The notes under the pieces: model-generated
The model's input: only the letters and a program-made list of their open reading frames with translations
What the model was told of the DNA's origin: nothing
Database searches by the model: none
Shown here: positions 1 through 64,000 of the stretch, piece by piece
Layout of the letters: every line of letters begins with the position of its first letter
Position numbering within the stretch: position 1 is the first letter of the stretch
Assembly: GCA_030425645.1 (NCBI GenBank)
Contig: JAUHZK010000007.1
Coordinates: forward strand, 1-64,000
Reading direction: 5' to 3'
DNA from: Gammaproteobacteria bacterium
GTDB lineage: Bacteria > Pseudomonadota > Gammaproteobacteria > JAPPPA01
DNA length: 64,000 bases
Made by a program: the position numbers and the translations under genes

Positions 1-89
1 CGGGCCCGACCGTAGGACCAACAATCACAGTCACAACTTCTGGTTGCGGTGATAGCACTACAACTCCTGAAGTAGTGATTAATAACTAG
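1..89 (+). CDS. C-terminal end of a type IV (MSHA-like) pilin, partial
   Basis: Frame 3 is open from the window edge to a TAG at 87-89 and encodes about 28 residues ending TTTPEVVINN. The piece is Thr/Val-rich with one cysteine (TTSGCGD), as in the C-terminal disulfide region of type IV pilins. The next genes are minor pilins in the mshC-mshD-mshO-mshP-mshQ order, so this is probably the major pilin (MshA-like). The call rests mainly on position; the diagnostic N-terminal helix lies outside the window. Confidence 0.55.
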   Translation, partial: GPTVGPTITVTTSGCGDSTTTPEVVINN

Positions 90-466
90 AAATTTAATCT
101 TGGCTTTAGTCCTCTGCCCTAATCGGGAGGGGGCTAACTAAGCTAAAACAGGAAGCTATTGATAAACATTATTTCTCTAGGACTATTTGGCTAATTTATT
201 GCTTCAGCTGACCTAGCAGAAATAATTCGACGGACACCAAATTCAGATATGTTTTGTATAAACAGTATTCACGGCCGCTACCTGAGCACTCACGACCATG
301 ACTCACTGTTTCTACTAGAAACCTTGTTTGGCTCCACTCTTCCTCTTCTTTGATCCTTATGTGTACCTTGCAGTGTAACCCTCTATGTCCCTCTAAGCAG
401 CGCGGACTTAGAGCGTTATCTGGTGTATCCCCCCAGATACATACAGGACCAAGGAAGAGGCTTTTT
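90..466 (+). other. 377-bp intergenic stretch with a long imperfect stem
   Basis: No convincing gene lies between the pilin end and the first minor pilin. A GC-rich imperfect dyad at about 110-140 could be a weak terminator or processing hairpin that lowers expression of the minor pilins. A longer inverted repeat has arms ATTATTTCTCTAGG (168-181) and CCTAGCAGAAATAAT (212-226), complementary except for one bulged C, around a 30-nt loop. I assign it no known RNA family. Confidence 0.5.
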
Positions 467-970
467 ATGAAAGTCGATAACGCTCACCATCAGTTCGGTT
501 TTACGCTGATTGAGTCACTTATCGCGCTCGCGTTGCTGTCAATCATCTGTGGCAGCCTAATTTACTCAAACCCAACTGTCGCCCTCAACAACACAGTGGT
601 GGGAGACAAGCTGTTTTATTCGCTCACACACGCTAGGCGAGTAGCCCTGCAATCTCGATGTCCGGTAAAGGTCACGATCAGTAACGATGCCTTTGAAGCC
701 AACCAACAAAGTGCTTGTGGCAGCGCAACTGGTTACAACGAGAATAGTGTCTTTGACATGCCGTTAGCCGGCCTGAGTTTTGTCGTCAACAACAGTGAAA
801 AAAGCCTGCGCTTTTATCCATCGTTAGCGCTTTCTGAAACATTATTTTTTTTAGCTGACGGAAGTGTCAGCGATATAACCGGAAGTCCCAGTAGTTTTAC
901 GTTCACGTTAAACAACAGAACCATCGCCATCGATGGCATTACTGGGCACATTGGCACGGCGGCACTATGA
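467..970 (+). CDS. Type IV pilus minor pilin, FimT/GspH family (MshC-like)
   Basis: A 167-residue prepilin. After a short basic leader it has the type III cleavage site and hydrophobic helix QFGFTLIESLIALALLSIICG, with cleavage expected after the Gly of FGFTLIE and the conserved Glu five residues into the mature chain. The rest fits a GspH/FimT globular domain with a Cys pair. I chose ATG 467, preceded by GGAAGAGG, over an upstream in-frame ATG at 350 because the longer form would put 39 unlikely residues before the leader. The next gene starts inside its stop (ATGA). It is likely processed by a prepilin peptidase and assembled at the pilus tip or as an initiator. Confidence 0.82.
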   Translation: MKVDNAHHQFGFTLIESLIALALLSIICGSLIYSNPTVALNNTVVGDKLFYSLTHARRVALQSRCPVKVTISNDAFEANQQSACGSATGYNENSVFDMPLAGLSFVVNNSEKSLRFYPSLALSETLFFLADGSVSDITGSPSSFTFTLNNRTIAIDGITGHIGTAAL

Positions 971-1470
971 AAAACCGCAAGCAACAATCGGGGATAGCGT
1001 TAGTTGAAATAACCCTAGCCATTGCCCTCGGTACCATCTTAATGACAGCCATTAGTCATAGCTTGAGCCAAAGCTTAAGCCATAGCGCCGACCCACAGGT
1101 TAAGGTTCAAGCGCTATTACTTGCCGAGGCTCAGTTGGAAACCATATTAGCCGCCGACTATTCCGACCCTGACGACGGTACAGCATGTCCTACTCCGGAA
1201 GCCACACGCCCGGAATACGACAATATTTGCGACTACCACTCACCCGTGCCAAGCGCCCCCGTAGACAGTTTAGGCAACCCTATTGCGGGGCTCGAACAAT
1301 ACCTAATCAGCACCGATATCGACGCCAGCGGCGCCATCACAATTGGTGGCCTTGGTGGCATTAACGCCAACCTTCCGGTGTGGATTCAAGCAACAGTACG
1401 AGTGCAACTAGGCGACCTAGTTGACATTAGTTTATCTGCCTACGAGTCATCTCCCACCTTGGGGCCCTAA
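967..1470 (+). CDS. Type IV pilus minor pilin, PilV/MshD-like
   Basis: A 167-residue prepilin with a short basic leader MKNRKQQSG and the hydrophobic helix IALVEITLAIALGTILM; Glu5 of the mature helix is present. The globular part is short, with a Cys pair around residues 75-90 (CPTPE...NICDY). It overlaps the previous gene by ATGA, so the two are probably translationally coupled. Position between FimT-like and PilW-like genes supports a PilV/MshD role. The family is weakly conserved outside the N-terminus, so the exact orthologue is inference. Confidence 0.78.
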   Translation: MKNRKQQSGIALVEITLAIALGTILMTAISHSLSQSLSHSADPQVKVQALLLAEAQLETILAADYSDPDDGTACPTPEATRPEYDNICDYHSPVPSAPVDSLGNPIAGLEQYLISTDIDASGAITIGGLGGINANLPVWIQATVRVQLGDLVDISLSAYESSPTLGP

Positions 1471-1476
1471 ACGATC

Positions 1477-2349
1477 ATGCAGCACTACCAAAAGAGCGAT
1501 AAACAACAAGGCTTCACGCTTGTTGAGCTGCTTATGTCTATTGCTTTGATGGCGCTTATTTTCGTGGGCATGGGCAGTTTTTTCGCTCAAAGCATGTATA
1601 GCTATTTGGATCTAAAAGCTAGAACCCAAGCCGTACAAAACGTTGAATGGGGTATGCGTTTGTTACAACGTGACATTCGTAGGGCCGCGCCACGCAGCTT
1701 GCGCGCCACGGCAGAGGCAATCGAGTTGCTGCGCATTGCCGACGCCGGACGTTACCGCGCTGGCAGCGGCTCAGACGATGCTGGCAATGATCGCAGTTCG
1801 ACCGCCCTAAGTTTGAATAGTCAAATCAACTCATTTGGCCTCACAGGAGGTCTTAACGATATAGACAACACCAGTCTTGATAACCATCGACTGATGATCT
1901 TTCCAGAGGATCCTAATAGCCTCTATCAAAGCGTGGAAGAGAATAATGGTATTGGCACGATTACGCGCCCCCAAACTATCACGGTCAACGGTAACAACAG
2001 CCAGAGCGAAGATGAAATAGAGCTTGCGCTAAGCCATAGCTTCAACGCTGCATCGGATACTCAGCGGGTATTTTTGATAGACACTGCTGTTCAGTATCGT
2101 TGTGACCCGGGCTTAAGAACCTTAACTAGATATCAAAACTACACTCCCAAGGCCTCACTATCACTGCCCAATGACGGTGAAAGCTCGGTGATAATGTCTA
2201 ATGTCGCCGCTTGTACTTTTGACTTACTAACTCGCGACCTAAGTCAGGGATACTCACAACTGGTGGCAACAGTTGAGGTAGAAGACGATTCCCGAGCTAA
2301 AAGTCCTATTCGCCTTGTGCTACAAACTCACGTGGTTAACCTGCGATGA
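1477..2349 (+). CDS. Type IV pilus minor pilin, PilW/MshO-like
   Basis: A 290-residue prepilin. The leader KSDKQQG is followed by the classic FTLVELLMSIALMALIFVGMG helix. The length and long globular domain fit PilW/MshO, larger than FimT and PilV. It starts six bases after the mshD-like stop, and its own stop overlaps the next start (ATGA). Cysteines near residues 208 and 245 may form a disulfide in the C-terminal domain. It is probably part of the minor-pilin complex that primes pilus assembly. Confidence 0.8.
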   Translation: MQHYQKSDKQQGFTLVELLMSIALMALIFVGMGSFFAQSMYSYLDLKARTQAVQNVEWGMRLLQRDIRRAAPRSLRATAEAIELLRIADAGRYRAGSGSDDAGNDRSSTALSLNSQINSFGLTGGLNDIDNTSLDNHRLMIFPEDPNSLYQSVEENNGIGTITRPQTITVNGNNSQSEDEIELALSHSFNAASDTQRVFLIDTAVQYRCDPGLRTLTRYQNYTPKASLSLPNDGESSVIMSNVAACTFDLLTRDLSQGYSQLVATVEVEDDSRAKSPIRLVLQTHVVNLR

Positions 2350-2744
2350 AACAGCAAGGCTTTATCTTACCCGGGATATTAATCCTGCTAGCCTTGGCCA
2401 GTTTGGTGGCTACGCATGCGTTGCGGCTAGCGTCATTAACCGACACCAACTACCTACAAGCCCAGCTTGCCAGTCAGGGCTTTTACGCGGCCGAAGCTGG
2501 CCTGAGCTGGTCCATGGCGAGTATCGATCTATCGCCCACGACGGACTGTCATAGCCCCACGACCATTAGCGGAGAGGAGGTATTGGCGCCTGGCTTTTCT
2601 ATCGCCGTGAGCTGTGAACAAACCCAACACACCGACTCAGGACGAAATTTCAATATTTTTTATATCCGTTCCGAAGCCACCTATGAGCAACCGGGCCACC
2701 GCCATTTCAGCAGCCGTCTGCTTGAGTTGACCTACTTACGATGA
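2346..2744 (+). CDS. Type IV pilus minor pilin, PilX/MshP-like
   Basis: A 132-residue protein starting MKQQGFILPGILILLALASLVATHALRLA. The helix lacks the usual Glu5 and has a Pro-Gly instead (GFILPGILI), as in PilX/MshP and GspK-type subunits, which often lack Glu5 and sit at the tip. The motif YAAEAGLSWSMA just after the helix (residues about 47-58) is the typical PilX 'AAEAGL' signature. It overlaps both neighbours by ATGA. Confident as a pilus minor subunit, less so as MshP specifically. Confidence 0.78.
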   Translation: MKQQGFILPGILILLALASLVATHALRLASLTDTNYLQAQLASQGFYAAEAGLSWSMASIDLSPTTDCHSPTTISGEEVLAPGFSIAVSCEQTQHTDSGRNFNIFYIRSEATYEQPGHRHFSSRLLELTYLR

Positions 2745-4669
2745 AACTAACAACTTATCTGAAATACGTTATCAAAATTGGTGCGTTCGGCCTTGTACAG
2801 TTAACCGGCAACGCATTCGCCGAGACTCAGCTTCTGGTTGGGCAAGCAGTCATCCCTCCTACTGCGTCTTCGGTCACCGTGACGTTTTCAACACCGCCCG
2901 ATAGCGCTATCCCACCGGCTGATGCTGTTATCTTTGAGAGCACTCCGATAGTGGTAGGCAGCAGCGATGGTAGGCAACAGTCATTAGGACTACTATTGCC
3001 AGACGATGCCGCTGACATTCGTATTTCGAATATCACTACCACCGGTTTCACAGCGAGCTATCAACGAAAAAGAAACACGCTGTTTGGCACAGTCACTGAA
3101 GTGACAGCCCCTACTGTGCCGATAACATTTCATTATATTGCGGTAACCCCCGGACGCAGCGAGCTCCCCGGAGGCATGGTGGTGGAGGCTGGAAAGCTAA
3201 CTAATCAAGCCTTTAATAATCCGGCCAACATCACATTCGAGAGCCCTTATAACACCATTCCTGCAGTTTTCACCGGATTCCAAAGTTTTAACAACCCAAC
3301 TGACTGGCTGGTCGCCAACACACTTAATGTGGCTACTCAAAGCGCTTCTTTTGTCATGACTAACCGCAGTGCTAGCGCGGCCGCGAACAGCGAAGATATT
3401 GGATACATCGCATTCAGCTCCGGTGCCACAAAGTTTGTAGCTAGTGACGGCTTAGCTACTGGCATTCAGGCATTACCAAACCAAGCCGGCATTAGCGGGC
3501 CTACCGGCAGCTACCCAACAGATTGTAACGAGGTACAACTCGATACTGACTATTTAACCGTGGTCGGTGATGCATCGTCTGTAACCTCTCCGGTAACAAT
3601 CGGAAACCAAGCCACTGCCAATCAGGCTGGCGGCACCGTCCGGCGCTGTACTAGCTCAAGTAATGACAAGGCAAGTTTTTATATCGACAGTGAGGCCATC
3701 TCAGGTAATCGTACTACGGTCAATGAGCTCACCAGTGTATTAGCATTAAACCGACCTTTTTATGCATCCTTTGGACTAGTAGCAGACTACCAACTAGACC
3801 AATGCCGAATTAACTTGGCCAATGCATCCATCCTAGATAGCGGGCCTTACACCCTAAACGGTGTGGGTAATGGTCTAACACGGGAAACTGTTACCGGCCT
3901 CCCAGCACCCGCGCCCCTATGCGGGGCCGCTGGTTTAAGCCTTAACCCAAGCTCTCCAAGCGGAGTCGCTGTCAGCGATGATCCGCTTTTTGACATTCAA
4001 GGCACCATTAGCATGGCTGCATGGTTTAATTTTAGTGGCACCCAAACCGAGACCGGGTTTCCCGAGCTACAGACGCTTGCTGGCAAAGGCACTGATAGCT
4101 TCCGCTTAGCGATCGAAAAAGTTTGCACCATCGATAGCGGCGGCACGCGGGTTATCGACGAAGCCTCAACCCGCGGAACCGGTATAAACCTTTGTGACGT
4201 TGCCGGTGGAACGGGTCTAGCCAGCTCAGAAATACACCATGTGATTCGGTTCGAGGTCACCAACCAGGCCAGTGGGCTAGCGACGTTTATTCGCAGCACG
4301 CAAATAGGTACTAACCAAGCCAACCTATTCTTTGACCCTCGCGGCGTAGTCACAGCTGGCAGTTGGCAACATGTTCGCGCCACCTTCGATGGCTTCAGCT
4401 TCAAACTGACAGTAGATGACAACCCCATAGCTGAGACCTTAGGCACCTCGGCCATTCCCCTAAACACTAACAACGAGCCCTTCTCGCTTGGCCTGAGTTA
4501 CAGCGGCACTACCACGTCAGCCCTATACGATGGCTTATTAGACGAGGTAACGCTGTGGGAAAACGCCTTATCTATGGAGCGCCTAAACACGCTGCACCGT
4601 CAACGAACACGCCTTTGCCAATCTTGTGGCAGAGAAATCATTTACTGGCGCGAGGTCTACAAGCGTTAG
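2741..4669 (+). CDS. LamG/concanavalin-like pilus-associated protein (MshQ-like)
   Basis: A 642-residue secreted protein with a signal peptide (MKLTTYLKYVIKIGAFGLVQ...NAFA). Residues about 25-350 are beta-rich with a repeat-like region (ESPYNTIPAVFTGFQSFNN). Residues about 350-620 look like a LamG/concanavalin fold (GTISMAAWFNFSG ... WQHVRATFDG ... DGLLDEVTLWENALS). Last place in the minor pilin operon matches MshQ. Vibrio MshQ is much longer and continues with a DUF6701 region; this one stops soon after the LamG domain at CQSCGREIIYWREVYKR, so it is a short variant or a different adhesin. Its stop overlaps the stop of the convergent kinase gene. Confidence 0.6.
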   Translation: MKLTTYLKYVIKIGAFGLVQLTGNAFAETQLLVGQAVIPPTASSVTVTFSTPPDSAIPPADAVIFESTPIVVGSSDGRQQSLGLLLPDDAADIRISNITTTGFTASYQRKRNTLFGTVTEVTAPTVPITFHYIAVTPGRSELPGGMVVEAGKLTNQAFNNPANITFESPYNTIPAVFTGFQSFNNPTDWLVANTLNVATQSASFVMTNRSASAAANSEDIGYIAFSSGATKFVASDGLATGIQALPNQAGISGPTGSYPTDCNEVQLDTDYLTVVGDASSVTSPVTIGNQATANQAGGTVRRCTSSSNDKASFYIDSEAISGNRTTVNELTSVLALNRPFYASFGLVADYQLDQCRINLANASILDSGPYTLNGVGNGLTRETVTGLPAPAPLCGAAGLSLNPSSPSGVAVSDDPLFDIQGTISMAAWFNFSGTQTETGFPELQTLAGKGTDSFRLAIEKVCTIDSGGTRVIDEASTRGTGINLCDVAGGTGLASSEIHHVIRFEVTNQASGLATFIRSTQIGTNQANLFFDPRGVVTAGSWQHVRATFDGFSFKLTVDDNPIAETLGTSAIPLNTNNEPFSLGLSYSGTTTSALYDGLLDEVTLWENALSMERLNTLHRQRTRLCQSCGREIIYWREVYKR

Positions 4670-6606
4670 CTAGACAAGTCTTTTAAGAACTCTGCCAGTG
4701 CTGCGCTAGCCTGGCCGACCGCACTATCAAATTCTGCCTCAAAAGCTTGCATATCAAACGCTCGTTCCTCGCGTGCAAGCAGCTCGACATCGGCCAACCG
4801 GGTCGCTAACCGCTTTAATCCCAAAGCGGCGCAAGCCGACTTCATCGCGTGAGCCTGCTGTGCGATAACAACAAAATCTGCTTCTACCAGGGCCTTGCGT
4901 AGCACAGCCCCTCGCGTTTCGAAGTCTTTGAGCACAGCTCCCGCCGTTGCCACCACAACGGGGCTGCCGACTTCATTAGCCAGTTGCCTTAAAACGACTT
5001 CGTCCAACGTTTTGATATCGTCACTGCACGCTTCCGACATAGGCTCAATATTTACCTTTGCCGGCAGCGAGGCATATTTCGTTAGGGTCGTCACTAAAGT
5101 CGCGTACGTAACAGGCTTGCTAATAAAGGCGTTCATGCCGGCAGCGAGGCAAGCCGTCCTATCCTCTTCAAATGCATTTGCTGACAACCCAATAATAGGT
5201 ATTGCCGCATTCTGCGAGGTCAATTGACGAATTTTAGCGGTGGCCTGTAATCCATCCAGCTTAGGCAGGCGAATATCCATAAGAATGATGTCCAGCTGCA
5301 CGCGGTCAGCAATCGCTACCGCAGAGACACCATCCTCAGCAAATTCAACCACGACCCCTGCTTTGTGCAACATCGCGCCGATTACCTGACGATTAGCTGC
5401 CGTATCCTCAACCAAGAGTACGCGTTTATCTCGCAATAGTTCTAAGTCAAGTTTCTGTTCCGTTTCAACTTGCGTAGCGCTGATAGGGGCCGTAAGTACA
5501 AGACTGAAGCAGCTGCCGTCCCCTACTACGCTTTGCACCTGTAACTTTCCTCCGAGCGCCGCCGCCAAGCGTTTACAAATCGCCAAGCCTAAACCCGCGC
5601 CACCGGCCAGCACCCCGTCACCGCGTTTAAATTCGTCAAACACTTCCGACATTTCGTCAGCCGATAAACCTGGCCCAGTGTCCTGCACAGCTATACAAAA
5701 ACTTAAATCCGTATCCGTCTGGGCATCGACTCTAAGCTGCAGCGTTACACCGCCGCGCTTGGTATAGGCGACAGCATTATTAAGAAGGTTGCTGATAATC
5801 TGACGAAGCATTTGACCATCGGTATAAACGGCTGGTAGCTGCCGGTCAGGAAGTTGTAACACCGTAGTTAGCCCTGAACCTTTAGCCAAACTATCGCAAC
5901 CAGCATGCAGTCCTTCCAGCAGCCCCCTTAAATCTACCACCGAAGGGTTCGACACCAAGGTATCTGATTCGATGCGAGAAAAGTCCAGTACGTTTGCTAG
6001 TTGCTGGGACAAGGAAAGTCCCCAATGGTGGGCGAGCTCAACCTGTTCCAGTTGCTCGCCGTCCAAGGCCGAGCCTTTGAGTAACTCAAGCGCCCCCAAA
6101 ACCACGTTTAGCGGCGAGCGTATTTCATGGCTCATGTGGGCCAAAAAACGAGATTTCGCTTCTGAGGCCAATTCGGCATTACGTTTGGCAGCTTCGAGCT
6201 CTGATTCTTTTTGCTTCCGCTCTGAAATATCGCGCACAAAGGCAGTAAAGAACTCTTTACCTTCGAGTTCAATCGGCACTACCGTTAATTCAGCAGGAAA
6301 CTCCGTGCCATCTGCACGCACCGCTGGCACTTCAATACGCTTTCTCAGTACAGGGCCCCGCCCGGTGGCGAAGTATTTCTTCATACCATCATGATGTGCT
6401 TGCCTTAGCGCCGGAAGAATAATAATTTCCGCAATGTCTTTACCTAGAACGTCGATACGTTTGTATCCAAATATATCCTCGGCCGAAGGACCAAATTCGA
6501 CAACTAATCCGCTAGCATCAATCGTAATTAAGGCGTCCAAGCTAGCTTCTGCGATCGCCCGCATAACATCATCGCCACTACGCTTTGTATATTGTTTTTC
6601 TGACAT
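4666..6606 (-). CDS. Hybrid sensor histidine kinase with receiver and HPt domains
   Basis: A 646-residue soluble BarA/LuxQ-type kinase. Domains: PAS about 12-130, HisKA with phospho-His160 in HMSHEIRSP, HATPase about 265-375 (N box NLLNNAVAY, G boxes DTGPGLS and GGAGLGLAI), receiver about 394-510 with Asp444 (MDIRLP) and Lys497, HPt about 535-640 with His586 (QQAHAMKSACAALG). No membrane segment is visible, so it senses a cytoplasmic cue or a partner. It starts 24 bp after the upstream kinase gene and ends the four-gene operon. The HPt could pass phosphate to the LuxO-like regulator, the job LuxU does in Vibrio (inference). Confidence 0.9.
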   Translation of the reverse strand: MSEKQYTKRSGDDVMRAIAEASLDALITIDASGLVVEFGPSAEDIFGYKRIDVLGKDIAEIIILPALRQAHHDGMKKYFATGRGPVLRKRIEVPAVRADGTEFPAELTVVPIELEGKEFFTAFVRDISERKQKESELEAAKRNAELASEAKSRFLAHMSHEIRSPLNVVLGALELLKGSALDGEQLEQVELAHHWGLSLSQQLANVLDFSRIESDTLVSNPSVVDLRGLLEGLHAGCDSLAKGSGLTTVLQLPDRQLPAVYTDGQMLRQIISNLLNNAVAYTKRGGVTLQLRVDAQTDTDLSFCIAVQDTGPGLSADEMSEVFDEFKRGDGVLAGGAGLGLAICKRLAAALGGKLQVQSVVGDGSCFSLVLTAPISATQVETEQKLDLELLRDKRVLLVEDTAANRQVIGAMLHKAGVVVEFAEDGVSAVAIADRVQLDIILMDIRLPKLDGLQATAKIRQLTSQNAAIPIIGLSANAFEEDRTACLAAGMNAFISKPVTYATLVTTLTKYASLPAKVNIEPMSEACSDDIKTLDEVVLRQLANEVGSPVVVATAGAVLKDFETRGAVLRKALVEADFVVIAQQAHAMKSACAALGLKRLATRLADVELLAREERAFDMQAFEAEFDSAVGQASAALAEFLKDLSS

Positions 6607-6630
6607 CGAAACGCCTCAGACTACAGTCTT

Positions 6631-8832
6631 CTAATGATAAGGGGCTGGCCTCATCAGCGAGGAAAAAAGCGACTCCAGTTCCACTAACGTTATCGGTTTA
6701 GACAGCCAATGATGCACACCAACTTTACTCGCTTTCTCTCGCGCTTCTGGCCCCACATCGGCAGAAAGCGCCACCAATTGCAGGCTGGCCTTTTCTTCTT
6801 CGGTAAGCAAGGCAGCAGCAGACAAACCGTCTAATACGGGCATATGGATATCTAAAAAGACCACGTCATATGGTGCTTTACGAATCTCAGCCACTGCCTC
6901 AGCACCATTTTCAACCACAACGACCTGCTCAATCCCAAGTTGTTTCAACATCGAACACAAAACGAGTTGATTGGGGAGCACGTCTTCAGCGATCAGGATA
7001 CGTAGTTCGGCGCGTTTTTGTGTAGAGCCGCCAGGCTCTAGATCATTAACTGCAGACGGTAACTGGAGGTCGTGGCCAATAAGTTTGGCCACTCTGCTGG
7101 GAGTATATACGCCTTGTAACGCGGCGAGATCATGGCGCTTTAAAACATCCCCCTGCGCGCACAGCAAGTCACCATCGGCATTTGGGTCCTGGCGATAATC
7201 TAAGTTGCACAACTTAGCCGTGGCTCTTAGCACATCGCTGACATCGGGGGCGGCGTTACCATCTACAATTTCAACCGCCGAAGAGTCTAGCCCAGCATCC
7301 TCAGGTAAGACGCCGCCCATTACCATATCAACGGTAAACACACTGCCCACTCCGAGTTGGCTTTCTACGCTAATTGAACCGCCGCTCTGTTCACAAATTT
7401 GACGGCAGATAGCCAAGCCCAATCCCGTGCCGCCATGTCGCCTAGTGACAGACGCGTCGACTTGCGAGAACTCATCAAACAACGTGGCTACTCTGGTGGC
7501 CGGAATTCCCATCCCGGTATCGCTTACGCTAATTTTTAGCATCCCGCTATCACCATTTATAGGGCGCCAGCTGACATCAATGATGACCGTCCCTTCAGCT
7601 GTAAATTTAATGGCATTGGAAAGTAAGTTAAGCAGAACCTGCCGAGTTCTATGCGGATCTCCAACTAGTTCTGAGGGCAGTAAACCTGAGCATTTGAGAA
7701 ACAGCTTTAGCGATTTGTCATGGGCACTTGGGGCAACAATGTTGACGGCCTCTTCGAACACGGAACAGGCAGAAAATGGAACATGTTCAAATTGAAACTG
7801 ACCCGACTCGATCTTGGCAAAATCAAGGATGTCATCGACCAAGGCTAATAATGCATTACCGCCATTTGCAATGGTTTCAATACACGTTCTCTGCTCCGCG
7901 GATAATTGGGTATTGGCTAATACACTGCTCATGCCCAAAATTGAGTTGAGCGGCGTACGAATCTCATGAGACATATTAGCCACAAAACGCGTTCTAGCCG
8001 CGGATAACAATTCCGCATTTTCTTTGGCCTCACGCAAGCTTTCTTCTTGCGCTTTTTGGACACTAATATCGCGCTCAATCGCAATAAAATTGATCAATGC
8101 CCCAGCATCATCAAACACCGGGCTGCAGTCAATCGCAGTCCAAAATGGTTCTCCACTGCGCGTATAGTTAATAATTTCGACGTTAAAAGATTTTTGCTCG
8201 GCAATACATTGCCGCATATGGTGAATCGCTTCTGGAGCGGTATCTGGGCCCTGTAGAAGCTGCCCCGGGCTAATCCCAACAGCATCTTGCAACTGATAAC
8301 CAGTTTTCTCTACGAAACCGTCGTTAACCCATTCAACCTTGCCGTCCGCGCCGGTAATGATGACTATGTTGTCTGTACGCTGAGCAACTAGAGATAGCTT
8401 GCGTACTTGGTTCTGGCTTTCCGCACGTTGCTTTAGTATTAACTGCTGAGTGCTTAGGTCATAAAGCGATCCATACCACTTATTGTTGCGCCGACGGGCG
8501 CGCAGAATCATTAACGCGACGTGACCACTTTGGGTTTTTACCCCCACTTCGTCGGAGATACGGCTGGCGGTTTGCAGTTGTTCTCTCAGCAACTGGCGTG
8601 CATCTTCATTCTCGATAAAGTCGTAAATTGGCTGTCCTAGACTACTGGCATCCGCATAACCTAGCGCTCGCGACCAAGCCGGATTCAGTAGTTCCAAAGT
8701 GCCGTCTTCCGCGCAACAAAAAACCACTTCACCCAATAGCTCTACCAACGTATAGAAGGCCTGATTCCGTTGCTCCAACTCTGCGAGCAAGCGATTATTA
8801 GCTTGGACCTGAATTTGTTCTTTCACGCGCAA
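6631..8832 (-). CDS. PAS-PAS hybrid sensor histidine kinase with receiver domain
   Basis: A 733-residue cytoplasmic hybrid kinase. PAS1 about 25-125, PAS2 with PAC about 145-262, HisKA with His289 (ANMSHEIRTPLNSILG), HATPase about 390-505 (NLLSNAIKF, DTGMGIP, GGTGLGLAI), a degenerate linker 510-605, then a receiver about 610-727 with Asp661 (LDIHMP) and Lys712 (SKPI). It has no HPt, so its receiver must use one in trans, most simply that of the next gene. The start is uncertain: TTG at 8832 or GTG at 8826, neither with a good ribosome site. It begins 23 bp after the cysteine hydrolase stop. Confidence 0.9.
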   Translation of the reverse strand: MRVKEQIQVQANNRLLAELEQRNQAFYTLVELLGEVVFCCAEDGTLELLNPAWSRALGYADASSLGQPIYDFIENEDARQLLREQLQTASRISDEVGVKTQSGHVALMILRARRRNNKWYGSLYDLSTQQLILKQRAESQNQVRKLSLVAQRTDNIVIITGADGKVEWVNDGFVEKTGYQLQDAVGISPGQLLQGPDTAPEAIHHMRQCIAEQKSFNVEIINYTRSGEPFWTAIDCSPVFDDAGALINFIAIERDISVQKAQEESLREAKENAELLSAARTRFVANMSHEIRTPLNSILGMSSVLANTQLSAEQRTCIETIANGGNALLALVDDILDFAKIESGQFQFEHVPFSACSVFEEAVNIVAPSAHDKSLKLFLKCSGLLPSELVGDPHRTRQVLLNLLSNAIKFTAEGTVIIDVSWRPINGDSGMLKISVSDTGMGIPATRVATLFDEFSQVDASVTRRHGGTGLGLAICRQICEQSGGSISVESQLGVGSVFTVDMVMGGVLPEDAGLDSSAVEIVDGNAAPDVSDVLRATAKLCNLDYRQDPNADGDLLCAQGDVLKRHDLAALQGVYTPSRVAKLIGHDLQLPSAVNDLEPGGSTQKRAELRILIAEDVLPNQLVLCSMLKQLGIEQVVVVENGAEAVAEIRKAPYDVVFLDIHMPVLDGLSAAALLTEEEKASLQLVALSADVGPEAREKASKVGVHHWLSKPITLVELESLFSSLMRPAPYH

Positions 8833-8855
8833 AAATCCCGATTCTGGAGAATGGT

Positions 8856-9446
8856 TTATAAATCAGTACTTACTTGAACATTGGCGTATAGCGGGAAGAT
8901 TTGCTCGCAGTAGAAAGCCTGCTCAAACTCGCTGCGCCCAGATGTGCAATCTGAGAGAACTAACACTTTTAAGTCGTTATCCACTGCATGCCGACCGGTA
9001 GAGTCAATACAAAGCGATGTAACCACCCCAGCAAGAACAACTTGGTCAATATCGTTATCTCTGAGCAACTTCAATAAACCGGTGTTGGAAAAGGCATTTA
9101 GGCCTTGTTTTCCTGGCACCTCTTGGATCAGCTGCGAAAACTCCTTAAATTCATTGATCGTGGCACCACCAAAGCTGTCTTTCTGAAAAGCACCTGACTC
9201 TTTAATAGTTTTCAGAACCCCAACTGGATCTACTAATTCTTGGTAGTCAGGTGTAAAAACAATCGGGGTTGAAACCACCAAGCCAAACTCCTCACCCTTA
9301 TTTTTTAGCAGCGAAAGCGTGTTTTCTAGAACCGCTCCGGCTTTGACCCCCTGCTCAATGACGGAGTGCAGGACGCCATCCTCAGAAAAGTAATCGTTTT
9401 GAAATCCGATTAACATTAACGCGCTATTTTGTAATTCCGTTTTCAT
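8856..9446 (-). CDS. Isochorismatase-like cysteine hydrolase
   Basis: A 196-residue alpha/beta enzyme of the isochorismatase/nicotinamidase superfamily, which usually cleaves amides or enol ethers of small molecules. The catalytic set is visible: Asp in MLIGFQNDYF near residue 15, Lys in PGKQGLNAF, and the nucleophile Cys in VVTSLCIDSTGR after the cis-peptide region GVVT. I chose ATG 9446, preceded by AGGGTGG; an upstream start at 9533 would overlap the regulator gene. It lies between a LuxO-like regulator and two kinases, so it might make or destroy the signal they sense; that role is inference and the substrate is unknown. Confidence 0.85.
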   Translation of the reverse strand: MKTELQNSALMLIGFQNDYFSEDGVLHSVIEQGVKAGAVLENTLSLLKNKGEEFGLVVSTPIVFTPDYQELVDPVGVLKTIKESGAFQKDSFGGATINEFKEFSQLIQEVPGKQGLNAFSNTGLLKLLRDNDIDQVVLAGVVTSLCIDSTGRHAVDNDLKVLVLSDCTSGRSEFEQAFYCEQIFPLYANVQVSTDL

Positions 9447-9471
9447 GCAACCACCCTGACATCGACTATTA

Positions 9472-10890
9472 TTAGATGACACCAGTGTCCCCCTCTTCCC
9501 ATTGTTTTTTCTTACGATAAATAGTTGAAGCACTGACCCCTAAATGTGCTGCGGCTACCGCGACATTCCCTCTGCAATGCGCTATCGCCCTTTCTATTAC
9601 CCGCTTTTCAACCTTCCACAAGGGAGCCAGCGGCTGCAAATCTTCATCGCCAGCAGCAGAGTTCTGAGCAACATCGATCAAGTGCGATGCTGGCTGGCCA
9701 GCGACCGAACCAATGTCATAACTAGCCAACGGCTCAGGCAGCATTGAAGCCTCTACTTGCTCACCATCCGCTAACAAAACGGTGTTATGAATCACATTCC
9801 CCAATTGGCGGACATTTCCTGGCCAAGGGTATGCCAAAAGCAGCTGCTCCACCTCCGCAGAGAACCCAGTAAATTGTTTGTTTTCCTCCTCGCAATACTG
9901 ATACAACATATGTAACGCAATGCGTAACACATCATCATCTCGCTCCCGCAGCGGCGGCAAACAAACGGGAATTACATTCAGCCGGTAATAAAGGTCTTCT
10001 CTAAACGTACCGCTGGCAATTAGCTCAAGCGGATTACGGTTAGTAGCACAAACAAACCTGACGTTAACTTGCTTTGCCTTGTTACTACCAACACGCTGAA
10101 CCTGGCCACTTTGAATAAAACGCAGTAGCTTTACTTGTTGATCAAGGTCCATTTCCCCAATTTCGTCTAGAAACAGTGTGCCGCCGTCAGCTTGCTCGGC
10201 GGCGCCAACGCGATCCGAGGTGGCACCACTAAAGGCGCCTTTCACATGACCAAATACTTCGCTCTCAAATAAGTCACGTGGAATAGCCCCACAATTCACT
10301 GCAATAAACGGCCCTTCAGATCGATCGCTACGCTCATGGATAGCCTGAGCACACAACTCTTTGCCGGTACCACTTTCTCCAGTCACAAATACGGCTGCAC
10401 GACTTTTAGCCGCGTTATCAATAATTCTGTATACAACCTGCATAGGCAGCGAACTACCCACAAAACCAGCGTAGCCATCACGTTGAATTTGCTCTTTCAG
10501 GACCTTGAGCTCCTGAGACATGCGGTGGTTACGCATTAGATTGTCTAAGGTGGTTTTTAAACGTTCCTGACTGAAAGGCTTTTCAATAAAGTCACCGGCA
10601 CCTAACCGCATTGACTTCACAGCCGCTTCAACCGAACTGTGACCTGTTATCACTACGACTTGCGTATCAACTTTCGCCGCCGTAAGCCGTTGCAAAATTT
10701 CATAACCGTGTAAATCGGGCAACTCCAGATCTAACAAGAGCACATCTGGAGACGTCTCTATGACCGCAGACAAACCTAAGTTGCCTGACTCAAACAATGA
10801 CACTTCGTAGCCTATCTGCCTCAGCATTTCGCTATATAAGGCGCCGATCGGCGAATTATCCTCAATCACTATCGCTTGTAATGCACTCAT
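9472..10890 (-). CDS. LuxO-like sigma-54-dependent response regulator
   Basis: A 472-residue NtrC-family activator. The receiver at about 3-118 has Asp54 (LLLDLELPD) and Lys104. The AAA+ domain has Walker A GESGTGKE near 171, the sigma-54 contact loop GAFSGA near 218 (consensus GAFTGA), and Walker B GGTLFLDEIGEMD. A Fis-type helix-turn-helix ends the protein (VAAAHLGVSASTIYRKK). From memory its central domain resembles Vibrio LuxO closely (GSS-MQ-VYR-ID-A, DLD-Q-KLLRFIQ-G--Q-VGS, VRFVCATNR). ATG 10890 follows GGATGGGG; a TTG five codons upstream is less likely. It leads a minus-strand operon with a sigma-54 promoter and LuxO-type operator upstream. Confidence 0.88.
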   Translation of the reverse strand: MSALQAIVIEDNSPIGALYSEMLRQIGYEVSLFESGNLGLSAVIETSPDVLLLDLELPDLHGYEILQRLTAAKVDTQVVVITGHSSVEAAVKSMRLGAGDFIEKPFSQERLKTTLDNLMRNHRMSQELKVLKEQIQRDGYAGFVGSSLPMQVVYRIIDNAAKSRAAVFVTGESGTGKELCAQAIHERSDRSEGPFIAVNCGAIPRDLFESEVFGHVKGAFSGATSDRVGAAEQADGGTLFLDEIGEMDLDQQVKLLRFIQSGQVQRVGSNKAKQVNVRFVCATNRNPLELIASGTFREDLYYRLNVIPVCLPPLRERDDDVLRIALHMLYQYCEEENKQFTGFSAEVEQLLLAYPWPGNVRQLGNVIHNTVLLADGEQVEASMLPEPLASYDIGSVAGQPASHLIDVAQNSAAGDEDLQPLAPLWKVEKRVIERAIAHCRGNVAVAAAHLGVSASTIYRKKKQWEEGDTGVI

Positions 10891-10939
10891 GGGATCCCCA
10901 TCCAATTTGCAAAGTTAACCGTATGAACAATACACCAAC

Positions 10940-10954
10940 GCAAATTGCGTACCA
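10940..10954 (-). promoter_or_regulatory. Predicted sigma-54 (-24/-12) promoter of the LuxO-like operon
   Basis: Read on the minus strand the site is TGGTACGCAATTTGC, which fits the sigma-54 consensus TGGYACR-N4-TTGC with correct GG-to-GC spacing. It predicts a start of transcription near 10928, giving a leader of about 38 nt before ATG 10890. The downstream gene is itself a sigma-54 activator, so autoactivation is plausible. Confidence 0.75.
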
Positions 10955-11005
10955 ATTTGCGACACCATAAAAATCAACAAGTTAGGAAAAGACGCAGCCG
11001 TAAGT

Positions 11006-11040
11006 CGCAATACGAGTTGCATTTTGCAACTCATATTGCG
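11006..11040. promoter_or_regulatory. 35-bp dyad containing a LuxO-type operator (TTGCATTTTGCAA)
   Basis: The core TTGCATTTTGCAA at 11017-11029 exactly fits TTGCA-W3-TGCAA, the site bound by LuxO upstream of the qrr sRNA genes in Vibrio. It sits in a larger inverted repeat, arms CGCAATA-x-GAGTTGCA and TGCAACTC-x-TATTGCG around TTT, with 16 of 17 pairs matching. Its centre is about 95 bp upstream of the predicted start site, a normal distance for a sigma-54 enhancer. Confidence 0.75.
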
Positions 11041-11069
11041 AATTCAATAGACGAGCTGTCTATCTGCCG

Positions 11070-11885
11070 CTAAGTATCTTTCTTAGCGGTTTTGGCTGGC
11101 CATAGCGGCCAAGCAATCAGCTCTCCGGTGCTGGCGTCGGGCAAATTCTCAACGCCGTAACCAGCGGGGTAACCGCGTGTAATACGGGCGGTACCAAACA
11201 GCACATCCCAAAAGAACAGCAGATTGCCGTAGTTGCCTTTGTAATGCGTATTAGGATCACTGGCGTGCAAACCGTGGTGAGCGGAATGGGTTGAGGGTGT
11301 CGAAATAACCCGTTCCAAAACCCACATCACAGGTCGCAGGGCTTTTATTTGGTAGAGCTTTTCATCCCAATGGACATCGCTGTGAGCACCGGTAATAACG
11401 GTCATTTTTACCGCAAGGTAATAGGCATAAACTTCACCCAGTCCTAAGTAAATCAAGATGCCGACAAACCAAAGGCTAGGCATAAAGAAGTAATACCAAA
11501 GGTTGTTGCGGTAAACCACGCGAATACTTAAATAGCTGACATCGTGGTGAGCGCGGTGCAGACGGTATAAAGGCGCAAAGCTATGCGAGAAACGATGCCA
11601 CCAATACTGCATCATGTCGTCTAACACCAACAGCAGCAGAATCTGTAGCGGCAGGCCGATATTAATTAAGGCGTCAGCATAATCTGGCGCCACCGTACTG
11701 CTCAGTTGGTAGCCCAAAAACAGTACCAGTGGCTGAGTAACTAGCAACAGCGTAAAGCCGGTCACTACTTCAATAATGCCGTCGCGCGAGGTTTGGCCGC
11801 GTTTATTCCAAAAGCCAGTCTTGGCAAACTCAAACAAACCAAAAACAATAAAAACGCTAATGATGTAATACATCTCTGGTTTCAT
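11070..11885 (-). CDS. Sterol desaturase/fatty acid hydroxylase family membrane protein
   Basis: A 271-residue integral membrane di-iron enzyme with about four to five hydrophobic segments. The three histidine boxes are present: HRFSH near residue 97, HRAHH near 109 and HSAHHGLH near 200. Family members hydroxylate or desaturate sterols, fatty acids, carotenoids or alkylglycerols; the substrate cannot be read here. ATG 11885 follows GGAGTG. It stands alone on the minus strand, divergent from the ABC operon and upstream of the LuxO-like operon, separated from that by the operator region. A second family member lies at 21358. Confidence 0.85.
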   Translation of the reverse strand: MKPEMYYIISVFIVFGLFEFAKTGFWNKRGQTSRDGIIEVVTGFTLLLVTQPLVLFLGYQLSSTVAPDYADALINIGLPLQILLLLVLDDMMQYWWHRFSHSFAPLYRLHRAHHDVSYLSIRVVYRNNLWYYFFMPSLWFVGILIYLGLGEVYAYYLAVKMTVITGAHSDVHWDEKLYQIKALRPVMWVLERVISTPSTHSAHHGLHASDPNTHYKGNYGNLLFFWDVLFGTARITRGYPAGYGVENLPDASTGELIAWPLWPAKTAKKDT

Positions 11886-12052
11886 AATTACACTCCAAGA
11901 ACAGCGCGGTATTTGTTAATTTACAGACAGCATAGTCAAAACACTAATCGCGAGAATTGGCCAAGGCCGTTGTCACTAATGTCAACGGACTCGCTACTGC
12001 CAACCGATTAAACAACCTTTCTCATTACACCTAAGAGTGCCTAGGCAATTCG

Positions 12053-12697
12053 ATGTTAGCCACACGCAGCGTCACTTTTTCACATTCTCAGCAACGTTTT
12101 CAGTTTCCCGACATTGACCTCGAGAAAGGCCAAAGTTGTGCCTTAGTGGGCCCATCCGGCAGCGGCAAAACAACCTTGCTGCACCTGATCGCCGGTCTCC
12201 TGACTCCGCTCAGCGGTGACATTCAAATCGTGGGAGTAGACATTGCCCGCCTTTCGCCAGCACAACGAGACCAGTTTAGAGGCCAGCAGATGGGCATTGT
12301 CTTGCAACGCCTACACCTTATGTCAGCACTCACGGTGTCCCAAAACCTGCACCTTGCAGCAAAATTAGCCCGCTGCCCCATCCCTGCTGGCCGCATTCAG
12401 CAATTGCTGCAAGAACTGGATATCGCCGACAAAGCCGACGCTAAGCCGGCCTCGCTTAGCGTCGGTCAGGCGCAGCGTGTTGCCATTGCGCGCGCGGTTA
12501 TTCATCAACCCAAACTATTGCTAGCTGACGAACCCACTTCAAGCCTTGACGACACCAACGCGCGGCGGGTTCTAACCATTCTCAAAGATCAAGCAGAGCG
12601 TTGTGGCGCAGCGCTGCTGGTGATCACACATGACGCGCGGGTAAAAGGACAGCTTGATCGCAGCTTAACCATTTCAGCGCCAGAGGCTTGCGCATGA
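12053..12697 (+). CDS. ABC transporter ATP-binding protein, LolD/MacB type (ZrmB-like)
   Basis: A 214-residue nucleotide-binding subunit with Walker A GPSGSGKTT near residue 34, Q-loop VLQRLHLMS, signature LSVGQAQRVAIARA and Walker B LLLADEPTSSLD. It resembles the ATPases paired with FtsX-like permeases (LolD, MacB). Gene order, ATPase then FtsX permease with ATGA overlap then DUF3299 lipoprotein, matches the zinc-responsive zrmABCD operon of Pseudomonas and the zrg genes of Vibrio, apart from the missing first gene (DUF2796). I see no Zur-like palindrome in the 167 bp upstream, so zinc control is not supported by the DNA. Confidence 0.88.
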   Translation: MLATRSVTFSHSQQRFQFPDIDLEKGQSCALVGPSGSGKTTLLHLIAGLLTPLSGDIQIVGVDIARLSPAQRDQFRGQQMGIVLQRLHLMSALTVSQNLHLAAKLARCPIPAGRIQQLLQELDIADKADAKPASLSVGQAQRVAIARAVIHQPKLLLADEPTSSLDDTNARRVLTILKDQAERCGAALLVITHDARVKGQLDRSLTISAPEACA

Positions 12698-13923
12698 GAC
12701 TTTCACAACTAGCGTTTGCCAACCTCACTAACAAACCGCTTAGCAGCACACTAAATGTGCTGTTACTAACTCTGGCAACAGCCTCAATCGTCATGCTGCT
12801 GTTACTCGGCAAACAGCTGACCGGCAGCCTAGAACGCGACGCAAAAGGTATCGACCTAGTATTAGGTGCCAAAGGCAGCCCCGTACAACTAGTGCTGTCT
12901 TCGGTTTATCACGCCGATATCCCTACCGGCAACATCGCCTTGGCCGAGGCCGAAGCTTGGTCCAATCACCATCAAGTCAAAGCCGCCGTGCCGTTAGCAC
13001 TGGGAGACAGTTTCAAGGGCGCACGCATTGTCGGTACTGAACCACAATATATGGATTGGTACCAAGCCAGGCTCGCAGCAGGCCAAAAATGGCAAGCTCC
13101 ACTTGAAGTAGTAGTTGGTAGCCACGCTGCGCAGCAAGCCGGGCTAACAGTAGGCGCCAGATTTACTAGCGCACATGGGCTGAGCCCGCTAGCCAAGATA
13201 CATGATCAACATCAATACACCGTAGTTGGCTTACTAGCGCCCACAGGTAGCGTTATTGATCGGCTTATTCTGACTGCCGTCGAAAGTGTTTGGATAGCCC
13301 ACGGGCAACACGAAGAACACGAAGAACACGAAGAACACGAAGAACACGAAGAACACGAAGAACATAAACATGATGCCCGTGAAATTACGGCCATGTTAAT
13401 TAAATATAAAAGCCCGCTAGCGGCGGTCACTTTGCCGCGCACCATCAACGCCCAATCAAAACTACAAGCCGCAGCGCCGGCCTTTGAATTAGCCCGCCTA
13501 TTGCAGCTAATTGGGCTGGGCTTAGATGGCCTGATGGGCCTTGCCATCATCTTAATGATTACCGCTGGATTCAGTTTATTTGGCGCGCTTTATGCTGCCC
13601 TCAACGAACGCCGCGCGGAGCTCGCGCTGATGCGTTGCTTAGGTGCGACCCGTGCTGAGGTCATGCTGGTTTTACTATTTGAGGGCTTGCTGCTGAGTAT
13701 TACCGGTGCCGTATTGGGCCTCGGCGCAGGCCATGTAACGGTTGAGCTGCTAGCGAGTTATTTACCAGCCGCAAACGGCATTAGCATCAGTGGTTGGATC
13801 TGGCTGGCAGAAGAATGGATTTTACTCGCCGGTTTAGCACTACTGGGAATCGTCAGCGCCGCTTTGCCAGCTTGGCAGGCATACCGCAGCGATGTATCAA
13901 GCATCCTCAGCCAAACACAATAA
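12694..13923 (+). CDS. FtsX-like ABC permease with a His-Glu-Glu repeat loop (ZrmC-like)
   Basis: A 409-residue permease: one N-terminal membrane helix (residues about 18-38), a large periplasmic MacB-PCD-type domain, and a C-terminal FtsX block of three helices (LDGLMGLAIILMITAGFSLFGALY; AEVMLVLLFEGLLLSITGAVLGLG; EEWILLAGLALLGIVSA). The periplasmic loop holds six HEE units followed by HKHD (residues about 206-227), a likely metal-binding strip. ATG 12694 overlaps the ATPase stop; an in-frame TTG two codons upstream is less likely. MacB-like pairs act as mechanotransmitters rather than classical importers, so the system may service the envelope or a metallophore. Confidence 0.87.
   Translation: MRLSQLAFANLTNKPLSSTLNVLLLTLATASIVMLLLLGKQLTGSLERDAKGIDLVLGAKGSPVQLVLSSVYHADIPTGNIALAEAEAWSNHHQVKAAVPLALGDSFKGARIVGTEPQYMDWYQARLAAGQKWQAPLEVVVGSHAAQQAGLTVGARFTSAHGLSPLAKIHDQHQYTVVGLLAPTGSVIDRLILTAVESVWIAHGQHEEHEEHEEHEEHEEHEEHKHDAREITAMLIKYKSPLAAVTLPRTINAQSKLQAAAPAFELARLLQLIGLGLDGLMGLAIILMITAGFSLFGALYAALNERRAELALMRCLGATRAEVMLVLLFEGLLLSITGAVLGLGAGHVTVELLASYLPAANGISISGWIWLAEEWILLAGLALLGIVSAALPAWQAYRSDVSSILSQTQ
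13309..13365 (+). repeat. 9-bp tandem repeat cacgaagaa inside the permease gene
   Basis: Six consecutive copies of CACGAAGAA run from 13309 to 13362, followed by CAT. They encode His-Glu-Glu units. Copies are identical in DNA as well as protein, which suggests recent slippage expansion; change by whole units keeps the frame. The antisense frame reads as Cys-Ser-Ser repeats and is not a gene. Confidence 0.95.
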
Positions 13924-13943
13924 TCACCTCATTTCCCAACGCT

Positions 13944-14888
13944 ATGCCACATTCATTTTTCTCTAAGCTCGCCTACTGCGGCCTTGCACTAATGCTAAGT
14001 GCTTGCGGGCAGACAAAAGCCCCAGACAACGACAACGGCCTAAATGAACTGAGCCCCGAAGAATTACTACTCGAACCACCAGCCGAGCTGTTAGAGGCGG
14101 ACGAGTTCGACATACCGCCCACCGTCATCGCGCTTGCCGACCTCAAAGGCGACTTTGAGCTAGCTGTTTTTCGCGAAGACGCCTATTTAGACGAAAATGG
14201 CCGCTGGATTCTAGACTTAGTGGTCGGCTCGTTTGCGCTAATCCCGGTATACGCAGCGAATGAACAAGGCTCCAGCATTGTCGGCATGCCGCTTCAATAT
14301 CAGCACAGCCAAGGCCTAGCGGTCAGCGCTGGCCGCGACAGTAGTGGCAAAACCATTACCGACAGCCAAGGACAAGCGCTGCTAGCGTTTGATGTGAGCG
14401 GCGAACCGCGTGAAGAAACTATTGTGGTAACCGCGCAACAACAAACGCTTGAAATCGTCATTAACGTACTGAGTGCCGAAGTTAATAGTTATTCCGCACT
14501 AAACACGTTAGAAGGTGTTCTTCATTGGAAGGAGCTGATTAAAGCTGAGGTCACCCATGTTGCCGGCGGCGTCCAAGCTAGCTACCCCGCCGAACTCGCC
14601 GCGCACCATCAAACCGAAGTGCAGTTGGTGGGTTTTATGATGCCGCTAGACGCCACCGAGAAGCAAAACCATTTCATTCTGACCTCCTCGCCGCCCAGCT
14701 GTTTTTACCACATCCCTGGCGGCATCGCCGGTGGCGTTGAGGTAATGGCAAAAGAGCCTATCGCGGTTTCATGGGAGCCAATTCTGCTTAAAGGCATCTT
14801 AAAAATTTATCGACAAAACAAAGTCGGTGTCATCTATCAGCTATTAGATGCGGAGCAAGTAGACCTAGTGCTGCCAGACCCCAATTAG
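13944..14888 (+). CDS. DUF3299 lipoprotein of the Zrm-like ABC operon
   Basis: A 314-residue lipoprotein: signal MPHSFFSKLAYCGLALMLSACGQ with lipobox LSAC, then an acidic linker. The C-terminal part (about 225-310) has DUF3299 features: LHWKELIKAEV, VQLVGFMMPLD, FILTSSPPSCFYHIPGG, VEVMAKEPIAV. This family typically follows an ATPase/FtsX-permease pair, as here. It starts 20 bp after the permease stop; longer in-frame starts would lie inside the permease. It was predicted as an envelope partner of the transporter; its biochemical function is not established. Confidence 0.82.
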   Translation: MPHSFFSKLAYCGLALMLSACGQTKAPDNDNGLNELSPEELLLEPPAELLEADEFDIPPTVIALADLKGDFELAVFREDAYLDENGRWILDLVVGSFALIPVYAANEQGSSIVGMPLQYQHSQGLAVSAGRDSSGKTITDSQGQALLAFDVSGEPREETIVVTAQQQTLEIVINVLSAEVNSYSALNTLEGVLHWKELIKAEVTHVAGGVQASYPAELAAHHQTEVQLVGFMMPLDATEKQNHFILTSSPPSCFYHIPGGIAGGVEVMAKEPIAVSWEPILLKGILKIYRQNKVGVIYQLLDAEQVDLVLPDPN

Positions 14889-14911
14889 GGCAGGCGCCTT
14901 AACGCCTGCCC
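14888..14911. terminator. Hairpin between convergent lipoprotein and porin genes
   Basis: A perfect 9-bp stem GGGCAGGCG/CGCCTGCCC with a 6-nt loop begins at the last base of the DUF3299 stop codon. No good T-run follows on either strand, so it is a weak bidirectional terminator or an mRNA end stabiliser. Confidence 0.55.
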
Positions 14912-14923
14912 TATCTCAAGCTG

Positions 14924-16120
14924 CTAGAAAGAATAGCCAGCCCAAAGCCATAGCTTGTCGGTATCTACCTTGATATCGCCGGCTTGATAAGCTGCATATT
15001 TAATTCCAGCGGTGACCCCGCCTCCCAATGGGCGCACATACAAGGCGCCTAGCTCACTACCCAAATCATCAACACCGCTTGTCGCCTGTTCTGCTTCAAA
15101 GTCGTGATAAGCCAGCAGCCACTTGCCGCCGGCAAGCTTGCCCGACATGGTTAGGTAACTGTCCACCAAGCCCTCAGCGGGTGTCTGCAGAAACTGATCG
15201 GTCCAACCATTAAACTTGTGCAACGTCGCCAAAGGTGTTGCAAAGCCGGCCGCGCCATTGTCTGAACCCAATGTTTCAATACCCACACTGATTTTGATAG
15301 CACTAATGCTAGCGCCGGCCTCGACCGACCAGTAGTCAGTTTTATAGTGCGTAGCAGCTGTTTGCTGCCGCTGCTGGGCCAACTCAACGCGGTAATGCAT
15401 CGGTATATCGGCCACTTTACGCTTGCCCTGATAACGAGCACCAAAGGTATTTAAGTCGTTGCCGCTGACCTCCTGATGTAACAGATAAGCGTAGGCACTT
15501 AGCTGGCCATACTCGGTTTTATGTTTGGCATTCAGTAGCCAGTCTTTAGACTTAATGTCCTTCTCGTTGGCAAAAATACGGTTGCGCTTGCTGATATAAG
15601 CGGCGCTTAAGCTTAGCGACTTGGCCGCCTGATAGCGCAGGTTCACCGCGTCAAAGGTCTGACGATCTTGACGCCAACCCACATGCCCAATAAAGCGATG
15701 GCTGTCAGCCGTAATAACCTGCCTACCTAGCTTGCCGCTAAAGCGATCCGTTTTGTATTGAATATAGGCCTGATCCAATTCCGTAAATTCGGGATCAGCC
15801 ACTACCGAATATTGACTGCCACCGCCTACGGTGTCGTTATAGTCATCGACTAATGCGCTGTTGTTTTCCAGTTCCAGCAGGCCAGAAAAACCGTGGTAGC
15901 TATCACTGCTATAGGTTAAACGGCTACGCAACGTGACTGCGGTGGCGTCTCTGGCGGCATTATCTTGGTCAACGGTTTCCAGCCGAAGGCGGAAGTCGCC
16001 GCTGAGGTTATCCACTCCCTCTTCGGCAAAGCTGGGTTGAATCAGCACTGTAGCCATCACGGTACTGGCGGCGAGCATAGGTAAATTTTTCACTGCTTGC
16101 TTACTCCTAAGTTTAAGCAT
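14924..16120 (-). CDS. Outer membrane porin, alginate-export-like beta barrel
   Basis: A 398-residue barrel protein with a signal peptide ending near PSFAEEG, alternating polar/hydrophobic strands throughout, and a terminal aromatic strand ending LWAGYSF, the usual outer-membrane insertion signal. The region LSGDFRLRLETVDQDN ... LRSRLTYSSDSYHGFSGLLELENN and LGRQVITADSHRFIGHVGWRQDRQTFDAV is typical of alginate-export/OprB-like barrels. The gene lies downstream of an ANTAR regulator gene and is preceded by a dual-hairpin antiterminator, so it is probably induced by nitrogen or another nutrient cue. The transported substrate is unknown. Confidence 0.8.
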   Translation of the reverse strand: MLKLRSKQAVKNLPMLAASTVMATVLIQPSFAEEGVDNLSGDFRLRLETVDQDNAARDATAVTLRSRLTYSSDSYHGFSGLLELENNSALVDDYNDTVGGGSQYSVVADPEFTELDQAYIQYKTDRFSGKLGRQVITADSHRFIGHVGWRQDRQTFDAVNLRYQAAKSLSLSAAYISKRNRIFANEKDIKSKDWLLNAKHKTEYGQLSAYAYLLHQEVSGNDLNTFGARYQGKRKVADIPMHYRVELAQQRQQTAATHYKTDYWSVEAGASISAIKISVGIETLGSDNGAAGFATPLATLHKFNGWTDQFLQTPAEGLVDSYLTMSGKLAGGKWLLAYHDFEAEQATSGVDDLGSELGALYVRPLGGGVTAGIKYAAYQAGDIKVDTDKLWLWAGYSF

Positions 16121-16151
16121 GTTGTTGTTTTAATCCGTCCGGGCTTCAAAC

Positions 16152-16205
16152 AAAAAAGGCACCCAGTAAAGCCTCCGCCGCTGCAGAAACTCACTGGGCG
16201 CCTTT
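16152..16205 (-). terminator. Intrinsic terminator in the porin leader
   Basis: On the minus strand AAAGGCGCCCAGT pairs with ACTGGGTGCCTTT (13 bp with one G-U), followed at once by a T-run of six (16157-16152). It lies about 32 bp before the porin start and would stop transcription before the coding region. Its 5' arm overlaps the P2 hairpin of the ANTAR element. Confidence 0.8.
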
Positions 16206-16241
16206 GCCCGAATCAAAATGAATACGCGCGCCGTTGCGCGT
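16196..16241 (-). promoter_or_regulatory. ANTAR-responsive dual hexaloop antiterminator (P1 and P2)
   Basis: P1 (16241-16224, minus strand) is ACGCGC-AACGGC-GCGCGT: a 6-bp stem with a six-base loop. P2 (16209-16196) is GGGC-AAAGGC-GCCC: a 4-bp stem with a six-base loop. Both loops have A at position 1 and G at position 4, the pattern bound by ANTAR proteins. The linker is 14 nt, and P2 shares its 3' half with the terminator stem, so the two are mutually exclusive. Confidence 0.78.
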
Positions 16242-16258
16242 GGGTTAAGTTGCCCCGA

Positions 16259-16855
16259 TTACGAGGCGTGCAAAAGTTCAGAAACCTGAATAACGCTGGC
16301 CGCGACTTGCACTAATGGCTGCGCCCGGTTCATCGCCGCCTGACGCATAACGCGATAGGCCTCCTGCTCAGAAAGCTTTTTCTTCTCCATCAAAATGCCC
16401 TTGGCTCGCTCTACAAGTTTCCGTTCTCGGAGCTTGGTCTTAGCATTTTCTACATCGTTAATAAGCTGTTGGCGGGCCTGAAACCGCATGCTAGCCAACT
16501 CAGCCAATAAGGCCGCTCGTTGTTTTGAGCATTCGCCTAAAACATAAGTGCTGGCACCCGTTTCCACCGCTTGAGCCAACAACGCTGGCTGATGCTGTTG
16601 TACGCAAAGAATCACCGGGCAAGGTGAGTGAGCATCTAGCTCTTTTAGTTGCTGCACCGTCGACAGGCTCAATGCATCTAATACCAACACCAATAATGCT
16701 GGCGAGCTAGAACCCATTGCCACGCTAACATCTAGCTGGTTTTGGCTACTCACTTCGCAAACGTAACCAGCTTCACGTAAACCAAAGCGCAGGCTGTCTA
16801 TCAATGACTCTGCATCGCGACATACCAGCAACTGGGCAGATTGCGGAGAAGACAT
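16259..16855 (-). CDS. ANTAR-domain response regulator (NasT-like)
   Basis: A 198-residue protein with a degenerate receiver-like domain (about 7-125; LLVLVLDALSLSTVQQLKELD) and a C-terminal ANTAR domain (about 130-190) with AKTKLRERKLVERAKGILMEKKKLSEQEAYRVMRQAAMN, the three-helix RNA-binding module. NasT-type proteins bind paired hexaloop hairpins in leader RNAs and prevent termination, usually under control of the nitrate sensor NasS. No nasS is in this window. The gene is upstream of and codirectional with the porin; the intergenic leader carries a fitting hairpin pair. Confidence 0.87.
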   Translation of the reverse strand: MSSPQSAQLLVCRDAESLIDSLRFGLREAGYVCEVSSQNQLDVSVAMGSSSPALLVLVLDALSLSTVQQLKELDAHSPCPVILCVQQHQPALLAQAVETGASTYVLGECSKQRAALLAELASMRFQARQQLINDVENAKTKLRERKLVERAKGILMEKKKLSEQEAYRVMRQAAMNRAQPLVQVAASVIQVSELLHAS

Positions 16856-17117
16856 GGTGGAACCCTAACTAAATCTTGTGCACTGCACCATGCAACTGCC
16901 GTGCCAACTTAATTTCCTCAGTCAGATCAAGTGCTGATCAGATGGCGCGCAAAGCCAATACAGAAAACGTATTTAGCGTTTTACTGGGAATACAAAAAGC
17001 TTGGCCGCACAGCCAGCCTCTAACAAGAGGCTTGCCAATGCAGGCAAGCCCCCTTGGCGGGAAACTAAGACAAACAAAAAAGGCCGGATAAACATCGGCC
17101 AGCGATTGGAGACAAAG
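16856..17117 (+). promoter_or_regulatory. almA-like upstream region with overlapping leader hairpins
   Basis: The 262 bp between the ANTAR gene and the monooxygenase gene must hold two divergent promoters. On the plus strand a hairpin GCCTCT-AACA-AGAGGC (17016-17031) overlaps a second, GGCTTGCC-AATGCA-GGCAAGCC (17029-17050), so they compete. A third dyad GGCCG/CGGCC (about 17082-17100) reads on the minus strand as a stem followed by TTTTTT, a possible terminator of an antisense transcript. Confidence 0.45.
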
Positions 17118-18620
17118 ATGAGTCAACAGCATTACGACGTGCTAATTATTGGCGCCGGCCTGTCAGGTATTGGTATGGCTTGCCATATCAGCAAAAAACT
17201 ACCGAATAAGTCCTATGCCATTCTGGAACGTCGCCAAGACATCGGCGGCACTTGGGATTTGTTTAAATACCCCGGTATTCGCTCAGACTCAGACATGTTT
17301 ACCTTTGGCTTTAAATTCCGCCCCTGGATGGAGCCCAAGGTGCTGGCTGACGGCCCGTCAATTAAGTCCTATATGAAAGACACCGCGCATGAATATGGGG
17401 TAATGGACAAGGTTCATTTCGGTGTCACCATTACCAAGGCTTGCTGGAGCAGCGAAACCAGTACCTGGACGCTAACAGCGCATAACGAACAAACCAAAGC
17501 CGCCTTGGAGTTTAGCTGCAACTTTTTAGTGCCATGCACCGGCTATTACAACTACGACACCGGTTATATGCCCGACTTCGCTGGTGTTGACCAATTCAAG
17601 GGCAAACTATTTCACCCTCAACACTGGCCTGAAGACCTCGACTACAGCGGTAAAAATGTTGTTGTCATCGGCAGTGGCGCGACCGCCGTTACCGTAGTAC
17701 CGGCCATGACTGACAAAGCCAAGCACGTCACCATGCTGCAACGCTCACCGACCTATATTGCCTCGGTACCAGCACAAGACCCATCAGCCATTTGGCTGAA
17801 GAAAGTACTGCCAGACAGCTGGGCCTTTAACATTATTCGTTGGCGCAATATTCGCATTCAACTGGGCTTGTTTTACGGTTCAAAACGCTTTCCTAATTTC
17901 TTCCGTAAGTTCTTCTTGGCTGGTGTGAAACGCCAAGTTGATCCGGAACAAATGAAGCACTTCACCCCTAGCTACCAACCTTGGGATGAGCGACTTTGTG
18001 CGGTACCTAATGGCGACTTATTCAAGCGCCTTAAAGAAGGCAAATGTTCGATCGTTACCGACCATATTGAAACCTTCACAGAAACCGGCATTAAGCTTAA
18101 ATCTGGCCAAGAGCTGCCGGCAGACATTGTGGTCAGCGCCACCGGCCTAGACCTACGCCTACTGGGCGGCATTGATATTGAAGTCGACGGCCACGTACGC
18201 CAACAAAACAAAGTACTAACCTACAAAGCCGTATTGGTGCAGGACGCTCCCAACTTTGCCGCTATTTTTGGTTACACCAACGCCCCGTGGACCATGAAAG
18301 CCGATCTCGCAGCCAGCTATATCTGCCGCCTCATCGAGCATATGGACAGCAAGGGTTACCAGTCGGTAGTGCCGCGTGACTTTGAAGGCAACGCCGTCGA
18401 AGACCAATCCGCACTCGACGGCTTAAACTCAGGCTATGTACGCCGCGGCGCGCCCATGCTGCCGCGCCAAGGTAAGAAAACCCCTTGGCGAGTGCTAAAC
18501 CACTACAAAAAAGATCAAAAGATGCTCTTAAAAGACCCGATCGAAGATGGCATCTTGGTCTTTGATAACCCCGAGATACCGGCCGAAATGCTAGAAAAAT
18601 TAGCTGCCGAAACGGCCTAG
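17118..18620 (+). CDS. almA: AlmA-like flavin monooxygenase (long-chain alkane/ketone type)
   Basis: A 501-residue FAD/NADPH monooxygenase. It has an FAD Rossmann motif GAGLSG at 12-17, the Baeyer-Villiger/FMO fingerprint FKGKLFHPQHWP near 160, and an NADPH motif GSGATA near 187. Runs such as ILERRQDIGGTWDLFKYPGIRSDSD, QRSPTYIAS and KHFTPSYQPWDERLC match my memory of Acinetobacter AlmA, linked to oxidation of very long n-alkanes. Enzymes of this type may insert oxygen in ketones instead, so the substrate is open. ATG 17118 follows GGAGACAA. A bidirectional terminator ends the gene. Confidence 0.78.
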   Translation: MSQQHYDVLIIGAGLSGIGMACHISKKLPNKSYAILERRQDIGGTWDLFKYPGIRSDSDMFTFGFKFRPWMEPKVLADGPSIKSYMKDTAHEYGVMDKVHFGVTITKACWSSETSTWTLTAHNEQTKAALEFSCNFLVPCTGYYNYDTGYMPDFAGVDQFKGKLFHPQHWPEDLDYSGKNVVVIGSGATAVTVVPAMTDKAKHVTMLQRSPTYIASVPAQDPSAIWLKKVLPDSWAFNIIRWRNIRIQLGLFYGSKRFPNFFRKFFLAGVKRQVDPEQMKHFTPSYQPWDERLCAVPNGDLFKRLKEGKCSIVTDHIETFTETGIKLKSGQELPADIVVSATGLDLRLLGGIDIEVDGHVRQQNKVLTYKAVLVQDAPNFAAIFGYTNAPWTMKADLAASYICRLIEHMDSKGYQSVVPRDFEGNAVEDQSALDGLNSGYVRRGAPMLPRQGKKTPWRVLNHYKKDQKMLLKDPIEDGILVFDNPEIPAEMLEKLAAETA

Positions 18621-18643
18621 CCCTAAAACAAAAACAAAAAAAG

Positions 18644-18667
18644 CGGCCAACTGGCCGTTTTTTTTTT
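18644..18667. terminator. Bidirectional intrinsic terminator after the almA-like gene
   Basis: The stem CGGCCA/TGGCCG with a 2-nt loop is followed by a run of T on the plus strand and preceded by a run of A (T on the minus strand). It serves both the monooxygenase and the convergent permease gene. Confidence 0.85.
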
Positions 18668-18691
18668 GGGGCTTTATACACCACTGGCCGG

Positions 18692-20059
18692 CTAGTCTTC
18701 TGCCGTTTCTGTATTCCAGCCCGTCAGCAGTAAGGTAGCACCGACGGCAATGGCAAGACCCACCCAAGGGCTAAAGACGGCAAGGCCCATGGCGATTAGC
18801 AGTACCGTGCCACGCTCGGTATTATCACGAGGCATCGCCATCGCCACATAAGAGCAAGCAAAGCCGGTTAACACTAGCGTTAAGGATAAGGCGATGCCCA
18901 TTAACGGCTTTAAGCCGGTTAATAATGGCAATGCCAAAAATAGGACCGGCAGCCCCATTAGGTAATAGCTCTGGATACCCGAATGCAGGTTCTCAACGGC
19001 ACCTTTGCCCTGCTTCCAGCGTTCCGCGATGACCACGTGCACACCCGTCCATAAGGTGCCCTGCGTGGGGAAAAATGGCGCCGTGATCGCCATCACCACA
19101 TTTCGAATCGCTATCGATAGGTGACTGCGATTCGTGTTGATTTCTATCGGCTGGTCCGGGCGTTTCTCCTGCGCCTCGGCTAACACGGCATTGCCGGTAA
19201 CCAAGTCACCAAACAACAGTACGTAGCCAATTAACGCCACCGGCGCACCTTTAATAAACATATCCGCATCGGGCCAACCAATCGCGAATGGTGAGACTTT
19301 GTCCCATAACTCACCCAGCGGCGGTATCAACCAGCCCCATTGAATTTCGTAGTTCACCTCACCAACCAGCGGGCCAACAATCGCCGCCGCTAAAAAGCCT
19401 GGCAATAAACCCAAGGCTGCCAGCATGGCGATGAACTTGTGATTTTCACGCATCCGAATTAACGGTGCCGAAAACATCAGTATCAGACAAATCGCACAGG
19501 CCAGCGTTGTCGCCACCGGGGCTTGCAGCAAAAATTTTTCCGCGTCATCAACAAACACCCGTTTCAAGGCGGCAATACCGGCCCCCAGAATTAAGCCAGC
19601 TTTAAACGCCGTCGGCAGCCAACGCATCAAGCGCCCGCCGAGTCCAGTAATGCCAAAGAACACCAACAAGGCAACAAAATCCAACGTGATTGCGGTCATG
19701 GCCTGAAAGCGCTGTGTCGGGTCGGCCCAAGTGACGGCCACAAACCCTAAGGCCAGCGGCAAAGCCGGCGTAATCCAGCCCGGCGCATAGGGTTCGCCAA
19801 ACACAATCGAAGCCGAAGCAATTAATGTCGTATGGATTAACGACATTGCCACCGCCTGCTCAAAGCTCAGGCCAAACATGCCAACAAAAATCGGCACCAA
19901 AGCTAGGCCGGTCGCGGCAGCGACAAACAGGCCTTGTAAAAACTCAGGCCATAACAGGCGAGTATGTAAAAAAGGAACACGGGCCGTAAATTTGGCTTTT
20001 CCGGGGCCCCAATGCCAACCCGGAGCCGGATCGCTGCGGTGCTGAGCTTGCTCAGTCAT
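18692..20059 (-). CDS. Polytopic membrane transporter, NAT/UraA-like fold
   Basis: A 455-residue inner membrane protein with about 11-13 hydrophobic segments. Motifs such as LVPIFVGMFGLSFEQAVAMSLIHT, GWITPALPLALGFVAVTW and LPTAFKAGLILGAGIAALKRVF, with a conserved second-half segment IRNVVMAITAPFFPTQGTLWTG, suggest the fold shared by NCS2 xanthine/uracil permeases and SulP carriers. The substrate cannot be read. ATG 20059 follows GGGAG at good spacing; GTG 20062 is equally possible. It is convergent with the AlmA-like gene and apparently monocistronic. Confidence 0.6.
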   Translation of the reverse strand: MTEQAQHRSDPAPGWHWGPGKAKFTARVPFLHTRLLWPEFLQGLFVAAATGLALVPIFVGMFGLSFEQAVAMSLIHTTLIASASIVFGEPYAPGWITPALPLALGFVAVTWADPTQRFQAMTAITLDFVALLVFFGITGLGGRLMRWLPTAFKAGLILGAGIAALKRVFVDDAEKFLLQAPVATTLACAICLILMFSAPLIRMRENHKFIAMLAALGLLPGFLAAAIVGPLVGEVNYEIQWGWLIPPLGELWDKVSPFAIGWPDADMFIKGAPVALIGYVLLFGDLVTGNAVLAEAQEKRPDQPIEINTNRSHLSIAIRNVVMAITAPFFPTQGTLWTGVHVVIAERWKQGKGAVENLHSGIQSYYLMGLPVLFLALPLLTGLKPLMGIALSLTLVLTGFACSYVAMAMPRDNTERGTVLLIAMGLAVFSPWVGLAIAVGATLLLTGWNTETAED

Positions 20060-20179
20060 CACTTATCTCCCAACGCATAAGGCCGCTAAGCTGCCTTGTA
20101 GCTCTTAATGTTATTACCGCCTAATTAGATAAGGCGTGATTCGAGAGTAAGATTTATAACGCTGATGTGCAAATCGGCA

Positions 20180-21307
20180 CTAAGGATAACTAAAGCCAAA
20201 GACAGATAAATTCAAATGGTAGCGGGTGCCCTTCAGCTCACCTTCTTTAAGCAACACACCTTGTGCAACCAAATCATTCAAATCACGCGTGGCCGTAGCG
20301 CGTGCTGCCTGCGTAATGGCGATATAGTTTTTCGTACTGAGACCACCTTCAAAGCCTTTCAGGCCCTGCGCAAAGATTCGCCCAACAACCTTTTCTTGGC
20401 GCGTATTTAGCCGCCCCTGATAATGTTGGTAAAACTTCGCCTTGGCCAAATGGAAACTCACTAAGGCCAATGTAAGCTGCTGTCCTTCTTGCGCTACTTG
20501 AGCAAAATATTCAAGCCAAGTCTGCACGGTCAATTCTCGGTTATTTGCTGCTAAAGCAGAATAGTAATCTGTGCGCTTATTTTGAATAGCCATCGACAAT
20601 GACGTTAACGATGGTGCTCCAATCGCCTGTGCCAAAGCTTTTTCCGCCAACGCACGCGCGATCCGCCCATTACCATCTTCAAACGGGTGAATCGCGACAA
20701 AATACAAATGTGCAAGTGCGGCTCTAGTTAGAGCCGGCATCGGTGATGTGCCTTGTGGAGCGGTCTTATTAAACCATCCGATAAAAGCAGCCATCTCAGT
20801 AGGCACGCGCTCTGAAGGCGGGCCTTCAAAATGAACTTTATAACGGCCATATGCGCCAGAAACCACTTGAATTGGCTCTAAGCTCTTTCGGTAATCACCA
20901 ATGGTATCGATACCCCATTGGTTAGCCATCAAGGCAATATGCCAATTGCACAGCATGTCTTTACTGAGCGGTGCTGAAAAGTTACGGAACAAATCCACCA
21001 TCACTTCCGCCACACCTGCTTCCGGCCCACTTACTCTTGGTCTTGAGGGTAACGGTTTTAACCCCAGCTGTTTTTGCAGTGACGACTGAACGCTATCCCG
21101 ATCGAGCAACTCACCCTCTATCTCCGATGTTTTAAGGGCTTCGTCCAGTAAAACACTCACCATCAACTGACGCTTCTGGTCGTCAGAAACATGCTGATAA
21201 CTACCCACGATCACCCCGGCATTCTTCATAAACGCAGCTTCCTGCGCCATTAGTAGATTGCTGTCGTAGATAAAGTTAGGCCACTGTTTTCTCTGCCAAT
21301 TCCACAT
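20180..21307 (-). CDS. Fic-family AMP-transferase with N-terminal inhibitory motif and C-terminal winged helix
   Basis: A 375-residue protein. Residues about 1-100 contain the inhibitory helix motif TSEIEG near 55, fitting [S/T]xxxE[G/N] of class II Fic enzymes, which blocks ATP binding. The Fic core (about 115-255) has the catalytic HPFEDGNGRIARAL near 210. The tail (about 305-375) looks like a winged helix (NYIAITQAARATATRDLNDLVAQGVLLKEGELKGTRYHL). Such enzymes attach AMP to hydroxyl side chains of target proteins. The start sits four bases downstream of a strong palindrome, suggesting autoregulation through the winged helix. No antitoxin gene is adjacent. Confidence 0.9.
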   Translation of the reverse strand: MWNWQRKQWPNFIYDSNLLMAQEAAFMKNAGVIVGSYQHVSDDQKRQLMVSVLLDEALKTSEIEGELLDRDSVQSSLQKQLGLKPLPSRPRVSGPEAGVAEVMVDLFRNFSAPLSKDMLCNWHIALMANQWGIDTIGDYRKSLEPIQVVSGAYGRYKVHFEGPPSERVPTEMAAFIGWFNKTAPQGTSPMPALTRAALAHLYFVAIHPFEDGNGRIARALAEKALAQAIGAPSLTSLSMAIQNKRTDYYSALAANNRELTVQTWLEYFAQVAQEGQQLTLALVSFHLAKAKFYQHYQGRLNTRQEKVVGRIFAQGLKGFEGGLSTKNYIAITQAARATATRDLNDLVAQGVLLKEGELKGTRYHLNLSVFGFSYP

Positions 21308-21310
21308 AAT

Positions 21311-21364
21311 GAGTTATAAAATGTTCATTTATAACTCAAATTATTGCAATTTATGAGCTATAAA
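21311..21364. promoter_or_regulatory. Triple half-site operator upstream of fic
   Basis: A perfect 10-bp inverted repeat GAGTTATAAA (21311-21320) and TTTATAACTC (21328-21337), 7 bp apart, lies just upstream of the fic start. A third copy, GAGCTATAAA (21355-21364, one mismatch), follows in direct orientation and overlaps the end of the hydroxylase gene. The dyad lies over the likely leader or promoter of fic. Confidence 0.72.
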
Positions 21365-22314
21365 ACACTATTTATTGCATCATTTACACTCTCGGACGAC
21401 TTTTGAGCATTAAAAATGCCACTACGACGATTCCACTCAGGCGGCATGAACAGGTGCTTTACACCCGCCCATAGGCCCTTAGCGGTGAACACGTCACGCC
21501 ACATGTCTAAGAACTCGTGGAAATTAAGGGTTAATACATTCTTAGAATCCACTTGTTCAACAATGCCGTATTCCACCGCTTCTACTTCTGGCTCATAGGT
21601 ACCAAATAAGCGGTCGAAAATGATCACAATACCGCCGTAGTTTTTGTCGATGTATTGCTCATTACGGCCGTGATGAACACGGTGAGCCGATGGTGTGTCA
21701 AAAATAAATTCGATCACCGGGTGCAGCTTGCCGACACTCTCAGTGTGAATAAAGAACTGGTAAGCCAAGTTGCAGGCATACAAAGCAAACACCACCGCCG
21801 GATTTACGCCCAGCACCACTAGCGGCATAAAGAACAACCACCAGCCAGTAATGCTATACAGCAGGCTTTGACGCATGGCGGTGGTCATATTCATTTCTTC
21901 ACTGCTGTGATGTACCACATGGGCGCTCCAGAACCAACGTACCCGGTGGCTGGTGCGGTGGAACCAGTAGTAACAAAACTCCACGCCCAAGAAGATCAAC
22001 GGCAACGTCCACGCATTTACGGGGATATCAAATAGACGGTTGGAGTAGAACCAGGCCACGGCTGCACCTGTAAACAAGGTGTGAGCGATCACCTCAAAGA
22101 CTTGGTAGCTACCACCCAAAGATAAGTTCGCCACAATCTCTTTGAAATCAAACTGGCTCCACATGCGGTGGTTTGGGCCACGGCGCTTACGCACATGTAG
22201 CTCCATCGCAAATCCCATCAGGAACAGCGGTGTGCAGCCAATTAAAATCACTTGCTTCCAATCAATGTCAGCACCAAATATTTCGGTTAGTACATTCAGT
22301 AGTTCGTTGAACAT
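21358..22314 (-). CDS. Sterol desaturase/fatty acid hydroxylase family membrane protein
   Basis: A 318-residue membrane di-iron hydroxylase related to, but larger than, the one at 11070. Histidine boxes: HRTSH near 122, HVVHH near 134 and HRVHH near 208. Four to five membrane segments are expected; the middle is YYWFHRTSHRVRWFWSAHVVHHSSEEMNMTTAMRQS, typical of the family. ATG 22314 follows CGAGAAG; the longer frame up to 22434 would run into the divergent AraC-type gene. The shared promoter region suggests that the AraC regulator controls it. Substrate unknown. Confidence 0.86.
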   Translation of the reverse strand: MFNELLNVLTEIFGADIDWKQVILIGCTPLFLMGFAMELHVRKRRGPNHRMWSQFDFKEIVANLSLGGSYQVFEVIAHTLFTGAAVAWFYSNRLFDIPVNAWTLPLIFLGVEFCYYWFHRTSHRVRWFWSAHVVHHSSEEMNMTTAMRQSLLYSITGWWLFFMPLVVLGVNPAVVFALYACNLAYQFFIHTESVGKLHPVIEFIFDTPSAHRVHHGRNEQYIDKNYGGIVIIFDRLFGTYEPEVEAVEYGIVEQVDSKNVLTLNFHEFLDMWRDVFTAKGLWAGVKHLFMPPEWNRRSGIFNAQKSSESVNDAINSVL

Positions 22315-22416
22315 GCCCGGCTTCTCGCCATCCGTTGTTTTTTGATGGCATGCATTTTGAGCATGCAGTGCAATTAAATATTGACAGTCCGGGACTGTTT
22401 TTTGACAATTCCAGAC
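22315..22416. promoter_or_regulatory. Divergent hydroxylase/AraC control region
   Basis: Contains a perfect 15-bp palindrome ACAGTCCGGGACTGT (22384-22398) and two direct copies of TTGACA-N4..., at 22381 and 22402, spaced 21 bp (two helical turns) and agreeing at 11 of 15 positions. Spaced direct repeats are usual for AraC proteins. A second dyad built on GCATGC lies at about 22348-22367. Confidence 0.6.
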
Positions 22417-23427
22417 ATGGCTACCCCGATACAAGGCGTTGTTCCCGTCACCTATGTGCAGCTGCTCTATGACTACCTGGGCGCGCAGGGTATTGATGCC
22501 GAAGACTTACTCGGCCCAGCGCCGGTAGCCGAACAAGGCATTGGCCGCTTTCCGGTGCAGCAATGGCAGTTATTGCTAGAGCGCTCTGCTCAGGCCCTAG
22601 ATGACCCCCTGCTTGGCTTGCATGTCGGTGAGACTATTTCGCCTAAACACCTCGGTGTCTTGGGTTATGTATTGTTGGCCTGCGGCACGCTCGGGGCTGC
22701 CCTGCAGCGGCTAGAGCGTTATCACCAACTGATCTACGACGTTAACCCCATGCAGCTTGAAATGAGCGGTGACCAACTGCAGCTGGTATGGGGCCAAGAG
22801 ATGGGACGCCCCGGCGCACTGGTAGATGAAACCGCCGTTGCCGCCCTTATACACTTCTGCCGCGATGTAACAGACCGCCCCGACTACGCGCCCATTAGCG
22901 TTAGCTTTATTAATGACCCACCCAGCGATATCGCTGCTTACCAAGCTTGGTTTGGCTGCGAGGTTTTATTTGGGCAAGCGGAAACCCGTGTTGCGGTGCG
23001 CGCACAAGCCTTACAAACGCCTCTGCGTAGCGCTGACCCTGCACTCATCGACATTCTGCAGAAACAAGCCGATGAGCTACTTCGCAGCTTGCCGCAAGCC
23101 GACAGCCATAACGTCAGTAACACGGTGCGGCAGCAGTTAACACAGCAAATGCGTGACGGCGAACCCAGTGCCGAGGCAACCGCAGCAGCCATGCATATTA
23201 CTAGTCGCACGCTGCACCGGCGGCTGGCCAACGAGGGCACCAACTTTCGGCTACTGTTACAGCAAACACGCCACCAGCTGGCGCAACAGTACCTGCAGGA
23301 TTCACGCTTACAGTTAGTCGAAGTCGCACAGCTGCTAGGCTATTCAGAACAAAGTGCGCTGAGCCGGGCATTTAAAGACTGGAGCGGCCAAACGCCGGCG
23401 CAATACCGCCGCCAAGCCACTCACTAA
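22417..23427 (+). CDS. AraC-family transcriptional regulator with arabinose-binding-like N-domain
   Basis: A 336-residue regulator of the OruR/VirS type. The N-terminal ~190 residues (QLLYDYLGAQGIDAEDLLG ... HLGVLGYVLLACGTLGAALQRLERYHQLIYD) form the PF12625-like ligand domain. The C-terminal ~100 residues form the AraC double helix-turn-helix (MHITSRTLHRRLANEGTNFRLLLQQTRHQLAQQYL; LVEVAQLLGYSEQSALSRAFKDWSGQTPAQYRR). ATG 22417 gives a clean start, but no strong ribosome site is visible. It is divergent from the hydroxylase and 21 bp upstream of the GST gene, so it may control both. The ligand is probably a lipid, as in relatives (inference). Confidence 0.88.
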   Translation: MATPIQGVVPVTYVQLLYDYLGAQGIDAEDLLGPAPVAEQGIGRFPVQQWQLLLERSAQALDDPLLGLHVGETISPKHLGVLGYVLLACGTLGAALQRLERYHQLIYDVNPMQLEMSGDQLQLVWGQEMGRPGALVDETAVAALIHFCRDVTDRPDYAPISVSFINDPPSDIAAYQAWFGCEVLFGQAETRVAVRAQALQTPLRSADPALIDILQKQADELLRSLPQADSHNVSNTVRQQLTQQMRDGEPSAEATAAAMHITSRTLHRRLANEGTNFRLLLQQTRHQLAQQYLQDSRLQLVEVAQLLGYSEQSALSRAFKDWSGQTPAQYRRQATH

Positions 23428-23448
23428 TCGCGGCTATAGGACATAGAT

Positions 23449-24228
23449 ATGACACAAGCCATTCCAGAACTATTCCAATTTCGCTACGCGATGTTCCCGG
23501 AAAAGGCACGCTGGGCATTAGATGCCAAGGGTATTAAGCACGGCCGTCGGTCAGTCATCCCCGGGCTCCACCCGCCAACCATGCTTAAGTTGGCCGGACA
23601 AATGAGCACCCCTGTGCTACGCCTAACAAATGGGGAGCTACTGAAAGATTCAACTGCGATTGTGGAATGGGCCGACCAGCAGAGCAAACAAACGCCACTG
23701 TATCCAACCGAACACGCTGAGCAGGTCAAAAAACTAGTGGCAGAGTTTGATGAACTTGGCCCACATGCACGGCGCGCCTATTTTTACGAATTATTAAAAT
23801 CACCGGCTTTTGCGGCTGATTTATTTAGCTACGGCCACCCGGAAAAAACCCGCAGCCGATACCGCCGAGGTTTTGCCGCCGTTAAGCTGATCATGCGCGT
23901 AGATATGAAAATAACCGCTAAGCAAGCGACCATTAGTGCAGAAAAAGTGCAGGCCGGCTTGGACAGAATCGCAGAACTGAGCGCGGCTAATGGCTATCTG
24001 GTTGGAGACGGTTTTACCGCCGCCGACCTCACCGCGGCGACGGTATTAAGTGTTTGCTGTTTTCCGAACGAATACCCTGTTCCTATCCCAAAGCCGCGCC
24101 CGGACAACTTGCAGCATTGGCTACAGCGCTGGGCCGAGCACCCAGCGATCACTTGGGTACAGCGCATCTATGCGCAACATCGGCCACGTTCTGTCGCCAG
24201 CTATGACAAAGCCAGCGGTGCTGATTAA
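23449..24228 (+). CDS. Glutathione S-transferase-like protein
   Basis: A 259-residue protein with an N-terminal thioredoxin-fold GST domain (ELFQFRYAMFPEKARWALDAKGIKHGRRSVIPGLHPPTML ... TPVLRLTNGELLKDSTAIVEWAD), including the cis-Pro region STPVLRL and the D-S-x-x-I glutathione-contact motif. An all-helical C-domain contains the capping motif GYLVGDGFTAADLTAAT. It follows the AraC regulator by 21 bp in the same direction. It may conjugate or isomerise a reactive product of the oxygenase pathways; that is inference. Confidence 0.83.
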   Translation: MTQAIPELFQFRYAMFPEKARWALDAKGIKHGRRSVIPGLHPPTMLKLAGQMSTPVLRLTNGELLKDSTAIVEWADQQSKQTPLYPTEHAEQVKKLVAEFDELGPHARRAYFYELLKSPAFAADLFSYGHPEKTRSRYRRGFAAVKLIMRVDMKITAKQATISAEKVQAGLDRIAELSAANGYLVGDGFTAADLTAATVLSVCCFPNEYPVPIPKPRPDNLQHWLQRWAEHPAITWVQRIYAQHRPRSVASYDKASGAD

Positions 24229-24235
24229 GCCCTAA

Positions 24236-25837
24236 CTAAGACAGCGGGCGGGCACGCAAGCGGCGCCCGAAGACCATCAGCAGCAAGGTTAGCAACAGCG
24301 CCATAGCATTAACGGCACCACCGCCGCCATTACCATTCGCGGCTTCAGAGCCACCGGCACCGCCATCTTCAACCGCTTTGCCGCTGTCGTCACACTCAGC
24401 GATTTGCTCAGCCACCTGTTTCACCATAGACGCCCACTCGTCGGCACTAAAGTTGGTGCTAAAGCCATAAGCATCCGGGTCTTGAATATCGCCATCGCGG
24501 TAATCGAGGCCAAAGCTATGTGACATCCGCACTGCGGTCATACACTTTTTTGGCACCACGGTAATTTTCTGGCCTTGGAAACCACTGGCTTTGTAAGCGC
24601 CCTCACCCGCGGTAGACGACCAAGTTTGGTAGGCATAACGACCATTAGACACCTCGGTCATTTGGGTCATGGCTTCCACCCAATAGTCTGGCAACACGCG
24701 CCGACCATCTGAGTTAACGCCGCCATTGCGCATCACCTCGCCGAAGCGAGAAAAATCATGTAGCCGGGCGTACAGGCCTTGCGAGGCCAAGACGCCACCT
24801 TCACGGTCGGCAATCATCATGGCGTCACCTTGTGCGCCCATTGGAATCCAAATTTTCTCGGAAATGATTTCGTTATACGGTTTGTCGTAGATCAGCTCTA
24901 ACATCCAAGCCAACACTTGCGTGTTACCACTGTTGTAACGAAACTCGGTGCCTTGCTCATACACCTTAGGCAACGCTTTCAGAAATTCGTTACGCGTTTG
25001 GCCCAACTGCCCTTGCGTGTAGTAATCCAGCATTACCTGCACCCACTGTTCTACTTGGGTGTTTTGCGCCAACACCGGGGTGTCTTCGTCCCAGTGCACG
25101 CCAGACTCCATTTGCAGGATGTTCTCAACCGTTACGGTTTCCCAGGCTGTGCCAACTAGCTCGGGAATATATTTCTCAATTGGATCTTGCAGACTGTCGA
25201 TATGCCCCTCGTCGAAAGCGATGCCCACAGTCGCGGCGATAAACGTTTTCGTTACCGACCAAGGTTGGTGGCGAACTTCGGCGCTATAGCCGTTGTTATA
25301 CAGCTCATCTACCAGGGCACCATTCACCACAAAATTCACCATGTCGGTTTCTGTGGTGTTCATAAAATCTTCAACCGTCTTAGTCGCGCCATCCCACTCA
25401 TAGGTAAGTTGCGATGTGTCTTGCAGCGCTTCCGGTAATGGCGAAATGTATTCACCGTTGGCGACATGCACGTTCGGCGTCCAAGCCTCAGGTTTAGCAA
25501 TGTCGGTTGGCGACGGAATTTGCACGTTGCCGTTAATTAAGGCCTCTTGTACCCAGGTCGACCAATAGGTCGGATTCATCCAAACATTCAGAAAACGATC
25601 CGATAGCATCTGATCGACCGTTGGCATACCTAAGATCGGCCCATCATTGTCAGGCGCAGGCTGACCGTCTTCTAACTGTTCTTGGTTCATCGCTATCAAG
25701 TCATTCATGACTAAATCTTGAACTTCTGCTGCGATTTGGTCACTTACTAACTCTGCCAAGCGTGCCTGTGCTGAAAAGGGCAAGAGTGATGCTGCCATCA
25801 GCACAGTTAGGACAGTTAAAAAACGGTTTAGAGACAT
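24236..25837 (-). CDS. Secreted serine hydrolase (NylB/beta-lactamase-like) with GlyGly-CTERM tail
   Basis: A 533-residue protein with a signal peptide (MSLNRFLTVLTVLMAASLLPFSAQA). The class C/NylB-like fold has the nucleophile motif SVTK near 191 and a Tyr motif RYNSGNTQVLAWMLE near 300. The end is a sorting signal: a glycine run (GGAGGSEAANGNGGGG), a hydrophobic helix AMALLLTLLLMVFG and a basic RRLRAR tail. This is the GlyGly-CTERM pattern of proteins exported by type II secretion and processed by rhombosortase. It likely hydrolyses an ester or amide outside the cell. Divergent from an SDR gene. Confidence 0.84.
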   Translation of the reverse strand: MSLNRFLTVLTVLMAASLLPFSAQARLAELVSDQIAAEVQDLVMNDLIAMNQEQLEDGQPAPDNDGPILGMPTVDQMLSDRFLNVWMNPTYWSTWVQEALINGNVQIPSPTDIAKPEAWTPNVHVANGEYISPLPEALQDTSQLTYEWDGATKTVEDFMNTTETDMVNFVVNGALVDELYNNGYSAEVRHQPWSVTKTFIAATVGIAFDEGHIDSLQDPIEKYIPELVGTAWETVTVENILQMESGVHWDEDTPVLAQNTQVEQWVQVMLDYYTQGQLGQTRNEFLKALPKVYEQGTEFRYNSGNTQVLAWMLELIYDKPYNEIISEKIWIPMGAQGDAMMIADREGGVLASQGLYARLHDFSRFGEVMRNGGVNSDGRRVLPDYWVEAMTQMTEVSNGRYAYQTWSSTAGEGAYKASGFQGQKITVVPKKCMTAVRMSHSFGLDYRDGDIQDPDAYGFSTNFSADEWASMVKQVAEQIAECDDSGKAVEDGGAGGSEAANGNGGGGAVNAMALLLTLLLMVFGRRLRARPLS

Positions 25838-25918
25838 CGTGATTCCTCCCTACGGTCAGCTCAACATACCGCCGCAGATAATAATAATTGGATTAGCTTT
25901 AATAGTTTAACTGAGTTT

Positions 25919-25952
25919 CGATTCAATTTAATAGGGCTATTAACGCGAATCG
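25919..25952. promoter_or_regulatory. Nested inverted repeats between serine hydrolase and SDR genes
   Basis: A perfect dyad TTAATAG-GG-CTATTAA (25928-25943) sits inside an outer pair CGATTC (25919-25924) and GAATCG (25947-25952), in the 189 bp between two divergent genes. It is a good candidate operator, but no regulator gene is adjacent. Confidence 0.5.
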
Positions 25953-26026
25953 AGCCGATTAACCCTGATTGCCTTAATTATTTGCCGAGGCATTCGATAG
26001 AATAAACGCCCACTTAAGGATCAACT

Positions 26027-26815
26027 ATGTCATTCAAACTCAAACAACGTTACGGCCAAACCGCCATGGTCACTGGCGCTTCTTCTGGCATTGGCAAGGC
26101 CTTTGCCCAAACGCTGGCGGCCGAAGGTATGGACTTAGTGATTGTGGCCCGTCGCGAGCAAGCTTTAGTTGAGCTCGCGACACAACTGCAATCAGCACAT
26201 GGCGTTCGTGTCACCTGCATTCCACAAGACCTTACGGCGCTAGACGCGGCCGATAATCTTGGCACCGCGCTGAATGAGCAAAACATTGAAGTTGACCTAC
26301 TAATTAACAACGCTGGTGTTGGTACACATGGTCGTTTTGAAGAGCTCGATCTAGACCGTGAGAAAGCTATGATCCAGCTAAATTGCCAGCTACCAGTAGC
26401 GCTAGCGCACAAACTGCTGCCGGGCATGAAAGCCCGTGGCCGCGGCGGCATTGTGATGCTAGCCTCGGTTGCTGGACAAATGCCAGTGCCCTATATGGCC
26501 GCCTACTCGGCCAGTAAAGCCTTTATGCGTTTCTTTAGTGAAAGCCTATGGGGCGAGCTACGCGGCACGGGCGTCGATATTGTGTCGATTTCACCGGGTG
26601 ACACGGCCACCGAGTTCCGCCAAACGGCTGACCTAAATAACAAATTCCCGATTCCGCCACGCACGGCGCAAGATGTGGTTAACACCAGCCTTAAGGCGCT
26701 AGGTAAGAAGACCTCAGTGGTTGACGGCATCATGAACAAATTGACGGCTTGGTGGGCTACTTGGGCACCGCGTAAGCTACTTATTTTGATGAACGCCAAA
26801 CTTTGGAAGGTCTAA
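26027..26815 (+). CDS. Short-chain dehydrogenase/reductase (classical SDR)
   Basis: A 262-residue NAD(P)-dependent oxidoreductase. The cofactor motif is TGASSGIG near residue 17, the structural motif NNAG near 90, and the catalytic residues are Ser in MLASVAG and YSASK near 157. The basic residue after the second strand (VARRE) suggests NADPH. The C-terminal half includes a hydrophobic stretch (WWATWAPRKLLILM), as in membrane-associated SDRs acting on ketones of lipids. The stop TAATG overlaps the following SRPBCC gene, so the two are coupled. Confidence 0.88.
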   Translation: MSFKLKQRYGQTAMVTGASSGIGKAFAQTLAAEGMDLVIVARREQALVELATQLQSAHGVRVTCIPQDLTALDAADNLGTALNEQNIEVDLLINNAGVGTHGRFEELDLDREKAMIQLNCQLPVALAHKLLPGMKARGRGGIVMLASVAGQMPVPYMAAYSASKAFMRFFSESLWGELRGTGVDIVSISPGDTATEFRQTADLNNKFPIPPRTAQDVVNTSLKALGKKTSVVDGIMNKLTAWWATWAPRKLLILMNAKLWKV

Positions 26816-27240
26816 TGCTGCAATCGTTTTCTGTGTCTGTTTCACAAAACTTTAAAGCGCCGGTCGCTGACGTCTTCGCGGTGCTATCTGATCACAACCA
26901 ATTAAAGCGCGTCTTCGGTATTCCCGTCACGCGTATCAAAGACGGCAAAGATTCTGCCAACGGCGTTGGTTCAGTGCGCCGCTTAGGACCGCCGCCATTT
27001 GGCGTGCAAGAAACCGTTACCGCGGTAGAACCCAATGCCCGCATTGATTACGTCATTAGCAAATTTGGTGGCCCTGTGATGAACCACCGCGGCAATCAGC
27101 GCTTTAGTGAAAAAGGCAGTGGTTCCGAGCTGACTTGGGAGATTAATTTCTCTTCATTGCCTGGCTTAGGCCACGGCGTAGCCAAAGTCTTAGAAGCCGC
27201 TCTTAGCCGCGGACTGGCCAAACTTAACCAGCAGCTATAA
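26815..27240 (+). CDS. SRPBCC (START/Bet v1-like) small-ligand protein
   Basis: A 141-residue protein with the polyketide-cyclase/SRPBCC pattern: FSVSVSQNFKAPVADVFAVLSDHNQLKRVFG at the start, a central VGSVRRLGPPPFGVQETVTAVEPNARIDYVIS, and a C-terminal helix (GHGVAKVLEAALSRGLAKLNQQL). The family binds hydrophobic ligands in a deep cavity. The start overlaps the SDR stop (TAATG) with GGAAGG at good spacing. It may carry or cyclise the SDR product; only the coupling is seen, the rest is inference. Confidence 0.82.
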   Translation: MLQSFSVSVSQNFKAPVADVFAVLSDHNQLKRVFGIPVTRIKDGKDSANGVGSVRRLGPPPFGVQETVTAVEPNARIDYVISKFGGPVMNHRGNQRFSEKGSGSELTWEINFSSLPGLGHGVAKVLEAALSRGLAKLNQQL

Positions 27241-27248
27241 AACCACTT

Positions 27249-28121
27249 TTACGACTGCCGGCTAATAAAGTCTGAGACCAACTTAGCCAATAATCGCGGT
27301 TGGCTAAGCGGCAACCAATGACCGCCGTCAACGGTCACTCGGCTAAAATTGCGCACGTAACGCGGCAAATCATCGTAACTGCTTGGTGACAAAAACCGAT
27401 CGCCGGTAGGCACTACCAGCTGCACAGGCACACCCACCTTAACCGGCTGCGGCTTGAATAGGCTAGGCAGAATATTGGCACGATATAGCTGAATGCCATT
27501 GATCGCGTCGCGCTTTTGGCTGGGCCGTGGCTTGACCGCTGTGCCCTCCATCCAACTCAACACTTTGTACCACTGCCGCGCCCAACCGAGACGCCAAGGC
27601 AAAGACCCCAGCAGCGGGATGTGGAACGAAAACACGTACCAAGACATTAGCAGCTGCTTAGTTGCCGCCCACAAGTTCTTCGGCGTCGGACGACTCAACC
27701 TCAGCCGCATCACATGCCCTGCGTAATCCAATCCGGGGCCAGAAATGCTAGTAAAGCTAGCAATGCGATTAGCTATTTCAGGCTGATTAACAAAATACCA
27801 ACTTTGCACCGAACCCCAATCATGCCCCACCAAATGGACTTTCTGATTCGGTGCTAAAGCATCTAACACCGCGACAAAATCAGCTGCCAGCTTTTCATGT
27901 TTGTAGTCACGCACATGCGGCGGAATATCCGACTCGCCCGTGCCACGCACATCGTAAGTCAGCAAACGGTAGTGACCTGTTAACTCGGCAACTACGCCAC
28001 CCCACACAGTCTGGTCATCGGGATAACCATGAATTAATAGCACCGTTGCTCGATCAGCCGCGGCGTATTCTTTAACGCAAAGACGGACGTTATCGGCCGC
28101 TGTGACGGTATGTGATAGCAC
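27249..28121 (-). CDS. Alpha/beta hydrolase, epoxide-hydrolase-like
   Basis: A 290-residue alpha/beta hydrolase with oxyanion motif HGYPD near residue 31 and nucleophile elbow GHDWGSVQSW near 100, giving an Asp nucleophile as in epoxide hydrolases and haloalkane dehalogenases. A cap region follows (about 130-215), and the catalytic His is probably in DGGHWLPLSQP near 270. The start is GTG 28121 without a clear ribosome site. It is a paralogue of the N-terminal half of the fusion protein at 28327 (shared blocks HGYPD-Q-VW, YDVRG-GESD, AHDWGS/GHDWGS). A terminator lies between the two genes. Confidence 0.84.
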   Translation of the reverse strand: MLSHTVTAADNVRLCVKEYAAADRATVLLIHGYPDDQTVWGGVVAELTGHYRLLTYDVRGTGESDIPPHVRDYKHEKLAADFVAVLDALAPNQKVHLVGHDWGSVQSWYFVNQPEIANRIASFTSISGPGLDYAGHVMRLRLSRPTPKNLWAATKQLLMSWYVFSFHIPLLGSLPWRLGWARQWYKVLSWMEGTAVKPRPSQKRDAINGIQLYRANILPSLFKPQPVKVGVPVQLVVPTGDRFLSPSSYDDLPRYVRNFSRVTVDGGHWLPLSQPRLLAKLVSDFISRQS

Positions 28122-28218
28122 GTACTTGATATCTATAAAAGGGATTACTAATAAACCCCAGTCGCAAGCGAATTACAAGCCTAACGATGACCGAGTCGAG
28201 CCCGCCAACACAAAAAAA

Positions 28219-28236
28219 GGGCCACCTAGGTGGCCC
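28219..28236 (-). terminator. Intrinsic terminator after the fusion gene
   Basis: On the minus strand GGGCCACC-TA-GGTGGCCC forms an 8-bp stem followed by TTTTTTT (28218-28212). It ends the minus-strand transcript that carries the monooxygenase and the fusion hydrolase. Confidence 0.82.
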
Positions 28237-28247
28237 CCAAAAATTGG

Positions 28248-28303
28248 ACAGCGTAGTTTTACCGGCTTTGGAAAATGGAGGTTGGTAAAACCATCAACGC
28301 TGT
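28248..28303. repeat. Imperfect inverted repeat beside the terminator
   Basis: Arms ACAGCG-TA-GTTTTACC (28248-28263) and GGTAAAAC-CATCAA-CGCTGT (28284-28303) flank a 20-nt centre. Two complementary blocks per arm are separated by unequal spacers. No function is assigned; it could be an mRNA 3' structure or a decayed mobile-repeat unit. Confidence 0.45.
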
Positions 28304-28326
28304 GCCGTCCTCCCGAAGGCGATTTT

Positions 28327-30216
28327 TTAGGCGGCCTTAACCCCTGCGTTTTGATAACCCAAGTTTTCAGCCAATAAAGCCAAGGCTTTTTCGGTGTCAC
28401 CTTCGTCGACTGGGTCATACCAAGGATTAAAAAACGCTAGGTGTTTTTTGGCCAAGAAACCAACCGACGGTAGGTTGCCTTGCTTAGCCTGACGCGACCA
28501 TTCACGCCAGAACCAAGGGCGGAAAACGCCCGGTTTCTTGCCGGCAAAACGCGGGTCTTGCGCCATGATATTGGCGGCGCCATCTGCCCATAAGCCAATA
28601 ATCACCGGGAACACAATCGCACTGAGGTAATAGCGTGAAATGTAAGTGCCGCCTAGATGGCGGTAGACATCAAACGCCACCGAGCGATGCTCGATTTCCT
28701 CTGCGCCATGCCATTTCAACAAATCAAGCAAGGTTGGGTCAGCGCCCTGCTGTTGCCAGATTTGGTTTTCAACAATGTATTCGCCCAACACACAGGTCAT
28801 ATGCTCAATGGTGGCAACCAAGCCAAGGCGTAATACCAGCCATTGATGCTCTAGACGTTTCGGCACCTTGTAGCCAAACGGCTGATCGGCTCCTACCACT
28901 TTTAAGACCCAGTCAATCTTGCTGGTGACTTGTTTGGTTTTGATTCCGTGAGCCTGTAGATAATCCTCTGTGGCACTACTGTGAGCCTGCGCGTGTTGAG
29001 CCTCTTGGCGCACAAAGGCTTTTACGTCCTTCTGCAATTTTTCATCGGCAATATGCGGCATCGCCTTGTTAAATAGGCGGCAGAACCAAAACTCACCAGC
29101 CGGCAATAGCAGGTTAATCTCATTCACGAAATGACTGGTAAATGGCTGCTTGGGAATCCACTCCAGCGGCGTGTTTTGCCAGTCGTAATTCACCCGCCGC
29201 GGGGTAATGTCGTAATGCGTGGTTGAGCCAGTGGCTTGCTGTTTAAACGGCCCCCAGAAAGACGCCGCTTGTAGGCGCTGCTTCGCGCGGTCATCGACCG
29301 CCACTTTGGCTTTCTTCCAAACCGTAGAGCGCGAGCTACAACCTTTTTCAACAAAGCTAACAAACTCCGCTGCCGCCTTAGCCACCTGTTTGGCATGACT
29401 GATCGGTGACCAGTGTCCACCCACCAAATCGCGTTGCCAGCAATTTGGCGCCCAATAGACACAAGCCCTCGCCATTTCTTTGGTGACAAAGTGATCATCT
29501 TCTGGAATGAGTAGCTGTACTGGCACCTCGGTAAAACGGCGGCGTGGGTTCTGCAGCTGAGGTAAAACGTTGGCACGATATAACTTCATACCCAGTAAAC
29601 CGTCGCTGGTTTGTGTGGCATTTTTATCAGCTTGCAGACCTTCAACATGCTTTAACAAACGCGGCCATGCGCGACCCACTACGCCGCGCCAAGCCAGCTC
29701 GCCCAACACCGGCACATGAAAAGCCGCCACATACCAAGAGTGCAATAGTTGTGACAAACCGGCGCGCAACTTAGAGGGGCGCAGCTGGTCTCGGGCCCAA
29801 AAACCAATATGGTCCAAACTAGGCCCAGAGATGGAGCTATAAGAAGCGATACGTGCTTTAGCACCCTCTTCTGTCACCGACTCCCAGCTTTGAATCGAGC
29901 CCCAGTCGTGTGCCAATACATGCACTGACTTATCAGGACTTAACTGGTCAATTACAGCGTGAAAGTCGGCGCTCAAACAGTTCAATTTATAGGCCCGCTG
30001 CTGGCGCGGTTTATCCGACTCGCCGGCGCCACGAACGTCGTAGCTAATCACGCGAAACTGCGTATTCAATTCCGGCGCCACAGCGCTCCAAACGTTTTGG
30101 TTATCCGGATAACCATGCACTAAAACGATGGTCGGCGCGTCAGCTTTAGGCCATTCACGCACGGCTAAATTAACGCCGCCGTGGCCACTCACACTATGTT
30201 CAATAATCGTAGTCAT
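28327..30216 (-). CDS. Fusion of an epoxide-hydrolase-like domain and a putative di-iron 'metal-dependent hydrolase' domain
   Basis: A 629-residue two-domain protein. Residues about 1-290: alpha/beta hydrolase with HGYPD near 35, Asp nucleophile in LAHDWGSIQSW near 104, and a C-terminal GGHWSP near 271. Residues about 340-620: PF10118-type domain (FTSHFVNEINLLLPAGEFWFCRLFN). It contains Glu in AGEFWF, ExxH in RQEAQHAQAH, Glu in IEHMTCVL and ExxH in EEIEHRSVAF, a spacing like ferritin-type di-iron proteins. ATG 30216 follows GGAGAA, 21 bp after the flavin monooxygenase. The separate PF10118 gene at 32918 shows the domain also exists alone. Confidence 0.82.
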   Translation of the reverse strand: MTTIIEHSVSGHGGVNLAVREWPKADAPTIVLVHGYPDNQNVWSAVAPELNTQFRVISYDVRGAGESDKPRQQRAYKLNCLSADFHAVIDQLSPDKSVHVLAHDWGSIQSWESVTEEGAKARIASYSSISGPSLDHIGFWARDQLRPSKLRAGLSQLLHSWYVAAFHVPVLGELAWRGVVGRAWPRLLKHVEGLQADKNATQTSDGLLGMKLYRANVLPQLQNPRRRFTEVPVQLLIPEDDHFVTKEMARACVYWAPNCWQRDLVGGHWSPISHAKQVAKAAAEFVSFVEKGCSSRSTVWKKAKVAVDDRAKQRLQAASFWGPFKQQATGSTTHYDITPRRVNYDWQNTPLEWIPKQPFTSHFVNEINLLLPAGEFWFCRLFNKAMPHIADEKLQKDVKAFVRQEAQHAQAHSSATEDYLQAHGIKTKQVTSKIDWVLKVVGADQPFGYKVPKRLEHQWLVLRLGLVATIEHMTCVLGEYIVENQIWQQQGADPTLLDLLKWHGAEEIEHRSVAFDVYRHLGGTYISRYYLSAIVFPVIIGLWADGAANIMAQDPRFAGKKPGVFRPWFWREWSRQAKQGNLPSVGFLAKKHLAFFNPWYDPVDEGDTEKALALLAENLGYQNAGVKAA

Positions 30217-30237
30217 AACATTTCTCCTACACCGTGA

Positions 30238-31785
30238 TTAGGCGGCACTCAGCAGACTGCCCGTCAGGCGAGCCAGCCGGTTGCGTTTAGGAATAGGCAC
30301 GGTTTTTTTAGGGCTTTCAGCGGACGTTTTTACTTCACACACAGCCGGGTCGAAACGACGTGTCATGGCGCGGTAGGCAAAAGTAAAGCCAGGCCAGAGC
30401 GTCCAGTTTTTGCCTTGGTCGTCTAGATACCAACTCTGGCAACCGGATGCCCAAACCGTGCTTTTCATGGCGCCTTGAATACGGCCCACAAAGTGTCGCT
30501 GCGCTTCTGGTTTTACATCCACTAACGACCATTGGTTTTTACGCGCCTGCTTCAGCGCGTCGGCCACATACTGAATCTGCGACTCGATCATATACACCAT
30601 CGAGTTGTGTCCAAGACCGGTATTCGGGCCCATAAGGAAATAGGCATTCGGGAAACCGGCGGTATGAATTCCCATATAACTCTCAGCACCGGCTTTCCAA
30701 GCGTCCTGAATTTTGAGGCCATTACGGCCGCTGAAATTCATATTGGCTATCGCGTCTACGGTTTTAAAACCCGTTGCGTAGATAATTACGTCAACGTCAT
30801 ACTGTTTGCCGCCAGAGTCTTTGATGCCAGTTTCAGTGACTTGGTCGATACGCGCGGTGACAACATCTACATTCGGCTTCGCCAACGCCGGATAGTAATC
30901 ATTAGAAATTAATACACGCTTACAACCCATATCAAATAGCGGTGTTACCTTACGGCGCAAAACGCGGTTTTTAATCGACTTGTTGATATTGTGACGCGCC
31001 ACCAGCTCCATGCCTTTTAGCAATGGCTTGGCGTAGCGGAAGGCGACAAAACGCACTTCATGTTGGTTGTAAATTAAGTCGCGCGACAGGTTCTGCACAA
31101 ACGGCACTTTGGCAAATAGAGCTTTTTCGCGTTCGCTATATTCGCGGTCTGGTTTTGGCATCACCCAAGGCGCCGTACGCTGGAAGCTATAAAGTTTTTC
31201 TACCTTGTCGGCGATCGCCGGAATGATTTGGATGGCACTGGCACCGGTACCAATAACAGCGACTTTTTTGCCAGTGAGATCAATATCGTGATTCCACTCA
31301 GCTGAGTGAAACGCAGGACCAGTAAAATCGTCGGCGCCGTCGAATTTAGGCAGTTGAGGAATATGCAAACCGCCAATACCTAAGACTACGTTTTTCGCTA
31401 ACACTTCATTGCCGTTAGCAAAGCTCAGGTTCCACTGACACAGCTCATCATCAAAACTAGCCGCTGTTAACTGATGCCCATAGCGGATATGCGGCAGCAG
31501 GTCATGCTTACGCGTTACATCTTTTAAATAGGCATGAATCTCTGGCTGGGTGGCAAAAGCGCGCGTCCAGTCAGGGTTCTGTTCAAAAGAGAACGAATAC
31601 AAATGCGACGGCACGTCACATGCACAGCCTGGGTAAGTGTTTTCACGCCAAGTACCACCCACATCAGCGGCTTTTTCAAATACTGCAAAGTCCTCAACAC
31701 CGTCTTTTTTTAGACGAATGGCCATACCTAAACCCGAAAAACCGGTTCCAATTACCGCCACTTCTAAGGCTTTTACTGACTTCAT
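30238..31785 (-). CDS. FAD-dependent monooxygenase, Baeyer-Villiger/FMO class
   Basis: A 515-residue flavin monooxygenase with FAD motif GTGFSGLG near 13, the typical GGTWRENTYPGCACDVPSHLYSFSF block near 43-68, a Baeyer-Villiger-type fingerprint FTGPAFHSAEW near 160 and an NADPH motif GTGASAIQ near 185. The sequence is the cyclohexanone/steroid-monooxygenase type and differs from the AlmA-like gene at 17118. ATG 31785 follows TTAGGAAA. It is the first gene of a minus-strand operon with the fusion hydrolase and is divergent from an SDR. An ester product and a hydrolase next door form a plausible pair (inference). Confidence 0.87.
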   Translation of the reverse strand: MKSVKALEVAVIGTGFSGLGMAIRLKKDGVEDFAVFEKAADVGGTWRENTYPGCACDVPSHLYSFSFEQNPDWTRAFATQPEIHAYLKDVTRKHDLLPHIRYGHQLTAASFDDELCQWNLSFANGNEVLAKNVVLGIGGLHIPQLPKFDGADDFTGPAFHSAEWNHDIDLTGKKVAVIGTGASAIQIIPAIADKVEKLYSFQRTAPWVMPKPDREYSEREKALFAKVPFVQNLSRDLIYNQHEVRFVAFRYAKPLLKGMELVARHNINKSIKNRVLRRKVTPLFDMGCKRVLISNDYYPALAKPNVDVVTARIDQVTETGIKDSGGKQYDVDVIIYATGFKTVDAIANMNFSGRNGLKIQDAWKAGAESYMGIHTAGFPNAYFLMGPNTGLGHNSMVYMIESQIQYVADALKQARKNQWSLVDVKPEAQRHFVGRIQGAMKSTVWASGCQSWYLDDQGKNWTLWPGFTFAYRAMTRRFDPAVCEVKTSAESPKKTVPIPKRNRLARLTGSLLSAA

Positions 31786-31896
31786 TTTCCTAACCTCTAT
31801 TAAATTATTGCCATTGCCGCTTTGCGAATTAGTTAGATAAATCAAATATTTAGCTACAGCAAAGCGGTTCAAATACAACAAAAATTAAATTTCATG

Positions 31897-31922
31897 TTAC
31901 ATTGTTACACTAATCAATGTAA
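31897..31922. promoter_or_regulatory. Dyad operator in the monooxygenase/SDR divergent promoter
   Basis: A perfect 8-bp inverted repeat TTACATTG and CAATGTAA, 10 bp apart, lies between two divergent operons. Overlapping copies of TGTTACA occur at 31895 and 31903, and another at about 31933. The MerR gene at 33841, in the right-hand operon, is the nearest candidate regulator. Confidence 0.6.
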
Positions 31923-32026
31923 TCATTGTTTGGTGTTACAGTCAAAACCGTTTCGATAAAGAGGGTTATAGATCCTTCTGATGACCGAACGGCATGGCTA
32001 GCCAATTACAGACGAGAGGTCTACGC

Positions 32027-32860
32027 ATGAAGAATTTAAGAAACCAAGTAGTCGTCATTACCGGCGCTGGATCAGGTATCGGCCGCGCATTGGCGCAGCA
32101 ACTCGATAAACAAGGCGCCTTGCTGTCACTATCAGACGTGAATAAAGACGGCCTCAAAGAAACCGTCGATTCACTCGGTCGTAAACACTTTAGTCAGCTA
32201 TTGGATGTTGCCGACCGCGAAGCGGTTTACGCCAATGCCGAAGCTACCGAGGCACGGTTTGGCCCAGCTAGTGTTGTCATCAACAACGCCGGTGTCGCCG
32301 TCGCGCAGACCATCGAAGACCTCAGCTACGAGGACTTTGAGTGGGTGATGGACATCAATTTCTGGGGCATGGTTTACGGCAGCAAAGCTTATTTGCCGCA
32401 ACTCAAACAGCATAAAGAAGCCGCTGTTGCCAACGTATCCAGCGTGTTTGGTTTGTTCTCACTACCTACCCAAGGCGCCTATAACGCCAGCAAATTCGCC
32501 ATTCGCGGATTTACCGAAGCCTTACGCTCAGAAATGGCCGGCACTGGCGTCAGCGTGCACAGCATTCACCCCGGCGGCATCCGCACAGATATCGCTAAGA
32601 ACTCTCGCTTCTATGTCGGTCCAGGCCAAATTACCGACCAGAAAAAAGCCACTGGCTTGTTCGACAAGGTCACGGTAACGACGCCACAAACCGCCGCGAA
32701 AACGATTATTAAAGGTATTCAACGCAAGCAAGAGCGCATTTTGATCGGGCCTGATGCCCGCGTATTCGACGCCATGCAACGCAGCATGCCGGTTCAGTAC
32801 AGCAAAGTGGTCTCGCTCGCTGATAAAGCCTCGAAATTCATCGGCAACAAGGTTGCCTAA
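32027..32860 (+). CDS. Short-chain dehydrogenase/reductase
   Basis: A 277-residue SDR with cofactor motif TGAGSGIG near residue 12, an acidic residue at the end of strand 2 (LSLSDVNKDG), which favours NAD(H), NNAG near 88, Ser in NVSSVFGLF and YNASK near 155. The C-terminal end is longer than usual (ARVFDAMQRSMPVQYSKVVSLADKASKFIG). ATG 32027 follows GAGAGG. It starts the operon SDR, di-iron protein, MerR and is divergent from the monooxygenase, suggesting one pathway around an alcohol/ketone step. Confidence 0.88.
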   Translation: MKNLRNQVVVITGAGSGIGRALAQQLDKQGALLSLSDVNKDGLKETVDSLGRKHFSQLLDVADREAVYANAEATEARFGPASVVINNAGVAVAQTIEDLSYEDFEWVMDINFWGMVYGSKAYLPQLKQHKEAAVANVSSVFGLFSLPTQGAYNASKFAIRGFTEALRSEMAGTGVSVHSIHPGGIRTDIAKNSRFYVGPGQITDQKKATGLFDKVTVTTPQTAAKTIIKGIQRKQERILIGPDARVFDAMQRSMPVQYSKVVSLADKASKFIGNKVA

Positions 32861-32869
32861 ACCCGATCC

Positions 32870-32895
32870 GGGACAGACCCATTTGGGTCTGTCCC
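32870..32895 (+). other. Strong intergenic hairpin between SDR and PF10118 genes
   Basis: GGGACAGACCC-ATTT-GGGTCTGTCCC gives an 11-bp perfect stem with a 4-nt loop and no T-run. It more likely stabilises the SDR mRNA end or causes partial attenuation than termination. The ribosome site of the next gene (TAGGAGAG) lies downstream and stays free. Confidence 0.6.
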
Positions 32896-32917
32896 AACAC
32901 TTTCTTAGGAGAGAGTC

Positions 32918-33796
32918 ATGACTAGTCCAATCAGAGTGAATCCGGTACGCCGTAACCTGAAGTTTGACTTTAATTACGAGCGCCTAAACGACTGGCACTA
33001 CAACGGCCGTAATATCACCCATTTTATGAATACGTTGTCGATCTTCTTTCCAGAAGGCGAGCAGTTTTTTATCGACTCGGTACGCTACTACCGCGACAAA
33101 GGTGTGATTAAAGACCAAGAGCTGCTAAACGACATCCGCGCGTTTATTGGCCAAGAGGCGATGCATAGTCGCGAACACGAAGAATTAAACGAGGAAATGG
33201 AACGCCAAGGGCTAGGCGCAGCGGCGAAAGACCGCGCGGTTGGCAAACTGCTTAAGTTTGGCCGCTGGGTGTTGCCGCCGTCATTTCAGCTATCTATTAC
33301 CTGCGCCTTAGAACATATGACGGCAACATTGGCCGACTCTGTACTGCAGTGGGAAACGGTATTCGCCGAAGGCGACAATAAGTCAGATCCGGTATACACC
33401 GATGCTTGGAACTGGCACGCACTGGAGGAAACCGAACACAAAGGCGTTGCCTACGATGTCTATCAATTAGCAGTAGGTAAGGACAGCAATCCAAGTGCCT
33501 ACCTGCAACGGATAGGCGGCCACGTTCTGGCGCATGCCGTGTTCTGGCCGCTGGCGATTGCCTTTTGGATTGACGTATCACGCCGTGCGGGCGACTTAGG
33601 AAATCTTAAAGACTGGCGCAAAGCAGCCAGCTCCTTAATCGGTAGGAAACCTGGAGTTTTGCGTCGCAAATTCCCGGAACTGTTTACCTACTTCCGCCCA
33701 GGCTTTCATCCTTGGGATGACGACAACCGCGAATTCCTAAAGCAGGTTGACGCGATCGCCGCCGCTTATGCAGCACCAGTGAAAAAAGCAGCCTAA
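32918..33796 (+). CDS. PF10118-type 'metal-dependent hydrolase', putative di-iron protein
   Basis: A 292-residue, mostly helical protein. In order: NTLSIFFPEGEQFF (Glu), IGQEAMHSREHEELNEEM (ExxH), TCALEHMTATLADSVL (Glu), EETEHKGVAYDVYQ (ExxH). The Glu, ExxH, Glu, ExxH layout is that of ferritin-like di-iron carboxylate proteins, although the family is labelled metal-dependent hydrolase. The end holds RRKFPELFTYFRPGFHPWDDDN, also present in the fusion protein as FRPWFWREW ... FFNPWYDP. It lies downstream of the SDR and upstream of the MerR gene. Enzyme activity is unknown. Confidence 0.83.
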   Translation: MTSPIRVNPVRRNLKFDFNYERLNDWHYNGRNITHFMNTLSIFFPEGEQFFIDSVRYYRDKGVIKDQELLNDIRAFIGQEAMHSREHEELNEEMERQGLGAAAKDRAVGKLLKFGRWVLPPSFQLSITCALEHMTATLADSVLQWETVFAEGDNKSDPVYTDAWNWHALEETEHKGVAYDVYQLAVGKDSNPSAYLQRIGGHVLAHAVFWPLAIAFWIDVSRRAGDLGNLKDWRKAASSLIGRKPGVLRRKFPELFTYFRPGFHPWDDDNREFLKQVDAIAAAYAAPVKKAA

Positions 33797-33840
33797 GTCG
33801 GAATAGTGCTGTCGAGGTAATTGTAGTCGAGGTAATTAAG

Positions 33841-34689
33841 GTGAAGATTGTGGAGCGTAATGCGGCACAGGGTTATTATGACTCTATGGCAGCTAATCAA
33901 ACCCAACACCGTCGTAAGCGTGGCACCGCCGCGCCAGAGTTAGCCGAAGGTGAATACACCGTCGATCAACTTGCTCACGTCACCGGTAGCACCGTGCGTA
34001 ATATTCGTGCCTACCAAGACAAAGACGTGTTGCCACCGCCAGAAAAACGCGGCCGCCTTGGTGTTTATAAAGAACATCATGTGTCACGCCTGCATCTCAT
34101 CAACAATTTGTTAGACCGTGGATTCTCCATCGGCAATATCAAAGAGCTGTTAGATGCCTGGCTGACTGGCCGCGAACTTGGCGATATCTTGGGTTTAGAA
34201 CATGCCATTACCCACGCCTTCACTAGTGAAAAACCACGCGCCTACTCCGTGCCAGAACTGCTAAAAATGTTCGGCCTAGGCGCCATTAATAAAGAGCTAA
34301 TAGACGAAGCCGTCGAACTCAAATTGTTGAAACGGAAAGGCCTTAAGTTAGTAGCCGAATCTCCCAGCCTAATTGAAGCAGGTGCTGGATTGATTGAGGT
34401 TGGTATGCCATTTGAGGAAATGTTAGAGCTACTTCGCTTACTGCGCGGCAATGTACAACGTGCTGCCGACAACTTAGTCGAAGTGGCCTTCCCCCGTTTT
34501 GATACCTTTGGCGACGAGCTACCTCCGAAAGAAGATATTCAGAAACTTTCTGAACTGATCTGGAAGCTGCGCCCAATTGCCCACACGGCGATTCGCGCGG
34601 AAGCGGAAATGGCCTTAAATAGAGCCATTCAAAAACGCTTGGGCGACCGTCTGCTTAGCACTTTACAAAGTCTTCAAACCGAAGACTAA
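33841..34689 (+). CDS. MerR-family transcriptional regulator
   Basis: A 282-residue regulator. The winged helix-turn-helix is [70 protein letters not shown] (about 37-108), followed by a long helical effector domain with few cysteines, so not a metal sensor of the classical type. The start is GTG 33841 behind GAGGT; ATG 33886 is an alternative that keeps the whole DNA-binding domain. The 12-bp sequence GTCGAGGTAATT is repeated at 33811 and 33826, the second copy containing the ribosome site. It probably controls the SDR and monooxygenase operons. Confidence 0.85.
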
Positions 34690-34745
34690 GCTCACGCACA
34701 CTGCCCGCAAAACGCAGGCTCAAAACACTGACTAGAAGGTATCCC

Positions 34746-34910
34746 ATGAAAAAATGGCAATGTGATGTATGCGGCTGGATCTATGACGAAGCCGCCGGTC
34801 TACCGGAAGAAGGAATTGCTCCCGGAACGGCTTGGGAAGATGTACCAGAAGACTGGGTTTGCCCTGACTGCGGTGAAGCCAAGTCTGAGTTCGTGATGGT
34901 CGAAATCTAG
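34746..34910 (+). CDS. rubA: Rubredoxin
   Basis: A 54-residue iron protein with the two Cys-x2-Cys knuckles, [13 protein letters not shown] (residues 6-18) and [11 protein letters not shown] (39-49), in a compact rubredoxin of the alkane-hydroxylase type. It carries one electron from rubredoxin reductase to oxygenases such as AlkB. ATG 34746 follows GAAGG. The reductase gene is next on the same strand, 106 bp downstream. No alkB is in the window, so its partner here is unknown. Confidence 0.95.
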
Positions 34911-35016
34911 CGCCTCACCCTAGCGCCTCACCCTGGGGCCTTAGTACCTAATATCCCAATCAATCGTTAATCGCGTCAGCGGCCCACGTCTGACGCGCAG
35001 ATTTATAGAACCAACT

Positions 35017-36150
35017 ATGTCCCCTATTGTTATTTTAGGAGCCGGCCATGCTGCCTATAGCTTGGCCCGCGAAATTCGCCGCCACGATAAAAACGCCGGC
35101 ATCACACTGATAACCCGCGACAGTGGCGACAGCTACTACAAGCCAAATCTTTCCAAGGCTTTAGCCATGGGCAAAACGCCAGCACAGTTGGTATTGAAAA
35201 CCCGGCCCGAACAAGAAACAGCGCTCAACATTTCGGTACAGCCAGAACAACGCGTCACCGCAATTAACCCGGCTACGCAAAGCCTTAGCTTAGCAACCGG
35301 CGAAAACATCGAATACGCGGCATTGGTCTTTGCCACAGGTGCTGAAAGCCGCCGCTTGGCGCTAGCCGGCAACGCCAGCGATGCCGTTTTACACGTTAAT
35401 GACCTAGACGAATACCGGCGCTTTGTAGAGCGCAGCCAAGCCGCTAAAAAAGTCTTAATTATGGGCGCCGGATTAGTCGGCTGTGAGTTTGCTAACGACC
35501 TCCATAGCCAAGGCATTACTAGCCTCTTGGTTGACCCCGCCGCGTACCCGCTAGCTACCCTATTACCGAACGCGCTCGGCGAAGCGTTAGAAAAAGGGCT
35601 TAGTCAGATTGGCTGCCAACAGTTCTACAGCAATCATGTCACGGAGCTAAACACACACAAATACGGCTACCAAGCCAAGCTGGCCAACGGTGAAGTTGTC
35701 ACCGCTGATCTGGTGCTATCGGCTGCTGGACTTAGCGTTGACACCACCCTTGCCGAAACTGGCGGCATTGAATGCGGTCGTGGCATTCGAGTAAATAGTC
35801 AGCTCGCCACTAACCAGCCAAACATTTACGCCCTTGGCGACTGTGCTGAAATCAACGGCCAACTGCGGCCATTTATCGCCCCCATTCTGCCCAGCGTAAA
35901 AGCGCTAGCACAAAGCTTACTCGGCAATCCAAGCCGCATTGACTTCGGCCCCATGCCGGTCACCGTTAAAACACCCTGCTGCCCTACGGTCGCCTGCCCG
36001 CCGAATGCTAAGGTTGAAGGCGAATGGCAGATAAACGGCGAAGCCGGCGATCTAATCGCCCGCCACTTTAGTAACGGACAACTGACCGGCTTTGCTTGCA
36101 CCGGCAAAGCCACAGCTGAAGCCAAAACCTTGCAAGCCGAACTGGCGTAG
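35017..36150 (+). CDS. rubB: Rubredoxin-NAD(+) reductase
   Basis: A 377-residue FAD flavoprotein: N-terminal FAD motif ILGAGHAAYSLAREI near 6, NAD motif IMGAGLVGCEFANDL near 150, and an FAD-binding Asp in NIYALGDCAEI near 273. The KPNLSKALA segment near 47 and a C-terminal domain around CCPTVACPPNAKVEGEW are characteristic of RubB/AlkT-type reductases. It passes electrons from NADH to rubredoxin. It follows the rubredoxin gene, with possible transcription from its own promoter in the 106-bp gap. Confidence 0.9.
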   Translation: MSPIVILGAGHAAYSLAREIRRHDKNAGITLITRDSGDSYYKPNLSKALAMGKTPAQLVLKTRPEQETALNISVQPEQRVTAINPATQSLSLATGENIEYAALVFATGAESRRLALAGNASDAVLHVNDLDEYRRFVERSQAAKKVLIMGAGLVGCEFANDLHSQGITSLLVDPAAYPLATLLPNALGEALEKGLSQIGCQQFYSNHVTELNTHKYGYQAKLANGEVVTADLVLSAAGLSVDTTLAETGGIECGRGIRVNSQLATNQPNIYALGDCAEINGQLRPFIAPILPSVKALAQSLLGNPSRIDFGPMPVTVKTPCCPTVACPPNAKVEGEWQINGEAGDLIARHFSNGQLTGFACTGKATAEAKTLQAELA

Positions 36151-36195
36151 ACTAATAATCAGCAACACAATACTCATAACACTTGGGGGATAGCC

Positions 36196-37443
36196 ATGAT
36201 CGAATGGCTTGCCGACTACCTGCCCAACCTCTGGGCTCATTTTTTAGACCAATGGTGGCTCTACGCGGCTATCCCATTTATCAGCGCCGGCGTTGGTTTT
36301 GTTACCAACATGATGGCGTTAGAGATGATGTTCAAACCGATCGAGTTTGTCGGCATTAAACCCATCTTCGGCTGGCAGGGCATTGTGCCGCGCAAGGCTG
36401 AAATTATGGCTGGTATCGCCGTCGACACCATTACTAGCAAACTGATTAGCACCCGCGAAATTACTGACCGCATCGACCCTGACGAAGTCGCCCGCCTGCT
36501 GCGCGAACCGCTAAAACCCATTATTGAAGACGTTGTCTACGACATGATCAGCACCCACAACCCAACGTTGTGGAACACCATGCCGAAGTTGGCCAAAGAT
36601 CAAATCATCAAACGTGCTCATGATGTAGCACCCAATATTGCCGCCGAAGTCACGCGCAAATTTCAGCAAGACGCCGATCACCTGCTCGACATCAAACATA
36701 TGGTGATCACCAATCTAATGAAGGACAAAATGCTACTAAACCGCATTTTCCTCGACGTTGGTGAACCCGAATTTAAGTTTGTAGCGCGTTCCGGCGCTTA
36801 CTTTGGTTTTCTATTTGGCATTCCACAAATGCTGCTGTACTTGGTCTACCCCGCCAATTGGGTCTTACCTCTATTTGGTCTACTAGTGGGCTACGCCACC
36901 AATTGGATTGCACTGAAGGTGATCTTTGAACCCAAAGATCCCATTCGCGTGGGCCTAGTCAAAATCCAAGGCTTATTTCTTAAGCGCCAGGCGGAAGTTG
37001 GCCATGCCTACGCCAGTCTCGTCGCCGACGAAATCCTGACACCGCAAAACATGGCTGACGCCGTGCTTAATGGCCCCAATTCAGAAGCGCTAGACGAGGT
37101 TTTAGAGCGTGAGGTCAAACGCGCCATTGATGACAGCGTTGGCATCACCATGCCGGTTGTCACCGCCGCCTTAGGCAGCAAAAACTACCGCAAGATGAAA
37201 GAAACCGCAGTTGCCGCCACTCATAAACGAGCGGGGTCATTAATGGCGCATGCGGGGAGTTATCTAGAAGAGGTGATGGACGTCAAAGCCACCCTTTCAA
37301 CTCGGTTAGCGGCGTTAACGCCAAAAGAGTTTGAAGGCTTGCTACGCCCGGCCTTTGAACAAGACGAATGGATACTGATTGCGGTCGGCGCCGGCCTTGG
37401 CATGTTGGCCGGCTTTGCCCAGCTGTTCTTTATGTTTAGCTAG
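36196..37443 (+). CDS. DUF445 family membrane protein
   Basis: A 415-residue protein with membrane helices near the N-terminus (LYAAIPFISAGVGFVTNMMALEMMF), in the middle (SGAYFGFLFGIPQMLLYLVYPANWVLPLFGLLVGYATNWIALKVIF) and at the C-terminus (LIAVGAGLGMLAGFAQLFFM). The repeated GFVTNMMAL / GYATNWIAL motifs are the DUF445 hallmark. The helical regions between could project to the periplasm or cytoplasm. Function of the family is unknown. It starts 45 bp after the rubredoxin reductase and ends before a hairpin terminator. Confidence 0.86.
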   Translation: MIEWLADYLPNLWAHFLDQWWLYAAIPFISAGVGFVTNMMALEMMFKPIEFVGIKPIFGWQGIVPRKAEIMAGIAVDTITSKLISTREITDRIDPDEVARLLREPLKPIIEDVVYDMISTHNPTLWNTMPKLAKDQIIKRAHDVAPNIAAEVTRKFQQDADHLLDIKHMVITNLMKDKMLLNRIFLDVGEPEFKFVARSGAYFGFLFGIPQMLLYLVYPANWVLPLFGLLVGYATNWIALKVIFEPKDPIRVGLVKIQGLFLKRQAEVGHAYASLVADEILTPQNMADAVLNGPNSEALDEVLEREVKRAIDDSVGITMPVVTAALGSKNYRKMKETAVAATHKRAGSLMAHAGSYLEEVMDVKATLSTRLAALTPKEFEGLLRPAFEQDEWILIAVGAGLGMLAGFAQLFFMFS

Positions 37444-37453
37444 AACAAGCTTC

Positions 37454-37486
37454 AAAAAAAAGGCCTCCATTCGGAGGCCCTTTAAA
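37454..37486. terminator. Bidirectional terminator between DUF445 and ceramidase genes
   Basis: The stem GGCCTCC/GGAGGCC (37462-37479, loop ATTC) has a seven-A run on its left, which is a T-run for the minus strand, and CTTT on its right. It is strongest for the minus-strand ceramidase-like gene, whose stop lies at 37492. Confidence 0.82.
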
Positions 37487-37491
37487 ACCTT

Positions 37492-39912
37492 TTATTGGTT
37501 ACAGGAACCAATTTCAAATTCATCCGTTAAGCCACTATAAGCACCGCTCGCGGCAACGCCCTCATGGCGTATTCGATAACGGCCGGCTTCAATGCCCTGC
37601 GGCAAAATCCAGTCAACTTGGAACTGATTAGCACCGTTATTGCTGATTAGATACTGGTAACGCGTGAACCAGTCGCTATCCTGCTTAAGCACCTGCCAGC
37701 TGCCATCAGCTTGCTGTTGTTCAACAAAGAAATAGCTACTCTCTGATTTCAAGTCATGCCGCGGATGGCCACCAACGAACCGCGCCGTCACCGTAACGAT
37801 GTCATCGCCTTGTTCGTAACGCTCCAAGGGCTGCAAGGTAACCGTTCCGAATGGCACCGAAGGATTGCCATCGTCGGCCGCAGTGTTGGCAGCTAGCAAC
37901 GAGGCTTCACTGCGATAACCACTATTTTGATACGGGCTACTAGGCGCCGTATTAGCTTTCACATGGCCAGCCAATCGCACCATTTCCTGCTGCACAGCCT
38001 CTAATGTCCAAGCCCCAAATACCGTAGACGCACCTTCGTAGTTTTGTACCGAGTACTCTTCACGTGTGGTTAGGTAATGCACAAAGCCATTACTCAAACC
38101 CGAGATCACCGCGTAGTCGATACCAGCATCTTGCAGTTCATCCAACACCGCATTGCGGATACGGCGACCACTGTTGGTAGTCACCTCCCAAGGCAACGCA
38201 ATAATCGCTAAGTTACCTAGCGTCACAATCTGAATCGGTAGCGTTTGTGGCTCCAAGGTTTGTAGGCTGCCGATTTGATTAAATGGCGACGGCAAATTCA
38301 GCGGGAACAGAATGGGCTTCTCAGCATGACAGTCGTAATTGAGCAAGTCATAAACCAAGTTGTTACAACCGACAGGTACCAATAAGCCCGGTGGCAAAGC
38401 GCCATTCTGGGCGGCCGCAAAATTGTCCTCTAGCAAGGTCACAATCTCAGCTAGGTTGCCTACATTAGTACAAGTTTGACCCTCACCCGTTGGGCCACGG
38501 CCGTCTTCTGCACCACCGGCCATAGAAACGCCCAAGGCGCCACTGCAGCTTTCATAAACGTCGATGCCCTGCGGTTGCAAACCAAGCGGATAGGTACCTG
38601 GATTGGTAATTTGCACGCTAGACCAATCGATTTCGATCGACTTTGAGGAGACCTCGCCCACTAGTCGTTCACTAGCTTCATCGTAAAGCTGTTTAGCATG
38701 GCGGTATTGCTTGTAACCTGAGATCAGCGCGTTCTCGGGCTCTGTGCGGCCACCTGCACGATTACGAAACGCACTACCTTCAATATCACGTAGTTCTGCT
38801 TCGCTTAAATCAGTGATAAAAAGAGACGGCGAGGCGTCGCCCTCATCGGCCTGCATAAAACCAGCCAAAAATTGTTCTGGCTCGGTCGACGAGAACCGCT
38901 CGGTCGCAAAGTCCTGCTCAAAACGAAGTGCCGCATAACCCTTGTTGTCGCTCGATAGCAGGGTATTGTTTTGGTAAATCGAGGTTACGTGAATGCCATA
39001 CCAATTCACCATGCCCACTTCAGTACCGTCGTCACGCTGCAACTTCAATAGTGACATCATGCGATTGGTGCGCACTTCATTACCGTCGGTATCTAAAAAC
39101 GCCTGACGGTCTTCCTCAGGGTTCTGCAAATAGGCCGGCACTGAACGGTTTGTGGTGCCGTTCAGCAGCTCCGCTTGATTAAACAAAATCGGACCGGAAC
39201 TGGCGTTTTCCAAATTGCTATGCGCCCGACGAATCGCCGCCATAATGCCGTTGACGGCCGCCGTTAAGTTTTGTGCGTCATGGCCACCGGTTAGTACGTT
39301 ATAGGCGTCGTGATGCGCCTGCCCGCCAGCAGTACTATGACTGTGAGACGGATTGAGAACGACATTGTCAGCATTATAGAAAGCGCTTAAGTCAGTATCA
39401 GCGGCCAGCGCATCCAGCACACCTTGGCGGATCGAGGTAAACATCAGCCCTAAATCATTCTGCACAATCACGGCGCGGCTATCGCGGCCCTCGCAACTGG
39501 ACTGAAAAATAAAGGCCCGCGCATGCTGGCGATCAATCAAGCCGCTAGAAATTTGATCACCATCAACATAACCCGCCATGCTGGAACCGGATGTTGCGCC
39601 GGTAATGTCACCTAAACCGGCGGCGTAACGGAAACTGGTATTGGTTTCACAGGCGCCACTATTGAGCGCGGCTGAAGCATCGCGCGCGGAGTTGCGCGGC
39701 TCATAGTGAGACAAGTCCGCTAGCGGCAAATCAGCTGGCGTACGTTGCACCGACAAAATATCGTCTTCCTGCAAATGCCCCATTGCACAGGCTCGCGTTT
39801 CCGGAGTTCCTCCGCCGCCACCGGCACCTTCATCCAGCTTAGGTGACTGGTTTCCACAAGCAGCGACAATCATCGCCAGTAACACCACGGGTAACTGTTG
39901 GCGTAGTCTCAT
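37492..39912 (-). CDS. Neutral/alkaline ceramidase-like lipoprotein
   Basis: A 806-residue lipoprotein: signal MRLRQQLPVVLLAMIVAACGNQ with lipobox VAAC. Ceramidase features follow: GDITGATSGSSMAGYVDGDQISSGLIDRQHARAFIFQS, the zinc-site region NPSHSHSTAGGQAHHDAYNVLTGG and the catalytic block QADEGDASPSLF near 365, where known enzymes read NxGDVSPN with an active Ser. The C-terminal Ig-like domain ends after GLTDEFEIGSC. The enzyme would release fatty acid from ceramide or other N-acyl lipids at the cell surface. The DVSPN motif is altered (DASPS) but keeps the Ser. Confidence 0.84.
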   Translation of the reverse strand: MRLRQQLPVVLLAMIVAACGNQSPKLDEGAGGGGGTPETRACAMGHLQEDDILSVQRTPADLPLADLSHYEPRNSARDASAALNSGACETNTSFRYAAGLGDITGATSGSSMAGYVDGDQISSGLIDRQHARAFIFQSSCEGRDSRAVIVQNDLGLMFTSIRQGVLDALAADTDLSAFYNADNVVLNPSHSHSTAGGQAHHDAYNVLTGGHDAQNLTAAVNGIMAAIRRAHSNLENASSGPILFNQAELLNGTTNRSVPAYLQNPEEDRQAFLDTDGNEVRTNRMMSLLKLQRDDGTEVGMVNWYGIHVTSIYQNNTLLSSDNKGYAALRFEQDFATERFSSTEPEQFLAGFMQADEGDASPSLFITDLSEAELRDIEGSAFRNRAGGRTEPENALISGYKQYRHAKQLYDEASERLVGEVSSKSIEIDWSSVQITNPGTYPLGLQPQGIDVYESCSGALGVSMAGGAEDGRGPTGEGQTCTNVGNLAEIVTLLEDNFAAAQNGALPPGLLVPVGCNNLVYDLLNYDCHAEKPILFPLNLPSPFNQIGSLQTLEPQTLPIQIVTLGNLAIIALPWEVTTNSGRRIRNAVLDELQDAGIDYAVISGLSNGFVHYLTTREEYSVQNYEGASTVFGAWTLEAVQQEMVRLAGHVKANTAPSSPYQNSGYRSEASLLAANTAADDGNPSVPFGTVTLQPLERYEQGDDIVTVTARFVGGHPRHDLKSESSYFFVEQQQADGSWQVLKQDSDWFTRYQYLISNNGANQFQVDWILPQGIEAGRYRIRHEGVAASGAYSGLTDEFEIGSCNQ

Positions 39913-40016
39913 TCCATCTGTCCTCATTAAGCCTGCATTTACCCGCGCGGGGTGTGCGGCCTGAATTATTTATTTACACTTTGGCGAATACTACCGCATT
40001 TAGTGAACTCAGCCCT

Positions 40017-40907
40017 ATGACCGCTATCAAGCTAGGCGCAGATACCGCCAACTGGCTCCAACTGGGGCAATATTTTGACTTCGACGGCCATCGCATTTTT
40101 TTCCGCGATAGCGGCGACAGCGCCAAGCCTGTTTTGCTGCTTATTCATGGCTTTCCAAGTGCGTCTTGGGATTGGCAACCCGTGTGGCCGGAGCTTAGCC
40201 AAACATTCCGCCTGATCGCCGCCGATATGCTCGGCTTTGGTTTTTCTTCTAAACCCCGCAAGCATGACTACAACATTCACCAACAAGCCGATATTCAAGA
40301 AGCGCTGCTAGCGCATTTAGGCATTCAACAATGCCATGCACTTGTTCACGACTATGGCGTTTCGGTGCAGCAAGAGCTGATGGCCAGACAGCATGAGCAG
40401 CAACTCAACTTCCGCCTGCTATCGAGCTGTTTTTTAAACGGCGGCGTCTTCCCCGAAATGCATCGCCCACGGCTGATTCAACGACTACTGCTCAGCCCAG
40501 CTGGGCCGCTCCTGTCGCCACTTAACAATCAACGCCAGTTTGAACGCAGCTTTAGTGCTGTGTTTGGCCCCAACACACGGCCTAGTAAAACCGAGCTAAG
40601 AAGCTTTTGGGAGCTAATTGCCTACAACCAAGGGCAGCGAATTTTCCACTTACTAATTAGGTATATGAATGACCGCAAACAACACCGACAACGCTGGGTT
40701 AATGCCCTTGTGAAACCGCAAATGCCAGTACGCTTAATTAACGGCCCGGAAGACCCAGTATCTGGCCGGCACCTGGTTGAGTACTACCAACAGCTAGTCA
40801 CCAACGCCGATACGGTAGTCTTAGATAGCATCGGCCACTACCCACAGGTAGAGGCGCCTGAGTTAGTCACGGCGGCTTACCTTGAATTTGTGCAGCCACT
40901 GCTATAA
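40017..40907 (+). CDS. Alpha/beta hydrolase, haloalkane-dehalogenase/epoxide-hydrolase-like
   Basis: A 296-residue alpha/beta hydrolase: oxyanion motif HGFPSASWDW near 42, second strand DMLGFGFSSKP near 69, and nucleophile elbow VHDYGVSVQQEL near 106 (Asp nucleophile as in the epoxide hydrolase/dehalogenase branch). The acid near 247 (NGPEDPVSG) and His in SIGHYPQVEAPE near 279 complete a triad. ATG 40017 was chosen as the first start outside the divergent ceramidase gene. Product class is clear; substrate is not. Confidence 0.83.
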   Translation: MTAIKLGADTANWLQLGQYFDFDGHRIFFRDSGDSAKPVLLLIHGFPSASWDWQPVWPELSQTFRLIAADMLGFGFSSKPRKHDYNIHQQADIQEALLAHLGIQQCHALVHDYGVSVQQELMARQHEQQLNFRLLSSCFLNGGVFPEMHRPRLIQRLLLSPAGPLLSPLNNQRQFERSFSAVFGPNTRPSKTELRSFWELIAYNQGQRIFHLLIRYMNDRKQHRQRWVNALVKPQMPVRLINGPEDPVSGRHLVEYYQQLVTNADTVVLDSIGHYPQVEAPELVTAAYLEFVQPLL

Positions 40908-40944
40908 AACACAGTATGTTTTTATACCGCCTTAGGAAGGAATA

Positions 40945-41244
40945 ATGAATCTAGAGAGCTACAAAGCCCAACTCCTTGCCCAACTTGACGTTTACAAAGC
41001 TAAAGCCAATGAGCTGAAAGCGATTGCTGAAGGCCAGATTGCCGAGGGTAAAGTAGAGGCACAGAAACTACGCCGCGATATTGAGTCGCAGATTAACGAA
41101 ACCCGTGAAAACATCGAAGGCTTGGCGGAATCCGGCGTTGCCATCGGTAAAGATACGCTTGAAGACGCTAAAGGCGTTGCCGAGAAACTGCTCGGCGAAG
41201 TAGCCGCGAAAGTGGACGAACTGAAAAACAAGATTGGCAGCTAA
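40945..41244 (+). CDS. Small amphipathic helical protein, function unknown
   Basis: A 99-residue Ala/Glu/Lys-rich protein predicted to be nearly all helix, with heptad-like spacing (YKAQLLAQLDVYKAKANELKA; IESQINETRENIEGLAES; VAEKLLGEVAAKVDELKNKIG) and no Cys, Trp or Pro. Resembles apolipoprotein-like, phasin-like or LEA-type helices. It has a very strong ribosome site (AGGAAGGA) and its own terminator, which suggests high expression. I do not recognise a family. Given the lipid-related genes nearby, a surfactant or granule-coat role is possible, but that is speculation. Confidence 0.75.
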   Translation: MNLESYKAQLLAQLDVYKAKANELKAIAEGQIAEGKVEAQKLRRDIESQINETRENIEGLAESGVAIGKDTLEDAKGVAEKLLGEVAAKVDELKNKIGS

Positions 41245-41264
41245 ACTGCACACACAACAGGCAT

Positions 41265-41298
41265 AAAAAAAGGCGCTGTAATCACAGCGCCTTTTTTA
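41265..41298. terminator. Bidirectional terminator between small helical protein and ppiC
   Basis: AGGCGCTGT-AATC-ACAGCGCCT forms a 9-bp stem flanked by A6 on the left and T7 on the right, good for both converging genes. Confidence 0.9.
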
Positions 41299-41314
41299 TA
41301 CCTTTGCGAAAGCA

Positions 41315-41596
41315 CTAGTCTGTACGACTAGTTACTTCCAGCAAGTGATAACCAAACTGCGTTTTCACAGGGCCTTGCACGGTGTTCACTGGCGCAGAGA
41401 AAACCACTTTGTCGAACTCAGGCACCATCATGCCAGGGCCGAACGAACCCAGATCGCCACCTTGAGCGCCAGATGGGCAAGTTGAATTGGCTTTAGCGAT
41501 ATCACCAAAATCGGCACCGCCTTCAATTTCTGATTTAAGTGCTAAGCATTTGGCTTCGTCTGAAACCAAGATGTGTCGTGCTGAGGCTTGTGCCAT
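41315..41596 (-). CDS. ppiC: Parvulin-type peptidyl-prolyl cis-trans isomerase C
   Basis: A 93-residue single-domain parvulin: ASARHILVSDEAKCLALKSEIEGGADFGDIAKANSTCPSGAQGGDLGSFGPGMMVPEFDKVVFSAPVNTV then GPVKTQFGYHLLEVTSR. The catalytic residues RHILV, the QGGDLGSF loop, MVPEF and GYHLLEV are all present. No signal peptide, so it is cytoplasmic like PpiC of E. coli. It sits alone between a terminator and an MBL gene upstream on the same strand (28 bp gap), with which it may be cotranscribed. Confidence 0.94.
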   Translation of the reverse strand: MAQASARHILVSDEAKCLALKSEIEGGADFGDIAKANSTCPSGAQGGDLGSFGPGMMVPEFDKVVFSAPVNTVQGPVKTQFGYHLLEVTSRTD

Positions 41597-41623
41597 GCGT
41601 TCAGTCCTTTAATAAAGTTTAGT

Positions 41624-42670
41624 TTAGGTGAGCGTAATTTTACCGTGTTTTGCGGCGCCAACCACAAAGCTTGGCTTGGTACCGGGGAACAACCAAAATT
41701 TGTTCATCTCTGACGACGGAAACATATTCGGATAACGTGAATCACGTTGCGATGGGCCAGCAATGGTGGCTTCTTGCACCATCGAGATATATTGGTCGAT
41801 CGAGTTTTCCAAGGTATTGGCGTTAATAATCACCTCGGTGTTAATGGTCTCGGCGTATTTAGCCACGCCGGCAGCAGTAGATAGTTTCGGCGCATAAGAA
41901 TCAACACTAATGCCGTTTTCCGATATCACCCAAGGGCCTTCATCAGTATTCACCACAATGCTGTGGTTACCCTCGGTATGCCCGGGTGTATGCACTAGGG
42001 CAATGCCATCACCCAAGCTGATGCTGCCTTCAAAGCGCAGTATTTTATCTTCGCTAATACCAACCGTGCCATTGGGGCAATACCAGTCTTGCTGATAAGG
42101 ATTTAGGTCACGCGCGCTTTCCACTTCACGGTTATGCACAATCAATTTTGCATTCGGGAAAATCGCCGGCTCCTCATTGGTACCTAACCAACGGCGAACA
42201 TCCTGTGTATGCAGGTGGTCATAAGTAATGTAATCAATGTCTTCGGGTTTTAAACCCAAGCTGGCAACCACTTCCGGCGCGGAGGTGTAACGCGTTGCAA
42301 TAAAATCTTGGACGAAACTCGGCGTGCTGTCCTGCAAACGCCGGAAGAACGGCGTTTCACCATTGCGCTCATGATCAGACGGCGACACCAACATGGTTTT
42401 TAAGCCTTCTGGGGAGTCAAACTGCACCACAAAGATGCGGTTTGTAATCATCATAAATTCGACCCAACGCTCGCGACTGAAGGCGTTGCGGAAACCATAG
42501 CGGGTCGGATACGGCACTCGTACCAAATCAAATGATTGAAAAAACTTAACCTTAGGGCCACTGACAAATGAGGCGCGAAAGGCCTGCGCCGCTGCGCGAG
42601 TATCTTCAACCCGCGCCATTTGGCCGAGAGCGTTGCGGCAGCCGTCAAATTCGGTAATTGGGGTAAACAT
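41624..42670 (-). CDS. Metallo-beta-lactamase fold hydrolase with atypical metal motif
   Basis: A 348-residue MBL-fold protein. The first metal motif reads DHLHTQDVRRWLG near residue 150: H-x-H is present but the usual following D-H is Q-D. The second block LVHTPGHTEGNHSIVV near 225 keeps a His. The C-terminal third contains INANTLENSIDQYISMVQ. It may bind one metal or another geometry, and could have esterase or lactonase activity. It is in a minus-strand run with an NAD-dependent epimerase and an SDR. Member of the fold: sure; active hydrolase: unsure. Confidence 0.75.
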   Translation of the reverse strand: MFTPITEFDGCRNALGQMARVEDTRAAAQAFRASFVSGPKVKFFQSFDLVRVPYPTRYGFRNAFSRERWVEFMMITNRIFVVQFDSPEGLKTMLVSPSDHERNGETPFFRRLQDSTPSFVQDFIATRYTSAPEVVASLGLKPEDIDYITYDHLHTQDVRRWLGTNEEPAIFPNAKLIVHNREVESARDLNPYQQDWYCPNGTVGISEDKILRFEGSISLGDGIALVHTPGHTEGNHSIVVNTDEGPWVISENGISVDSYAPKLSTAAGVAKYAETINTEVIINANTLENSIDQYISMVQEATIAGPSQRDSRYPNMFPSSEMNKFWLFPGTKPSFVVGAAKHGKITLT

Positions 42671-42679
42671 CGTTATCTC

Positions 42680-43660
42680 CTAAAGCTGCCCAGCAGCTCG
42701 TAATTCTTCTTCAAGCCGCTGCATGCCGCTTGCTAGGTTAATTTTAGGTTGGTAGCCCAGTTCGCGCTTGGCCTTGTCGCAGCTGACTTTATTGGCGCGA
42801 CAAAGAAATCTTATGCCATCGGCTTTAAAGGGTAATTGAATACCCATTTTGGGCAAGACGGCCTGCGCCGCTTTGAGCACCGGCAAGGTCAACTTGGCTG
42901 GCAGCTTAGGCGGCGTTCTACGCCCCAACATCGCTGCGTGGTAGGCAAAGAATTCATCCGCTGGCGTCGCTTCGTCATCCGTCAGCGTGAACACTCCAGC
43001 ACCGGTATCTTTTTCCATCGCCAATAGAATGCCGTCGATTAAGTTGTCGACATGCACGTGGTTAATCACGCCACAGGCACCGGCGACGGTTGGCAGTAAC
43101 ATTTGGCCAGCCTTAATCATCGCCAATGGCCGTTCTATCCAGGGGACGCTGCCAAGGCCATACACATCACCGGGACGGATTACGGTCACCGCAAGCGACT
43201 CATCATTAAAACCCAGGGCAATGCGCTCACTGCTTAATTTAGTTTCGTTGTAAATGTTGCCGTCATCGGCAAAGGGGCCAGCCTCGGTAACATTGGGCGG
43301 ATAATTAAAGCCATACACCATCACTGAAGAGAGGTGAATAAAACGCTTAACGTGCATCGCTTTAGCGACTTTGCAAGCGTTCTTAGTACCTTGGTTATTG
43401 ACCCGTTCGTAGAGCTCTCGGGGCCCATCTTCAACTACCACCGCTGCAGTATGGAAAACGACATCAGCACCGGCAAAGGTTTGCTCTAAAACATAACCGT
43501 CATTGATATCACCGACAAAAACATCGGCACCAAGCGCTTTCGCTCTTTCTGCAGCGGCCTTAGAGAGGTCCATCCCCGATACCGACCACCCTAGCGCAAT
43601 CGCCCGTTGTGCCATGCGCAGGCCAATAAAACCACCAATACCGGTAATGGCGAGGTGCAC
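42680..43660 (-). CDS. NAD-dependent epimerase/dehydratase, 3-beta-HSD-like extended SDR
   Basis: A 326-residue extended SDR: cofactor motif GIGGFIGLRMAQRA near 7 (GxxGxxG), Asp after strand 2 (SGMDLSK), HTAAVV near 70, catalytic YNETKLSSE near 137 (Y-x3-K) and GDVYGLGSVPWIERP near 168. The pattern fits 3-beta-hydroxysteroid dehydrogenase/isomerase-like or sterol C4-decarboxylase-like enzymes. The start is GTG 43660, sharing one base with the TAG of the preceding SDR gene (TAGTG), so the two are translationally coupled. Confidence 0.85.
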   Translation of the reverse strand: MHLAITGIGGFIGLRMAQRAIALGWSVSGMDLSKAAAERAKALGADVFVGDINDGYVLEQTFAGADVVFHTAAVVVEDGPRELYERVNNQGTKNACKVAKAMHVKRFIHLSSVMVYGFNYPPNVTEAGPFADDGNIYNETKLSSERIALGFNDESLAVTVIRPGDVYGLGSVPWIERPLAMIKAGQMLLPTVAGACGVINHVHVDNLIDGILLAMEKDTGAGVFTLTDDEATPADEFFAYHAAMLGRRTPPKLPAKLTLPVLKAAQAVLPKMGIQLPFKADGIRFLCRANKVSCDKAKRELGYQPKINLASGMQRLEEELRAAGQL

Positions 43661-44448
43661 TAGCTATATTCCTTGCTATGGAAATTGGCAGCGCCCTTCT
43701 TGCGCAGCTTATCTATCTGGCCAAACATCATTTTCGGGAACAGATTACTCAGTTTGCCTTTCCAACCGTCAACGGCCGGCAAATAACAATCCAAGGGGCG
43801 TTTCTGCAACACATGCCCCAAAACAGCCTCGGCAATTTCCTCTGGTGCCAGTGCACGGGCGCCGGAGAACGTGAGTGCCGCATTAGGGTCGTCACGCTGC
43901 TGATCCAACATTGCCGTTTTCACTGGGCCGGGACCGACCACGGTTACCGCCACATTGTCATTTAAGAGGTCGGCAGCCGCAGCCAAACTAAACCCGCGCA
44001 CGGCATACTTGCTAGCGGAATAGACCGTGATACCCGGTGCCGCGTACAACGAGGCCAATGAGCCAATATTGATGATATGCCCAGCGCGCCGCGGGCGCAT
44101 ACGCTTCGCCATCGCATTGGTGCCAAAAATCACACCATTAACGTTAACGTCCATAGTCAGTTTGACGTCATCCGGCTCAATCTCGCCGGTAGCACCAGTA
44201 CGCAAAACGCCGGCAATATTAATTAATACATCGATCGGGCCAGACTTGCTTTCGGCATCCGCCAACACCTGCTCCCAGGCTTCCGCATCACGCACATCCA
44301 ATGCATAGGTCTGCGCCTTATCACCCCATTGGGCTGTCAGTGCTTTCTCATTGGCATCGGTGGCAATTAATTCATGGCCGTCGGCCAGCGCTTGACGCGC
44401 CACCGCAGCGCCGATACCACTGGCGGCACCGGTAATAAAAATTCGCAT
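43660..44448 (-). CDS. Short-chain dehydrogenase/reductase
   Basis: A 262-residue SDR with ITGAASGIGAAVARQ near 4, an acidic residue after strand 2 (ATDANEK; NAD preference), NIAG near 80, Ser in NIGSLASLY and YSASK near 145. ATG 44448 follows GAGGAG. It is the middle of a minus-strand run (DUF547, SDR, epimerase, MBL, PpiC) that looks like a shared transcript. The reaction is alcohol/ketone interconversion; the substrate is unknown. Confidence 0.87.
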   Translation of the reverse strand: MRIFITGAASGIGAAVARQALADGHELIATDANEKALTAQWGDKAQTYALDVRDAEAWEQVLADAESKSGPIDVLINIAGVLRTGATGEIEPDDVKLTMDVNVNGVIFGTNAMAKRMRPRRAGHIINIGSLASLYAAPGITVYSASKYAVRGFSLAAAADLLNDNVAVTVVGPGPVKTAMLDQQRDDPNAALTFSGARALAPEEIAEAVLGHVLQKRPLDCYLPAVDGWKGKLSNLFPKMMFGQIDKLRKKGAANFHSKEYS

Positions 44449-44487
44449 TGTGCTCTCCTCAATACCCCGCACGGTCTGCGCCGTGCT

Positions 44488-45297
44488 TTATTCGGGTTGA
44501 TTTAAAGCCCAATCATAGTGGTATTCGGCGTCACCTGAAAATGTTTCTAAGCGCTTCGCCTGTGCGGGCGATAAATAACTAGCCAACGTCCGCAACAGCT
44601 CGCTCTCGTTGCGGCCAAAATCGTCTTGATACCAATCGAAAATTTTTGATAGATGCAAGGTCGAGCCGTGCCAGCGTACTCCACGTGAATGAGCTAGATA
44701 ATCTTTAGCGGCGCGGTTTAGCAGGTTCTCGGTGTTAGCCGCAGTAAACACCTCGGGTAGTAAATTAGGGCAGCCCAAGCTGGCACAGTTGACCGCGAAA
44801 TGGATACGGTGATCCTGCCAAATAGGTCTAAGAATACGATGCTCAACATCATTCAAACTCAGAGCCAAGCCATTAATCCTGAGGGTTTTCTTATTCCAAG
44901 GCCCACGGCCAAATATGCCGCCTTGCACCTTTAGAATCGACTTCACAGGATAGGCTTGCAGCACCAACTGCACGGTATGCGCGTTATAAAGGTTAATCCA
45001 GTAGGCTTGCTGCTCAGCGCGACTTAATTGACGTGGATCAATCTTCTGTAACGCCTGTAAGTAGCTATCTAGAGTCGATTGGTCGGCCTCAGTCACTGCC
45101 GCATAATCAAAACGATGAATACCGGAAGCGTGCTCTACATCGAGATAGGTGTCCAATAAACGCTGCCAGCGAGCATGCTCTACCGTGACCTGGCTTTGGG
45201 CCGCCGCAGTTTGCCAATACGGCCATAAATCCGCCTTGGGGGCCGAGTACGCCAACACGCTCCAAAGCAATACCAAAACCGCCAATCCAATTCTCAT
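44488..45297 (-). CDS. DUF547 domain protein, exported
   Basis: A 269-residue protein with an N-terminal signal peptide (MRIGLAVLVLLWSVLAYSAPK). The DUF547 core (about 55-200) includes DYAAVTEADQSTLDSYLQALQKIDPRQLSRAEQQAYWINLYNAHTVQLVLQAYPVKSI, DVEHRILRPIWQDHRIHFAVNCASLGCPNL and a C-terminal FDWYQDDFG. The family has a conserved Cys/His arrangement reminiscent of thiol hydrolases (here CASLGCP), but its function is not established. ATG 45297 is chosen; GTG 45300 is adjacent. Confidence 0.84.
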   Translation of the reverse strand: MRIGLAVLVLLWSVLAYSAPKADLWPYWQTAAAQSQVTVEHARWQRLLDTYLDVEHASGIHRFDYAAVTEADQSTLDSYLQALQKIDPRQLSRAEQQAYWINLYNAHTVQLVLQAYPVKSILKVQGGIFGRGPWNKKTLRINGLALSLNDVEHRILRPIWQDHRIHFAVNCASLGCPNLLPEVFTAANTENLLNRAAKDYLAHSRGVRWHGSTLHLSKIFDWYQDDFGRNESELLRTLASYLSPAQAKRLETFSGDAEYHYDWALNQPE

Positions 45298-45359
45298 CAC
45301 ACACGCCCTAGTCAGATTTCCATAGTGGTGATTTAGACGACATCAACGTGGCTTAGTTC

Positions 45360-46130
45360 TTATATGCCCAGCTTGCGTGAAATCCAACGCGAGGTGCGTG
45401 GTGTCACCATGCTGCCCATACCAGCCGAGAACATGGTCGGACTAACAACCCGTTTAGGGCGTCGTCTAACCGCGCGTACTAACCAGCCGCCAGCCCGCTC
45501 TACCGACATGGTGGGGATTTTGCTGTACAGCTTAGTCGGTGCAATCATCGGCGTTTTTACCAATGGGTAATGGACTAAGGTGGTAGCAACACCAGTTCCA
45601 ATCAGCTCGGTATCTAGGGTCTCGGTAAATCCGTCCACCGCCCGCTTGCTAGCCACATAAGCGGCAAAGCGCGGGCTTGGCACCAAGGTTGCCCAAGTCG
45701 TGACATTAATAACATGGCCGTCGCCGGCCTCTAACATGGCCGGCAATAATTTCAGTGTCAGCCGCACCAAACCAAAGTAATTGATTTGCATGCAACGTTC
45801 ATAATCGTGGAATCGCTCTAAGGAATGGCGCACTGAACGACGAATGGAACGACCAGCATTGTTGATCAAGACATCGATTTTGCCGTGCTTCTCTAACAGC
45901 AGCTGGGCTAGCGCATCAATCTCATCGTAGTTCGCCAAGTCAGCAGTATGGCTCTCGGCTTGGCCACCCGCGGCCTGAATTTGTTGCTCTACCGCCGCCA
46001 GCTCATCGGCCCGGCGCGCCACTAAAATGACATATGCACCCTTAGCAGCTAGCTGCCGTGCGCCCTCGGCACCAATACCGCTACTAGCGCCTGTGATGAC
46101 AATTTTTTTGTTCTGTATACGTTTACTCAT
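45360..46130 (-). CDS. Short-chain dehydrogenase/reductase, fatty acyl-CoA-reductase-like end
   Basis: A 256-residue SDR: ITGASSGIGAEGARQ near 11, VARRADE after strand 2 (NADPH preference), NNAGRS near 88, Ser in NVTTWATLV region and YVASKRAVDGF near 155. The catalytic Ser position reads Thr/Thr (NVTTWA), where most SDRs have a Ser; Thr can replace it. ATG 46130 has AGGAG at a 7-nt spacing; an ATG six bases upstream is too close to it. It is divergent from the small membrane protein gene at 46237. Confidence 0.83.
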   Translation of the reverse strand: MSKRIQNKKIVITGASSGIGAEGARQLAAKGAYVILVARRADELAAVEQQIQAAGGQAESHTADLANYDEIDALAQLLLEKHGKIDVLINNAGRSIRRSVRHSLERFHDYERCMQINYFGLVRLTLKLLPAMLEAGDGHVINVTTWATLVPSPRFAAYVASKRAVDGFTETLDTELIGTGVATTLVHYPLVKTPMIAPTKLYSKIPTMSVERAGGWLVRAVRRRPKRVVSPTMFSAGMGSMVTPRTSRWISRKLGI

Positions 46131-46236
46131 CTGCATTCTCCTGCATCGCACCCATAACGCTAGCGACAGTTACTGCCTAACACCTTGACCGGCTTAGCTA
46201 TTTTTTATGTCAACATAGCGAAAACAGGAGATCGAG

Positions 46237-46638
46237 ATGACGCAAATTATTAAACCGTTTGTCGCAGGCTACCTAGCCACGCTTATTTTCCATCAAGGCG
46301 TCTGGGCAGGACTATATGCCGCTGGCAAGGTCCCCGCCGCTGCTTGGGACATGAGTTCAACAGAACCTTTTGGCATACCCGCCGTGCTCTCACTAGCTTT
46401 CTGGGGCGGCCTGTGGGGTATCGCTTTATGGCCTCTTATTAAACAAGGCCGGTTTTGGTTGAAAAGCATCGTGCTCGGCGCAGTAGGCCCTTCAGCACTC
46501 GCATTACTGGTTGTTTTTCCGCTTAAAGGGCTTGCGATTGCGGGCGGCTGGGATCCCAAAGTAATCGTCGGCGCGTTAATACTGAATGCTGCCTGGGGTC
46601 TAGGCCTCGGACTTGGTTTACGGATACTTCGTGCCTAA
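46237..46638 (+). CDS. Small membrane protein with four predicted helices
   Basis: A 133-residue hydrophobic protein with four likely membrane helices (PFVAGYLATLIFHQGVWAGLYAAG; GIPAVLSLAFWGGLWGIALWPLI; KSIVLGAVGPSALALLVVFPL; VIVGALILNAAWGLGLGLGLRIL). Good AGGAG ribosome site. I do not recognise a characterised family. Transcribed alone, divergent from an SDR and followed by a 136-bp gap before the PKD lipoprotein gene. Confidence 0.75.
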   Translation: MTQIIKPFVAGYLATLIFHQGVWAGLYAAGKVPAAAWDMSSTEPFGIPAVLSLAFWGGLWGIALWPLIKQGRFWLKSIVLGAVGPSALALLVVFPLKGLAIAGGWDPKVIVGALILNAAWGLGLGLGLRILRA

Positions 46639-46774
46639 CCAACCTATCTACTGATATAGAACGCCCAGCTAATTAAACGAGCGAACAGTTCCAACAAGCA
46701 AGGAAATCACATAAACTAATTTAACTAATAATATAAAAAATCCCCCTCAGGGATTACAGAGGAGGCTATCTGCC

Positions 46775-49700
46775 ATGACTTCGCTGCAACGCTACGCCAC
46801 GCTATTTGCGCTGTCTATTCTATTTACCGCTTGCACAGGCGGCTCCGGACCCGACAACCGAGACGACGGCAACAACGCCGCTCCAGTCGCCAATGCCGGA
46901 GATGATCAAACCGTTGAAGAAGCCAACGACATCACCCTACTAGGAGAAGGCTCCGACAGCGATGGCACCATTGCTAGCTACCTATGGCAACAGATTAGCG
47001 GGCCTAGCATTGACGAATTACGTAATGCCGACACCGACTCCGTCAGCTTCACTGCACCAAGCGTTAGCAGCAGCGAAGATGTTGTGCTGCGATTAACGGT
47101 CACCGACGATGATGGCGCAAGCGCCAGCGACGACGTAACGGTAACCATTACCAACAATATATCTGCACCGACCGTATCTGCCGGTAGCGACCGTTCTCAT
47201 CCTGAGAACACTAGCGGCGTAGAACTGAACGCCAATGCAACCGACGACGACGGCAGCGTAGTCAGCTATGTTTGGGAGCAAGTCGACGGTTCCGACATCA
47301 CTATTGACGACCCAAGCGCAGCAAATACCAGCTTTGACGCCCCTGAAGTCAGTAGCGACACCGTCTACACCTTCCGCGTTACCGTCACCGATAACGATGG
47401 CAATACCGCCTCTGATACAGTTGATATCACCATTACCAACACCTTAATCCCGCCGACAGCCAACGCTGGGCCAGACCAAAATCCGGTTAGCGAAGGCACC
47501 ACGGTTAACCTTAACGGCAGCGGCAGTAGTGATAGCAACGGCACGCTAGAGCGCTACCAATGGCAGCAAGTTGGCGGCACCGAGCTAAGCATTACTAATG
47601 CTGACAGCGATTCCGCAACCGGCGCTAGCTTTGTCGCACCCACAACCGGCACTAACGTTACTTACGTGATTGAACTCACGGTTACCGATAACGACAGCCA
47701 AACAGCCACCGACCAAGTCGAGATCACTGTCATCGGCGACCTTAGTGCGCCTGTCGCAAACGCTGGTACTGACCAAGAAAACCTCGCCGAGCCTGCCCCT
47801 AGCGATCCGGCATTAGACGTAACGCTAGACGGCAATGCCAGCACCCCTGGCAGCGGCGCCAGCATTAGCAGCTATAGCTGGGTATTGGACAGCGTGGAAC
47901 CCGCTGGTAGCGAGAACGTGACACTCGATGACACAACGCTAGCAACGCCAAGTTTTACGGTGCCTGATATTCATCGCCAAACCACTTACCAGTTCACGCT
48001 AACCATTACCGACAGCAACGGCGACAGCGCCAGCGATACGGTGCGGATAGTAGTAGATAAGTACCTAGAAGCACGGAACCGTTATCAGCACCACAACCAA
48101 TGCTTTGTAATGTACGCACATAACAACGAGATGTACGTTGAAGGCGATGGCGCGGGTTACACCGCCACAGCCCTGGAGCCAGAAAATGCGGCCAAATTCT
48201 GGGTCCGCCCTGCTGGACTCGGCAAATACATTTTCTACAACAGCGCGCGCGAACTACTGAGTAACAGCGGCAACCCGCTAACCGGCGACGCCTTAGGTGC
48301 TACAGCCTTGGAAGACGCCGATGAACTAACCGCCGTCTTTACCATGACCGGCGCTGGCGATGACACCCAATACCCAGAAGCACCCCAGTTTCATGTCGAG
48401 CCAAACGACGGACAACTAGGCATCGCCCCGGGCACTGGCACGGTAGCGCTTTATCGCGCCTTCAATACTGTGGAACCCAATACTCCCTATACCGCCTTCA
48501 ACCTAGCTAATGGCAGCTCACAAATAGCCTTAGACGGTAGCGCTCTAACCCTTGCTGGCGCTAGCGGCGACGATAGCCAACAGTTCTATTTCGAAAGCTT
48601 CGCCGGAGGCTGCCCTGATTTCCCAGAGGCCACCAGTAATACCGACGGCGAAACCTATAGCGGCACCATCGAGTACACAGATGCAGCCGGTGTTACGCGC
48701 GACATTGTTGTCGGCCATGCCGATACCCATGTTCACGTGAGTTCTAATAATTTCTTAGGTATGACGCAATGGGGCCGCACGGCGCATCCGCTCGGCGCGC
48801 ACCACGCATTAGATGACTGCGATGAATTCCACGGCAGCGATGGCCAGCTAGACACGGTTGGCACACTATTCGGCATTGATCCAGCTAACCCAAATCCAAC
48901 TCATGACACTACCGGCTTCCCAACATTCCCGCAGTGGCCAGCGCGCGGCGAGTTAACTCACGAAGCCATTTACTGGGGCTGGCTAGAGCGCTCTTGGAAA
49001 GCTGGCCTTCGAATTGTCGTGAATGACTTAGTAGACAACGAAACCCTCTGCGAACTGCAACGCCCGTCTTCTCCTGACCCACTGCAGGACTGCAATGCCA
49101 TGAACAACGCCGGCAAGCAGGTCGGCACCCTATACGCCATGCAGGACTATATCGACGCCATGTATGGCGGCCGTGGTGAGGGCTTTTTCCAGATTGTAAC
49201 TGGGCATGAAGAAGCTCGAGAAGTGATTGCTGACGGCAAAATAGCCGTAGTACTGGGCATCGAAATTTCCAACTTCTTAGACTGTAAAGTGGTTTACCGG
49301 CCAACTCGCCAACAAGAGCCTTACCAAGAAGATGGCAGTAGCATCGGTGAGAACGAATGGACTTGCACCATGAGCGGCGACCCCACTGCGGATAATCATG
49401 TGGACCGCCAGCTAGAGCGCCTTTGGAACCTCGGTGTTCGCCAGATTATTAGTATTCACGAGTTCGATAACGCCCTTGGCGGCAACGGTATTTTCGACTC
49501 ATTAGTACTAAACGCAGGTAACCGTGAAAACAGCGGCGGCATTCCAGTGGGTGGTTTTGACCTAACCGCTGGCGTAACTGGCGGCTTGCTAACCGACCCG
49601 TTTGCGCTTAACCCACCTGACCCAGCCAACCCTCTTGGCGACGGCACTGGTGAGTTCTGGACTACCTATGACTGTCCACAAACCAGCGACAGCGGCACTG

Positions 49701-50782
49701 ACTTCCGTGGTTATTTTGGCGGCGGCGGCACCGAGATGCTATCAGCCTGCCAAGGCCCAGAGGCACTAAGATCACTACTTTACAGCGGCCAGAACGGCCG
49801 CCCCGGTGGCAGCTTGCCTTGTTACCCAGAAGCACGTCAATGCAACGCGCGCTTAATGACCCCCATCGGCTTGTACGTCTACAAAAAAATGATGGAAATG
49901 GGCTTTATTATCGACTGGGATCATATGGAGATCGGCATGAAAACGCAGATGCTGATGCTAGCTGAGGCACAAGATCCTCCTTACCCATTTGTCTCGACCC
50001 ACGGTAACTTTGGTGGCACCACCAATGACCAAATTGAACGTCTATATGCCAACGGCGGCCATGTATTCCCAAGCTTGGGCGGCGCCCGCGGATTTAGAAA
50101 TACAGTGGTTAATACCAAACCCGTCTGGGATGCGGCGAGCGGCTCGCCTCACCGGGTCAATATCTTCGGCCTAGGATACGGTACCGACACCAATGGCCTC
50201 TCAGGACAGGCTGGCTCACGCGGGAACATCGATCGTCCGGTCAACTACCCATTTGATCTATATGGCGGTCACGACTTCTTTGGCGACAGCCAGATTAGCG
50301 GGCTATTTGACGGTTCTAGCACCGTCAGCTTTGACCAACCCTGTGTACTTGACCCAGCCCTAGCCGGCGATGGCGTGACCGATTGCGATGCGCATGTCAG
50401 CACCAACCCTAGTCATGGCCGCACTTGGCATATTGATCTCGATGGCAGTGCCCACTACGGCATGTCCGCTGACTTTGTAGAGGAGTTGAATCTAGAGACC
50501 GCGCACCCAACCGACGGCGATAGCTATAAAGACTCCTTAGAGGCCTTGTTCTTGTCTGCTGAAGTCTTTCTCCGCACCTGGGAGAAAACTGACGAAGCAA
50601 GTACGGCCATAGCGGGCGAGGCCAATGAGCCATCGTTCCAAGTACTACGTCCAGCAGCGCGGCGACCTGGCGGCGGCGGCCCTGACGGCTTCCCTGGCCT
50701 AGAAAGCATGAATGATCCAAGTGAAAATCACTTTGATCGCTGGGGTACGGCCGCAGACCCTTATCCGCCCGCACAACCTTAG
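46775..50782 (+). CDS. Large PKD-repeat lipoprotein with C-terminal membrane-dipeptidase-like domain
   Basis: A 1335-residue lipoprotein (signal with lipobox LFTAC). Residues about 35-430 hold four PKD/K319L-like beta-sandwich repeats, each starting like ANAGxDQ and ending LTVTDDDGxSASDxVxxTI. About 430-610 is a beta-rich carbohydrate- or lectin-like region. About 640-1300 resembles peptidase M19/amidohydrolase enzymes: GHADTHVHVS, VLGIEISNF, IISIHEFDNALG, IDWDHMEIGMK, FVSTHGNFGG, HYGMSADFVEEL in the right order for metal ligands. Probably a cell-surface hydrolase of a dipeptide or other small substrate. A terminator follows. Confidence 0.75.
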   Translation: MTSLQRYATLFALSILFTACTGGSGPDNRDDGNNAAPVANAGDDQTVEEANDITLLGEGSDSDGTIASYLWQQISGPSIDELRNADTDSVSFTAPSVSSSEDVVLRLTVTDDDGASASDDVTVTITNNISAPTVSAGSDRSHPENTSGVELNANATDDDGSVVSYVWEQVDGSDITIDDPSAANTSFDAPEVSSDTVYTFRVTVTDNDGNTASDTVDITITNTLIPPTANAGPDQNPVSEGTTVNLNGSGSSDSNGTLERYQWQQVGGTELSITNADSDSATGASFVAPTTGTNVTYVIELTVTDNDSQTATDQVEITVIGDLSAPVANAGTDQENLAEPAPSDPALDVTLDGNASTPGSGASISSYSWVLDSVEPAGSENVTLDDTTLATPSFTVPDIHRQTTYQFTLTITDSNGDSASDTVRIVVDKYLEARNRYQHHNQCFVMYAHNNEMYVEGDGAGYTATALEPENAAKFWVRPAGLGKYIFYNSARELLSNSGNPLTGDALGATALEDADELTAVFTMTGAGDDTQYPEAPQFHVEPNDGQLGIAPGTGTVALYRAFNTVEPNTPYTAFNLANGSSQIALDGSALTLAGASGDDSQQFYFESFAGGCPDFPEATSNTDGETYSGTIEYTDAAGVTRDIVVGHADTHVHVSSNNFLGMTQWGRTAHPLGAHHALDDCDEFHGSDGQLDTVGTLFGIDPANPNPTHDTTGFPTFPQWPARGELTHEAIYWGWLERSWKAGLRIVVNDLVDNETLCELQRPSSPDPLQDCNAMNNAGKQVGTLYAMQDYIDAMYGGRGEGFFQIVTGHEEAREVIADGKIAVVLGIEISNFLDCKVVYRPTRQQEPYQEDGSSIGENEWTCTMSGDPTADNHVDRQLERLWNLGVRQIISIHEFDNALGGNGIFDSLVLNAGNRENSGGIPVGGFDLTAGVTGGLLTDPFALNPPDPANPLGDGTGEFWTTYDCPQTSDSGTDFRGYFGGGGTEMLSACQGPEALRSLLYSGQNGRPGGSLPCYPEARQCNARLMTPIGLYVYKKMMEMGFIIDWDHMEIGMKTQMLMLAEAQDPPYPFVSTHGNFGGTTNDQIERLYANGGHVFPSLGGARGFRNTVVNTKPVWDAASGSPHRVNIFGLGYGTDTNGLSGQAGSRGNIDRPVNYPFDLYGGHDFFGDSQISGLFDGSSTVSFDQPCVLDPALAGDGVTDCDAHVSTNPSHGRTWHIDLDGSAHYGMSADFVEELNLETAHPTDGDSYKDSLEALFLSAEVFLRTWEKTDEASTAIAGEANEPSFQVLRPAARRPGGGGPDGFPGLESMNDPSENHFDRWGTAADPYPPAQP

Positions 50783-50797
50783 GGCGACAACAGAAAA

Positions 50798-50822
50798 GGC
50801 CAGCATAACGCTGGCCTTTTTT
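50798..50822. terminator. Terminator between PKD lipoprotein and DUF1653 genes
   Basis: GGCCAGC-ATAAC-GCTGGCC followed by T6; preceded by AAAA for the minus strand. It overlaps the stop codon of the convergent DUF1653 gene at 50821. Confidence 0.88.
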
Positions 50823-51042
50823 ATGCTTGTTCGCCTATATAGGCGAACCGAGGCTGTCGTTCACCATTGACATCAACCTCCTCTAAAAACATTTCTAGGG
50901 GCCTCACCCAATAGCCACCCTGCCCGTATCGCGGCACATACAGCACCATGGTTTCTAGGCTTTCTGAATGCTTAGCCGTGCCAAACACTTCGTACTCGTT
51001 GCCTTTGTAATGGCGATATAGGCCCAGTTTTAGCTCACGCAT
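50821..51042 (-). CDS. DUF1653 family small protein
   Basis: A 73-residue protein, LKLGLYRHYKGNEYEVFGTAKHSESLETMVLYVPRYGQGGYWVRPLEMFLEEV, with all marks of DUF1653 (YRHYKG-YEV, A-HSE-LE--V-Y, WVRP--MF-E-V). These small cytoplasmic proteins are widespread and uncharacterised. Flanked by terminators on both sides, so it is its own unit. It lies downstream of EF-G on the same strand, separated by the terminator at 51069. Confidence 0.92.
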   Translation of the reverse strand: MRELKLGLYRHYKGNEYEVFGTAKHSESLETMVLYVPRYGQGGYWVRPLEMFLEEVDVNGERQPRFAYIGEQA

Positions 51043-51062
51043 TTCTCTCTTCCTTTAGGCAT

Positions 51063-51100
51063 AAAAAAGCCCTGCTAGCTTTCGCTAGCAGGGCTTTTTT
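51063..51100 (-). terminator. Terminator after EF-G gene
   Basis: GCCCTGCTAGC-TTTC-GCTAGCAGGGC forms an 11-bp stem, flanked by A6 (T-run on the minus strand) and T6 on the plus strand. It ends the EF-G transcript. Confidence 0.92.
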
Positions 51101-51117
51101 AATACGTAGGCAGCTAA

Positions 51118-53202
51118 TTACTTAGCGGCTTTACGCTCAGCTGCTTCAGCGATTACTTCGTCAGCTACGTTCTTAGGACATGGGTTGTAGTGTGAGAACT
51201 CCATAGAGAACTGACCACGACCTGAAGTCATCGTACGTAGGTCACCGATGTAACCAAACATTTCTGAAAGCGGTACATCTGCTTTGATGCGAACACCAGT
51301 GGTGCCTGCATCTTGAGACTTAATCATGCCACGACGACGGTTCAAGTCACCAATCACATCACCTACGTGATCTTCTGGGGTAAACACGTCAACTTTCATG
51401 ATTGGCTCAATGATCTGAGGCGCAGCTTTGGCAATAGACTGGCGGTAAGCGCCACGAGCAGCCAATTCAAACGCTACAGCAGAGGAGTCAACCGCGTGAG
51501 AAGCACCGTCAATCAGGGTCACTTTCAGGTCAAGCAATGGGTAACCGGCAAGAACGCCTTCGTCACACATGCCTTTAAAGCCTTTCTCAACCGCTGGCCA
51601 GAATTCACGAGGAACGTTACCGCCCACAACTTTCGATTCGAACTGGTAACCAGAGTTGGCTTCGCCCGGCTCGATGATGTAGTCGATCTTACCGTACTGA
51701 CCAGAACCACCAGATTGCTTCTTGTGGGTGTAGCTGTCTTCAACTTGCGCAGTGATGGTTTCACGGTAAGCAACCTGAGGTTTACCAACCGCTACTTCAA
51801 TACCGTGGGTACGCTTCAAGATGTCGATCTTAATGTCGAGGTGTAGCTCGCCCATACCTTTAAGGATGGTTTCGCCACTGTCTTCATCAGTTTCAACTTG
51901 GAATGATGGATCTTCTTGAACCATCTTACCAATAGCAATACCTAGCTTCTCAGCCGCACCTTTATCTTTAGGCGCAATCGCCATCGAGATAACTGGATCT
52001 GGGAATACCATCGGCTCAAGCGTACAAGGGTTAGCTGGATCACAAAGAGTGTGACCAGTTTGGGTGTTCTTCATACCCAATACCGCAACAATGTCACCCG
52101 CTTGGGCGCTATCTAGCTCAATACGGTCATCCGCACTCATTTCCACAATACGGCCAATACGCTCGTTCTTGCCGGTAAATGAGTTTAGTAGGGTCATGCC
52201 TTTTTCAAGCTTGCCTGAGTAAACACGTAGGAAGGTCAAGGCGCCAAAACGGTCGTCCATGATCTTAAAGGCCAAGGCACGAGTAGGCTCGTCTGGAGAA
52301 ACAATCGCTTTCTCGCCAGTCTCAACACCTTCTTTATCAACGATCGGCTGCGGGTCAACTTCAGTTGGGTTAGGTAGGTAATCTACAACCGCATCTAGAA
52401 CTAGCTGTACGCCTTTGTTCTTGAATGAAGAACCACAGTAAGTTGGGAAGAAGTCTAGGCTCAAAGTACCTTTACGGATGCAACGCTTAATGTCGTCGAT
52501 GCTTGGCTCTTCGCCTTCTAGGTAGGCTTCCATCAAGTCGTCGTCTTGCTCAATCGCAGTTTCGATCAACTTCTCGCGCCACTCCTCAACGTCTGCTTCC
52601 ATATCCGCAGGCACGTCAAGAATTTCGTATTTCATTGGGTCGCCAGAACCATCCCAAACCCAAGCTTTACGGGTTAGCAGGTCAACAACGCCGGTGAAGT
52701 CATCTTCGCGGCCGATAGGCAGAACCATTACTAGCGGGTTAGCGCCTAGTACGTCTTCAACCTGCTTCACTACGCGGAAGAAGTCTGCACCCAAACGGTC
52801 TAACTTGTTTACGTAGATAACACGAGATACTTCAGATTCGTTAGCGTAGCGCCAGTTGGTTTCTGACTGAGGTTCAACACCGCCAGAACCACAGAATACG
52901 CCGATACCACCATCAAGTACTTTCAACGAGCGGTATACCTCAACGGTAAAGTCAACGTGGCCCGGTGTGTCGATGATGTTGAAACGGTGATCTTTCCAGA
53001 ACGCAGATACCGCAGCTGACTGAATGGTAATACCACGCTCAGCTTCTTGCTCCATGAAGTCAGTGGTGGACTCACCATCGTGTACTTCACCAATTTTGTG
53101 GATCTTACCGGTCAAGGCAAGAATACGTTCGGTAGTAGTGGTCTTACCCGCGTCAACGTGGGCAAAGATACCAATATTACGATAGTGGCTTAAGTCACTC
53201 AT
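51118..53202 (-). CDS. fusA: Elongation factor G, stand-alone (EF-G2-type paralogue)
   Basis: A 694-residue translational GTPase: G1 [11 protein letters not shown] near 17, G3 DTPGH near 82, G4 NKLD near 136; domains II-V follow (domain [15 protein letters not shown]). It drives translocation and, with RRF, ribosome recycling. The gene is not in a str operon (no rpsL, rpsG or tuf nearby). The sequence ([49 protein letters not shown]) resembles, from memory, the second EF-G of Pseudomonas and Vibrio (fusA2/fusB). It may be the only or a second EF-G; the window cannot tell. Confidence 0.94.
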
Positions 53203-53336
53203 GCTCGTATCTCGTGTATATAAATGCAGAAAAATAAGGTGCCAAAAGCGGGCCCCATACAGTCCGCAGGCAAAATTAGGCGCGCATTATACCCGTGCTT
53301 GGCGCCGAATTACATCGTATTGGAAAGTTATTCGCG

Positions 53337-54416
53337 CTATATCGCTTTAGCAGCTCGCGCTGACGGCAGCAAACCCTTACCCAGCCGCCTTAGCACTTTG
53401 TTAGAAGGTTTTTCTAAGGTGATGTACAAGGCTATGGAAACCACGATCAAGACTGACAAATACTGCAAGAAAGCCAAGCGTGTTGGCGCCGGACCATCTC
53501 CCCATAGGCCGTAGTAGAAAACCAAATAAACCGGATAATGCAGAATATAAACGCCATAGCTAGCATTACCCAGCAACACTGCTATGCGACTGGAAAGCGG
53601 CGCCAACCACGGCGAACGACAGTAAGCCGCAACGAGCACAACCGCCAAAAATAACACTGCGTACAAGTTAGTCGCACTAGGCAACGCGAGCGGCACAAGT
53701 TTGAGCCAAACGGGCGCCCACTCCAAAGTCAGCACCGCCACCAACACTACAGCAAACAAGTGTCGCGCCTTGGTAACAATAAAGTCGGGGTTCTGACGAT
53801 AGAAAATGCCAGCCCACACACCCAGACAAAAGCTACAGAGATGCAGCAGCGGGAAATACAAAACGAACTGGTAGAGCTCGCGGGATGGCGGAGCGTAATT
53901 CAACAGCCAAGTTGACCCCAACACACTCAGCAACCATAAACTAACAACCGAAAACAGACCTTGTTTTAGGCTCAATTTTGCTGAAAGTACCCAGTAGGCC
54001 AACGGAAATACGGCATAAAAGAACATCTCCGCCGACAAGGACCAACCCGGCGCATTCACCACCAATCCATAACCTGGCACCCAGGCCTGCGCGAACGACA
54101 GATGTAACAACAACTGCTTCCAGCTTACCCACTGGCCATTGGCAGCCTTAATCGCAACAAAAACGAATGCTGCGAAGTAAAACAACGGCACAATGCGAGC
54201 AACACGACACCAATAGAAATACAGCAAGCCACCAGGTTGATCTAACGCCGCCGCCGACACAGACAAAACAAAGCCAGAGAGCACGAAGAAGAACGTCACC
54301 ATCTCAGGGCCTGAGACCCAAAAGCCTTCGGTCGCTATCCAGTCATTATTAAAATGAAATACCACCACAACCAAGGCCGCGATAAACCTAAAAAAAGTGA
54401 GTATTTCAATACGCAT
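53337..54416 (-). CDS. Acyltransferase 3 family (OafA/YrhL-like) membrane protein
   Basis: A 359-residue protein with about 10 membrane helices. N-terminal EILTFFRFIAALVVVVFHF with the conserved R-F--A---V---H motif, and the later SGFVLS region. These enzymes O-acetylate or O-acylate surface polysaccharides or lipids. The end runs into KPSNKVLRRLGKG. Monocistronic, with a 134-bp gap to EF-G and 171 bp to dnaE2. Confidence 0.86.
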   Translation of the reverse strand: MRIEILTFFRFIAALVVVVFHFNNDWIATEGFWVSGPEMVTFFFVLSGFVLSVSAAALDQPGGLLYFYWCRVARIVPLFYFAAFVFVAIKAANGQWVSWKQLLLHLSFAQAWVPGYGLVVNAPGWSLSAEMFFYAVFPLAYWVLSAKLSLKQGLFSVVSLWLLSVLGSTWLLNYAPPSRELYQFVLYFPLLHLCSFCLGVWAGIFYRQNPDFIVTKARHLFAVVLVAVLTLEWAPVWLKLVPLALPSATNLYAVLFLAVVLVAAYCRSPWLAPLSSRIAVLLGNASYGVYILHYPVYLVFYYGLWGDGPAPTRLAFLQYLSVLIVVSIALYITLEKPSNKVLRRLGKGLLPSARAAKAI

Positions 54417-54587
54417 TCAAAGAGCCATTTATATATTTGAAAGACAGTAGCGCCGCCGTACAGCCTCTTTACCCCAGCCACTCGACAGACGAAAACCAAG
54501 TTCAGCAAAACACCGCAGCGATGCTTAAACAAACTCTTGGCACTTTACCTAGCGCCGAAAGAAAAAGCGATCCTCATTAGCTAAGGA

Positions 54588-57500
54588 CTACTTAAAATTA
54601 CGCGCTGGCACCGACAAACAAGCCAGCTTATGGCTCACATCCTCCAGCTTGCCAGCTATCAGATGTAGAACACCTTCCTCATGCTGAACAATGCCACTGA
54701 CCATAAGTAGCTGCGAATTCAGCAACGCTTGACGCTGTTTCTCGGCTACGGCCGCCCAAACCACTACATTCACGATACCGGTTTCATCTTCTAGACTGAC
54801 AAAAATTACTCCCGTTGCCGTACCCGGACGTTGCCGACCGATAACCAAACCAGCCACATGCGCTACCGAACCCGATCGGCGCTGCTGCAAATCCGCAGCC
54901 GTGCAAACACGCATCGCCGTCAATTCTGGTCTAATCAGACCCAATGGGTGCTGCTTAAGACTGAACCCGGTACTTTGATAGTCAGCCAATACTTCTTCCA
55001 CTAGTTCTGGCAAGCGTAGTAACGGCGCTGAGTGTTCGGTCGCAGCCGGTGCTAACGGCGTCTCATCTTCAACCCCGGCCACCTCCCAAAACGCTTGATA
55101 ACGATGGTCACGACCAGCTATTAACCCTTTTAAGGCATCTGCCGCTGCCAACGCTTCCAAATCAGCACGGCTCAGCCGCGCCCTAGCCGCTAAGTCTTGT
55201 ACCGAGGTATAAGGCACCTCCATCCGCATAGCTACCACCCGCAAGGCGGCTTCAGAGCGAAAGCCAGATACCATTCTTAACCCTAACCTCAATCCTGGCT
55301 GGCCATAGCCTTGCTGACTATCCAGTGCCAATTCGCAATCCCAGGCGCTGTGATTAACATCCACCGGCAATACCTCAACACCGTGGCGTTGAGCGTCCTG
55401 AATCAATTGCGATGGCCGATAAAATCCCATCGGCTGGCTATTCAACAACGCCGCCGTAAAAGCCGCCGGGTAACAACACTTTAAATAGCTCGAGACCCAA
55501 GCCAACAGCGCAAAGCTAGCCGCATGAGATTCCGGAAAACCATAATCACCAAAACCTTTAATTTGGCTAAAAATACGCTCGGCAAACGCTTGGCTATACC
55601 CGCGCGCGTGCATACCAGCAAACAACTTCTCGGCGAACGGTTCCAAACCGCCTTTTCGTTTCCAGGCTGCCATGGCGCGACGCAACTGATCAGCTTCACC
55701 GGCGCTAAACCCAGCGGCAATCTGAGCCAACTGCATCACTTGCTCTTGGAATATAGGTACCCCCAAGGTGCGACTTAAAGCCGGTTTTAAGGCCTCATTC
55801 TCATAAACCACGGCGGCGGGGTTACGGCGGCGCTCTAAATAAGGGTGCACCATGTCACCCTGAATAGGCCCCGGCCGCACAATAGCGACTTGAATCACCA
55901 AGTCATAAAAGCGTGACGGCCGCAGGCGTGGCAGCATCGACATTTGCGCACGCGACTCAATTTGAAACACACCAACGGTGTCGGCGGCCTGAATCATCCG
56001 CCAAGTTGCCTCATGATCACGCGGCAGATTCGCCAAATCGTATTCCGGCCCGCCGGCGGCTTTAATCATGGCAAAGCATTTACGGATCGCCGTTAACATC
56101 CCCAAGGCCAGCACATCGACCTTCAACAAGCCCAGCGCTTCTAAGTCATCTTTATCCCACTGAATCACTGTGCGCTCGGCCATGCTGGCATTTTCTACCG
56201 GCACCAAGCGGGTAAGGTCATCTTGTGCAATCACAAAGCCACCGACGTGCTGCGACAAATGCCGAGGAAAACCCACAACCTCCTCCGCCAACTCCCTCAG
56301 CTGTTGCAAAACCGGGTTGTTCGGCTCAAAACCGAGTTCATGCATACGATCTGGTAAGTCCTGACGCCCTTCCCACCATTTTATGGACTTTGCCAAACGA
56401 TCTATTTGATCCACGCTCAACCCTAAGGCACGGCCCACATCACGAATAGCGGAACGGCTTCGATAACGGATAACCGTGGCCGCCAAGGCAGCACGGTGCC
56501 GACCGTATTTTGCATATAAATACTGGATAACCTCTTCGCGCCGCTCATGCTCAAAATCGACATCAATATCGGGCGGTTCATTACGTTCCTTCGACAAGAA
56601 ACGCTCAAACAACAACGTTTGTTCGGCCGGGTTAACCGAGGTAATACCTAAACAGAAACACACTGCAGAGTTAGCCGAAGAGCCTCGCCCTTGGCATAAA
56701 ATCTGACGCGAACGGGCAAACTTAACGGCGTCATATACCGTTAGAAAGAAAGGTTCGTACCGCAGCTCTGCAATCAAGCTCAGCTCTTTTTCCAGCGTCT
56801 CTTGCACTGCTGAAGGAACACCTTCAGGCCAATGCTTAGCTGCACCTTGCTCTGTTAAACAACGCAGCCAACTGCTTGGCGAATGCCCTGCAGGCACCAA
56901 CTCTTGAGGATATTCGTAACGCAGTTCATCCAATGAAAAGTGACAGCGCGCCGCCAACTCCAAAGTTTCGGCCAGCAATTCCGGCGGATAAATTTTTTGC
57001 AAGCGCGACAGCGGGCGTAAATGTCGCTCAGCATTGGCGAACAGTAAGCTGCCACATTCTGCAACCGGCTTGCCATGCGCAATAGCAACCTGTAAATCTT
57101 GGATACGCTGGCGCTCGGCCACATGCATATGCACATCACCAGCCGCCAATAGCGGCACCGAGCAACGCTCCGACAGCTGCTGCAAGGCATATAAATGTTC
57201 AGCATCGGCCGGCTCTCCCAACAGCTCGGCCGCTAACCATAACCGCTGCTCAAAAGCTCCTTTTAACCAGACCAGCGGCTCATTGCGAGCAAGGTCATTT
57301 CTAGGCGGCAACCATAAACACAGCAGGTCACGCTGGTCGATTGCTTCGATATCTGCTCGACTTAGAGAGTAATCACCCTTTTCAGACTGCTGCCTTGCTT
57401 GTGAAATTAACGCACAGAGCTCACCATAACTATGCCGATTGGTCGCCAGCAATACCAAACGCAAGCCATCGTCCAAACAAAACTCACTACCGACAATCAG

Positions 57501-57689
57501 CTTCAATTGATCACCTTGAGGATGATCACGCAAAGCCAGATGCGCCCGTACCACACCGGCCACCGAGCATTCATCGGTAATCGCCAAGGCTTGATATCCC
57601 AGCGCTAAGGCACGCTCGGCCAACTCCTGCGGATGCGAGGCACCACGCTGAAAGGAGAAATTACTAAGGCAATGTAGCTCCGCGTACAT
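54588..57689 (-). CDS. dnaE2: Error-prone DNA polymerase DnaE2 (ImuC)
   Basis: A 1033-residue C-family polymerase. N-terminal PHP domain (YAELHCLSNFSFQRGASHPQELAERA), palm with catalytic Asp motif NEPPDIDVDFEHERREEVI near 390-405 (PDxDxD), finger region (GAQVMQLAQIAAGFS-type FQEQVMQLAQIAAGFSAGEADQLRRAMAAWKRKG), and OB-fold tail (HVAGLVIGRQRPGTATGVIFVSLEDETGIVNVVVW). ATG 57689 follows the ImuB stop by nine bases. Last gene of the imuA-imuB-dnaE2 cassette that performs mutagenic synthesis past lesions. Confidence 0.94.
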   Translation of the reverse strand: MYAELHCLSNFSFQRGASHPQELAERALALGYQALAITDECSVAGVVRAHLALRDHPQGDQLKLIVGSEFCLDDGLRLVLLATNRHSYGELCALISQARQQSEKGDYSLSRADIEAIDQRDLLCLWLPPRNDLARNEPLVWLKGAFEQRLWLAAELLGEPADAEHLYALQQLSERCSVPLLAAGDVHMHVAERQRIQDLQVAIAHGKPVAECGSLLFANAERHLRPLSRLQKIYPPELLAETLELAARCHFSLDELRYEYPQELVPAGHSPSSWLRCLTEQGAAKHWPEGVPSAVQETLEKELSLIAELRYEPFFLTVYDAVKFARSRQILCQGRGSSANSAVCFCLGITSVNPAEQTLLFERFLSKERNEPPDIDVDFEHERREEVIQYLYAKYGRHRAALAATVIRYRSRSAIRDVGRALGLSVDQIDRLAKSIKWWEGRQDLPDRMHELGFEPNNPVLQQLRELAEEVVGFPRHLSQHVGGFVIAQDDLTRLVPVENASMAERTVIQWDKDDLEALGLLKVDVLALGMLTAIRKCFAMIKAAGGPEYDLANLPRDHEATWRMIQAADTVGVFQIESRAQMSMLPRLRPSRFYDLVIQVAIVRPGPIQGDMVHPYLERRRNPAAVVYENEALKPALSRTLGVPIFQEQVMQLAQIAAGFSAGEADQLRRAMAAWKRKGGLEPFAEKLFAGMHARGYSQAFAERIFSQIKGFGDYGFPESHAASFALLAWVSSYLKCCYPAAFTAALLNSQPMGFYRPSQLIQDAQRHGVEVLPVDVNHSAWDCELALDSQQGYGQPGLRLGLRMVSGFRSEAALRVVAMRMEVPYTSVQDLAARARLSRADLEALAAADALKGLIAGRDHRYQAFWEVAGVEDETPLAPAATEHSAPLLRLPELVEEVLADYQSTGFSLKQHPLGLIRPELTAMRVCTAADLQQRRSGSVAHVAGLVIGRQRPGTATGVIFVSLEDETGIVNVVVWAAVAEKQRQALLNSQLLMVSGIVQHEEGVLHLIAGKLEDVSHKLACLSVPARNFK

Positions 57690-57698
57690 AAGCAAGCG

Positions 57699-59216
57699 CT
57701 AGCGAAATACGCCGTGGCAAAACCACGCTGATGAAGCTTGTGCAACATCCCGAAAAACCCACAGTCTTTGCTGCTCAACTTGGGCAACAAAATAATCTCG
57801 GTAAACCGGATCTTTATCCCACCAACCACTGGCAATACGCTCGGGCCTAGACTGCAAGGTCAACAACCGTTGCTCATGGCTTGTCAGGCGACGCGGCTTA
57901 TCCAACAGCCACATAGGCCTTTCTGCAGTAGCCGTATTTGCAGCCACCTCTCCCGGCAACACTGCTTGCCAAGCCAGCTCTGGGCGATGCTCATTCTGAG
58001 TTGAGACACCAATCACCGAGTCACGGCCTAAACGAGCTTGAATCGTTTCTAAACTATCCCACCAACTCTCATCTTGGCTGCTCTGGTCTAGCCATAAACT
58101 TTGCTGGCCTACCGTTAACGCACGCGGATAAACAATCTGCTCAGCTCGTAAGCCAATGCTAACGACAGGTGCCGCCAAGACTTCTCGCTCTAAGCGCAGC
58201 TCTAGCAACTTTTGCATTGCTGCTACACGGTTACTAGGCCGCAAAAACGCCAACTCAAACGCCAGCAAACGCTGCTTATGCCCAAATAGATCGACATGAA
58301 AACGCTGCACCGTGGCAGACCGCTGTTGTAGCCACTCACACAATGTCTGCAGCATGCTCAGCAAGGCAGGCAGCAGCTCTGCGCTGCGGCTGAACTCGTC
58401 GGACAGGGTCTGCTGCTGTTGGTAGCGAGCCGGTGGTTTCCAAGCCGCTGGCGAATCCGGGCGCTCACCGGTCAACTGCCTAAGATAATTTCCTAACTCA
58501 ACACCAAATCGTTTTTGCAGCCCGCCACGTGGCAAACGCAACAATTCGCCATAGTGCCGCAAACCGAGTTTCTGTAAGCGCGCGAACCAATCGGGCCGAG
58601 TCGCAGCCATGGTTTCTAAGGGAACCTGTGCCAACCGGCCCGCCAGGTGCTGCGTGTGCAACAAAGGCAGATTATCGCCCACTCTAGCGAGCAGCATCGC
58701 CGCTGCCGGCGTAGGCGCCACCGCTAGTTGATATTGCCCACATTGTTCACTCAACAGCGCATCTATCGCTGTCAGCAAATTATCTAAACCGCCGTATAAC
58801 TTTAAGCTTCCTTTCAGTTCTAACAGCAACATATCCGCTTGCGCCAAATGCACCCATGAACTAAAGCCATACAACTTTTGCGCCAACAGCTCTGCCGCTT
58901 GTTGTTCCAGATCGGCTTGCCTGTCATAAACCAACAAATCCGGCACCAAGGCTCTAGCTGCACTCAAAGTATTGCCTGCCTCCACCCCACGCGTAACTGC
59001 CTCGCTATTGGCCGCAAGTACGATCGCTTTGCCACGCTGTTCCACTCGACAAACTGCTGGCGATTCCTCTTGCGTTAACACCTGCAGCGCCCAGTTCGGC
59101 AAACACACCGCCGCCCATAACCGCTCAGACAATGCTGGCGCCTGCTCTTCAGACATCGGCAACAAGGTAAGCCGTTGCCGCGGCAACTGGGTTTCTAACT
59201 GGCGATTAAGCGCCAT
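57699..59216 (-). CDS. imuB: ImuB, catalytically inactive-type Y-family polymerase
   Basis: A 505-residue DinB/UmuC-like protein. Early segment LWAAVCLPNWALQVL near 33, then AVCRVEQRGKAIVLAANSEAVTRGVEAGNTLSAARAL, with palm region LLLELKGSLKLYGGLDNLL near 127. Polymerase-type carboxylates are not all conserved, as expected for ImuB, which recruits DnaE2 and the clamp. The C-terminal region (EWRxPELAWQAVLPGE...) is typical. ATG 59216 follows GAGG and overlaps the imuA stop by 11 bp. Confidence 0.9.
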   Translation of the reverse strand: MALNRQLETQLPRQRLTLLPMSEEQAPALSERLWAAVCLPNWALQVLTQEESPAVCRVEQRGKAIVLAANSEAVTRGVEAGNTLSAARALVPDLLVYDRQADLEQQAAELLAQKLYGFSSWVHLAQADMLLLELKGSLKLYGGLDNLLTAIDALLSEQCGQYQLAVAPTPAAAMLLARVGDNLPLLHTQHLAGRLAQVPLETMAATRPDWFARLQKLGLRHYGELLRLPRGGLQKRFGVELGNYLRQLTGERPDSPAAWKPPARYQQQQTLSDEFSRSAELLPALLSMLQTLCEWLQQRSATVQRFHVDLFGHKQRLLAFELAFLRPSNRVAAMQKLLELRLEREVLAAPVVSIGLRAEQIVYPRALTVGQQSLWLDQSSQDESWWDSLETIQARLGRDSVIGVSTQNEHRPELAWQAVLPGEVAANTATAERPMWLLDKPRRLTSHEQRLLTLQSRPERIASGWWDKDPVYRDYFVAQVEQQRLWVFRDVAQASSAWFCHGVFR

Positions 59217-59877
59217 AACTGGGCGCCTCTTGGGCGGACTGCGTCCATGACAAATTCAGCTCAGGCCGACGAATCTCGCCCTGCAGTTTATGAATCAACA
59301 GGTCCAGGCCTGCCCGCTGTGGTCGCAATTCAATCCGGGCTTGGGCCACCGATGACTGCCGTAACGCGGTCAGCGGCCGACACAAAAACAACAAGCTATT
59401 TTGTGCTTTGGCTAGCAGCTGCAAACGGCGCAAAAGCTGATCATTTTTAGGCTGGAACCAAGCCACCACAAGGGCACAGCTTTGGCCTTGCAAGAGTTGT
59501 TCGCAGGCCCAAGCCGCGTCGTCAGCGCTTTGCTTTGGAATGACTACCAAGCGGCCAAGATCAACCCCTTGGTATTGCAGCCCAGGAGCATAGGGAATCG
59601 CGGGGGGATTGACCAAGGCAGCCCAATGGCCGCGCTGCTGCAAACTGCATAAAGCCGGCAATAACAACGATAGTTCATGGTTTAACGGCTGATCCAATAG
59701 CAACTCGGTGACACCGGCACACCACCCCTCTCTTGGTAACACTTCATCTAACAATTCATAACCGCTAGAGACCACGGCAGTAGACTCTGCCTGCGATCGC
59801 AACTTACCCAGCAAGCGTTGACGCAAGATTTTTAAATCGGGGTTTTCAGCGGTATTAGAGGCAAGTGGTTTCATCAT
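59206..59877 (-). CDS. imuA: ImuA, RecA-like/SulA-related protein of the mutasome
   Basis: A 223-residue protein with the early segment SSGYELLDEVLPREGWCAGVTELLLDQPLNHELSLLLPALCSL (RecA-like core) and VNPPAIPYAPGLQYQGVDLGRLVVI. First gene of imuA-imuB-dnaE2. ATG 59877 or the adjacent ATG 59874 is preferred over a TTG at 59904. In relatives the cassette is LexA-controlled; see the upstream region entry. Confidence 0.88.
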   Translation of the reverse strand: MMKPLASNTAENPDLKILRQRLLGKLRSQAESTAVVSSGYELLDEVLPREGWCAGVTELLLDQPLNHELSLLLPALCSLQQRGHWAALVNPPAIPYAPGLQYQGVDLGRLVVIPKQSADDAAWACEQLLQGQSCALVVAWFQPKNDQLLRRLQLLAKAQNSLLFLCRPLTALRQSSVAQARIELRPQRAGLDLLIHKLQGEIRRPELNLSWTQSAQEAPSYGA

Positions 59878-59904
59878 CAATACGGTAATGATTAGGTGGC
59901 TCAA

Positions 59905-60060
59905 TTAATAAGACTAGTTGAAGGCTTGTGTCTTACAAGATTGAAATTAAGCCATCCAAAGCACGGCAATAAACACCACTTGTAACTGTCCACAAAGACT
60001 CTTTAAACGAGCTCTATTGAGGGTTCCGGCGATTCTGGGGGAATCTGCTAAACTAGATTT
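59905..60060. promoter_or_regulatory. Divergent imuA / serine hydrolase promoter region
   Basis: I find no CTGT-N8-ACAG LexA box in these 156 bp. Instead there is a 15-bp dyad CTTGT-GTCTT-ACAAG (59925-59939), overlapping a possible -35 for imuA, with a possible -10 TATTAAT downstream. A single CTGT at 59986 lacks a partner. The dyad is a candidate for the SOS operator of this lineage, or another regulator. Confidence 0.5.
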
Positions 60061-61077
60061 ATGCACAAGGGCGCAATAAAACCTGAACGCCGGATAAAGG
60101 GCCGTCGCCGCAAGAAATTAAAGCGGGCGCTGCACTACGGCGTCGTGATGGCATCCGCCACCGCCGCGACACCTTCTGGTTGGGCGGCCACACCTAGTAG
60201 CGAAGTGAACCATCACTTTCCCACGCTGCGCACCCAGCACGATGCCTATCTACAACACGGCTTAGAAGAGCTGGTTTCTGATCCAGCTTTACGCCGAGCG
60301 ATTCGCGAAAAGCGTTTTGCCGCCGCCTTGGTAGATATCACCGACTTAGAAAACCCGCGTTACGCCGGCGTCAATGGCGATGTCATGATGTACGCCGCCA
60401 GCCTGCCTAAAATTGCCATTATGCTCGGCGCTTTTCAGCAAGCGGAACTGGGCAATTTAGATATGACGCCGCAAGTCAAAGACTCTCTGACACGGATGAT
60501 TCGCAACTCATCCAATAGCGCGGCCACGGAGATGTATTACGCTGTAGGCCCCAGCGAACTAGCCGACATCCTACGGTCACCCGAATACGGCCTATACGAT
60601 GCTCGCCATAACGGCGGCCTTTGGGTAGGTAAGCCTTATGCCAAACAAACCACTTGGCAACGCGACCCCATTCACAACATTTCTCACGGCGCTTCAGCTA
60701 TGCAAGTGGCGCGTTTCTATTACCTAATGGAAACCGGCCGCTTAGTAAATGAAGAAGCCTCGAAAGAAATGAAAGAGATGCTAAGCAAACCAGCCATTCG
60801 CCATAAATTTGTAAAAGGCCTCTCGTCTGCCCAACCGCAATCAGAAGTCTTCAGAAAGTCGGGCACTTGGCGCACCTATCACTCCGACAGCGGCGTGATT
60901 GAACGTGACGGCAAACGCTATATTGCCGTCATGCTGGCTAACGACAATCACGCCTCAAACTGGTTAACCGACTTAATCATTGGGTTTGACAAGCTCATCC
61001 ACGAACCTTCGCTAGTTGCGCATGTGGAGCATGTGTCGTTAGACAACCCCACCTTAACCGCCACCCAAACGCGTTAA
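60061..61077 (+). CDS. Serine hydrolase of the class A beta-lactamase fold
   Basis: A 338-residue exported protein. The long basic N-region (residues 1-25, KGRRRKKLKRALHYG) leads a signal peptide ending near GWAATP. The active-site set is SLPK near 113 (S-x-x-K), SSN near 145 (S-x-N) and KSG near 274 (K-S/T-G), all in order. It lacks an obvious Omega-loop Glu (E-x-E-L-N), so it may be a peptidase- or transpeptidase-like enzyme rather than a beta-lactamase. Paralogue at 62397 shares YxMETGRLV. Confidence 0.84.
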   Translation: MHKGAIKPERRIKGRRRKKLKRALHYGVVMASATAATPSGWAATPSSEVNHHFPTLRTQHDAYLQHGLEELVSDPALRRAIREKRFAAALVDITDLENPRYAGVNGDVMMYAASLPKIAIMLGAFQQAELGNLDMTPQVKDSLTRMIRNSSNSAATEMYYAVGPSELADILRSPEYGLYDARHNGGLWVGKPYAKQTTWQRDPIHNISHGASAMQVARFYYLMETGRLVNEEASKEMKEMLSKPAIRHKFVKGLSSAQPQSEVFRKSGTWRTYHSDSGVIERDGKRYIAVMLANDNHASNWLTDLIIGFDKLIHEPSLVAHVEHVSLDNPTLTATQTR

Positions 61078-61084
61078 ACACACA

Positions 61085-62362
61085 TTATTCGCGCGCCAGC
61101 GCCATCGACAATACCTGCCGGTAACGGTCTCGCGTAAGCAATACCGCCAAGGCCCACGACAAGCAAACCACCACTAACACAGCCGACAGCTGCGCCAAGG
61201 TAAACGGCTCCACAAAACGCTCGGTGAGCAAAATAATGACCCCCGAACCAAACACTTTGAACAGACGATAGCCGAGCATATCAATCCAAGCTTTGGCGCG
61301 ATAAAGCGTCTCTGTAGAAATTGGCACATAGAGCAGTTCACGCGAAGCACGGTTAACCGAATATGACAGACCGCGGTCCATTACCCTTAATGCCGCCGAC
61401 ACATTCATAACCGGCATCCAAATAAATGCCAAGGCGCCGACTATCAACATAGTGGGCTGCACTAACAAACCACCAATTGCCCCCAAAGTCCGATGAATCA
61501 GCGGCGTGATCACCAAGTTAATCAACAAGGCAAAGCTACTAATCCAAGTAAAGATATGAGCGATATAGACCGTACGCTGATCTTGCTCAGCATAAGCCTC
61601 TCGCAGCAAGGTCATAAACTGGTATTCCACAAACGGCGCCGCCAACTGTGCCAGCAGCAAAATACTGGCGACCAGCACCATATAGTTGTTTTCGCGTAAC
61701 ACTGTTGCCGGGCTAAGTGAATTGTCATCCTGTTGGTCCGGCTGCTCTTCGCTAAACAAACCACTAACCGCCAAGAACACCGTGATTGATGCCAGCAAGC
61801 CAATCAAACCAGTCGACACCAGCAATAAATCGGGAGTTTGCATTTGCGTATTCGCGATCAGTTGCGCCGCCAGCACACCGGCCAAAATGCCCCCGACCAG
61901 CCCGCCGCTACCAATCAAGCCATACCAGCGCTTGGCTTGCCGCGTCCGATAAACGCTATTGGTTAGCGACCAGAACTGCTCTACCAACACCACGCTAAAA
62001 ATATCAACAAAGACATAGAACGTAGCCGCCACCATGACGCTAGGCGTTTCAAAACGCAGCCAAAAAACCACCAACAGCACCGCAATAATGGCTAACGTGC
62101 TAAGAATCAGAGTAAAGCGCGGAATCCGCGTCACAATGGTCTGGTAAACCGGCACCAGCACCATTAACAGCAAGGCACTACCAATCCAAACATAGGGCAA
62201 GATGGCACTAGAGGCCTCTTCCAAAATCATCGAGCGGCTTGCCGCCTTCACCATGTAATAAGCCATGATGATAAGCGCGAAATTAACGAACAACAGTGCC
62301 GCTTTTAACCACGGCCTAGGCGTTAGTTGCAACGACTCATGATGCTCCGACATTGTGTTCAC
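61085..62362 (-). CDS. Nucleotide-transporter-like (Npt1/Npt2-type) membrane protein
   Basis: A 425-residue polytopic protein with about 11-12 helices. ALLFVNFALIIMAYYMVKAASRSMILEEASSAILPYVWIGSALLLM, EQFWSLTNSVYRTRQAKRWYGLIGSGGLVGGILAGVLA and SYSVNRASRELLYVPISTETLYRAKAWIDMLGYRLFKVFGSG fit the ATP/ADP-translocase-related MFS group. Free-living members have no known substrate. The start is GTG 62362 or ATG 62353. It follows the serine hydrolase on the same strand by 34 bp. Confidence 0.72.
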   Translation of the reverse strand: MNTMSEHHESLQLTPRPWLKAALLFVNFALIIMAYYMVKAASRSMILEEASSAILPYVWIGSALLLMVLVPVYQTIVTRIPRFTLILSTLAIIAVLLVVFWLRFETPSVMVAATFYVFVDIFSVVLVEQFWSLTNSVYRTRQAKRWYGLIGSGGLVGGILAGVLAAQLIANTQMQTPDLLLVSTGLIGLLASITVFLAVSGLFSEEQPDQQDDNSLSPATVLRENNYMVLVASILLLAQLAAPFVEYQFMTLLREAYAEQDQRTVYIAHIFTWISSFALLINLVITPLIHRTLGAIGGLLVQPTMLIVGALAFIWMPVMNVSAALRVMDRGLSYSVNRASRELLYVPISTETLYRAKAWIDMLGYRLFKVFGSGVIILLTERFVEPFTLAQLSAVLVVVCLSWALAVLLTRDRYRQVLSMALARE

Positions 62363-62396
62363 TTACCCCTTTGCACAACCGAATCCCTAGCTGCAC

Positions 62397-63686
62397 TTAC
62401 GGCCTGTTCTGCAAGGCCTGATTTCTTTTTTCTACCAGTGCATGAATACGTTTTGCCAAAGTTTGGTGACTGACCGCGGCATTTTTTTTCAGCACATTGG
62501 ATAACACTACCACTGCATAACGCAGTTGCGGGTTTATTGCGGGATATTCCACTACCGCCACAGATGCCAGAATATTGATGCGATTGCCCTGATACTTGTC
62601 GCATTCAAAGCCCGGCTCCGGCTCGCAGCCATACAAGGAACCGGATTTAAAATAAACCGCGGCATCATTCAACACTGGGTGCGAAGCGTAACGAATTCGC
62701 TTCTGGGTTAGATATAACAAGCGCTTCAATTCCAAGCTACTCCACGCGTCCACCAAACGCCCGGTTTCCATCGCATACAACAAACGTATGAGCTCTCGTG
62801 GTTGACCATAACTATGCGGCCCCCAAGCCTTGCGCTTGGCATTGCGAGTGAAATATTTACCCTGGCGTAGATGTTTAATATCCAGCTGGTTCGCCAACAA
62901 ACCTCGCTCTAGCATCGCTACCGTCACCTCACCTTCAGCGCGGTAAGGGGTCTGCTCCAGCCAAGCTTGATGCTCTGACGGCAAGCGCGGGTACTCATCA
63001 CCAAACTGACGCATTAAGGTCGCCTGCTGCATCACCATACTGGCAGCACCATTGGAACTAGCTGAGGTCATCCAGTCTAAAAACTCCCACAAGCTACCGC
63101 GATCTCCCTCAACCAAGCGCCGGTAGCTCAAGCGCCGATTAGTCACATCAAAAATCGGCACCTTGTGCTGGTCGTAAACAGAATACGTGTCGGCCACCAC
63201 TTCGGTATTACGTAGTAGATTTTTACGGGCCTCAATATCCTCTGGATAGATTTCAGACAACTGCTGCAAAAGTCCCACCACTGCCACCAACTTACCCACG
63301 CTACCAATATTGTGTTGATAGTCGCCTCGATGCTCAGCATAAACAGGCTGCGCGGGGTTGCTAAAATCAAGCAAAGCAATGCCGTAACGCGAACGCTCTT
63401 CGTCCGCCACCGCTGCCGTTAGAGCGCTAGACAGCTCAGCATTCCGGGTCGGTAACTGGATACGTCCGACGGCATCCATCTCTACTGCCGGATACGTCAG
63501 CTTAATTTGTGCCTGACCCAATTGGGCACCCGCGGGTAACTGGCGGCCATTTATTTCACCCAGTTGCGCCAGACGATAAAATTCCAATCGCGCAATACCG
63601 GTTTCCGGGTAGGCATCAATTGGATAGGCATAGGCAGACGCTACCGCGCTTATCAGCAAACCTAAGACGCAAGCCTGCCTAATCAT
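62397..63686 (-). CDS. Exported serine hydrolase of the class A beta-lactamase fold
   Basis: A 429-residue protein with a signal peptide (MIRQACVLGLLISAVASAYA). S-x-x-K is SVGK in HNIGSVGKLVAVVGLLQQL near 148, S-x-N is SSN near 211, K-S-G is KSGSLYG near 344. An extra N-terminal ~100 residues precede the core. Cys pair CEPEPGFEC follows KSG. Overlaps the upstream gene by eight bases, so they are coupled. Likely binds a peptidoglycan-like peptide; the substrate is unknown. Confidence 0.83.
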   Translation of the reverse strand: MIRQACVLGLLISAVASAYAYPIDAYPETGIARLEFYRLAQLGEINGRQLPAGAQLGQAQIKLTYPAVEMDAVGRIQLPTRNAELSSALTAAVADEERSRYGIALLDFSNPAQPVYAEHRGDYQHNIGSVGKLVAVVGLLQQLSEIYPEDIEARKNLLRNTEVVADTYSVYDQHKVPIFDVTNRRLSYRRLVEGDRGSLWEFLDWMTSASSNGAASMVMQQATLMRQFGDEYPRLPSEHQAWLEQTPYRAEGEVTVAMLERGLLANQLDIKHLRQGKYFTRNAKRKAWGPHSYGQPRELIRLLYAMETGRLVDAWSSLELKRLLYLTQKRIRYASHPVLNDAAVYFKSGSLYGCEPEPGFECDKYQGNRINILASVAVVEYPAINPQLRYAVVVLSNVLKKNAAVSHQTLAKRIHALVEKRNQALQNRP

Positions 63687-64000
63687 GATTTACCCCGAGC
63701 AGTAGTGGCCGCTGCATATCAATCTCAAACTCGCTGCTAGCAGTAAGTGCCTCATCTAGGCTATTCAATAGCCGATTGCGGTTAGCTCGTTTACTTTCCA
63801 CCAACGGGCGAATTTGAAATAACCATAGCTGGCCGTCGGCAAAACCAAACTCCACATCAGCCACCGCCGCGCCACCCACCTCCGGCGACGCGAACTCCGC
63901 CATCCGCCGAGGAATGGAGATAGCCAACTGTTTCAACTGCTCCACTTCGGCTTGATTCAAGAGTGGCTGCCCCGGCCACTCAGTAGCCACTAAAGACGAG
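63679..64000 (-). CDS. PEP-synthase/pyruvate-phosphate-dikinase-like ATP-grasp protein, 3' part
   Basis: The frame is open to the window edge, so the gene continues beyond it. The visible ~107 residues contain VADVEFGFADGQLWLFQIRPLVESK, matching the end of the PEP/pyruvate-binding ATP-grasp domain (usual D-E/Q-W-A--DG-L-LLQ-RP). The remainder is a short tail EIDMQRPLLLGVNHD. The gene is first in a minus-strand operon with a serine hydrolase and a nucleotide-transporter-like protein. Confidence 0.72.
   Translation of the reverse strand, partial: SSLVATEWPGQPLLNQAEVEQLKQLAISIPRRMAEFASPEVGGAAVADVEFGFADGQLWLFQIRPLVESKRANRNRLLNSLDEALTASSEFEIDMQRPLLLGVNHD

Follow-up and report, generated by a model that had tools for sequence, protein, structure and literature searches.

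A predicted self-activated LuxO-type two-component operon outside Vibrio, headed by a LuxO enhancer dyad and a sigma-54-type promoter

LuxO is the Vibrio quorum regulator that activates the Qrr small RNAs, and glnA-ntrBC is a positively autoregulated NtrC operon. The published LuxO enhancer motif, UAS_LuxO, is TTGCAWWWTGCAA (PMC10162802). In V. harveyi, LuxO represses luxO (PMC3482212), and SypG, a V. fischeri paralogue that is about 47-48% identical to LuxO, can use the LuxO sites at qrr1 (PMC10162802). Here we analysed a 64-kb stretch of DNA (64,000 nucleotides, the window) in which a UAS_LuxO match and a -24/-12 site stand before a two-component operon (Table 1). We consider it likely, from the sequence, that these two sites control a self-activated operon, whose LuxO-type regulator would activate its own transcription through the dyad and sigma-54. 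None of the open-access literature that we searched (subscription papers were outside its scope) describes a LuxO operon that activates itself.

Table 1 Features of the LuxO-type operon and its control region in the window
Feature	Position	Strand	Evidence or remark
LuxO-type enhancer dyad TTGCATTTTGCAA	11017..11029		Exact UAS_LuxO match; sole W3 copy in genome
Extended inverted repeat around dyad	11002..11044		20-nt arms, 90% complementary, 3 nt centre (repeat search)
Predicted -24/-12 (sigma-54) promoter TGGTACGCAATTTGC	10940..10954	-	1 mismatch to TGGYACGN4TTGCW; rpoN in genome
Second LuxO-core dyad CGCAAATTGCG (YGCA-N3-TGCR)	10939..10949		Overlaps -12 element; possible autorepression site
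LuxO-type sigma-54 activator, 472 aa: receiver, AAA+ with GAFSGA, Fis-type HTH	9472..10890	-	Pfam; NF041946 575 bits
Isochorismatase-like protein, 196 aa	8856..9446	-	PF00857; PDB 3kl2 relative; 25-bp gap to preceding gene
Hybrid histidine kinase 1, 733 aa: PAS-PAS-HisKA-HATPase-REC	6631..8832	-	Pfam; 23-bp gap to preceding gene
Hybrid histidine kinase 2, 646 aa: PAS-HisKA-HATPase-REC-HPt (C-terminal)	4666..6606	-	Pfam; 24-bp gap to preceding gene
Fatty-acid-hydroxylase gene, upstream neighbour	11070-11885	-	

The promoter heads a tight four-gene minus-strand operon with gaps of about 24 bp, encoding the regulator, an isochorismatase-like protein and two hybrid kinases. With the Vibrio LuxO-Qrr system it shares the UAS_LuxO motif, the sigma-54 promoter type, a related regulator (51% identical to Photobacterium angustum LuxO) and a conserved recognition helix. 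It differs in its target, which here is the regulator's own kinase operon and in Vibrio a small RNA; in its kinases, which are PAS hybrids in which no autoinducer-binding domain was recognised, PAS being the only sensor domain that Pfam found in either; and in its HPt domain, which is fused to a kinase, whereas in Vibrio it is LuxU. In addition, V. harveyi luxO is autorepressed. No qrr-like gene was found in the present genome at the stringency used. Like SypG, the regulator is a LuxO-type sigma-54 activator with protein-coding targets, but the reported UAS of SypG is TTCTCANNNTGMDWN, and syp polysaccharide genes were not seen beside the operon. The proposed wiring resembles that of glnA-ntrBC, in that a sigma-54 activator raises transcription of its own kinase-regulator operon, and differs from it in regulator family, operator and inputs.

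A preliminary description of this DNA had placed an exact TTGCA-W3-TGCAA dyad and a near-perfect minus-strand -24/-12 site before the regulator's own operon, with about 95 bp between the dyad centre and the predicted start. Inspection of the letters and coordinates and the order of the genes bore this out. Pattern searches of the 2.75-Mb genome returned a single copy of TTGCAWWWTGCAA, at the main dyad, and four further exact TTGCA-N3-TGCAA sites, none of them W3. Three of these look like coding sequence, and the other lacks a sigma-54 site in its vicinity. The main dyad forms the centre of a longer inverted repeat (arms 11002-11021 and 11025-11044), in which outer half-sites TCGCA (11005-11009) and TGCGA (11037-11041) each lie 12 bp from the inner half-site; a CGCA half-site 5' of the dyad also aligns in two relatives (G339 and G430). 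The repeat has a strong RNA fold, with a 17-bp stem and a region z of -5.4, and might be read as a hairpin or terminator of the upstream fatty-acid-hydroxylase gene. We regard this as highly improbable: no T-run follows the repeat, no terminator-like site was found, and relatives keep their dyads without long inverted-repeat arms.

The only mismatch of TGGTACGCAATTTGC to the sigma-54 consensus is its last position, where W is G. With the start placed by convention, transcription is predicted to begin near 10928, giving a 38-nt leader before the ATG at 10890 and a distance of 95 bp from the dyad centre at 11023. The genome encodes rpoN, and the dyad lies 62 bp upstream of the -24/-12 site, so the sequence elements of a sigma-54 promoter with an enhancer (a -24 GG/-12 GC element, RpoN and an upstream dyad) were all found. 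The second dyad on the -12 element is one of eight YGCA-N3-TGCR core dyads in the window. It would suit another reading, in which the main dyad is an autorepressor operator as at V. harveyi luxO, through which the regulator would hold down its own operon, and the -24/-12 match is of secondary importance; in three relatives (G184, G080 and G026), dyads that lie no more than 65 bp from the start of luxO, as well as the autorepression known from V. harveyi (PMC3482212), point the same way. We nevertheless think it rather unlikely, since the main dyad stands upstream of a strong -24/-12 site at an enhancer distance of 62 bp, no sigma-70-like promoter was found overlapping it, and the same pairing of dyad and promoter occurs at 12 of 18 operon heads, as described below. 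Elsewhere in the window, a perfect -24/-12 site (TGGCACGGCAGTTGCA, 16891-16906, minus strand), overlapped by TTGCATGGTGCAG, is followed some 35 nt downstream by a gene for an ANTAR-domain protein (16259-16855). We considered whether it might be another LuxO target and discarded the idea, as the site precedes the ANTAR gene and its 250 bp upstream contain no LuxO dyad with two or fewer mismatches.

Against the NCBIfam LuxO equivalog NF041946, the regulator scored below the curated cut-off of 800 bits, and it is therefore named LuxO-type rather than LuxO. Over 387 residues (receiver and AAA+), the regulator is 51% identical to 5ep0, which we take to be Photobacterium angustum LuxO, versus 38% and 35% to the NtrC-type and PilR-type proteins of the same genome. 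Both these identities and the tree sort it with LuxO and not with NtrC or PilR. Its HTH keeps nine (G, N, L, V, S, I, Y, R and K) of the 11 residues on which V. cholerae LuxO depends to bind DNA (PMC11407668), the two changes being I411 to V, which is conservative, and L429 to K. The GAFTGA loop reads GAFSGA, which counts against the self-activation reading, although the change is common to the clade (G026, G088, G429, G430, G431 and G435) and PMC4641369 lists it as a variant that permits activation. The sigma-54 activator domain had six matches in the genome, of which three scored high: an NtrC-type protein (near ntrB), a PilR-type protein (near pilA) and the operon's own LuxO-type regulator. 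A real sigma-54 promoter served by one of the first two, with the dyad doing something else, is conceivable because both are encoded, but very unlikely, as their HTHs differ from the LuxO recognition helix that the operon's own regulator matches and the dyad is LuxO's own motif.

The joint occurrence of the two sites was searched across the genome as a composite pattern (dyad core, about 39-99 bp, then -24/-12 core). It had three matches, and only that at 10940-11029 was judged intergenic; the other two were called coding by their sequence, without gene calls. A looser pattern of dyad and sigma-54 site had 32 matches in the genome, most of which look coding. The sole intergenic match precedes a protein gene, and the qrr-like sites that the preliminary description had proposed to look for elsewhere in the genome were not recovered at the stringency of the search. 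An Rfam scan of the window at the gathering threshold also gave no matches. Single motifs are not rare, with 53 sigma-54-like matches (at most one mismatch) in the genome versus 37 for the reversed pattern, and a chance juxtaposition of two motifs might be considered on this ground. The reversed-pattern control for the composite search was composition-biased, and we therefore relied on dinucleotide shuffles of the promoter region, in which the composite turned up 0 times in 400 under the strict rule and 3 times in 1000 under the loose one. As the same composite also stands at 11 other LuxO-type heads, we give chance hardly any weight, and self-activation through the dyad and sigma-54 remains the preferred reading.

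Of 369 genomes sampled from the class, 15 had LuxO-type proteins, and searches of two orders yielded further ones; no genome passed the NF041946 cut-off in the three profile searches (class sample and two orders). The only same-genus genome (88% complete) had no LuxO-type match and thus offered no close footprint. A scan of genome contigs with the whole regulator returned only activators of 34-40% identity from distant groups, none of which was a LuxO-type locus. A readable operon head was available for 18 non-Vibrio LuxO-type loci, the operon of the window among them. Under a loose rule, whose heads and distance range were fixed once the loci had been looked at and which tolerated three mismatches in the sigma-54 site, a dyad with a -24/-12-like site was found at 12 of these 18 heads, or 11 of the 17 others (shuffle expectation 0.03); some of the regions, such as G430 and G431, are related to each other. 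Under a strict rule applied to 17 regions, the composite was present in six (expected 0.0075) and dyads alone in 12 (expected 1.3); in G430, G431 and G435, the head was the EAL gene for the loose rule and luxO for the strict one. The composite was absent at the assigned head in G429, G128, G184, G080, G302 and G457, and that of G026 is weak and doubtful. As a raw count, 14 of 230 predicted ORF heads in LuxO-type loci carry it. The dyad and the -24 element are 62-63 bp apart at promoters of G000, G339, G345, G088 and G430, which belong to separate lineages. The gaps lean to helical phasing at a period of 10.5 bp (p 0.0035; 0.03 on distinct values), which was one of five periods tried, the others giving p from 0.19 to 0.0004. 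The same wiring in distant relatives points to a common self-reinforcing form of LuxO circuit rather than to an accident of one genome. Self-wiring by a dyad and a -24/-12 site is thus supported, as a prediction, as common among LuxO-type loci of the class and more general than the preliminary description had proposed.

The genes between these promoters and luxO vary, and those at the heads encode partners in signalling. Two dyads and TGGTACGCGTTTTGCA precede an HPt gene followed by luxO in G094, and dyads with TGGCATAGGGATTGCT precede an H-NOX gene and then luxO in G171. In G218, G263 and G153, dyads and -24/-12-like sites come before a PhnD-like gene, a kinase and luxO, while in G345 a dyad with such a site precedes a receiver gene, a PhnD-like gene, a kinase and luxO; in G430, G431 and G435, an EAL gene and then luxO follow. 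Pfam supported the head-gene domains in G094 (HPt), G171 (H-NOX), G153 and G218 (PhnD-like), G430 and G435 (EAL) and G345 (receiver), whereas the heads of G263 and G431 and the PhnD-like gene of G345 were assigned by resemblance. The H-NOX (haem-NO-binding) gene of G171 (L159, 8809-9354) lies directly upstream of the luxO-type gene, behind the dyad/sigma-54 promoter; H-NOX is a known input to Vibrio LuxO, which this arrangement recalls. The composite also precedes a kinase gene in G088, divergent small genes of 130, 163, 125 and 125 aa in G218, G345, G455 and G457, respectively, and STAS genes near luxO in G153 (L148, 7672-8019) and G088 (L150, 3979-4311). These STAS genes are candidate outputs of LuxO-type systems.

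In G339 (L155), 107 nt of terminator-ended intergenic sequence, with a GC hairpin and a T-run, separate the dyad/sigma-54 promoter from luxO. This stretch has a better fold than most of its shuffles (z -2.55), and it is possibly a Qrr-like RNA outside Vibrio; the Qrr family was absent from an Rfam scan of the relatives at E<=1, this stretch included. In a FastTree tree of the receiver and AAA+ domains (387 columns), which included P. angustum LuxO as its one Vibrionaceae sequence, that protein fell within the non-Vibrio sequences, next to G094 (support 0.91). The HPt-luxO operon of G094 carries dyads and a -24/-12 site, and self-activation may thus predate the Qrr wiring. Somewhat short of an even chance, in our estimate, is the wider proposal that the LuxO family originally served to activate its own signalling operon through a LuxO dyad and sigma-54, with swappable inputs, and that Vibrio LuxO-Qrr is a derived rewiring to a small RNA, with a G339-like locus as a possible intermediate.

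The sites, the gene order, rpoN, the DNA-contact residues and the recurrence of the composite can be read directly from sequence, and from them we infer binding, the start, the order of the phosphorelay and its net sign as follows. Cytoplasmic signals sensed by the two PAS hybrid kinases would set the phosphorylation of the regulator, the phosphate probably arriving via the HPt domain of kinase 2, its likely donor. The phosphorylated regulator would bind the main dyad and loop to RNA polymerase-sigma-54 at the -24/-12 site, and transcription from about 10928 would then cover the whole operon, from the regulator through the isochorismatase-like protein to the two kinases. The response would grow as regulator and kinases accumulate, as in an amplifier or a switch, and the loop may be held in check by the weaker LuxO-core sites that lie on the -12 element. 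The sign of the feedback cannot be assumed, because hybrid kinases can also act as phosphatases, V. harveyi luxO is autorepressed and the second dyad covers the -12 element. Of the positive-feedback circuit in the preliminary description, self-activation is thus supported as a prediction by the 11 of 17 other heads, and a positive sign is only the likeliest one. In lineages outside Vibrio, the LuxO protein type, its operator and its promoter are arranged such that they could amplify their own sensor kinases. If this is true, it gives the Vibrio circuit an ancestor that can be tested, leads one to expect switch-like rather than graded responses, and provides a motif with which LuxO regulons, and possibly Qrr-like RNAs, can be sought in bacteria outside Vibrio.

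The isochorismatase-like protein of the operon has IGFQ at the motif position where catalytic-Asp members of the family have IDxQ. The motif LIG[FY]QNDYF replaces the usual Asp motif in this protein and in its counterparts in G191 (L269) and G349 (L270). The isochorismatase-like gene also precedes a kinase-1-like PAS kinase in G349, and apparently in G342 (L271), so that hydrolase and kinase look like a movable pair.
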